DNA of 33,716 nt from Pseudomonadota bacterium (GTDB lineage Bacteria > Desulfobacterota > Syntrophorhabdia > Syntrophorhabdales > Syntrophorhabdaceae), in contig JAPLKA010000056.1 of NCBI GenBank assembly GCA_026388315.1, forward strand, positions 1-33,716. The letters run 5' to 3'. Shown piece after piece: positions 1 through 33,716 of this stretch. Numbering within the stretch: position 1 is the stretch's first letter; every line of letters begins with the position of its first letter. The notes beneath the pieces were generated by a model. The model did no database searches and was not told the origin of the DNA. It was given only the letters and a program-made list of their open reading frames with translations. The position numbers and the translations under genes are program-made.

Positions 1-1715
1 GTCCGGCCGGAAAATAACAACAAATGTTCGAGGAGCGGTCCCAGTATGAGCGCCGGAAAGAACGTAAGGGCACCGACAATGAGAACTACCCCTATGAGCA
101 GCACGGTAAATAACGGACTGGCTGTAGGGAACGTAGCAGAGCTGGAAGGCACGCTTTTCTTCATCGCCAGCGACCCTGCAATAGCCAGGGCGGGGAGAAT
201 CGTCAGAAACCGCCCGACGAGCATTACGAATCCTCCGGTGAGATTATAGAAAACCGTATTTGCATTGAGACCTGCAAAGGCAGATCCGTTGTTGCCGGCA
301 TAGGAGAAAAAGGCGTAGAGGATTTCCGAGAGGCCGTGGGGTCCGGGATTGTTCAGGCTGCTGAGTCCGGCTGGAATTGCCACTGCTATGCCGGCGAATA
401 TGAGAGAGGCAATGGCAGGTGCGATAACAGCAATGACGGCCATAATCATCTCCCGTGCCTCCAGCTTTTTTCCCAGAAATTCAGGGGTGCGGCCAATCAT
501 AAGGCCTGCAAGGAATATGGCAAGAATAGCATACATGACCATGCCGATAAGACCGACCCCGACGCCGCCGAAGATCACCTCGCCAATGGCCATATTGAAC
601 ATAAAAACAAGGCCGGTAAGGGGCATCATGCTGTCATGCATGGCATTCACAGATCCATTGGCAACTGCTGTAGTGACTTGACCCCAGAGAACAGAAGATC
701 CAATTCCAAAGCGAATTTCCTTCCCTTCCATGTTGGTTCCGTTGCCCAGACCCGATTGTGCAAGTATGGGATTGCCCTGCCATTCAGCCCAGAACGCTGC
801 ACCCAATCCGACAAGAAAAAGGATCATCATGGCAGCAAATATTGCCCAGCCCTGGCGCCGGTTATTGACCATTACGCCGAACGTAAAGGGCAGCGCCGCA
901 GGAATGAGGAGAATGGCAAGCATCTCCAGAAAATTGGAGAGCGGTGTGGGATTCTCAAAGGGATGGGCAGAATTGGCATTGAAAAAACCGCCGCCGTTGG
1001 AGCCCAACTGTTTAATGGCGATCTGGGAGGCTGCAGGCCCTACTGCAATAACCTGTTGAGTTGCCGGGGCTTGCCCATGGGAATCTATGGTCTGTGCTTT
1101 TACATAGGGGTTGAAAGTCTGTACAACCCCCTGTGAGACAAGGAGCACGGCCAGTATAATGCTCAAAGGGAGCAGCACATAGAGGACCGAGCGGGTCATA
1201 TCAACCCAGAAATTACCGATGGTGTTTTTCAGTTTGGAAGTAAAGGCGCGGATGAGTGGCAGGGCAACGGCTATTCCCACTGCAGCGGACACGAAATTTT
1301 GCACCGTCAATCCCGCCATTTGAGTGAAATAACTCATAGTCGTCTCGCCGCCGTATGCCTGCCAGTTAGTATTCGTTACAAATGAAATAGCCGTATTCAG
1401 CGCCGTATCCCAGCGGACAGCGCCGAACCCCATGGGGTTGAGCGGCAGCCTTCCCTGGACTATCTGCAACAGAAACAGCACCATAAAACCGACGGCGTTG
1501 AAGAGGAGAAATGCCAGTGAATATTGCTTCCAGGACATCTCTTCGCTTTCATCCACCCGGCAAATCCGATAAAAACCTGATTCAAGGGGCCGTATTATGA
1601 AACTGAGAAATATGCGCCTTCCGGCAAAGACACTTGCCATATAGCTGCCCAGCGGCACGGCCAGGGCTACAAGAATACCGAGGAAGACAATGAAATAAAG
1701 TATGTTTGAGGCCAT
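1..1715 (-). CDS. kdpA: Potassium-transporting ATPase subunit KdpA, 3' end cut by window edge
   Basis: This is the K+-binding, channel-like membrane subunit of the KdpFABC P-type ATPase, which takes up potassium when it is scarce. The ATG at 1713-1715 follows a GGGAGG-type ribosome site and opens 571 codons without a stop, so almost the whole protein is present (the family is usually about 560-600 residues). All four selectivity-filter regions are readable: TNTNWQAYGGE, GSNGGGFFNANSAHPFENP, GEVIFGGVGVGL and SYAGNNGSAFAGL. About ten hydrophobic segments alternate with loops. kdpB and kdpC are expected beyond the left edge. The gene follows the sensor gene at 1771-2538 and is probably in the same KdpE-controlled operon. 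Confidence 0.97.
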   Translation of the reverse strand, partial: MASNILYFIVFLGILVALAVPLGSYMASVFAGRRIFLSFIIRPLESGFYRICRVDESEEMSWKQYSLAFLLFNAVGFMVLFLLQIVQGRLPLNPMGFGAVRWDTALNTAISFVTNTNWQAYGGETTMSYFTQMAGLTVQNFVSAAVGIAVALPLIRAFTSKLKNTIGNFWVDMTRSVLYVLLPLSIILAVLLVSQGVVQTFNPYVKAQTIDSHGQAPATQQVIAVGPAASQIAIKQLGSNGGGFFNANSAHPFENPTPLSNFLEMLAILLIPAALPFTFGVMVNNRRQGWAIFAAMMILFLVGLGAAFWAEWQGNPILAQSGLGNGTNMEGKEIRFGIGSSVLWGQVTTAVANGSVNAMHDSMMPLTGLVFMFNMAIGEVIFGGVGVGLIGMVMYAILAIFLAGLMIGRTPEFLGKKLEAREMIMAVIAVIAPAIASLIFAGIAVAIPAGLSSLNNPGPHGLSEILYAFFSYAGNNGSAFAGLNANTVFYNLTGGFVMLVGRFLTILPALAIAGSLAMKKSVPSSSATFPTASPLFTVLLIGVVLIVGALTFFPALILGPLLEHLLLFSGR

Positions 1716-1752
1716 AATTCTAAATCCTCCCTAAATAGCAACGTCTACAGTG

Positions 1753-1770
1753 TTAATCTAAATATTTCGG
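1753..1770 (-). repeat. Copy 1 of an 18-bp direct repeat flanking the sensor gene
   Basis: TTAATCTAAATATTTCGG (plus-strand reading) lies between the stop of the 1771-2538 gene and kdpA. It recurs at 2658-2674 with one internal change. The two copies bracket the sensor gene, so kdpA and the sensor gene share this stretch in their 5' regions. It may be a duplicated leader or operator, or a footprint of the gene's insertion. Its function is unknown. Confidence 0.6.
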
Positions 1771-2538
1771 TCACTCCTCTTTCCTTACGCCCAGTTTATC
1801 TTTAAGCACGTTTATGGCCTGCAGTATAATATAGGCCTCATCATTTGTCTTTATGTCAAAGGCAACGCCGGCACTTTCCAGCAAATCCTTCATTCTCTCC
1901 GAGAGGTGGCTCAGGGTGGTGGAAATATAGACCGGAAAATACCAAAAGTAACCCAACGCCAACAGCAGACAGAATGATCCTATGGCAGCCATGGAGTGGA
2001 TGAAGCGGGAGGAATCACTCTTTGCCAACTGACTTTTCCGCACCACAGCCTGCATGTTTACGTCATAGATAGCGTTGATAGATTGCTTCAATCTTTCGCA
2101 GGACGGCAGAAAGTCATCAAAATACACAGAACTTCCGCCCGTTCTTCTCTTCATCTGAAGACAGAGCTTCAAATACAGGTCATAGTCGTTGTTGAGTCTC
2201 TCGACATATTCTTTCTCGTGTATCTCTGTTATGTTTTTGTTTTCCGCTTGTAAGTTGGTCTCAAATACCTTTCTTCCTGATTCGAAAAGCCTCAGGTAAT
2301 AATCGGACATTGTCCCCGCGCGACCCGTATTATACATAGTACTGGTAATAGAATTCTTCATGTCATCAAGACCGGAAAGCATATTCTTGGAATAAACAAT
2401 GGAGTTGTAATTATCCTTCAGAATATTGTCCGATTCCTGACCCAGGCTTCCCACATAATAGGAGCAAAAGCCTGCAAGAGTAAAAATAATGAAGAACAGA
2501 AATCCTAAACCCAGTATGAGCTTCTTTTTCAGAGTCAT
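1771..2538 (-). CDS. Membrane protein with periplasmic four-helix-bundle-like sensor region, no kinase domain
   Basis: A 255-residue protein with a first membrane helix (about residues 6-28), a charged helical extracytoplasmic stretch of about 150 residues, a second membrane helix (about 183-203) and a short cytoplasmic tail. This matches the input half of a chemoreceptor or sensor kinase (4HB_MCP-like). The tail (about 208-255) is too short for a methyl-accepting or histidine kinase domain and is at most HAMP-like. The ATG has a strong GGGAGG ribosome site. The gene sits between the KdpE-box region and kdpA, so it is probably co-transcribed with kdpA and could sense turgor or ions or modulate KdpD. 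That role is inferred from position only; I do not recognise a named family. Confidence 0.75.
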   Translation of the reverse strand: MTLKKKLILGLGFLFFIIFTLAGFCSYYVGSLGQESDNILKDNYNSIVYSKNMLSGLDDMKNSITSTMYNTGRAGTMSDYYLRLFESGRKVFETNLQAENKNITEIHEKEYVERLNNDYDLYLKLCLQMKRRTGGSSVYFDDFLPSCERLKQSINAIYDVNMQAVVRKSQLAKSDSSRFIHSMAAIGSFCLLLALGYFWYFPVYISTTLSHLSERMKDLLESAGVAFDIKTNDEAYIILQAINVLKDKLGVRKEE

Positions 2539-2657
2539 ATTTCCTCCCTTAATGAACCAGATCCGGATCTCACGGCAACCGGCTGCTTTCCCAATGCGCT
2601 TCGGCTGTTCCTAATACGCTTAGCAATCGTTCCTGCAGGTTGGCACGGTCTATTACA

Positions 2658-2674
2658 TTAATCTAAATATTCCG
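2658..2674 (-). repeat. Copy 2 of the direct repeat flanking the sensor gene
   Basis: TTAATCTAAATATTCCG (plus-strand reading) matches 1753-1769 except for one base. It lies just downstream, in the transcription direction, of the KdpE-box-like repeats, so it may belong to the promoter or leader of the kdp operon. Confidence 0.6.
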
Positions 2675-2684
2675 ATATAAAATT

Positions 2685-2724
2685 GGTGTAAAAAGATGGA
2701 TCAGAGGTGTAAAAAAAGCGTAAA
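2685..2724 (-). promoter_or_regulatory. KdpE-box-like operator of the kdp operon
   Basis: On the minus strand, 2724-2706 reads TTTACGCTTTTTTTACACC. As I remember it, the Escherichia coli KdpE target is nearly the same, with direct half-sites TTTATA and TTTACA separated by 5 bp. A further TTTTTACACC at 2694-2685 begins 21 bp away, about two helical turns, so a second KdpE dimer could bind on the same face. The site lies between kdpE and the sensor-kdpA genes, which fits control of the structural operon by KdpE. I could not choose -35 and -10 boxes with confidence. Confidence 0.65.
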
Positions 2725-2765
2725 GATCAAACGAGAATCAGTTGGTGCGGGAGCAAGGCGGGAAC

Positions 2766-3458
2766 TTAATCCCGTGTGACCAGTCGATACCCAACGCCCG
2801 GTTCGGTGATGATGTAAGCTGGTTGTGACGGGTCGGTCTCGATTTTATGTCTTAGTTGACCGATATAAATGCGGAGGTAATGTGTTTGTTCCTGGTAATT
2901 CGGTCCCCAGATGGCGCGAAGGAGTTGCCTGTGGGTCACAACCCGGTCTGCCTTGAGTGCCAGGAATTTCAACAATTCATATTCTGTTGGTGTCAGTTTG
3001 ATCTCTTCTCCTCTAAGCATTACATTGCGATGAGCCAGATCCACCGTAAGCTCGCCGAAGTTGAGTATTGGTTCATCATCAGTTTTAGCGACATGACGGA
3101 GGGCAACCCGGAGCCGGGCAAGGAGTTCGCCCATGCTGAACGGCTTGGTAACATAATCATCAGCACCGGCATCGAGGGCATCAATCTTGTCATCTTCATG
3201 CTCTCTCACAGAGAGTATTATGATGGGAATCTTTGTCCATTCGCGGAGGCGTTTAATGACTTCGATACCATCAATATCCGGCAAACCGAGGTCAAGAATG
3301 ATTAAATCGGGATGAAATATTGCTGCCTGATTCAGACCATCATGTCCGAAAGCAGCTTCGGCGATATTGTAACCATAACCCTCTAAAGCAGCTTTCAGCA
3401 TCCGGCGAATCTGTTTTTCATCATCGATAACAAGTATACGTGCGCCTTCAGATGACAT
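2766..3458 (-). CDS. kdpE: KdpE, OmpR/PhoB-type response regulator
   Basis: The DNA-binding regulator of the Kdp two-component pair, 230 residues when started at the ATG at 3456-3458, which has an AAGGAGCAGAGC ribosome site. A longer reading frame upstream is overlap with kdpD. The receiver domain (about 1-120) keeps the acidic pocket (DDE at 12-14), phospho-acceptor D56 (LDLGLPDIDG), S83 and K105 (TKPF). The C-terminal winged helix (about 130-228) has the LTPTEYELL and YLRIYIGQLRHKIE segments typical of this class. It overlaps the end of kdpD by 11 bp, so the two are translationally coupled. Its likely target is the direct-repeat site at 2685-2724. Confidence 0.95.
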   Translation of the reverse strand: MSSEGARILVIDDEKQIRRMLKAALEGYGYNIAEAAFGHDGLNQAAIFHPDLIILDLGLPDIDGIEVIKRLREWTKIPIIILSVREHEDDKIDALDAGADDYVTKPFSMGELLARLRVALRHVAKTDDEPILNFGELTVDLAHRNVMLRGEEIKLTPTEYELLKFLALKADRVVTHRQLLRAIWGPNYQEQTHYLRIYIGQLRHKIETDPSQPAYIITEPGVGYRLVTRD

Positions 3459-4998
3459 GCTCTGCTCCTTCTTTAGTATCTTGCTGTTCCGGGGGCTGTT
3501 CGGATACAGGCAGGGAAAAGGTAAACCTGTTACCGTATTCAGGAGATGAATCAACCCATATGCTGCCGCCATGGGCTTCAACAATCCCTTTGCAGATAGA
3601 CAGACCAAGCCCTGTACCGCTTATATTCTTCGTAGAATGCAACCGGTAAAATTTATCAAACACCCGTTCCTGTTCTATCTTTGGAATAGCCGAACCGGAA
3701 TCGGCTACAATAACCAGAAGCATTTTATCGTGGTATCGGGCAGAGATTGAAATTTCACTGCCTGGAGGAGAATACTTCACCCCATTTTCCAGCAGGTTAA
3801 TCATTACCTGTTCTATAAGTGTAAAATCAGCTTTTACAAGGGGAAGTTCCGGCGGGATATGAACCTTCAGAATATGTTGCTGTGAGGCCTCCTTTGTCGC
3901 CCTCAAAACGACACCGATAATGTCCTGGATATCACACCATTCTGCTTTCGGCTTCAATATGCCGCTTTCAAGCCTTACCATATCAAGGAGATTCGCTACA
4001 AAACGGTTCATGCGCTGCGCCTCTTCCTTGATTGTATGTAAAAGAACTTCCCTAACTTCCCGGGTATATACATTTCCTTCTGCGAGAAGACTTGTCGCAG
4101 CACCTGTGATAGATGCAAGTGGTGTGCGCAAATCGTGGGAGATGGAATTCAACAATGCCCTGTGCAGTTTTTCTGACTCAGCAAGCCACTTTGCCTGTTC
4201 GGCTTCTTCTGCCAATTGAACACGGATTATAGCCACAGCGGCAAGATTGGCAAAAGCTTCGATAAGCTGGCGCTGTTCGGGAGAGACGGTCTCCTCTTCA
4301 TTATTCATCTTGATTGCAAGGACAGCCAGGGTTTTGTCTTCTGCTTTTACTGGAAAGATCAGTTCGCTTGCTTCTCTGAGGATTTCCGTTCCCTTGCCGG
4401 CGCTTAACCCATGTTCCAGGACCCAGTGAGCAACAGCCTGCTCCTTGCCGTCAGGCAAAGAATGCTGCGGCGGATAGGAAGCGGCTTGACGCACAACGTC
4501 ATCGTCCGGGTCGGACACCAGAATTGATACCTGGGCATGTATTGTTTCAGACACTGTTTTTACCAAGGTTTCCAGGACCTGCGGGAGGTCGGCCTCTGCA
4601 GCTATTTCCTGACTGAGCGCATATAAGGCGAGCGTTCTTTCTTCCCGTTGCCTGGTTTTTTCCAGCTCATTCCGGAGTTTTGTCGCCATGGTTCCCGTAA
4701 CGAGGGCTACAACAAGATAGACAGCAAAAATAAAAAGATCCCTCACCTCGCTTACGGTAAAACTGAACACGGGAGGTACAAAAAGAAAATCAAATGCCAG
4801 TACACCGAGGAAGGCCGCAAAAAAAGAAGGCCCCCGTCCCCAGCGAACCGCGCTGATAAGTACCGGCAATAAATAAAGAAGGACAATATTTGTCAGGTTA
4901 AAAAAAGGTGTCAGAAGTTTGCCTATAATTGTGACAATTATTACCGATAGAAATGTCCACAAATAGTGATTAATCGATATCCGTCTGGAGATAAACAT
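3448..4998 (-). CDS. kdpD: KdpD-type sensor histidine kinase lacking the N-terminal KdpD/USP module
   Basis: A sensor kinase for turgor or K+ limitation that phosphorylates KdpE. From the ATG at 4996-4998 it has about 516 residues, against roughly 890 for E. coli KdpD. It starts directly with four membrane segments of the DUF4118 type (about 15-105), followed by a GAF-like domain (about 120-260), a HisKA domain with SISHDLRTP (H288) and a HATPase with N box LLENGVKYS, F box FDKFYR and G2 GTGLGLSI. The G1 box is degenerate (DSGSAIP). The cytoplasmic KdpD and universal-stress-protein domains are missing. The start is uncertain: a TTG 30 bp upstream (5028) is also possible and neither has a good ribosome site. 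Confidence 0.9.
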   Translation of the reverse strand: MFISRRISINHYLWTFLSVIIVTIIGKLLTPFFNLTNIVLLYLLPVLISAVRWGRGPSFFAAFLGVLAFDFLFVPPVFSFTVSEVRDLFIFAVYLVVALVTGTMATKLRNELEKTRQREERTLALYALSQEIAAEADLPQVLETLVKTVSETIHAQVSILVSDPDDDVVRQAASYPPQHSLPDGKEQAVAHWVLEHGLSAGKGTEILREASELIFPVKAEDKTLAVLAIKMNNEEETVSPEQRQLIEAFANLAAVAIIRVQLAEEAEQAKWLAESEKLHRALLNSISHDLRTPLASITGAATSLLAEGNVYTREVREVLLHTIKEEAQRMNRFVANLLDMVRLESGILKPKAEWCDIQDIIGVVLRATKEASQQHILKVHIPPELPLVKADFTLIEQVMINLLENGVKYSPPGSEISISARYHDKMLLVIVADSGSAIPKIEQERVFDKFYRLHSTKNISGTGLGLSICKGIVEAHGGSIWVDSSPEYGNRFTFSLPVSEQPPEQQDTKEGAEHVI

Positions 4999-5140
4999 AA
5001 TATACAAACAGTATACATCACACTGCAAATGATAATCTACTTTGTTAAGGATTTTAAGATACCATTTTATTTATTTGTATCTTTATGATAATAATGTGTG
5101 AATTGAACTCAAGTTAAGTAAACTTTAAGGAGAAGTGGGT

Positions 5141-5917
5141 ATGCCCAGATTCAGTGCAAATCTCACCATGCTTTTTACGGAAGTTCCTTTTATGGACCGG
5201 TTTGAGCAGGCAGCGAAGGCAGGTTTTAAAGCGGTGGAATACATGTTCCCGTATCCTTACTCGATTGGGCAGTTAGCTGAAAAACTGGAAAAATATAAGC
5301 TCGCTCAAGTTCTCTTCAACCTCCCCGCAGGAAACTGGGAGAAAGGGGAACGGGGGGTAGCCTTATTGCCTGACAGGGTCAAAGAATTTGAGGACGGGGT
5401 GGGGATTGCCATCGGGTATGCCAGGGCCTTGAAATGCCCTCAGATTAATTGTCTTGTGGGGTTAACACCGGATCTTCCCGTGAAAATAGTACGTGAAACA
5501 CTTGTAAACAACCTGAGATTCGCCGCTGAAACCCTTGCAGAAGCAAATATCCGTCTCCTCGTGGAATCTCTCAACACAAAGGACATACCCGGATTTTATC
5601 TGTCCTCCACCATGGACGCCCTTTCCCTTATAAGAGATATAAACCATCCAAATATATTCTACCAGTATGACATTTACCATATGCAGGTCATGGAGGGTGA
5701 TCTCACAGACACGATACGAAGAAATATCGACACCATCGGGCATATCCAGACTGCCGACAACCCCGGACGCCATGAGCCGGGAACAGGCGAAATCAATTTT
5801 GAAAACCTTTTTCGTTTTATTGATGAAACAGGGTACAATGGTTTCATCGGCTGCGAATATAAGCCCCTCTCGAAAACAGAGGATGGCTTGGGATGGATTA
5901 AACCGTATTTAAGGTAA
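5141..5917 (+). CDS. hyi: Hydroxypyruvate isomerase
   Basis: Interconverts hydroxypyruvate and tartronate semialdehyde in the cytoplasm. At 258 residues it equals the usual length. The ATG at 5141 has AAGGAG 8 bp upstream, so it is preferred to the in-frame GTG at 5135. It is a TIM-barrel of the xylose-isomerase-like class. The expected acidic and metal ligands are visible: E142 in LVESLN, D177 and H180 in QYDIYHMQ, and E239 in GCEYKP. The NPGRHEPGTGEI segment is characteristic of the family. The reductase gene for the next step follows at 6224 on the same strand, separated by about 300 bp of hairpin-rich DNA. Confidence 0.93.
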   Translation: MPRFSANLTMLFTEVPFMDRFEQAAKAGFKAVEYMFPYPYSIGQLAEKLEKYKLAQVLFNLPAGNWEKGERGVALLPDRVKEFEDGVGIAIGYARALKCPQINCLVGLTPDLPVKIVRETLVNNLRFAAETLAEANIRLLVESLNTKDIPGFYLSSTMDALSLIRDINHPNIFYQYDIYHMQVMEGDLTDTIRRNIDTIGHIQTADNPGRHEPGTGEINFENLFRFIDETGYNGFIGCEYKPLSKTEDGLGWIKPYLR

Positions 5918-6223
5918 TGCCAAAAAAGATATGAAAAACTTTTTTTATTCAGCCGCAGACGGACGCAGACAAAAGCTGGACAGTATTTTATATCGGCTGC
6001 CGACCTGGTACCTGATATACTCCATGCCCTTCGGGCAGAGTAAAAGTTTAACATATTCGCCCGTTAGGGCTGAATATTTGATAGGCGGCATAAGTCGCCG
6101 GCTATCAAAAAGACTGTTCATTAGTATTCGTCCGCTCCTGTCCGCATTTGTCGAGCGATAGCGGGCGGCAAAATAATTATAGAGGTTTTGACAAAACGCC
6201 GGATATACAAAGGAGGAAAGGTT
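5918..6223. other. Hairpin-rich spacer between hyi and the reductase gene
   Basis: No gene is supported here. Three inverted repeats stand out: 6025-6037 (TGCCC/GGGCA around TTC), 6053-6077 (ATATTC.CCC/GGG..GAATAT) and 6077-6109 (arms TTTGATAGGCGGC and GCCGGCTATCAAA, one mismatch). The stretch begins with GCAGACGGACGCAGAC-type sequence and ends with CGTCCGCTCCTGTCCGC-like sequence, which suggests an old repetitive element. None of the stems is followed by a clean plus-strand T-run. The last 13 bp hold the AGGAGG ribosome site of the next gene. Confidence 0.5.
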
Positions 6224-7114
6224 ATGGTGAAAATCGGTTTTATCGGATTAGGAATAATGGGCAAACCAATGGCAGGACATTTGGTAAAGGCAGGATATAC
6301 CCTTTATGTTTTTGATATAATGCATGAATCTGTGGCAGAATTGAAAAGCCTCGGCGCCATTCCCTGCCGGAACTCAAAAGAAGTGGCGGAGAACTCTGAG
6401 ATTGTTATTCTGATGCTCCCCGATACACCTGATGTAGAAGAAGCATTGTTTGGTCACAATGGAGTATCAAGCGGGGTTAAGTCCGGGTCAGTAGTAGTCG
6501 ATATGAGCTCCATCTCGCCCATAGCCACACGAAAATTCGCTGAGAAGCTGGCCAAACTGGGAGTGGAGATGCTCGATGCCCCTGTATCAGGTGGACAGCT
6601 TGGCGCTCAAAATGTCACCCTGTCAATAATGGTTGGCGGAAAAGCGGAAATATTTGAACAAATTAAGCCTGTTTTTGAAAAAATGGGAAAGAATATCGTT
6701 CTTATAGGGGGTAATGGGGACGGACAGGTCTGCAAGGTGGCCAACCAGATTGTGGTGGCCTTGACTATAGAAGCAATAAGTGAGGCGCTTCTTCTCGCAT
6801 CAAAGGCCGGGGCTGATGTAACGAAGGTAAGGGAGGCGCTTCTCGGGGGCTTTGCCCAGAGCCGTATCCTTGAAGTCCATGGCGAGCGGATGATTAAACG
6901 CACCTTCCAGCCTGGTTTCAAAATTAAACTCCACCAGAAAGACCTTAACCTTGCCCTTCAAACCGGCAGGGACATTGGTGTAAGCCTGCCCAACACCGCT
7001 ACGGCCCAGGAGCTTTTTACCGCCGTATCCGCTGACGGCGGGGCCGAACTGGATCATTCAGCCATGGTGCAGGCGCTTGAAAGGCTTGCGAATTTCGCAA
7101 TAGGAGGGAAGTAG
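6224..7114 (+). CDS. garR: 2-hydroxy-3-oxopropionate (tartronate semialdehyde) reductase
   Basis: NAD(P)H-dependent reduction of tartronate semialdehyde to D-glycerate; a 3-hydroxyisobutyrate-dehydrogenase-type beta-hydroxyacid dehydrogenase of 296 residues. The ATG at 6224 has AGGAGG 8 bp upstream; an in-frame start 36 bp earlier has none. The Rossmann motif is GFIGLGIMGKPMA (5-17), the substrate loop DAPVSGGQLGA (118-128), and the catalytic lysine is K171 in GQVCKVANQ. With the isomerase upstream it would carry hydroxypyruvate or glyoxylate-derived carbon to glycerate. I cannot separate GarR from GlxR by sequence here, and a 3-hydroxyisobutyrate dehydrogenase is the main alternative. Confidence 0.88.
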   Translation: MVKIGFIGLGIMGKPMAGHLVKAGYTLYVFDIMHESVAELKSLGAIPCRNSKEVAENSEIVILMLPDTPDVEEALFGHNGVSSGVKSGSVVVDMSSISPIATRKFAEKLAKLGVEMLDAPVSGGQLGAQNVTLSIMVGGKAEIFEQIKPVFEKMGKNIVLIGGNGDGQVCKVANQIVVALTIEAISEALLLASKAGADVTKVREALLGGFAQSRILEVHGERMIKRTFQPGFKIKLHQKDLNLALQTGRDIGVSLPNTATAQELFTAVSADGGAELDHSAMVQALERLANFAIGGK

Positions 7115-7373
7115 AGCAGTCCTTCTCGATATTTGTAAAATTATTTGGATTAATAATCCATAAATTAAGATAAGCCTTATCGTATTCTTGTTATTGTATT
7201 CTTGTTTTCAATCGTGGTACTCTTTCCAACATGCACACAGGCTCTCTTCAACGAAATGTCGTGCGGGCAGCATTTTGTTTCATAAGAAGGATTTGAATCC
7301 TTCTGTTATTCAGAGGAGAACCGGTAGAATGCAGGATTATTGAAAAATATCATATTAAAAAAAGGAGGATGTA
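7115..7373. other. AT-rich leader region of the lipoprotein gene
   Basis: A non-coding stretch with a small inverted repeat at 7285-7304 (arms AGAAGGAT and ATCCTTCT), an AT-rich palindrome near 7142-7165 and an 11-bp repeat GTATTCTTGTT near 7183-7207. An AAAGGAGG ribosome site lies just before 7374. I see no clear promoter. Confidence 0.45.
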
Positions 7374-8120
7374 ATGAACAGGAAAAAAGGTTTTACATTT
7401 GGCGTGGGATGTAAGGATTTGGTATTTGGTTTACTGGGAATCGTCATGATTATTGTTGCGGGTGGATGTGCGACCCAGCCTCAGACTGTGTCGATGCAGA
7501 CATCGGGTGGGCAGGAGCAGGTCGCTGTACCCAAGAGCACATGGACAGGCGCTGCCTCCGGGGTACAGGCGGATGCACTGGCCAAGGAAATCGTGGATGC
7601 GAACAACAACAGCATGAAGGAGTTCGACAAGTTGCAGGGGCATCTTGACAAGGAAGATAAGCGTATGGCAAAGCTGCAGTCCACGGAGGACAAGGAGTTA
7701 CAGACGGCACAGCAGGCATTGGCAAAGCTCGAAACCCTTTCAAATGAGCAGGGCACCGGTCAGATAACGTTATTCTTCAAGACCGGATCGGCCAAGCTGG
7801 ATCAGCAACAGACACAGAGACTCATCACCTTCCTCGACTACCTCTCCCGCGCCAGTCATGGACGGAAGGTTATCCTGCTGTCCATCGGCAGTGCATCTGC
7901 CATCGGGACCGCACAGGTCAACAAGAAGCTGAGCATTGCGCGTTCGGAAACCCCTCTGCCCATCATCGACCAGTACCTGGTGAACATCCCGCACACCTTC
8001 TACAAGGTTACCGGCATCGGCGACATGTATGCGCCTAAGGGCGAATCGCTGCAGGTAGAGCACCGGTACCAGAACGTGCGTATCATTGCAGTGTATGATA
8101 CCAGCGCACTTCCCAAATAG
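7374..8120 (+). CDS. OmpA-like domain lipoprotein
   Basis: A 248-residue envelope protein. The N-terminus has a basic start, a hydrophobic core (about 15-29) and a lipobox-like VAGGC with C32 as the candidate lipidated cysteine; the -3 alanine is unusual. A helical, charged stretch (about 85-120) is followed by an OmpA-like region (about 128-245) with LFFKTGSAKL and NKKLSIARSE, the latter resembling the peptidoglycan-binding NxxLSxxRA motif. It probably tethers the outer membrane to peptidoglycan. The AAAGGAGG ribosome site supports the start. It stands alone between long non-coding stretches. Confidence 0.8.
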   Translation: MNRKKGFTFGVGCKDLVFGLLGIVMIIVAGGCATQPQTVSMQTSGGQEQVAVPKSTWTGAASGVQADALAKEIVDANNNSMKEFDKLQGHLDKEDKRMAKLQSTEDKELQTAQQALAKLETLSNEQGTGQITLFFKTGSAKLDQQQTQRLITFLDYLSRASHGRKVILLSIGSASAIGTAQVNKKLSIARSETPLPIIDQYLVNIPHTFYKVTGIGDMYAPKGESLQVEHRYQNVRIIAVYDTSALPK

Positions 8121-8175
8121 CCCGGAGAGTTAATAGTGAATAGTAAATAGTGAGAAAGGCAGTGAATAGTAAATA

Positions 8176-8219
8176 GCAAGGCATTCGCCCGCGCTTGAAA
8201 GAGTGGGTGAATGCCTTGC
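8176..8219 (+). terminator. Hairpin after the lipoprotein gene, possible terminator or repeat
   Basis: The 15-bp arms GCAAGGCATTCGCCC (8176-8190) and GGGTGAATGCCTTGC (8205-8219) pair with a single G-U, around a 14-nt loop. No T-run follows, so factor-independent termination is doubtful. The stem could instead protect the mRNA end. Confidence 0.45.
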
Positions 8220-8270
8220 GTCGTTGGTGGGCAAGAAGTACCGCGAATGTAAATAAGGCAATCGTTAGTC

Positions 8271-8289
8271 GTTAGTGAATAGTCGATAG
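8271..8289 (+). repeat. 19-bp repeat also found next to the 5S gene
   Basis: GTTAGTGAATAGTCGATAG occurs here and identically at 30177-30195 on the same strand. Related GAATAGTAAATAG units occur at about 8134 and 8162. These are short dispersed repeats of unknown function. Confidence 0.7.
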
Positions 8290-8351
8290 CAAAACACTAA
8301 AGAGGAGACAGATTACAGATAATATACGCAAGGATATAATTTAGCGAGCAC

Positions 8352-8400
8352 CGCAAGCGAGAAGGGGAGGCTCCGACAGCTTTGCTGGTGGAGGGGGCGA
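8352..8400 (+). repeat. GC-rich palindromic element, copy 1
   Basis: The core GGGGAGGCTCC...CAGCTTTGCT...GTGGAGGGGGCGAC forms a hairpin-like unit that recurs at 27150-27202 (ACGAGCTTTGCTTGT in the centre). Both copies are on the same strand. It lies in the leader of the carrier gene at 8442, so it may affect its expression. Confidence 0.65.
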
Positions 8401-8441
8401 CCGGGTACCCACTTGTGGGTGTCCCGGTAATAGAGGATTAT

Positions 8442-9329
8442 ATGAACAGCTTGTTGCATAATGAAATGTTTACGGGTGCGATAGCCATATTGGTGCACAT
8501 CACCTTTCCCGTTATTGTCTTTGTGATTGCTTCGAATATGAAATTCAACGATATCAGTCGGGAAATCCGAAGGCCGTGGCTGCTGCTCAAGACCTTTATT
8601 GTGGCCTGTATTATGATCCCGCTTATAACCGCCGGGGTCGTTAAAATTCTCGATGTTCCCCTGCTCCTCGGAGGCTTGCTGCTCATCGCGTCGGTGACAG
8701 CGGGCGACCCATTCGATGTTGTGGAAGCGAAAGGCAAAAAAGGAAATATTGCGCTGTCTTCCATCACCATGCTGTTTCTGGTACTGGTGATGCCTTTTAC
8801 AGTTCCCTTCTGGTTGTGGATTTTCAGTCAGTGGTTTCCGCTGCGCCTGTCAGTTTCGCCCTGGCCTCTTTTCGCTACGGTAGCACCCCTCACCCTGGTG
8901 CCCCTGCTGGCGGGAATCATGCTCAACGAACTGCTGCCATCGCTGACAAAAACCCTTCGGCCTGCATTGGAGTGGTTCATCAAGATATCGCTTGGCATCC
9001 AGATCCTGATTTTTATCGTGCCCGCAATGGAAGCTGTGTTTACCTTCAACATCGCCTCCTTTGCTGCCATCTTCATCGTGACAACCCTGTCGCTTTTCGC
9101 GGGTTACTATGCGGGCGGAGGAGCCAACCGTAAGGACCGCATCAGCATAGCTACGACCTCCGCGCTGGGCAATCTGGCAGCCATAATGCTCGTTGTCCAC
9201 CTGTCCTACCCCAAGGTGCATGTGTGGTTCACCCTCCTGGCCTATATCATCCTGAGGTGGCTGGTCTTCATGCTCTGGTATCTGTTCCTGAGGGTCAAAC
9301 TCCATCTGCGAGGCGAAAAATTGGAGTAA
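8442..9329 (+). CDS. Bile acid:sodium symporter (BASS)-like membrane carrier
   Basis: A 295-residue, very hydrophobic protein with eight to ten membrane segments, probably a secondary carrier for organic anions. The layout, including LLLIASVTAGDPF near residue 85-97 and a central P-rich APLTLVPLLAG, resembles the SBF/BASS family. The substrate cannot be told. I place the start at ATG 8442 (AGAGGA ribosome site); an in-frame TTG at 8382 lies inside the repeat element and would add a hydrophilic head. The next gene follows after 20 bp. Confidence 0.65.
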   Translation: MNSLLHNEMFTGAIAILVHITFPVIVFVIASNMKFNDISREIRRPWLLLKTFIVACIMIPLITAGVVKILDVPLLLGGLLLIASVTAGDPFDVVEAKGKKGNIALSSITMLFLVLVMPFTVPFWLWIFSQWFPLRLSVSPWPLFATVAPLTLVPLLAGIMLNELLPSLTKTLRPALEWFIKISLGIQILIFIVPAMEAVFTFNIASFAAIFIVTTLSLFAGYYAGGGANRKDRISIATTSALGNLAAIMLVVHLSYPKVHVWFTLLAYIILRWLVFMLWYLFLRVKLHLRGEKLE

Positions 9330-9349
9330 GAAGGATAAAGGGGGGCGTT

Positions 9350-9574
9350 ATGCCGACAAAAAATGCAAGAGTGAATGTAGTGATGGAGAAACCACTCTAC
9401 GCCGCCGTAAATGAAATTGCAGAAGAACGCGAACTATCAATGTCTATGGTAGTAAAAGACTTTATCAGGGAAGCAATCGAATTACAGGAGGATCAGACAC
9501 TGGCAGGATTCGCCGAGATAAGGGAGGCATCTCTAAAGAAGGCTCTCTCTCATGAAGATGTATGGTATCATTGA
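9350..9574 (+). CDS. Small ribbon-helix-helix protein, orphan antitoxin-like
   Basis: 74 residues. The N-terminal half (KNARVNVVMEKPLYAAVNEIAEERELSMS..) has the strand-helix-helix pattern of CopG/Arc proteins, followed by an acidic tail typical of antitoxins. No toxin gene follows: the next 90 bp are non-coding and the next gene is on the other strand. The ATG at 9350 has a GGGGGG ribosome site. It may be a solitary regulator or an antitoxin whose toxin was lost. Confidence 0.75.
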   Translation: MPTKNARVNVVMEKPLYAAVNEIAEERELSMSMVVKDFIREAIELQEDQTLAGFAEIREASLKKALSHEDVWYH

Positions 9575-9661
9575 GAAGTATAGGACGTAACCGGACCGGA
9601 GATCAGAGGTGTGGCAAGAGACTTGCGTCATGTGGGTGTTTGATGAGGTAGTTATCGGCCG

Positions 9662-10240
9662 CTAAGAATCAATCAGTTCAGCCATCACAGAATATCTCCA
9701 GTCATATCTACTAATCTTTGTCCTGAAACCATATCCTGTAAGCATCTCTGATAATATCTCAGGAGAATAGAAATTGGCCGGCTCTTTAAACAATCTCTCC
9801 ATTCTGCATATAATCCGACCTATGAATGTATCGGGATTCAGGTCAAATATGAATAAGCGGCCGCTTAATATCATACAATCCTTTATCTCCATGATGGCTT
9901 TATGAGGATTATCAATGTGGTGGATGGTATCGCCAATGAGTACAACACTGAAAACACTTTTCTTAAACGGCAAAGATTCTGCTACTGCTCTTACTTTATA
10001 CGCATATTCAGGTACATATTGTATCATTCCCTGGGCAGGATCAAGCGCTACATACTTCAGGTCATTTCTGATCTTGTGGGCAAATTGAGTGAGAATTCCT
10101 GTGCCAGCGCCAATGTCGAGCACAAGACTACCAGGTTCAATCCCTTTTAAAAGTCCGGAAAGGTCATCTATGGTTTTCCAGGGATAGACTAATGGAGAGA
10201 ATAATTTGAAGAGTAAGCCAAGACGGTTAAAGGGAATCAT
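9662..10240 (-). CDS. Class I SAM-dependent methyltransferase
   Basis: 192 residues. Motif I is LVLDIGAGTGILTQFA (about 37-52), followed by a conserved acidic residue in VALDPAQGM and motif IV-like VVLIGDTIHHIDNP. This is the Methyltransf_11/UbiE-like layout, so a small molecule such as a quinone or lipid is a likely substrate, but none can be named. The start codon region has no clear ribosome site. Transcribed opposite to 9350-9574 and in the same direction as the GIY-YIG gene upstream, about 60 bp away. Confidence 0.85.
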   Translation of the reverse strand: MIPFNRLGLLFKLFSPLVYPWKTIDDLSGLLKGIEPGSLVLDIGAGTGILTQFAHKIRNDLKYVALDPAQGMIQYVPEYAYKVRAVAESLPFKKSVFSVVLIGDTIHHIDNPHKAIMEIKDCMILSGRLFIFDLNPDTFIGRIICRMERLFKEPANFYSPEILSEMLTGYGFRTKISRYDWRYSVMAELIDS

Positions 10241-10302
10241 GAGTGTTATTGTACAGCATTTTATCCTTTTCAGGCAAGAATTTACTCCTTTTCAGGCCCG
10301 AT

Positions 10303-10557
10303 TCAGCCGGTGCTGTTTCTTATGAGCAGCAATTTCTGTGCTCTGGATAATTTCTTTATCTCCGCTTCTCGCTTTAAGGCGATGGAAGGAGTGGAACAGA
10401 CTTCGACATAGACCAGCTTTACCGGCCGACGGCCCCGTGTATACTTGGCTCCTGCCTTGGTATTGTTATGTTCCTGGATTCTCTTTTCTATATTATTGGT
10501 GGTACCTGTGTATAAGGTTTTATCGGAACATTCCAGAATGTAGACGTAATTATTCAT
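10303..10557 (-). CDS. GIY-YIG domain protein
   Basis: 84 residues from the ATG at 10555-10557 (GAGG 8 bp upstream); a further in-frame ATG at 10569 is less well placed. It begins with NYVYILECSDKTLYTGTTNN, the GIY-YIG hairpin in the YVYIL/YTG form of the UPF0213/YhbQ type, followed by R29 and E33 in EKRIQEH. It is a single-domain predicted nuclease. In this family a role in DNA repair or mobile elements is often suspected but not settled. Confidence 0.9.
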   Translation of the reverse strand: MNNYVYILECSDKTLYTGTTNNIEKRIQEHNNTKAGAKYTRGRRPVKLVYVEVCSTPSIALKREAEIKKLSRAQKLLLIRNSTG

Positions 10558-10635
10558 GGCGTGCCTCATTTTTCATTGACACGTTCCGGATGTGCAGGTA
10601 AGGTAATGATCAATATCTGAATAGGAGGACCAGCC

Positions 10636-10818
10636 ATGGCTATAAAAGTTGAAATCAAAAACAATAAACTCTTCATCGAAATTGACCTGGAAAAACCAAC
10701 ACCGTCGTCATCCGGTAAAACCCTTGTAGTTGCAAGCACACATGGGAATACCGTTACTGCCGCTGAAGTGGGTGGCAAGCCTGTTACTATCGGGCTGAAC
10801 GCTTACATTAAACGCTGA
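10636..10818 (+). CDS. Small conserved-looking hypothetical protein
   Basis: 60 residues, starting at ATG 10636 with an excellent AGGAGG ribosome site. The N-terminal part alternates like beta strands (MAIKVEIKNNKLFIEIDLEK), then a TP-SSSGK linker and a second stretch (TLVVASTHGN). There is no membrane segment and I recognise no family. The strong ribosome site and balanced composition support a real gene. Confidence 0.7.
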   Translation: MAIKVEIKNNKLFIEIDLEKPTPSSSGKTLVVASTHGNTVTAAEVGGKPVTIGLNAYIKR

Positions 10819-10947
10819 GTTGCTATTAACTCCATGCCCCTGATCTGACCACCTTCACGGATACAGGGTTAGTTTACCATGGTCTTCCTTCCAAGCCCAA
10901 CAAATTGTTTGTATTCCGATTTCCGGATCGTATTTATATTTTTCTTG

Positions 10948-11026
10948 CGTAAAGGTAAGAATCAAATACGTTCCAACGCCTTATAAGACTTCAAGTTGAG
11001 GGAAGATATTGGACGATTGAGGATGT
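10948..11026 (+). repeat. Dispersed repeat, copy 1
   Basis: From CGTAAAGGTAAGAATCAAAT to GAGGATGTCC this stretch matches 20871-20955 at roughly 80% by eye, including GTTCCAACGCCTTATAAG against GTTCCAATGCCTTATAAG. Same orientation. It is the only sizeable signal in the non-coding interval 10819-11163. An AT-rich TATGCTATAATAATTG near 11080 may be the -10 region of the next gene. Confidence 0.65.
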
Positions 11027-11163
11027 CCCCACGTCCCCGACCGGATGCAAAAGCCCCTTCACAAAATACATTTTTATGCTATAATAATTGCATATGCTGT
11101 TGTCCTTTTGAATATGAGATTTCATAAAGAAACACGGGGCATATTTTGAAACGAAGGAAGGAC

Positions 11164-11613
11164 ATGTCTGAGGGCCTTGACGTAATCGTCGTTGATGACG
11201 ACCCGGCAGTATGTAATGTGATCGCCGAGATCATAGAGAGGTTTTATGTCTGGGGCAAGGTGCGTCGCTTCACCGATGCGGAAAAAGCCATTGCTTATTG
11301 CACAAATCAAAAGGCAGGTGTTGCCATTTTTGTTCTCGATGTCTTTATGGGAAAAGAAACGGGGTTCGGCTTCCTCGAAGCCATCGGAGACAAGTACCCC
11401 ATGGCCTATGAAGATACCATTATCATAACGGGCAATGCCAGCAACGATATCGTGAACATGTGTATTGCCTCGGACATCAACCACCTCATAGAAAAACCCA
11501 TCAAGCCCTTTGCCCTGCAGCTTGCAGTGAGGGCCGTTGTCGCAAAATACATCAAGTTCGCCAAGAGGCTCCTTGACGACCCCGTCTTTGCCGAGAGCGT
11601 TGCCGGACTCTGA
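11164..11613 (+). CDS. Receiver-only response regulator
   Basis: 149 residues, a single CheY-like domain without an output domain. The phosphorylation pocket is complete: DDD at 11-13, D59 (VLDVFMG), T89 (IITGN) and K111 (EKPIKPF). I start at the ATG at 11164, which has AAGGAAGG upstream; an in-frame TTG lies 18 bp earlier. No kinase gene is adjacent, so its partner is elsewhere. It could work by protein-protein contact, for example on a motor or kinase network. Confidence 0.85.
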   Translation: MSEGLDVIVVDDDPAVCNVIAEIIERFYVWGKVRRFTDAEKAIAYCTNQKAGVAIFVLDVFMGKETGFGFLEAIGDKYPMAYEDTIIITGNASNDIVNMCIASDINHLIEKPIKPFALQLAVRAVVAKYIKFAKRLLDDPVFAESVAGL

Positions 11614-11776
11614 TCAGGCCTTGGGCGTAGGTTTTTGTAAGGTCGTTGTCTATAACGTAGATATATACTTCCCTTGCCCCCCCAGTTCGGTATATCCGTA
11701 ACACGTAATATGTCACCCGTCATGGGTGTAAAACTTTTATTGCAATCGAAGACGTAAAGACGTATCTAAGGAAGCA

Positions 11777-11880
11777 GTAGCAACAGTTGCTACCACTCTC
11801 AAAATCTCCGTAAAGTCAATATCCGCCTTGTTTCACACACTTTTGCTTTTAAAAATATTTCCCAAGATTTGGAGAACAAT
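11777..11880 (+). repeat. Divergent copy of the two-hairpin repeat (family R3)
   Basis: GTAGCAACAGTTGCTAC (11777-11793) is a palindrome of the same GCAACAGTTGC core seen in the accessory region. It is followed by CTCAAAATCTCCGTAAAGTCAATA and, later, AAGATTTGGAGAAC, which line up with CTGAAACCTCCCTAAAGCCAATA and GAGAATTTGGAGATAG of the 24975-25120 copy. It is the main signal in the 11614-11996 gap. Confidence 0.5.
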
Positions 11881-11930
11881 TGCCCCGGAAAACGTAAAGC
11901 GTGGTATAGCTGTTTTGTAATTATATTTTC

Positions 11931-11959
11931 TTGACAACTGTCTGAAATAGCAGGAAAAT
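11931..11959 (+). promoter_or_regulatory. Possible sigma-70-type promoter of the cupin gene
   Basis: TTGACA at 11931-11936, a 17-bp spacer and GAAAAT at 11954-11959. The -10 match is weak. An AAGGAGG ribosome site lies immediately before the ATG at 11997. Confidence 0.4.
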
Positions 11960-11996
11960 GGGGGGAGCATTAAAAAATAATTAAGGAGGACCAGGG

Positions 11997-12347
11997 ATGA
12001 AAGTAGTCCGTTTCAGCAGTGCCGAAAGCTACGAGCCGGAGAAAGACTGGAGGCGGGTAAGCCTTTGCAGCGAAAAGGATATTTCCATTGAGCATTTCGT
12101 GAAACCGCCGCACCACTCATCACCGAACCACAACCATCCGAACGCGCAGGTGATGATCGTCCTGAAGGGCAAGCTCGCAATCATCACCGATAAAGAGGAA
12201 CAGGTTCTTGACGAGGGCGATGCGGTCTATATCCCCGGAAATGAAATGCATATTGTTACAAACCCGCTTGATGAACCGTCCGTCGGCATTGACATATTTA
12301 TTCCCGGCCGGTCATTCGATTTCTGGCTGAAACGAAAAACCGCCTGA
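11997..12347 (+). CDS. Single-domain cupin protein
   Basis: 116 residues. Cupin motif 1 is PNHNHPNAQVMIVLKGKLAI (H45, H47 and Q51 in the place of the usual E), and motif 2 is GDAVYIPGNEMH with H85, so three metal-binding histidines remain. The family includes small metal-dependent enzymes and sugar- or effector-binding proteins. Nothing here identifies the substrate. It is a monocistronic gene with a strong AAGGAGG site. Confidence 0.85.
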   Translation: MKVVRFSSAESYEPEKDWRRVSLCSEKDISIEHFVKPPHHSSPNHNHPNAQVMIVLKGKLAIITDKEEQVLDEGDAVYIPGNEMHIVTNPLDEPSVGIDIFIPGRSFDFWLKRKTA

Positions 12348-12363
12348 CAACTTTAATGTATTT

Positions 12364-12488
12364 ATACCAAGTTGCATTCAAAGGCGCATCGAGGCAGCGA
12401 CGACGAGCCGACGCAGGCGTACACAGACGTACGTCGAGGAGTGCGAGGAGGAGATAACAAAGATGAGCGAATGAAGGCGACTTGGTAT
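12364..12488. repeat. MITE-like element with terminal inverted repeats, copy A
   Basis: 125 bp bounded by ATACCAAGTTGCATTCA at the left and the inverse of ATACCAAGTCGCCTTCATTC at the right. The interior is rich in CGAGG/GACGACG units and TACGTCGAGGAG. A second element at 14693-14832 has the same plan. Neither encodes a protein. It fits a small non-autonomous palindromic element. Confidence 0.75.
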
Positions 12489-12577
12489 TACACCGTTAAA
12501 AAAGGGAATACTCAAGTTTAACGGAGCTGGCAAAACAGGAATTAAGACCGGTAAACTTACTGTGGGGGTTTGAGAAG

Positions 12578-12919
12578 ATGGGATTTATTGTTTTCGCGAT
12601 TCTTGGAATTGTTTTTGTTGTCGCCTTCGGCATCAGCGGAACAATGGCAGGGTTCGGCTGGCTGATGTTTAGAAGAAACAGCCGGGCGAGGGAGGACACA
12701 AAGAGGGTCTTTTACACGGTCCTAACTGTTACTATTATAATTCTCTACACAATTGTAACCTTTTGGCCTTTTCCACAGGGAAGACCGGGGAGTAACTACA
12801 GTGAATGGCTGAACGTATGGGGAACAAAAATTGCCATATATACAGGCACACCCGGGATAGGGTCACTTCTGGGAGGTCTGTTTACCTTTTTCTGTAGAAA
12901 AAAAGAGGGAAAGGGCTAA
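12578..12919 (+). CDS. Small membrane protein of unknown function
   Basis: 113 residues with three hydrophobic stretches (about 2-28, 45-63 and 82-105) separated by a basic loop (RRNSRAREDTKR) and a polar loop (PQGRPGSNYSEW). It ends in a lysine-rich tail. A TGAGAAG ribosome site precedes the ATG. I recognise no family. It follows a MITE-like element and may mark the left border of the accessory region. Confidence 0.6.
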   Translation: MGFIVFAILGIVFVVAFGISGTMAGFGWLMFRRNSRAREDTKRVFYTVLTVTIIILYTIVTFWPFPQGRPGSNYSEWLNVWGTKIAIYTGTPGIGSLLGGLFTFFCRKKEGKG

Positions 12920-12946
12920 AGCAATCAAGAAAACCTGCAACAGAAC

Positions 12947-13087
12947 CCGGCGAAACAGCGTATCGGCGAGTGTGGCAAGAAATAGCGTGGAGCCCACGCT
13001 ACGCGAGGACAGGCGTAGAGCGTTGAGCGTAGAGTAAAGGCTTTTTTAGCGGGGGGAAGAATTTACTAATTTAATGGACGTCCCCTC
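12947..13087 (+). repeat. Module-border repeat (family R2 with its leader), copy 1
   Basis: It holds GGCGAAACAGCGTATCGGCG (shared with 21252-21350), GCGTGGAGC and GAGCGTTGAGCGTAGAGTAAA (shared with 15770-15800 and 17345-17368), then AGCGGGGGGAAGAATTTA and ATGGACGTCCCC. It abuts the 3' end of the brnA gene. All R2 copies in the window point the same way. Confidence 0.7.
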
Positions 13088-13093
13088 ATCAAC

Positions 13094-13357
13094 CTAACCA
13101 CCGGAAGATGTTTTTTCCAACAAGACCTTCTCGTGGAGCCATACTTTTATGAGCGCCCCACGGTCAACACCTATTTTTTCACGAATCATATCAATGTCTC
13201 TCACAAGGGACTCGGCAACATCCAGGGTTATGCGTATTTTCTTGTTGTAGCGGGTTGTTTTCGCCTTTGACAAATCGATCAGGTCGTGAATATCCTCTCC
13301 CGCATCGAACCTCTTATCAAACTCGTCTGATGTTTTAGCCAGTTGTTTTTTTTTCAT
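13094..13357 (-). CDS. brnA: BrnA/CopG-type antitoxin
   Basis: 87 residues. It carries the BrnA-like central stretch KTTRYNKKIRITLDVAESLVRDI, a ribbon-helix-helix DNA-binding part, and a C-terminal helix (ALIKVWLHEKVL). It overlaps the end of the brnT gene by 23 bp, in the toxin-then-antitoxin order usual for this family. It should neutralise BrnT and repress the operon promoter at 13615-13642. Confidence 0.82.
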   Translation of the reverse strand: MKKKQLAKTSDEFDKRFDAGEDIHDLIDLSKAKTTRYNKKIRITLDVAESLVRDIDMIREKIGVDRGALIKVWLHEKVLLEKTSSGG

Positions 13358-13607
13358 AGAGCTTCACCTCCTTTGTTCTCGCACGCCTTACCGAGATAAT
13401 TCTGATAGTACTGTTCCTGATGGTGTATACAGCCACCCATATCTTACCTGCCACGTTTCCGATCACAATCCATCTGCTCTCAATCGGATAGGGCGCCTCG
13501 ATTTCAACTCTGTTGTCGTCAAACCAGATATTCCTGGCGGTCTCAAAATCTATCCCATGCTTTTTACGGTTAGACTCATTCTTGTCCTGGTCCCATTCAA
13601 ATACCAT
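13335..13607 (-). CDS. brnT: BrnT family ribonuclease toxin
   Basis: 90 residues when started at ATG 13605-13607, where the family signature begins: FEWDQDKNESNRKKHGIDFETA matches the BrnT xFEWDxxKaxxNxxKHGisFexA pattern. The longer reading frame upstream has no support. Later conserved parts are RWIVIGNVAGKIWVAVYT and RIISVRRARTKEVKLYE. BrnT proteins are RelE-fold RNases that stop translation under stress. There is no clear ribosome site and the predicted -10 lies only about 8 bp upstream, so the message may be nearly leaderless. Confidence 0.88.
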   Translation of the reverse strand: MVFEWDQDKNESNRKKHGIDFETARNIWFDDNRVEIEAPYPIESRWIVIGNVAGKIWVAVYTIRNSTIRIISVRRARTKEVKLYEKKTTG

Positions 13608-13614
13608 ACCGTTA

Positions 13615-13642
13615 ATAATACAGATTTTGTACAAATATGCAA
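13615..13642 (-). promoter_or_regulatory. Likely promoter of the brnTA operon
   Basis: On the minus strand, TTGCAT (13642-13637), a 16-bp spacer and TATTAT (13620-13615). The -10 is close to the start codon of brnT. Confidence 0.5.
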
Positions 13643-13763
13643 GTTGATTTTGACCTGAATAGAACATGGGGGGAAATCGGCAACAATACAGCCGACAGCC
13701 TTGAACAGCTTGTAGCATATCCCCTTTGTGTACAATTCTATTGCTTCTGCTGTATAATGGGCT

Positions 13764-14507
13764 ATGATCGTTAAAGAGATCGAGGCAAAAACCATTCTCT
13801 CTAAATCCCAGATCTATGACTATGCCTTGAATGCCTATGTGGGATGCCAGCATAATTGCATCTACTGCTACGCAAGGTTCATGAAGAGATTTACCGGACA
13901 CCGCGAGCAATGGGGAGAGTTCGTGGACGTAAAGATGAATGCTGCTGAACTCTTAACTCGGGAGGTCAGGAAAAAGAAAAAAGGAACCGTCTGGATAAGC
14001 GGGGTGTGTGATGCATATCAATATGTAGAACAGAAGTATATGCTCACCAAGAGATGCCTCGAAATCCTCGTTGAGAACGGCTGGCCGCTCGCGATCCAGA
14101 CAAAATCCCCTCTGGTACTGAGGGACATAGGGATATTGAAGAGATCAGCGGATGCAGAGGTCTCGTTCACCATAACAACTGCGGATGATAAGGTACGGAT
14201 GATCTTCGAACCGGGCGCTCCGCCGATAGAGAAACGGATTGAGGCGTTGGGAGTTCTTCATGCAGAGGGGATCAAAACTGTTGTTATGGTCGCTCCCATG
14301 CTTCCCGGAGCTGACAGACTCGTGGATATGCTGAAGGGCAAGGTAGACCATGCTTTAATCGATAGGTACAACTATCATTATGCTGACCGGGCGTATAAAA
14401 AGCACGGAATGGAATGGGCCATGGATGAGGAATTCTTTCAGGACAAAGGCGAGGAATTGAAGACCGCATTTGAAAAGGCAGGGATACCCTGCCAGAAACT
14501 GTATTGA
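13764..14507 (+). CDS. Radical SAM protein of the spore photoproduct lyase-like group
   Basis: 247 residues. The iron-sulfur binding motif CQHNCIYCYARF (C28, C32, C35) is of the CxxxCxxC form, with the YVGCxHxCxYCYA context seen in SplB-related radical SAM proteins. It shows a TIM-barrel-like run of strands to the C-terminus (IQTKSPLVLRD, VSFTITT, KTVVMVAPMLPG). The reaction is unknown; DNA repair is only one option. TATAAT at 13753-13758 ends 5 bp before the ATG and no ribosome site is visible, so a leaderless transcript is possible. Confidence 0.85.
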   Translation: MIVKEIEAKTILSKSQIYDYALNAYVGCQHNCIYCYARFMKRFTGHREQWGEFVDVKMNAAELLTREVRKKKKGTVWISGVCDAYQYVEQKYMLTKRCLEILVENGWPLAIQTKSPLVLRDIGILKRSADAEVSFTITTADDKVRMIFEPGAPPIEKRIEALGVLHAEGIKTVVMVAPMLPGADRLVDMLKGKVDHALIDRYNYHYADRAYKKHGMEWAMDEEFFQDKGEELKTAFEKAGIPCQKLY

Positions 14508-14593
14508 GAAGCGAGTCCCGTCCTTGGGAAGGGATGGGGGATGTCCTTCATTATTTCAATAACTTTCCTTACATCGAGTTTTTCAAGCTTTTC

Positions 14594-14640
14594 TGGCCGA
14601 GGCGATTTTTGATGCATGACGAGGCGGCAAGGAAGTGGCA
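14594..14640 (+). repeat. Half copy of a palindromic element (family R4)
   Basis: GGCCGAGGCGATTTTTGATG followed by a GACGAGGCGG segment matches the left end of the elements at 24800 and 25218. The expected right arm is not seen before the MITE-like element at 14693, so this is a truncated copy. The rest of the 14508-14692 gap shows no supported gene. Confidence 0.5.
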
Positions 14641-14692
14641 GCACGATTGGTGACTGCCTATTGCTAACATTTTGATAGCATTGACTATTATG

Positions 14693-14832
14693 ATACCAAT
14701 TCGAATTCAAAGATAGAACGAGGCGACAAGGAGGAGGCGACGGAGGCGCGGGGCACCCGCTTGCGGGTCGCAGTACGTCGAGGAGATGACGACGAAGGCA
14801 ACAAAGTTATATGAATGAAGGCGAATTGGTAT
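14693..14832. repeat. MITE-like element with terminal inverted repeats, copy B
   Basis: 140 bp. The left end is ATACCAATTCGAATTCA and the right end is the inverse of ATACCAATTCGCCTTCATTC. Shared interior: TACGTCGAGGAG and AACAAAG before GAATGAAGGCGA. The termini of both arms have AATT where copy A has AAGT on both arms, so the two ends have changed together. Confidence 0.75.
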
Positions 14833-14843
14833 GAGATATTTTT

Positions 14844-14917
14844 ATTTGCCGAAAACGTTTCGGCAAATGCTGCGTGCCGGAGGAAAGAAATTTAATGAAC
14901 GCCCCCACCTCCCTTAA
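14844..14917 (+). repeat. Perfect palindrome plus R2-like border before vapBC
   Basis: An 11-bp-arm palindrome at 14844-14868 (arm ATTTGCCGAAA, centre ACG) is followed by GCCGGAGGAAAGAAATTTAA and GAACGCCCCCACCTCCC, a degenerate version of the R2 border sequence. It lies just upstream of the vapB promoter, so the palindrome could also be an operator. Confidence 0.5.
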
Positions 14918-14928
14918 CAACAAGCGTC

Positions 14929-14956
14929 TTGACTTTTGTAGATAACATCCTATACA
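14929..14956 (+). promoter_or_regulatory. Promoter of vapBC
   Basis: TTGACT at 14929-14934, a 16-bp spacer and TATACA at 14951-14956. Transcription would begin about 30 bp before the vapB start codon, which has a GGAGG ribosome site. Confidence 0.7.
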
Positions 14957-14992
14957 ATTAACTATATTAAGTGGTGTCATTGGAGGTATAGA

Positions 14993-15262
14993 ATGAGCAC
15001 AGCGACACGGCAGGCCAATTTCCTTTTACCGGAAGACCTGGTTGAAGAGTTAAGAAAGAGTGTTCCCAGAAGAGAACAAAGCAAGGTCATCGCGGAAGCA
15101 TTGAGAAAGGAACTAAAACGAATGAAGCTTCAAAAGGCCTTGGAGACAAGCTTCGGGGCCTGGAAGGATGAAGACCATCCCGAATTGCAACAGGGGACTG
15201 AGGCCTTCATAAAAAGCCTGAGAAAATCTGACAGATTAGATCGCATAAACGACACAAAGTGA
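14993..15262 (+). CDS. vapB: VapB-type antitoxin
   Basis: 89 residues. The N-terminal region (ATRQANFLLPEDLVEELRKSVPRREQSKVIAEALRKEL) has the ribbon-helix-helix pattern; the tail is acidic and charged for toxin binding. It ends with a GTGA overlap with vapC, so the pair is translationally coupled. It has a strong GGAGG site and its own promoter. Confidence 0.88.
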   Translation: MSTATRQANFLLPEDLVEELRKSVPRREQSKVIAEALRKELKRMKLQKALETSFGAWKDEDHPELQQGTEAFIKSLRKSDRLDRINDTK

Positions 15263-15651
15263 ACACTATTCTGTTAGATACTGATGTACTGATCAACTTT
15301 TTGAGAGGGAACGAAAAGGCAAGAGACTTCTTCCGTTCCATTGTAGACGAATCCATCATCTGCTGCTCAGCGATAACCGTGGCAGAGATATATGCAGGCA
15401 TGAGATTGCATGAAGCAAAAAAGACAGCCGAACTCCTCGACGGCTTGCATATAATTGACTGCACCCGTCAAATAGCCGAAAAGGCAGGAAGCTATAAAGC
15501 ATCAATAAAAAGCCAGCAGCTTGATCTGGATGATTGCATTGTTGCTGCGACGGCTTTTATCAGCAATTCTGTACTTGCAACCGGCAACGACAAACACTAC
15601 CCGATGAAAGATGTCAGAAAAACTATTGTGCGAATGGGGAAAAAATATTAG
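15259..15651 (+). CDS. vapC: VapC-type PIN-domain ribonuclease toxin
   Basis: 130 residues starting with GTG inside the vapB stop overlap. The PIN acidic residues are visible: D7 and D9 in LLDTDVLINFL, E43 in ITVAEIYAG, D91/D92 in LDLDDCIVAATA and D111 in ATGNDKHY. VapC toxins cut tRNA or rRNA. A fragment of a second vapC 3' end lies at 20111-20164, so this region once held another copy. Confidence 0.92.
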   Translation: MNTILLDTDVLINFLRGNEKARDFFRSIVDESIICCSAITVAEIYAGMRLHEAKKTAELLDGLHIIDCTRQIAEKAGSYKASIKSQQLDLDDCIVAATAFISNSVLATGNDKHYPMKDVRKTIVRMGKKY

Positions 15652-15669
15652 AAGACCGTGACGCGTGAT

Positions 15670-15835
15670 CGGGTGCTGAACAAGGCAGGGTAAGGCTTTC
15701 CGGGGAGTTTCTATTTTGCGTCCACAGTGGACGCAAAACGAAAAGGTCTCGCGCCCGCATATGCGAAAGCAGCGTGGAGCGTTTAGCGTAGAGCAGAGGC
15801 TTTTTAGCGGGGGGAAGATATTTAATGAGTGCCCC
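15670..15835 (+). repeat. Composite border repeat: hairpin element R1 copy A plus R2
   Basis: R1 spans 15670-15757: outer stem GGGTGC / GCGCCC, conserved AACAAGGCAGGGTAAGGCTT, TCCGGGGAGTTT, then a central hairpin (15714-15738, arm TTTTGCGTCCA, loop CAG) and AAAAGGTCTCGCGCCC. A linker with GCGTGGAGCGTTTAGCGTAG leads to R2 (15801-15835, AGCGGGGGGAAGATATTTAA). Almost identical to 17242-17410. It fills the gap between vapC and the ATPase gene. Confidence 0.85.
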
Positions 15836-15924
15836 ATAGGGGTCCCCTGAAAGAATCACTTCGGCCCAGTGCCGGGGTATATTATTTCCTTGCAAATCTA
15901 ACAGCGATGTTTTAATATACATGG

Positions 15925-17100
15925 ATGATAGAAAGGGGTCTGCGGCAAAGCATCCTCCAGTCTCTGCGTAAATACCCTGTCGTGGCCATTCTTGGCTCAA
16001 GACAGGTCGGCAAGACTACACTGGCAAAGATCATAAGCACAGAGGTTGGTCGTGATACGATCTACCTGGATCTTGAGCTTGACTCTGATTTGAACAAACT
16101 GAAAGACCCCGAACTGTATCTGCGACAGTTTACCGATACGCTTGTTGTCATCGACGAGATACAAAGAGTGCCTGACCTTTTTCCGCTCATGAGGGCCCTC
16201 GTTGATCAGAAACGGGTGGGTGGCCGCTTCCTCATTCTCGGATCAGCGTCGCCTGATTTGATACGCCATTCTTCGGAAAGCCTCGCCGGGAGAATTATCT
16301 ATCACGAGCTGACACCCTTCAATCTTGATGAAGTCCATGAGGACATACACACCTTGTGGCTTCGCGGGGGATACCCCGAAAGCTATCTTTCAGGCGATGG
16401 CAATGAGAGCTTTATTTGGCGCGAGTCTTACATACGGACGTTCCTCGAACGGGACATACCGCAGTTAGGCATTCACATTCCTGCCGTCCAATTAAGAAGG
16501 TTCTGGACCATGATTGCCCATTCTCACGGGCAACTTTGGAACGGAAGCAAGATCGCCTCAAGCCTGGGCCTCTCTAATATGACGGCGCGCCGATACCTCG
16601 ACATCCTTGAAGACACTTTCCTGTTGCGCCAATTGCAGCCATTCCACGGGAACGCAAAGAAAAGAACCATAAAATCACCCAAGGTATACATTCGTGATTC
16701 AGGGCTGCTTCATGCTTTGCTGAAAATACATTCCCATGATGATCTTCATGGCCATCCTGTCATAGGCAGTTCCTGGGAAGGCTTCATCATTGAACAGATT
16801 GCGGGCCTTCTGCCGGAAAGAACCGAGATCTATTTCTATCGGACCGTGGCGGGCGCTGAAAGTGATCTGTTCTTCTTCGACAAAAAGAGCTCTCCTGTTG
16901 CTGTTGAAATAAAGTATTCTCTGAATCCAAGTATTACGAAGGGTTTTAGAAACGCCTGCGAGGACCTTGCCTGCACAAAGAAATTCATAATCTATCCCGG
17001 TAAAGAAATGTACCCCCTCGGTGAGGGGACCTACGCGCTTCCCGTGGGCAAACTCCATATACTCCTGGGGGAACGTCAGGGACATAGTCAAATTTCTTAA
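15925..17100 (+). CDS. AAA_14/DUF4143 family ATPase
   Basis: 391 residues, the typical length. Walker A is GSRQVGKTT (24-32), Walker B LVVIDEIQ (73-80), with a sensor-like ILGSAS near 104-109. The C-terminal DUF4143 part (from about 190) contains a winged-helix-like stretch and a PD-(D/E)XK-like core (SDLFFFDKKSSPVAVEIKY). The family is common next to toxin-antitoxin loci and its role is not established. The ATG at 15925 is chosen from family alignment; the ribosome site is poor. Confidence 0.88.
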   Translation: MIERGLRQSILQSLRKYPVVAILGSRQVGKTTLAKIISTEVGRDTIYLDLELDSDLNKLKDPELYLRQFTDTLVVIDEIQRVPDLFPLMRALVDQKRVGGRFLILGSASPDLIRHSSESLAGRIIYHELTPFNLDEVHEDIHTLWLRGGYPESYLSGDGNESFIWRESYIRTFLERDIPQLGIHIPAVQLRRFWTMIAHSHGQLWNGSKIASSLGLSNMTARRYLDILEDTFLLRQLQPFHGNAKKRTIKSPKVYIRDSGLLHALLKIHSHDDLHGHPVIGSSWEGFIIEQIAGLLPERTEIYFYRTVAGAESDLFFFDKKSSPVAVEIKYSLNPSITKGFRNACEDLACTKKFIIYPGKEMYPLGEGTYALPVGKLHILLGERQGHSQIS

Positions 17101-17241
17101 CCTTTGAACTATCGGAAAAGAGGATCTCAGCGTTTATTGCGTGAATGGCATGAATGGCGTTCATTGCATGAGTGGTGTTCAGGGTTCATCCTGCCTGCGG
17201 GGCGGGACAGGCGGCGTGATCAATAAAGACAAGGCTGGATC

Positions 17242-17410
17242 GGGTGCGGAACAAGGTAGGACAAGGCTTTGCGGGGAGTTTCTATTTTGCGTCCACAGTG
17301 GACGCAAAACGAAAAGGTCTCGCACCCGCATGAGCGAAAGCAGCATGGAGCGTTTAGCGTAGAGTAAAACTTTTCGGGCGGGGAAAGGATTTGATAATTG
17401 GATGTCCACA
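17242..17410 (+). repeat. Composite border repeat: hairpin element R1 copy B plus R2
   Basis: R1 is 17242-17327 with a 7-bp outer stem (GGGTGCG / CGCACCC) and the same central hairpin as copy A (17285-17309). The linker GAGCGTTTAGCGTAGAGTAA leads to R2 at 17371-17410 (TTCGGGCGGGGAAAGGATTT, GGATGTCC). The 17101-17241 stretch before it shows ATGGCATGAATGGCGTTCAT-type short repeats and no gene. Confidence 0.85.
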
Positions 17411-17450
17411 TCTCCACTCCATATGCTTTGCAAACCAAAAATAAAACGGT

Positions 17451-17714
17451 TTATAAATCACGATATGCTTCACGGCGATGCTTGATGCGCATGATTGTTA
17501 TTTTTTTTCTTGCATTGTCAATCTCGTAAAGGACACGATAATCACCGATGCGCAGCCTCCAGTCCTTTAGCGAACCCTTTATTTTTTTGCTTTCCCGTGG
17601 GTGAGGTTCGGAAGCAAGTTTTCTGATCTTTGCAGCAATCTGTGAAAATAATGGTGGCGGGAGTTTATTGAGGTCTTTTTCGGCGTGTCGTTCTACATAA
17701 AGTTCATAGGGCAT
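17451..17714 (-). CDS. relE: RelE/ParE family toxin
   Basis: 87 residues. The RelE fold signature is clear: YELYVERHAEKDLNKLP at the start, then KKIKGSLKDWRLRIGDYRVLYEID and IMRIKHRREAYRDL. These proteins cut mRNA in the ribosomal A site. The gene overlaps the antitoxin stop by 11 bp. It is the second toxin-antitoxin pair on the minus strand within the repeat-rich region. Confidence 0.9.
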   Translation of the reverse strand: MPYELYVERHAEKDLNKLPPPLFSQIAAKIRKLASEPHPRESKKIKGSLKDWRLRIGDYRVLYEIDNARKKITIMRIKHRREAYRDL

Positions 17715-17913
17715 TATTATGTTCCGTCAGGTAATCCTCAAATTTCCTCACCTGTATGCCACCCATGCGTATCTTTTCAAGGTCTGCAAGATCTTCTTTG
17801 TCTTCAAGCTTTTCGAGTAATTCACGGTAGTCGTTAATGTCAATTATTACGGCGCTTGGTCTTCCGTCTTTCATTACCACCTGGGGTTTAGTTTTTAAGA
17901 TGCCCTTTGCCAT
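17704..17913 (-). CDS. Phd/YefM-like antitoxin
   Basis: 69 residues. KTKPQVVMKDGRPSAVIIDINDYRELLEKLE shows the prevent-host-death family pattern, a short DNA-binding N-terminus followed by an acidic toxin-binding tail. It precedes relE and overlaps it. The intergenic region upstream (17914-18040) is AT-rich and should hold the promoter. Confidence 0.83.
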   Translation of the reverse strand: MAKGILKTKPQVVMKDGRPSAVIIDINDYRELLEKLEDKEDLADLEKIRMGGIQVRKFEDYLTEHNNAL

Positions 17914-18043
17914 TGAATATCTCCTTATCTTTTAAATAATATTGAATAATTTAATTATAGCTTCTTTTTCACGTCTTGGCAATGGTATCAGACAAATGGA
18001 TGTTATAAAATCTGGCTGCCCGAAGATGTGGAAAAACCGGACT

Positions 18044-18125
18044 GGTAACAAGGAAGGATAAGGCTTTCCGCGGAATTCACTATTTGGTGTTCAATGTGAA
18101 CACCAAATAAAAAAGGTCTCGCGCC
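18044..18125 (+). repeat. Hairpin element R1, copy C
   Basis: Conserved flank GGTAACAAGGAAGGATAAGG and CTTTCCGCGGAATT, central hairpin at about 18083-18107 (arm TTTGGTGTTCA, loop ATG) and AAAAAGGTCTCGCGCCA. The hairpin sequence differs from copies A and B at several positions, and each change is matched on the opposite arm. No R2 follows; 18126-18194 is unassigned. Confidence 0.8.
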
Positions 18126-18194
18126 ATGCCCGGCACACACGCAAAAATCAGTCGCGAGTGTAACGAGTTGTCTGGATTGATTGGTTCGATTAGA

Positions 18195-18745
18195 TCAGAA
18201 TTCATCAAAAAAGATGTTTATCCCGTCCTTTACCTTGTCATAGTAGATAATTTGCACCCCGATGTTTTCCGGTAACATCTGCTTCGATTCATACGTCTGC
18301 GGTTTGATGCTGACAGGATTGTCGCCAATATAACCGTCGATCCCCTTTGCTTCTTCTTCAGGAACGGATATCCTGTAAGATTTTCCCGTATGCGCTGCGA
18401 CACGTTTCAGAATCGCCTCCTGAAATTTCAGGCCGACAAACGTTTTCACGATGACCAGGTCTTTGACCCATGTTTTGATCATTTCTTCATCTATCTTGGT
18501 AATAACCTGTTTGAAGTTATCGATCATCTGCATGATTTTGGTTTTCGCTTTTTCGATCGCTTCGGGGTGGCTGCTCAAATACCACTTTTCCCATTCTTCC
18601 AGCTTCCTGCCCCGGAATTCCTGGATCAATTCACTCATCTGACCGACAACTTCCGGCCTTGTTCCCTGGGCGTTCTGATTTGCAAGATTTATAAGGCGTC
18701 AAGCAATTGCGTGATTTCCTCATTTCTCATCTTGAGTTTCTTCAT
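18195..18745 (-). pseudogene. MjaI-like type II restriction endonuclease, frameshifted near its start
   Basis: The 147-residue open frame from 18638 (MSELIQEFRGRKLEEWEKWY..) matches the MjaI endonuclease family as I know it, with the putative catalytic stretch KGIDGYIGDNPVSIKPQTY. The family N-terminus lies upstream in two frames. ATG at 18743-18745, overlapping the methylase stop as ATGA, gives 18 codons ending LLDAL and then TAA (18689-18691). One frame over, INLANQNAQGTRPEVVGQ reads straight into MSELI. A single-base deletion near 18692 explains this. Whether it is inactive in the cell, or a sequencing error, is unknown. Confidence 0.8.
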
Positions 18746-20037
18746 AGTCGGATTTCCTCTTTCAGGATCGCTTTGAACTTTTCATGATATCTGAATGGGA
18801 AGGTCTCGTCTAATTGGACCAAATGTGAGCGAAGAAAATGAAGATTGATAAAAGTATTATTTTTCAGATATAGATAAGAAAGCAGCCGGCTGTTTTCATC
18901 GTATTTAGCCTGGTCGAATTTCAGGTAAACGTTCTGCCCCTTTAATTTGTCCCAAAGCCACTTCATAGCTTCCGGTTCCTTGCCTGCCTTTGTTCCGATG
19001 CCGATTAACCTGACAATCATGTCATTGTTGAGTTCCATCATGTTGGGAGCGATCACGCGCTTCAAATGTAAATACTGCTCTTTACCGTTTCCGTTGGCTT
19101 CTATTTTTGACCCGAAGGTCATCTTTCTGGGATCGATCTTCTTATCGAATCGGACTGGATCGTGAAATACATAGGGCATTTTTTGTATTTCCTGCCGGTA
19201 ATCGATGGCCGCCCGTGCCGGTTTAAGCACTTCAATAGCGGTCTGACTTAAAATATCGGCCTGCTCAGCCCCGATTTTTTTTCTGATAACCGGTAAAAAG
19301 GACTCATTGATCTCGTATCCGATCGAGCGCCTTTGAAGATGCTTTGCCGTCAGGGAGGTCGTGCCGCTTCCCAGGAAGGGATCAAGAACCGTTTCCCCGA
19401 CAAAGCTGAACATCTTGATCAGCCGCTTGGGAAGCTCTTCGGGAAACATGGCCAGATGCTTATCCTGTTTCTCTCCGGGAAAATTCCAGTGTCCGGCAAA
19501 GTATTCGTTCCATTCTTCTACAGACAACTTGGACTGCTCTTTCACCGCTTTGTTGACTAACGGGGGAATCCCTGGTTTTTTAAAGAGCAGGATAAATTCG
19601 TAATCGATCTTGATAATTCCATTTCGGGGATAGGGGTACGACCCCATAATCGTGGCGCCGCCAGTCGTATTACAGGTCGTCACCTTCTGCCAGATAATGG
19701 CTCCCATATAGTCGAAACCGAAGGATTCACAGAATTTGATGATCTCGGTTCTGATGGGGATAACTTTATAGCGGCCATAATACACAGATCTGGCGAACTG
19801 ATCACCGATATTGATGCACAGGCGGCAACCACCGTGAAGGACACGGTGGCATTCTTTCCACACAAGGTTCAGGTTGTTGATGTATTCTTCGTAGGTATCA
19901 TGAAAGCCGATCTGCCGGACACTGTCGTAATCCTTGAGTTGCCAGTAAGGCGGCGATGTAATGACGAGATGAACGGACTCATCCAGAATTTCCGGCATCG
20001 AACGAGAATCAGCTATAAAAATCTTGTGATTGCTCAT
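18742..20037 (-). CDS. DNA (cytosine-N4)-type methyltransferase with C-terminal SNase-like region
   Basis: 431 residues from the ATG at 20035-20037 (AAGGTAGG site); an in-frame TTG at 20082 would add 15 residues. TSPPYW (27-32) precedes DPFLGSGTT (219-227), the beta-class order, and SPPY suggests N4-cytosine methylation. With the MjaI-like endonuclease downstream, CTAG is a possible target. Residues about 321-425 resemble a staphylococcal-nuclease fold (VRLIGIGTKAGKEPEAM, VYLKFDQAKYDENSRLLSYLYL). The arginine of the SRLL motif is kept, but the usual D and E of the DTPE motif are replaced (GTKA), so this part is probably not catalytic and may bind DNA. Confidence 0.87.
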   Translation of the reverse strand: MSNHKIFIADSRSMPEILDESVHLVITSPPYWQLKDYDSVRQIGFHDTYEEYINNLNLVWKECHRVLHGGCRLCINIGDQFARSVYYGRYKVIPIRTEIIKFCESFGFDYMGAIIWQKVTTCNTTGGATIMGSYPYPRNGIIKIDYEFILLFKKPGIPPLVNKAVKEQSKLSVEEWNEYFAGHWNFPGEKQDKHLAMFPEELPKRLIKMFSFVGETVLDPFLGSGTTSLTAKHLQRRSIGYEINESFLPVIRKKIGAEQADILSQTAIEVLKPARAAIDYRQEIQKMPYVFHDPVRFDKKIDPRKMTFGSKIEANGNGKEQYLHLKRVIAPNMMELNNDMIVRLIGIGTKAGKEPEAMKWLWDKLKGQNVYLKFDQAKYDENSRLLSYLYLKNNTFINLHFLRSHLVQLDETFPFRYHEKFKAILKEEIRL

Positions 20038-20110
20038 GCCTACCTTATACACCATCCGGTTTATCTTTTCAATATCGAACAAAAAAGCAACAATTAAAAG
20101 CCGGCAGCTC

Positions 20111-20164
20111 GATAAACACTACCCGATGAAAGATGTCAGAAAAGTCGTTGTATCTATAGAGTAA
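20111..20164 (+). pseudogene. vapC 3'-end fragment
   Basis: In frame, this short stretch reads DKHYPMKDVRKVVVSIE and a stop, against DKHYPMKDVRKTIVRMGKKY at the end of the intact VapC (15259-15651). The DNA is near-identical over ACACTACCCGATGAAAGATG. It is the last 17 codons of a vanished vapC, followed directly by a border repeat. Confidence 0.8.
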
Positions 20165-20180
20165 AAACAAGGCAGGAGGA

Positions 20181-20215
20181 ATTTCTTTCTAGCGGGGGAA
20201 AGATAGATGCTGCAA
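20181..20215 (+). repeat. R2 border repeat, truncated copy
   Basis: ATTTCTTTCTAGCGGGGGAA and AGATAGATGC match the start of the R2 copy at 27602-27625; the conserved GGATGTCCCTACC end is absent. Confidence 0.6.
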
Positions 20216-20265
20216 TTGTCGATTACCGAATGCAAACCACTACAAAACAAAACAAGGCTCGACAT

Positions 20266-20350
20266 TGCACAGAACAAGGCAGGATAAGGCTTTGCGGGGA
20301 GTTTATATTTTGCTTTCACAGTGAATGTAAAATGGGAAAGGTCCCGCTGG
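20266..20350 (+). repeat. Hairpin element R1, copy D
   Basis: AGAACAAGGCAGGATAAGGC and TTTGCGGGGAGTTT lead to a central hairpin at 20308-20332 (arms TTTTGCTTTCA and TGAATGTAAAA, loop CAG; one mismatch and one wobble pair), then GAAAGGTCCCGC. It sits between the vapC relic and the second RelE-type pair. Confidence 0.75.
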
Positions 20351-20374
20351 ATAAAGAGGCGCAGTAGGGTTTAA

Positions 20375-20629
20375 CTACCTTTTATAAAGCTCCCTTCTGT
20401 GGCCTATTCGCAAAACCACAATATCTTGGCCTTCTATATCGAAAATGATCCTGTAATCCCCGATTCGAAATCTATAACTACCAAGGTTTGAATCGGTAAG
20501 GCTTTCAGCATAATCCAGGGGAGCATCCAGATAACGCATGAGCGTCTTACCAATTCTTTTCTTTACGTCATCATCAAGTTTTTTGATGTCTCTGTGAGCC
20601 CTTTGTGTATATAAAAACCTGTATTTCAC
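20375..20629 (-). CDS. RelE/ParE family toxin, second copy
   Basis: 84 residues. KYRFLYTQRAHRDIKKLDDDV, then GSYRFRIGDYRIIFDIEGQDIVVLRIGHRRELYKR, is the standard RelE/ParE pattern with the C-terminal HRREIY-like motif. It is distinct from the toxin at 17451-17714. The ATGA overlap with the antitoxin stop shows translational coupling. Confidence 0.9.
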   Translation of the reverse strand: MKYRFLYTQRAHRDIKKLDDDVKKRIGKTLMRYLDAPLDYAESLTDSNLGSYRFRIGDYRIIFDIEGQDIVVLRIGHRRELYKR

Positions 20630-20826
20630 TCCCCAAAAACCTCTGTATGTGTTTTAATCCTTCCAGCTTTGTAGTCTATCCTTGCTTCTCTAATGCTTTC
20701 CAAATATTCAGGCGAGGTCGATGCAAGAAGGTCTTCTAAAAAAGCATCCCTTTCTTTTTTTCTCATTGCCTTTATTGCTTTTATCAGTTCTCCCCGATTT
20801 AAATCTATTTTGACAGTATTGAGCAT
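20626..20826 (-). CDS. Antitoxin partner of the second RelE-type toxin
   Basis: 66 residues, helical and charged, with an acidic stretch (EDLLASTSPEYLESIREARIDYKAGRIKTHTEVFGE) that resembles the tail of antitoxins paired with RelE. The N-terminal part (LNTVKIDLNRGELIKAIKAMRKKERDAFLEDL) is not an obvious DNA-binding fold. The call rests mainly on the 4-bp overlap with the toxin. An AAAGGTTTCCAT-like purine run precedes the ATG on the minus strand. Confidence 0.75.
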   Translation of the reverse strand: MLNTVKIDLNRGELIKAIKAMRKKERDAFLEDLLASTSPEYLESIREARIDYKAGRIKTHTEVFGE

Positions 20827-20870
20827 ATGGAAACCTCTCTATTCAAATTTTTCTAAGTATATCATTTTTA

Positions 20871-20955
20871 CGTAAAGGTGAGAATCAAATATGTTCCAAT
20901 GCCTTATAAGGCTTCAGGTCGAGGAACGGATAATCGACAATCGAAGATGTGATCC
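20871..20955 (+). repeat. Dispersed repeat, copy 2
   Basis: Matches 10948-11026 in the same orientation, from CGTAAAGGTGAGAATCAAAT to GAAGATGTGATCCCC. Confidence 0.65.
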
Positions 20956-20981
20956 CCCTTTGCTTTGCATTAAGCGTGATC

Positions 20982-21067
20982 TGGTGCAAAACAAGGCAGG
21001 ATAAGGCTTTCCGGGGAGTTTGCTGTTTGCATGCACTGTGCATGCAAATCATGAAAGGTCTCGCGCA
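20982..21067 (+). repeat. Hairpin element R1, copy E
   Basis: Conserved GCAAAACAAGGCAGGATAAG, GCTTTCCGGGGAGTTT, a central hairpin at 21026-21048 (arm TTTGCATGCA, loop CTG) and GAAAGGTCTCGCGC. The arm sequence again differs from other copies with both sides changed. The next 180 bp (21068-21251) are AT-rich with no supported gene. Confidence 0.8.
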
Positions 21068-21251
21068 TGCATGAGCGATATCGTAATCAATAAAAATTAT
21101 GTTGCATTTATAAAATAACCGTTAGATAATTGAATATACAGTAAAATTTGTACAACTTTGAGGCTTTTTCGACTGCAATAGGACGAAATCCCGCGTTCTT
21201 CGGAAACAGCGGGATGGAAAAGGGGGCGGCACAATTGAAAGGCACGAGACG

Positions 21252-21350
21252 GAGAACCGGCGAAACGGCGTATCGGCGAGCATGGCAATAATGCGTTTCA
21301 AAACTTCTTGGCGGGGGAAAGATATTTATAATTTTATGGATGTCCCTACC
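21252..21350 (+). repeat. R2 border repeat with full leader, copy 5
   Basis: GAACCGGCGAAACGGCGTAT, CGGCGAGCATGGCAATAATG, CGTTTCAAAACTTC, then GGCGGGGGAAAGATATTTAT and GGATGTCCCTACC. It matches 26067-26149 closely and, in parts, 12947-13087. It ends 15 bp before the -35 box of the sce7726-like gene. Confidence 0.8.
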
Positions 21351-21364
21351 CGCCCTTTTTTCCG

Positions 21365-21393
21365 TTGACACCCTTGAGCCTCTTTGATAGCAT
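21365..21393 (+). promoter_or_regulatory. Promoter of the sce7726-like gene
   Basis: TTGACA at 21365-21370, a 17-bp spacer and TAGCAT at 21388-21393. The start codon lies 25 bp further with a GAGAGG ribosome site. Confidence 0.6.
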
Positions 21394-21417
21394 AGAAGTA
21401 GCAATGAGAGGATACGA

Positions 21418-22038
21418 ATGGTACAAAATAATAGGGCAAATACAATGAATGACCCGCAAATACGAAAAGCATTTAAAGCGCAGTTTTTGAAAAGATACAT
21501 AGAAGACAATGACACCTTGGTTATAGATGAGTTTGCATTAGGGCTTGGATCGGCTAGAATCGATATTGGCATAATAAATGGCACTTTAAATGGTTTTGAA
21601 ATAAAAAGTGATAATGACACTCTCAAAAGACTTCAGAATCAGAGAAATGTATATAATTCAATATTTGATTATGTGACCCTTATTGTTGGATACAAACATG
21701 CGTTTAATGCATTCAAAATCATTCCAGAGTGGTGGGGTGTAAAACTATCACACATTGACAAAAAAGGAATTGTTCATATTTCCAACGCTAGAAGTAAGAA
21801 AAAAAATCCTTCAAATGATATATTATCAATAACAAAGCTTCTATGGAGAAATGAGGCCTTAGGTATATTAGAGGAAATTGGTTTTTCAAGTGGGTTTCGA
21901 TCAAAAACACGAGATAGGATTTGTGAACATCTTGTAAAAGTTGCTGATAGAAGATACATTCATCAAAAAGTCTGCGAGAAGCTGAAGCTTAGAGAAAATT
22001 GGAGATCTGATTTACCACGAAACTCAAATGATGATTAA
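21418..22038 (+). CDS. sce7726-family-like protein, predicted PD-(D/E)XK nuclease
   Basis: 206 residues. NDPQIRKAFKAQFLKRY..DTLVIDEF at the start resembles proteins named sce7726. A nuclease-type core is visible: E38, D49 in SARIDIGIING, and E61-I-K63 in NGFEIKS, followed by a Q-containing helix (LKRLQNQRNVYN). That is the D...ExK pattern of the PD-(D/E)XK superfamily; the nuclease activity is my inference. Its 3' end overlaps the beta-like gene on the opposite strand by 50 bp. sce7726 proteins are known to me as partners of sce7725 proteins, which resemble the T4 beta protein, so this is probably a functional pair despite the convergent layout. Confidence 0.78.
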   Translation: MVQNNRANTMNDPQIRKAFKAQFLKRYIEDNDTLVIDEFALGLGSARIDIGIINGTLNGFEIKSDNDTLKRLQNQRNVYNSIFDYVTLIVGYKHAFNAFKIIPEWWGVKLSHIDKKGIVHISNARSKKKNPSNDILSITKLLWRNEALGILEEIGFSSGFRSKTRDRICEHLVKVADRRYIHQKVCEKLKLRENWRSDLPRNSNDD

Positions 22039-23050
22039 TGCCTGCCCTTAACCAAGTCGTGGGACTTCCTGGGTGTATGACCTGCATGCTCATATCTTTT
22101 ATGTATTTATCCCCAAAACAAAAACCCTCTCCACAGAATTCAGACCTATCACATAACAATTCTGCGTTAGCAGGCCATTGGGCATATCCAGGCCCGTCTT
22201 GATTAAATACACCCTCCCCTCTCATAATAATCCAGCAATCGCCTGATGTATATCGTATGCTTGCGCTAAAATTTGACCATGCAGGTGGTTCAGAATAAAT
22301 CGGATGTTGGATAGTATAATCCCCATAACTTGGAAGTCGTAGCCAAGATGGTTTTGATTTTAAAATATTTTTCCAAGTCATCCAATCAAGTCGAGCTAAT
22401 TCGTGTTGTCCCACGCTGAATCCTGAAAGGTCTTTGGAAAATGCGCCACCGATTACTGTAAATGTTCGCCAATCTTGCACATCTGGTATTTCCCTACCAA
22501 TATTTTTAAAGTTCAAATTATTGTCTGTAATATATTGGCAATCAATTATTAAGTCTGAATTCTTTGGGCTCGCACCAATTAGCTCCAATAGATCGTAAAG
22601 TTCGCTGCTGATCTTGTTGCGCCTTAAATCACTCAAAAACAATCGAATACAAACTCCACTTTTGCTTTTTTTTGACAAAACTTTTACAGCGTCTTGGTAT
22701 GCTCGAACCCTGCTCAAGCCGGTTGTCGGTACGTAACTTAATCCCCTTTTATCGGATTCCTCTCCGAACCGACAGAGTATATGCTCGCCCGTAGGGGGCC
22801 TAAAGTTAGGGTCTAAATGCTGCAGATCTATGAAAAATCGTTTTTTTCCCCAAGAATCAAAAATTCCGTCTATCGTTTGAGAAAGCATTAGATCAAAGGT
22901 GGGGGTAGTCTTTTTTTCTTTAAAATTGGAGGGGATCAATTCAATTAGTGGAGTGATTCTATCTTGCGTATTTGATTCCAAGCATTGAAGTGCTTCTCTC
23001 TCAGCCTGTTTCCATCTCAATACAGGAACATAGTGCTTGTGGTTAAACAT
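21989..23050 (-). CDS. T4 beta-protein-family (sce7725-like) protein
   Basis: 353 residues from the ATG at 23048-23050, chosen because GGAGGT, embedded in the last codons of the upstream gene, lies 7 bp before it. The opening YVPVLRWKQAEREALQCL and ITPLIELIP are typical of the beta-protein family (PF14350), which is found in phages and in bacterial defence-like loci without a settled function. Other parts: FFIDLQHLDP, LSYVPTTG and RAGINHHLSFVVNQI. It is the third gene of an operon with HigB and HigA-ImmA, starting 6 bp after the stop of the latter. Its tail overlaps the sce7726-like gene. Confidence 0.83.
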   Translation of the reverse strand: MFNHKHYVPVLRWKQAEREALQCLESNTQDRITPLIELIPSNFKEKKTTPTFDLMLSQTIDGIFDSWGKKRFFIDLQHLDPNFRPPTGEHILCRFGEESDKRGLSYVPTTGLSRVRAYQDAVKVLSKKSKSGVCIRLFLSDLRRNKISSELYDLLELIGASPKNSDLIIDCQYITDNNLNFKNIGREIPDVQDWRTFTVIGGAFSKDLSGFSVGQHELARLDWMTWKNILKSKPSWLRLPSYGDYTIQHPIYSEPPAWSNFSASIRYTSGDCWIIMRGEGVFNQDGPGYAQWPANAELLCDRSEFCGEGFCFGDKYIKDMSMQVIHPGSPTTWLRAGINHHLSFVVNQISNFL

Positions 23051-23055
23051 GCAAG

Positions 23056-24273
23056 TTACCTCCATTTGATTTCTGGAAATAGTACTCTTATTTTACCATG
23101 ACCCACTAAATGGTTTAAAAGGCGATAAGCTTTGAATTCGTAGCGCATTCTTCCTGCTACAATAGCCGGATTGATTCCGAGTTTCTTTGCCAGGTGTTCA
23201 GCTGCCTCTGGCGATCTTAGCCTGCTTGCAGGACTTTTGATCCATTCTTCTGTTGAGATTAGTGCTTCGGTTGCCAAATTATCTGCTTCTTTTTCTTGAA
23301 TATCTCCTTGGTCATCTACCTCCAAATCATCATAGTACTGCTTGACTTCGGAATTCATGTGGTGCGCTATATGAGCTAATTCATGCATTAAGGTAAACCA
23401 AAAATTGTCAATCCTATCATAGCGCAATGTCATACTTATTATGGGATTATCAGAGAATATCATAATTGCCGCACCATCTAGGTACATCTTGGGCAACTGT
23501 GGTTCGATGACAACTGAGATTCCATATTTATTAAGGAGATTTATTGCTCGTTTAGGGCCATCATCAAAAACACTTAATTGGGCAACCTTTTTCATAGTAT
23601 CCAAGTCAAGAGTATGATGTTGGTAGTTGGCAGAAGGTTTTTTATCCACTGCTCTTAATACAGTTTGTGCGGTCCATGCGTATAAGGCATAGTTATCCAT
23701 TTTTCGACCTGAACGCACATGATTTGTTTGACGGTACAAAACTGCTTGCGGTGCAAGCAAGTTATTTTGGATGAGTTTTTGAAAATATTTTTTGAGCAGT
23801 TTTTCTATTTGTTCACTTATGTCAACATTTGTTGTTACAATCCAACCCCTTTTTATCATTTCGTTTATGGGGAAACGATTCCATTCTATTTTATCTTCTT
23901 TCGCTTCAATAATATTCTGGTCTTGGAGCAAACAGCTTGCGGGTATTCCAAGTTTTGTATGGAGGGCTTGTATCATGGACATTGTTAAGGGGCGTTTTCG
24001 ACCGAGAATTTCGGATACTTTACTTCTACTTCCGATATAGGGTATCAGATCGCGCTGGTTTAAATTTAGCTGTTCCATTCTAAATAATATAGCGTCAATA
24101 GGGCTAGGAAGGGTTTTGGGATAAGTTTTATCTTCATAATCTTTTACTAAGAGTGTCAGTAATTCTAAGCGATCTGCCTCTTTAGTGCCGGGAACCGGAT
24201 CAAAATCAATTAACTTTTCAATTTCAACAAGAACGGCGTTATATTCTGATTCGTTTTTGATTATTTTATTCAT
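23056..24273 (-). CDS. HigA-type HTH antitoxin fused to ImmA/IrrE metalloprotease
   Basis: 405 residues. The N-terminal part (about 55-118) is a HigA-like helix-turn-helix (MEQLNLNQRDLIPYIGS, SKVSEILGRKRPLTMSMIQ). The C-terminal part (about 225-370) has the zinc-protease motif HELAH (297-301) followed by HH and a downstream EKEAD (328-332), the ImmA/IrrE pattern. HigA antitoxins are normally about 100-140 residues. Here the antitoxin itself may be cut, or may cut another protein, on a signal. The ATG overlaps the HigB stop (ATGA). Confidence 0.9.
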   Translation of the reverse strand: MNKIIKNESEYNAVLVEIEKLIDFDPVPGTKEADRLELLTLLVKDYEDKTYPKTLPSPIDAILFRMEQLNLNQRDLIPYIGSRSKVSEILGRKRPLTMSMIQALHTKLGIPASCLLQDQNIIEAKEDKIEWNRFPINEMIKRGWIVTTNVDISEQIEKLLKKYFQKLIQNNLLAPQAVLYRQTNHVRSGRKMDNYALYAWTAQTVLRAVDKKPSANYQHHTLDLDTMKKVAQLSVFDDGPKRAINLLNKYGISVVIEPQLPKMYLDGAAIMIFSDNPIISMTLRYDRIDNFWFTLMHELAHIAHHMNSEVKQYYDDLEVDDQGDIQEKEADNLATEALISTEEWIKSPASRLRSPEAAEHLAKKLGINPAIVAGRMRYEFKAYRLLNHLVGHGKIRVLFPEIKWR

Positions 24274-24578
24274 TTTATATTTCCTTTCTTTACCTCAAAA
24301 CTCCATTTTGAATATTCCGCATGTGTTCCAATTCTTTTTATATAGACTACTTGATTTCTATAGCTTATCTTTATATCTAACCTGTACTGATTGCCTTTAA
24401 TATTAAATATAACTCTGTTATCAGCCAAGAAGCTTGCATGTGGGTAACGTTTTTTTATGTCCAAGGAGGTCTCCCATCGAGCTTCTTCAACTTCAGCGCA
24501 AAAGGCATCTATTTGCGATTTGGCATCACCGTATTTTATCTTAAAATCGTCAAGTATTTTCCGTCCAATTAACTCCAT
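24270..24578 (-). CDS. higB: HigB-type mRNA interferase toxin
   Basis: 102 residues from the ATG at 24576-24578; a TTG 15 bp upstream is also in frame. MELIGRKILDDF is the typical HigB opening, followed by a W residue, NRVIFNIKGNQYRLDIKISY and VYIKRIGTHAEYSKW, the HigB family core. It should cut translated mRNA. The gene leads a three-gene operon (HigB, HigA-ImmA, beta-like). A 47-bp perfect inverted repeat lies about 35 bp upstream. Confidence 0.88.
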   Translation of the reverse strand: MELIGRKILDDFKIKYGDAKSQIDAFCAEVEEARWETSLDIKKRYPHASFLADNRVIFNIKGNQYRLDIKISYRNQVVYIKRIGTHAEYSKWSFEVKKGNIK

Positions 24579-24613
24579 TAAATTATCCAACAATTAACTT
24601 AAGTATTTTGAGC

Positions 24614-24660
24614 AAAATAGTATACAATAGTCCCTCCAAGGGACTATTGTATACTATTTT
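24614..24660. promoter_or_regulatory. Perfect 22-bp-arm inverted repeat upstream of higB
   Basis: Arm AAAATAGTATACAATAGTCC continuing CT, centre CCA, then the exact complement. GTATAC, itself a palindrome, occurs in both arms. The location directly upstream of an autoregulated toxin-antitoxin operon fits an operator for the HigA domain. As RNA it would be a long stem with a short U-run on the plus strand, so a bidirectional terminator is the alternative. Confidence 0.65.
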
Positions 24661-24799
24661 AATATATATGCAACACTTATTTTCAAATGAATGATAATTA
24701 TTAATTATAAAGGAAACTATATTTTTGAAACAAACAGCGTGGCATAGGGGGACGGGCGGGACGTTCCTTAAAAATTAAATAACTTTTCTAAATTGTAGT

Positions 24800-24965
24800 G
24801 GCCGAGGATTTTTGATGGTAGCCACCTGAGAACAAAATCTGTACTCAATAGGGTAGTTGGCAGCGCGCAGGTAACCGGCAAAAGCAGAACAGCGTACCTA
24901 TTGGTACATTGAGGATTGAGCAATCCCCGAAGTCGACAAAGTTAGCCGCAAAAAGCACTCCGGCC
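24800..24965. repeat. Palindromic element family R4, degenerate copy
   Basis: Left end GGCCGAGGATTTTTGATGG, right end CGCAAAAAGCACTCCGGCC, imperfectly inverted. Inside, GCGTACCTATTGGTACATTG and CGAAGTCGACAAAGTTAG match the complete copy at 25218-25343. Non-coding. Confidence 0.65.
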
Positions 24966-24974
24966 TGTAAACGT

Positions 24975-25120
24975 AAATTGTGAGAAAATGTTCTGAAACA
25001 TTTTCAGCAACAGTTGCTGAAAATGCTGAAACCTCCCTAAAGCCAATAGAGACAGGAAAATGACTGATTCTCCGAAACATTTGCGGAGAATTTGGAGATA
25101 GCCGAAGTGGGGAACGGGAA
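24975..25120 (+). repeat. Two-hairpin repeat R3, copy F
   Basis: AATTGTGAGAAAATGTTCTG, hairpin 1 at 25001-25023 (core CAGCAACAGTTGCTG), CTGAAACCTCCCTAAAGCC, hairpin 2 at 25068-25090 (core CCGAAACATTTGCGG), then GAATTTGGAGATAGCCGAAG. It recurs at 25924-26060 and in part at 26871-26987 and 27335-27400, always in this orientation. Confidence 0.8.
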
Positions 25121-25217
25121 ACGCCCTTCACATTTTCACTTTTTTCTTGCTAAGGCGATATATAGGGAACGTTCGTAGCTTCCGTAACTTTCTATAGTGA
25201 TTCAAGAACAGTTCTCT

Positions 25218-25343
25218 GGCAGAGGCGATCTTTGATTGATAACGCGAAGACGAGGGGTCGCCGCCCGGAAGCGTACCTATCGGTACGTTGAGGACTGTGC
25301 GGCCCCGAAGCCGACAAAGTTAGACGCAAAAAGCGCCTCTGCC
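25218..25343. repeat. Palindromic element family R4, complete copy
   Basis: 126 bp with terminal inverted repeats GGCAGAGGCGATCTTTG and CAAAAAGCGCCTCTGCC. The centre has GCGTACCTATCGGTACG, itself palindromic. It has landed in, or formed, the 3' end of the hepT-like gene and supplies its last 22 codons and stop. Confidence 0.8.
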
Positions 25344-25474
25344 ATTAGTCGGGGAATCTTGTTCACCACCACATCCATGACATCAACGCCAAAATAATCA
25401 TGGATTAAGGGAGGAGGTATGAACGTTGTTTCATCGAGAATGTGGCGCAGATATTCAAGCGGCGAGGCTGACAT
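25277..25474 (-). pseudogene. Decayed HepT (HEPN/DUF86) toxin gene
   Basis: The frame begins SPLEYLRHILDETTFI, the usual HepT start, and then jumps to LIHDYFGVDVMDVVVNKIPRL, a segment from near the family's C-terminus. About 60 internal residues, including the arginine of the RxxxxH active site, are missing. From about residue 44 the sequence comes from the palindromic element at 25218-25343. The start overlaps the mntA stop by 20 bp, the normal HEPN/MNT layout. The toxin should be inactive. Confidence 0.85.
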
Positions 25475-25772
25475 ATTCGGCTTCTTTCAGAATGTAGGGC
25501 CCGATATAAGGGCTCAAGGACTCTGCGGTAACGAGTTCAATTCTCCGCTGCAATAAAGCCTCCAGTAAAAAAGAGAGGGCCATAAAGTTGTCGAAGGTTT
25601 TCTTGCCCGTTTCGAATTCTACGATAAGATCGATATCGCTGCCACCCTTCTGCTCACCGCGAACGAAGGACCCGAACAGCCCGAGTCGCTTCACCCCCAT
25701 AGCCTGCAATTGGCTCCCATTCTCACGTAGCTTATTCAATACATCTTCACTTGATATAAATGACTTCTTCAA
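25455..25772 (-). CDS. mntA: MntA-type minimal nucleotidyltransferase antitoxin
   Basis: 105 residues. The nucleotidyltransferase motif GSFVRGEQKGGSDIDLIVEF (34-53) is complete; the third acidic position is E in RIELVTAESL, where D is usual. MntA proteins modify and silence HepT. The start is a TTG with an AAAGG site close by, so it is uncertain. The partner toxin is broken, so the gene may be under little selection. Confidence 0.85.
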   Translation of the reverse strand: MKKSFISSEDVLNKLRENGSQLQAMGVKRLGLFGSFVRGEQKGGSDIDLIVEFETGKKTFDNFMALSFLLEALLQRRIELVTAESLSPYIGPYILKEAEYVSLAA

Positions 25773-25923
25773 CCTTTCACCTTCCGGGGCAAGATCGTTA
25801 AGTACCCTTGCCCACTCGATAAAGTAAATATATCAAATTCTACAATATACCACAATGTCTTTTTCAATAACGCTACGGACTCAATTTCGATAAGGGGGAT
25901 AGCCGGAACGTTTTCCGGAACTG

Positions 25924-26060
25924 CAAATTGTGAGAAAATCTTCTGAAACATTTTCAGAAACTGTTTCTGAAAATACTAAAACCTCCCTAAGGCCAATACA
26001 GGCAAGGAAACTACTGATTCTCCGCAACAGTTGCGGAGAATTTGAGATAGCCGAAGGGGG
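25924..26060 (+). repeat. Two-hairpin repeat R3, copy G
   Basis: Hairpin 1 at 25951-25973 (core CAGAAACTGTTTCTG), hairpin 2 at 26018-26040 (core CCGCAACAGTTGCGG), with the same flanks and spacer as copy F. The core bases of hairpin 1 differ from copy F on both arms. Confidence 0.8.
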
Positions 26061-26066
26061 GGGACG

Positions 26067-26149
26067 GGGAATCGGCGAGTGTGGCAATAATGCGTTTCAA
26101 AACTTCATGGCGGGGGAAAATATTTATAATTTTACAGATATTCCTACCC
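26067..26149 (+). repeat. R2 border repeat with leader, copy 6
   Basis: GGGGAATCGGCGAGTGTGGC, AATAATGCGTTTCAAAACTT, GGCGGGGGAAAATATTTATA, ending in TTCCTACCCC. Closely matches 21265-21350. It precedes the promoter of the second brnTA pair. Confidence 0.8.
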
Positions 26150-26192
26150 CACTACCCTATCCTACCACCTAACAGCTACACTGTTCAATTTC

Positions 26193-26220
26193 TTGTAAAA
26201 ACGTAAAAATAAGGTATAAT
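26193..26220 (+). promoter_or_regulatory. Promoter of the second brnTA operon
   Basis: TTGTAA at 26193-26198, 16-bp spacer, TATAAT at 26215-26220. The predicted transcription start falls on or next to the GTG start codon at 26227, so the mRNA would be leaderless. Confidence 0.6.
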
Positions 26221-26226
26221 AGATAA

Positions 26227-26478
26227 GTGGTTAATTGGAATCGATTCCATCCGCAGGATTTTGAGTACGATTTTGAGCGTGACAAGCTCAGTGATCACAA
26301 TATTACTTTCGAAGAAGCGGTTGAATGCTTTTTCTCAGACTTTGAGGTTAGGCGTAACAAATCATATAAAGACAGGTACCAGCTCATAGGTTGCACGATT
26401 GGAGGACAAAGGATTAAGGTTATCTTTCAGCTAAAACCCGGCAATATTGCCCGGATTATCACAGGGTGGAAATTATGA
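26227..26478 (+). CDS. BrnT-like toxin, second copy
   Basis: 83 residues beginning with GTG. FEYDFERDKLSDHNITFEEAVECF follows the BrnT pattern, although the usual KH of NxxKHG is DH here. Then DRYQLIGCTIGGQRIKVIFQ and ARIITGWKL. It is unlike the copy at 13335-13607 outside the family motifs. There is no ribosome site before the GTG. The stop overlaps the antitoxin start as ATGA. Confidence 0.8.
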   Translation: MVNWNRFHPQDFEYDFERDKLSDHNITFEEAVECFFSDFEVRRNKSYKDRYQLIGCTIGGQRIKVIFQLKPGNIARIITGWKL

Positions 26479-26762
26479 AAACAAAGAATAAAAATCTTAC
26501 CGAACAGGAAATCGATCAGATAATTATAGCAGATGCAGATAATAATTCCGCTTGGGAGGAGCCAATAAAGATTCGTAAACAAAAATTCACATCTTTATCT
26601 ATCCCTTCCGAGCTTGCGTCACGTGCAGCATTTTTTGCTCGCCTCCATCGCGGACTCAGTTTAGAAGAATGGCTCAATCGAGTCATTCAGGAAAGGTTGG
26701 ATATAGAAGAAGCTGCCTTTTCTGGATTCAAACGTGAACTGGCAGCAAAGAACGGTCGATAA
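26475..26762 (+). CDS. BrnA/CopG-like antitoxin, second copy
   Basis: 95 residues from the ATG at 26475, overlapping the toxin stop. An in-frame GTG 9 bp upstream is possible. A basic N-terminus and acidic middle lead to LSIPSELASRAAFFARLHRGLSLEEWLNRVIQERL, a ribbon-helix-helix-like C-terminal part. It pairs with the BrnT-like toxin by operon layout. Confidence 0.78.
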   Translation: MKTKNKNLTEQEIDQIIIADADNNSAWEEPIKIRKQKFTSLSIPSELASRAAFFARLHRGLSLEEWLNRVIQERLDIEEAAFSGFKRELAAKNGR

Positions 26763-26772
26763 CAAGGTCATA

Positions 26773-26796
26773 TAGGGTCAGGTCTTGAATTATCAG
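26773..26796 (+). other. Transposon-end-like motif
   Basis: TAGGGTCAGGTCTTGAATTA resembles a motif I associate with RAYT/IS200-like transposase genes and their ends. No transposase gene is present here, so this is at most a relic. Confidence 0.35.
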
Positions 26797-26870
26797 TTTT
26801 TTATACAATTTCGCCGGCATACATTAAAACAAGCAGGAACCCCCCACACATAGTCTTTGATAGTAAAATT

Positions 26871-26987
26871 GTGAAATGATTTCTGAAACATTTTCAGAAA
26901 CTGTTACTGGAAATGCAGAAGCCGGAGCAAAAAGTCTGTGCCGGGTGATGGACGTAATGAAGCAAGTTTCTGCAACAGTTGCAGAAA
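26871..26987 (+). repeat. Two-hairpin repeat R3, altered copy H
   Basis: Hairpin 1 at 26891-26913 (core CAGAAACTGTTACTG, arms now imperfect) follows TTCTGAAACATTTTC. The second hairpin at 26967-26987 has core CTGCAACAGTTGCAG. The spacer differs from other copies. Confidence 0.7.
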
Positions 26988-27149
26988 ACTCTTTAACCCA
27001 AATATGTCGTTAGGAAGGTGTCGGGGTAGTTGCTCGTGGACTGACCTCGCAATTAAACCGCCCCGGAGCAAACCGTCGAGAGGCGAGGAAGCTTGGTCTT
27101 TTGCATAAGCAAAAGTTCCAAAGCCGAACGCGAGCATATGTCCTAGCCC

Positions 27150-27202
27150 GCACAGCGGGCGAGAGGGGGAGGCTCCACGAGCTTTGCTTGTGGAGGGGGC
27201 GA
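27150..27202 (+). repeat. GC-rich palindromic element, copy 2
   Basis: Matches 8352-8400 around GGGGGAGGCTCC and GTGGAGGGGGCGAC. Just outside, an imperfect direct repeat (AATTAAACCGCCCCGGAGC near 27050 and AATTGAAGCCGCCGGAGC near 27218) brackets about 170 bp that may be one inserted unit. The rest of 26988-27334 has no supported gene. Confidence 0.6.
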
Positions 27203-27334
27203 CGCGAGCCTCGGTAATTGAAGCCGCCGGAGCGGAATGAGCGTGTTTGAGAGGGATGGTCCGACACCCATATGATTCTAATGATAAATCCGGGTTTAAT
27301 CCTTGTAAACCTAAGCCAGTCCTTGTTTTGCTGA

Positions 27335-27400
27335 TTCTCCGCAACAGTTGCGGAGAATTTGGAGATAGCCGAAGTGGGGGACAGGAGACACCTTTCACAT
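27335..27400 (+). repeat. Two-hairpin repeat R3, right half, copy I
   Basis: Hairpin at 27335-27357 (core CCGCAACAGTTGCGG) followed by GAATTTGGAGATAGCCGAAG, as in copies F and G, without the left hairpin. Confidence 0.75.
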
Positions 27401-27609
27401 TTTTCTCTTGGCCTTTGGTCGAGATGATTTTTAATGTATGACGCAACGGTAGAGATAGGCGCAACTGTCAGTTTGTTCTCCATCGGTAAAAAATTAGTTG
27501 CGTTTATATAAAGTTTGAAGAAAAATGGGGAAAAACAGTGTTGAGTTTTAAGTTTTGAGTGTTGAGTTAAAACAAGGAAAAAGTGGCGGCATTGTGGGAA
27601 GAATTTCTT

Positions 27610-27653
27610 TTTGGCGGGGGAAAGATATTTATAATTTTATGGATGTCCCTACC
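27610..27653 (+). repeat. R2 border repeat, copy 7
   Basis: TTTTGGCGGGGGAAAGATAT, TTATAATTTTATGGATGTCC, CTACC. It is nearly identical to 21309-21350 and ends 8 bp before the stop codon of the PASTA gene, so it marks the right border of the accessory region. Confidence 0.8.
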
Positions 27654-27660
27654 TCTCTCC

Positions 27661-29718
27661 CTATTTCTTTGTTTGCACTTGATAGATTTCCAACTTGATT
27701 ATTGACCCCTGGGGCACAAGGCTTCCCGGTTGAGGATTCTGAGCGGCCACCTTCCCGTCATCCGCCTTATTCGTCGTTCCCCGGTAGCTTGCAGACCATT
27801 GTAGCCCGGCATTGGCCAGCGCTGTTCGCGCCTGGTCTGACGGGGTGTTCACCATTTTGGGCACCGCGACTTTGGGCAGTTTTTGAGGATCATAGAAATA
27901 ACCCTCGAAAGACACCACACTGCCTGCCGGAACCGATGTCCCCGGCCCCGGCGTCTGGGCGGCAACCGTCATGTTCGAACCCTGGTGCATCGCTGCCCTG
28001 TATCCAGTCAGGCTCCCCTTCAACGTCAGCTTATCGAGCGCGGTTTTGGCATCCTCGATCTTAAGCCCCACCATGTTTGGGACAACAACCTGCGCTGTGG
28101 CCTCCCTATATATCCACAGAGAGACGACAGAGCCTCGCGGAACTCGAGGCGTCTGGGTCTCGGACCCCGGGTCCTGTTTCGCCACCTTTCCAACCCGGCT
28201 CTTGTCGGTGGTCATCTGCTCTCCCTTAACCTGTACTTTTAATCCCACCAGTTCCAGATATTTCCGCGCCTCATCCAACGACCCGCCTGTTACCCACATG
28301 ACATTTACCGGGAGGTTGGGATCAAAGCGGTAGGCCGTCAACGTAACGGTCGTCCCGGGTGTAACCATTCGTCCCGGCTGCGGGTCCTGGGAGCTCACCA
28401 ACCCGTCGTTGGACTGAATCTCGATTGGCTTATAGTTTACAGCCGTTTTCAGTCCCGTCTGTTTGATTGCGGAGTCCGCTTCCGGCAAACGGCGGCCGAT
28501 TACATTGGGAACGGCGCTTTGCATAACTGCGCTGGCATCCCAGAATTCCACACTGACGAATGTTCCGCCGGGGACATTTGACCCGGGCAATGGGTCCTGA
28601 CCGGCAACCTTCATGTGTTGCTGACGATCGGTTGTCAGCCGCGCGCCCTTACCCCTCAGGTTGAGGCCTGCTTTCTGCAAAGTCCGGTTGGCCTCAACAG
28701 AGTCCATTCCAATAACACTGGGAACCGGGGTGCCGGACGGGGGTTTAAAGCGGTAAACCGTAAGGGTCACGGTTGTCCCCTTGGGATACCTCGTGTATTG
28801 TCCGTCTTTAGACGGGAGATCCTGACCCACAACCTTCCCGTCCAGGGTGGCATCCGATGTGGATACCTCCGGCCCGGTTGCCACTTTCAGGCCTCTCTGT
28901 TCCAGATCACTTTTTGCCAAATAAAAATTCTCGCGGGTGACGTAAGGCACTTCCACTGTGTTTTTGGTATCCCAGACATAAAAGGTAACCTTGACTTGCG
29001 AATCACGCGGAACAGTCGCACCTGCAGGCGGGTCTTGCTTTGCAACCTTCAAGACCAGGTCTTTATTCGTTGTCGGCACTTCCGGTCTTACTACAAAATA
29101 CTTTAGCGTCAATCTGTCCAGCGTGCGCCATGCTTGGGTGTCATTCATGTTTGTAAGGTCGGGAACAGCCACAAGAGCCGGAGCATCATATTTATAAAGT
29201 TTAAGGGAGACGGCGGTGTATTTTGAAGCCTTCGCGCCGGCAACAGGGTTCTGACTTGCAATCATGTTGTAGAGACTCTTATCTTTTGTGGGCACCCCGG
29301 GAGAAACAGTCTGACCGCTTAAATAAACGTTACTAAGTACCCTTCCAGCTTCAGCGTCTGACAACCCCACAACATTGGGGACTGACACCGGCACATTTCT
29401 GTTCAGGTAAAAGGTAAAATTGACGGAGGGAGCCAACGGGTTTATCCCTGGTGCAGGAAGGGGCTTGCCCGCCGCAGGTTCCTGCGTGAATACCTTCTCG
29501 TCCTGATTTTGATCGGATGTTTCTTTAAAGCCTACACGATAATTGGATACGCCCGCCTGCTTCAGAACGGCCTCTGCTTGCTGGCGTGTCATGCCGATAA
29601 GGTTCGGCATGGTCTTTACAGGACCGGAACTTTGAGCGAAGGACATTTCCACTACGCAAATATGTAGAACAAAGATCGACAGGACTACCAGGAAAAGCTT
29701 TGCGGTAAAATTTTTCAT
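27661..29718 (-). CDS. Secreted protein made of nine PASTA repeats
   Basis: 685 residues. A signal peptide (KLFLVVLSIFVLHICVV, cut near SFAQ/S) is followed by nine PASTA units of about 70-75 residues, each opening like VPNVVGLSDAEAGRVL. Examples are MPNLIGMTRQQAEAVL, VPSVIGMDSVEANRTL, VPNVIGRRLPEADSAI and VPNMVGLKIEDAKTAL. PASTA domains bind peptidoglycan or beta-lactams and normally sit on Ser/Thr kinases or penicillin-binding proteins. Neither domain is here, so it should act in the periplasm as a scaffold or wall binder. The ATG has an AAGGAAGG ribosome site. Confidence 0.92.
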   Translation of the reverse strand: MKNFTAKLFLVVLSIFVLHICVVEMSFAQSSGPVKTMPNLIGMTRQQAEAVLKQAGVSNYRVGFKETSDQNQDEKVFTQEPAAGKPLPAPGINPLAPSVNFTFYLNRNVPVSVPNVVGLSDAEAGRVLSNVYLSGQTVSPGVPTKDKSLYNMIASQNPVAGAKASKYTAVSLKLYKYDAPALVAVPDLTNMNDTQAWRTLDRLTLKYFVVRPEVPTTNKDLVLKVAKQDPPAGATVPRDSQVKVTFYVWDTKNTVEVPYVTRENFYLAKSDLEQRGLKVATGPEVSTSDATLDGKVVGQDLPSKDGQYTRYPKGTTVTLTVYRFKPPSGTPVPSVIGMDSVEANRTLQKAGLNLRGKGARLTTDRQQHMKVAGQDPLPGSNVPGGTFVSVEFWDASAVMQSAVPNVIGRRLPEADSAIKQTGLKTAVNYKPIEIQSNDGLVSSQDPQPGRMVTPGTTVTLTAYRFDPNLPVNVMWVTGGSLDEARKYLELVGLKVQVKGEQMTTDKSRVGKVAKQDPGSETQTPRVPRGSVVSLWIYREATAQVVVPNMVGLKIEDAKTALDKLTLKGSLTGYRAAMHQGSNMTVAAQTPGPGTSVPAGSVVSFEGYFYDPQKLPKVAVPKMVNTPSDQARTALANAGLQWSASYRGTTNKADDGKVAAQNPQPGSLVPQGSIIKLEIYQVQTKK

Positions 29719-29983
29719 GCCGAACCTTCCTTCTCGGTTTATTTGGTTGTTGATTTCTATGTACAGAGTATAATAAGCAGAGAGCAGGGGTCAAGGAGAA
29801 ACATGCGGTAGACTACAATAAATGTCTCGCTGCTGCATCAAGATAATCAATGGAAACATATAACATGGATCGGCAACGCTTAAGGGGTCACGCAGGAACA
29901 ACCATAAAAAAGTACGGGTACCCGGCAAAAACAGAACGGTGTACCGAGCATACCGACCAATAATCGCGAGGCCCCTTGAAAAG
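29719..29983. other. Spacer between the PASTA gene and the rRNA terminator
   Basis: No gene is supported. TACCCGGCAAAAACAGAACG followed by GTGTACCG (near 29919-29946) resembles TAACCGGCAAAAGCAGAACA at 24871-24890, so a fragment of the R4-type repeat may lie here. The upstream promoter of the PASTA gene should be in the first 100 bp but is not clear. Confidence 0.4.
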
Positions 29984-30021
29984 GTTAGGGCCAGGAGAGA
30001 TATTTCTCTTCCTGGCCCTAA
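29984..30021. terminator. Terminator of the rRNA operon
   Basis: Arms TTAGGGCCAGGAGAGA and TCTCTTCCTGGCCCTAA around a short AT loop. On the minus strand the stem is followed by CCTTTTC, on the plus strand by TTTTTAAAAA, so it may work both ways. It lies just downstream of the 5S gene. Confidence 0.8.
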
Positions 30022-30036
30022 TTTTTAAAAACAAAA

Positions 30037-30152
30037 CCCGGCAACGACCTACTTTCCCACAGAATCACTCCTGCAGTATCATCGGCGCGGGAGAGCTTAA
30101 CTGCCGTGTTCGGGATGGTAACGGGTGTGGCCTCTCCGCAATAGTCACCGGG
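30037..30152 (-). rRNA. rrf: 5S ribosomal RNA
   Basis: On the minus strand it begins near TCCCGGTGACTATTGCGGAG and ends near GTAGGTCGTTGCCGGG, which pair as helix I. The length of about 116 nt is normal. The boundaries are approximate. It is the last gene of the operon. Confidence 0.93.
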
Positions 30153-30176
30153 AAACTTATAATTCAGTCGATAGTT

Positions 30177-30195
30177 GTTAGTGAATAGTCGATAG
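30177..30195 (+). repeat. 19-bp repeat, second copy
   Basis: Identical to 8271-8289. It lies in the 5S-23S spacer, so it is transcribed (as the complement) in the rRNA precursor. Confidence 0.7.
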
Positions 30196-30253
30196 TTAAA
30201 CTAACCAAACTCTAACCGATACAACTGTTTCCGTCCAAATTTTAATGACAACC

Positions 30254-30275
30254 ACATATGTTGTAAAATGATTTA

Positions 30276-30283
<8 letters not shown>
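30254..30283 (-). other. 3' arm of the 23S precursor processing stem
   Basis: TGATTTATGATCAAG (30269-30283) is the exact complement of 33226-33240, and pairing continues outward with a 2-nt bulge through ATATGTTGTAAAAT. This long duplex enclosing 23S is the normal RNase III substrate. Confidence 0.85.
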
Positions 30284-33225
<2,942 letters not shown>

Positions 33226-33234
<9 letters not shown>

Positions 33235-33257
33235 AAATCAAATTTTACAACATATAT
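33226..33257 (-). other. 5' arm of the 23S precursor processing stem
   Basis: CTTGATCATAAATCA and the following AATTTTACAACATAT complement 30254-30283. Together they close the 23S precursor as a long stem. Confidence 0.85.
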
Positions 33258-33286
33258 AATTGTCAAAGAACATTCAAACAATGTAC

Positions 33287-33362
33287 TGGTGGAGGTGAAC
33301 GGGATTGAACCGATGACCTCCTGCGTGCAAGGCAGGCGCTCTCCCAGCTGAGCTACACCCCC
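33287..33362 (-). tRNA. tRNA-Ala (anticodon UGC)
   Basis: 76 nt with encoded CCA. The minus strand reads GGGGGTGTAGCTCAGCTGGG at the 5' end, anticodon TGC in CTTGCAC, T-arm GGTTCAATCCC and 3' CACCTCCACCA. It lies between tRNA-Ile and 23S. Confidence 0.98.
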
Positions 33363-33449
33363 AAATCTTTAATACAGTTTATAGTTAATAGTTCGGAGTT
33401 CGGAGTTGTTTTCACTCATAACTCATACCTCATCACTCATCGCTGTCAC

Positions 33450-33526
<77 letters not shown>

Positions 33527-33570
33527 TAGGATGTTTAAAATTATAAATAGTAGGCCCTCGTTCGTTTTCT

Positions 33571-33716
<146 letters not shown>

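What the first reader, a model, noticed from the sequence alone, without database searches (positions are those of the whole stretch)
21418..24660. Four-gene cluster: HigB toxin, HigA-metalloprotease fusion, T4-beta-like protein and a convergent PD-(D/E)XK-like gene
Seen: on the minus strand, higB, a 405-residue HigA with an HELAH protease domain, and a beta-protein-family gene form a tight operon (ATGA overlap, then a ribosome site for the third gene embedded in the second). On the plus strand an sce7726-like gene with D49...E61-x-K63 overlaps the beta gene tail by 50 bp. Known: HigA normally lacks a protease; ImmA/IrrE proteases inactivate repressors on a damage signal; sce7726 and beta/sce7725-type genes occur as partners. 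Inference: the protease could release HigB or activate the nuclease upon phage or DNA damage, with the beta-like protein as sensor or regulator, giving a multi-layer abortive-infection module that I do not know as a described system.
Basis: partly seen in the sequence, partly recalled or inferred. Interest (0 to 1): 0.85.

Follow-up and report, generated by a model that had tools for sequence, protein, structure and literature searches.

The report
Four-gene phage-defence-type toxin cluster
The cluster joins the parts of two already tested E. coli anti-phage systems (PD-lambda-2 and gop-beta-cII) into one recurring four-gene unit, and its relatives show that the same two "core" genes are paired with several different toxins across many bacterial phyla.

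Summary
Three of the four genes (HigB, HigA-ImmA protease fusion, beta) match every part of PD-lambda-2, a tested E. coli anti-phage system (PMC9519451). The fourth, sce7726, is the family of satellite phage P4's cII, which with gop and beta forms another tested system (PMC9122126). The four genes together recur: 16 of the 80 closest HigA-ImmA loci carry all four, from many phyla. Beta and sce7726 lie tail to tail and overlap in nearly all close relatives; most overlaps share one reading phase. In a wider beta sample sce7726 sits beside beta in 14 of 18 loci, while the upstream toxin changes: HigB, nucleotidyltransferase, GNAT, or membrane protein. E. coli PD-lambda-2 lacks sce7726, and its HigB lacks the C-terminal motif kept here. 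Predicted structures: sce7726 has a PD-(D/E)XK nuclease fold, beta a TIM barrel. A conserved palindrome, TTCCC-N5-GGGAA, lies upstream of higB, probably HigA's operator. Best reading: an abortive-infection locus in which HigA-ImmA holds back HigB and beta/sce7726 is a shared sensor/nuclease core. Anatomy is shown; function is inferred. New variant of a known kind.

The parts
21418..22038 (+). sce7726 / P4-cII family protein, predicted PD-(D/E)XK nuclease (E38, D49, E61-x-K63, Q75)
   Evidence: NF033832 158 bits over cut-off 70; PADLOC cll 2e-22; model pLDDT 91 with core helix-strand-strand-strand-helix-strand; structural neighbours are PD-(D/E)XK enzymes
21989..22038 (.). 50-bp tail-to-tail overlap of sce7726 and beta (phase 2 mod 3)
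   Evidence: coordinates; same phase in 31 of 34 relatedness clusters
21989..23050 (-). beta family protein (PD-Lambda-2_C), predicted TIM barrel
   Evidence: PF14350 2.7e-63; PD-Lambda-2_C 1.3e-47; model pLDDT 91, pTM 0.92; TIM-barrel neighbours Z up to 12.8
23056..24273 (-). HigA-type HTH fused to ImmA/IrrE metalloprotease domain (PD-Lambda-2_B)
   Evidence: PD-Lambda-2_B 1e-148; Peptidase_M78 3.3e-6; HExxH in all 81 proteins checked
24270..24578 (-). HigB-type mRNA-interferase-like toxin (PD-Lambda-2_A), ATG start; open frame runs to 24593 from a TTG
   Evidence: PF09907 2e-26; aligns to E. coli HigB 5ifg through the TH-x-EY end
24614..24660 (.). perfect 22-nt inverted repeat with CCC-N5-GGG centre, 36 bp upstream of the higB ATG; predicted HigA operator
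   Evidence: same spacing as the TTCCC-N5-GGGAA site of 40 of 79 relatives; CCC-N5-GGG in the window

Best explanation
It is an abortive-infection type anti-phage locus: a full-length relative of PD-lambda-2 that keeps the cII/sce7726 nuclease gene. HigB (an mRNA-cleaving toxin) is made together with HigA-ImmA, which binds it and represses the operon through the palindrome upstream of higB. Beta, a TIM-barrel protein with a conserved pocket, senses or relays an infection signal. That triggers the ImmA protease domain, which cuts or remodels the complex, relieves repression and frees the toxin. Sce7726, made from the facing strand, is a PD-(D/E)XK nuclease that acts with beta as a second effector on nucleic acid. 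Shown: gene identities, folds by prediction, recurrent linkage, conserved motifs, conserved palindrome. Inferred: toxicity, inhibition, triggering, order of events.
For: Every part matches a PD-lambda-2 or gop-beta-cII component, and both systems block phage in E. coli; beta was dispensable for neutralisation but needed for defence, which fits a sensor or relay. HigB keeps the canonical C-terminus. HExxH is present in all 81 HigA-ImmA proteins. TTCCC-N5-GGGAA upstream of higB in 40 of 79 loci against 8 of 3284 control windows. Nuclease motif invariant and fold. Beta conserved residues D80, D175, R225, D249, Y250 lie at strand ends of the barrel. Beta and sce7726 are linked in 14 of 18 family-sampled loci. 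Neighbourhood is rich in toxin-antitoxin and methylase genes.
Against: In E. coli PD-lambda-2 the HigA-ImmA component, not HigB, was toxic when over-produced. Most HigB/HigA-ImmA pairs (41 of 62 with enough flank) have no beta, so they work without it. Beta plus sce7726 also occur with no toxin operon attached, so the two halves may be separate functions that sit together. No expression, toxicity or phage data exist for this organism.
Confidence: 0.5

Rival explanations
1. Two independent neighbours: a HigB/HigA-ImmA toxin-antitoxin pair that maintains the region, and a separate beta/sce7726 defence pair that merely lies beside it.
For: Each half occurs alone: 41 of 62 HigA-ImmA loci lack beta, and beta/sce7726 without toxin genes is common in phages and plasmids.
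Against: Beta is in one operon with higA here, with its ribosome site inside higA; beta proteins with HigB operons and sce7726 form one supported clade of 21 rows; an ImmA-type gene precedes beta in 12 of 18 family-sampled loci.
Confidence: 0.2
2. Roles as in E. coli PD-lambda-2: the HigA-ImmA protease is the toxin, HigB is its inhibitor, beta the activator.
For: Direct E. coli result.
Against: The E. coli and Pseudomonas HigBs have lost the conserved TH-x-EY end that this HigB and the two-gene HigBs keep, and they belong to a separate beta clade.
Confidence: 0.2
3. sce7726 is not an effector but a processing or sensing nuclease for beta, and the tail overlap serves antisense control between the two genes.
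For: The overlap and its phase are conserved over 31 of 34 clusters; beta/sce7726 is the most constant pair.
Against: Phase varies in distant relatives (9 of 14 in the family sample) and P4 has a gap instead; no RNA evidence.
Confidence: 0.1

Closest known systems
PD-lambda-2 (E. coli, Vassallo et al. 2022)
   Same: HigB-like, HigA-peptidase fusion and beta protein in the same order and orientation; all three match its PADLOC models
   Different: Four E. coli loci inspected have no sce7726; their HigB lacks the TH-x-EY end; separate beta clade
gop-beta-cII of satellite phage P4
   Same: beta followed by a convergent sce7726-family gene (cII)
   Different: Toxin is gop, a small membrane/coiled-coil-like protein with no ImmA gene; a 27-bp gap instead of an overlap
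HigBA of E. coli K-12 (5ifg)
   Same: HigB homology over its length; HigA N-terminal half
   Different: Its HigA has no ImmA domain, and no beta or sce7726 are attached
CapH-CapP / RmrA type ImmA regulators
   Same: ImmA/IrrE protease with HTH repressor logic (weak matches)
   Different: Here both are one polypeptide that is also the antitoxin of a toxin pair

Membership tests
PD-lambda-2 | HigB-like component A | tested here: met
   PDLC03981 1.6e-40
PD-lambda-2 | HigA-peptidase fusion component B | tested here: met
   PDLC03982 1e-148
PD-lambda-2 | beta protein component C, third gene of the operon | tested here: met
   PDLC03983 1.3e-47; operon order
PD-lambda-2 | protects against phage lambda; component B toxic, A neutralises | not testable with these tools
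   needs experiment; reported for E. coli
gop-beta-cII | gop toxin gene upstream of beta | tested here: not met
   higB and higA-immA stand there instead; the gop model does not match any of the five window proteins scanned
gop-beta-cII | cII-family gene convergent to beta | tested here: met
   NF033832 and PADLOC cll matches, convergent
PD-(D/E)XK nuclease | alpha-beta-beta-beta-alpha-beta core with D and E-x-K on the central strands | tested here: met
PD-(D/E)XK nuclease | metal-dependent cleavage | not testable with these tools
   needs assay
ImmA/IrrE metalloprotease | HExxH motif in Peptidase_M78 domain | tested here: met
HigB toxin PF09907 | above gathering score and canonical C-terminal end | tested here: met
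   92.4 bits vs 27; TH-x-EY aligned to 5ifg

The most novel reading that the evidence does not exclude
Beta plus sce7726 form a portable sensor/nuclease core of one large defence family that unites PD-lambda-2 and gop-beta-cII and that swaps its toxin (HigB, DUF6932 nucleotidyltransferase, GNAT, membrane proteins, gop), usually through an ImmA protease; the pair is locked together by an ancient antisense overlap of fixed phase.
Probability: 0.45. Interest if true: 0.72.

Novelty: new variant of a known kind. Interest (0 to 1): 0.55.

Why it matters
If true, two E. coli systems that were reported separately are truncated or altered versions of one modular family, and the untested constant part (beta and sce7726) rather than the toxin would be what recognises the phage. 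It gives a clear prediction: toxins can be exchanged between members while specificity follows beta/sce7726. It also offers a rare case of an antisense gene overlap kept in one phase across phyla.

Tried and rejected
Genome-contig search with the six-row sce7726 alignment failed for lack of a conserved stretch. Early HigB seeds for Agrobacterium and Sinorhizobium were found to be nucleotidyltransferases, not HigB, and were separated. PDB sequence search gave no relative for sce7726 or beta. Only four papers in the library mention sce7726, found by word search and not read. A careful beta tree did not finish; the quick one was used.

Full report
Observation. HigB, HigA-ImmA and beta form a tight minus-strand operon: a 4-bp ATGA overlap, then a GGAGG inside the end of higA that serves an ATG at 23050 for beta. 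The plus-strand sce7726 gene overlaps the beta tail by 50 bp. All four family assignments are strong.

What is already known. PADLOC models of PD-lambda-2 match all three minus-strand proteins (1.6e-40, 1e-148, 1.3e-47). PD-lambda-2 was found by functional selection in E. coli: HigB-like A, HigA-peptidase B, and C related to a P4 antitoxin; over-produced B was toxic, A rescued, and C was needed for defence against lambda-vir but not for neutralisation (PMC9519451). Sce7726 is the family of P4 cII; gop-beta-cII protects against lambda and P1 (PMC9122126), and P4 itself has gop-beta followed by a convergent cII.

Does the four-gene set recur? Of the 80 closest HigA-ImmA loci in genome contigs, 16 carry higB, higA-immA, beta and convergent sce7726; among the 62 with enough downstream sequence the split is 13 four-gene, 8 three-gene, 41 without beta. 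The four-gene loci come from Acidobacteria, Stahlbacteria, Planctomycetota, Omnitrophota, Dehalococcoidia and several candidate-phyla-radiation groups. This sample favours close relatives of the window. A sample chosen only by the beta family (PF14350; 981 genomes of three phyla) gave 18 loci outside the seed genomes (one cut off by its contig end): 14 with sce7726 next to beta, 12 with an ImmA-type gene upstream, 2 with the full HigB version. For comparison only 5 of 297 genomes of the window's phylum have any sce7726 gene, so the adjacency is not chance. In plasmids about 17 of 22 beta records, and in phages all 6, have the pair.

Exchangeable toxins. Upstream of beta stand HigB (window), a DUF6932 nucleotidyltransferase with HTH-ImmA (Agrobacterium L004, Sinorhizobium L007, L223), a GNAT-like protein with an HTH-less ImmA (L107, L229; L108, L109 and L237 by similarity to these), and membrane proteins with a small CapP-like ImmA (L225, L226, L227, L231, L233). 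P4 beta falls with the membrane-protein group in the quick tree (SH-aLRT 95), and P4 gop itself has hydrophobic stretches. E. coli loci carrying PD-lambda-2 have no sce7726 and their betas form a separate clade with those of Pseudomonas, Thiobacillus and others (98). The window's beta lies in a clade of 19 four-gene and 2 three-gene members (99).

The overlap. In 34 clusters at 60% sce7726 identity, 31 have overlaps that are 2 modulo 3, with many different lengths (11 to 140 bp); P4 has a gap. In the family sample 9 of 14 share the phase. The likeliest reason is one ancient overlap whose stop codons have since moved; whether it has a function is open. I did not measure how common such overlaps are among other convergent genes.

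Structures. Sce7726 is predicted at pLDDT 91 with the PD-(D/E)XK core; E38, D49, E61, K63 and Q75 are invariant in 23 rows. Best aligned chains are 3dnx (Z 9.7, rmsd 4.8, 139 residues), then NucS/EndoMS, PaqCI, Can2 and other enzymes of this fold at Z 6-8; Foldseek alone gave no E below 0.001. Beta is predicted at pLDDT 91, pTM 0.92, as a TIM barrel (MTHFR 7xlf Z 12.8, rmsd 3.7, 233 residues; tryptophan synthase alpha and aldolases close behind). Its conserved residues D80, P113, R141, D175, D249 sit in or at the ends of strands, which suggests a ligand pocket. Fold does not show function.

Regulation. Upstream of higB the palindrome TTCCC-N5-GGGAA occurs in 40 of 79 loci, always with a 5-nt spacer, against 8 of 3284 control windows. 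The window has CCC-N5-GGG inside a perfect 22-nt inverted repeat. The simplest reading is the operator of the HigA domain, as in other HigBA loci.

Mechanism. I favour HigB as the toxin here because it keeps the TH-x-EY end found in K-12 HigB and in two-gene HigBs, which E. coli PD-lambda-2 HigBs lack; that this end is catalytic is my inference. The protease motif is intact in all 81 proteins checked. Beta as sensor or relay rests on the E. coli deletion result and the pocket. Sce7726 as nuclease effector rests on fold, motif and linkage only.

Noticed in passing
window 30869-30962: Exact tandem duplication of 47 bp inside the 23S rRNA gene; possibly an assembly artefact.
   Followed up: no
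window 20270-27653, between genes: Several families of dispersed intergenic repeats flank the cluster, e.g. 21304-21350 and 27607-27653 at 98% identity.
   Followed up: partly
window 18742-20082 (-): DNA methylase with a C-terminal thermonuclease-like stretch, next to the cluster.
   Followed up: no
window 20375-20826 (-): ParE-like toxin with a small upstream partner, a second toxin-antitoxin pair.
   Followed up: no
window 25277-25772 (-): MntA-like nucleotidyltransferase followed by a short ORF that looks like a truncated HEPN partner.
   Followed up: no
L008 4684-6910: A Paraburkholderia plasmid has higB and higA-immA followed by DUF6527 instead of beta.
   Followed up: no
L228: A SIR2-like ORF precedes an HTH-ImmA gene and beta without sce7726, a possible further toxin type.
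   Followed up: no
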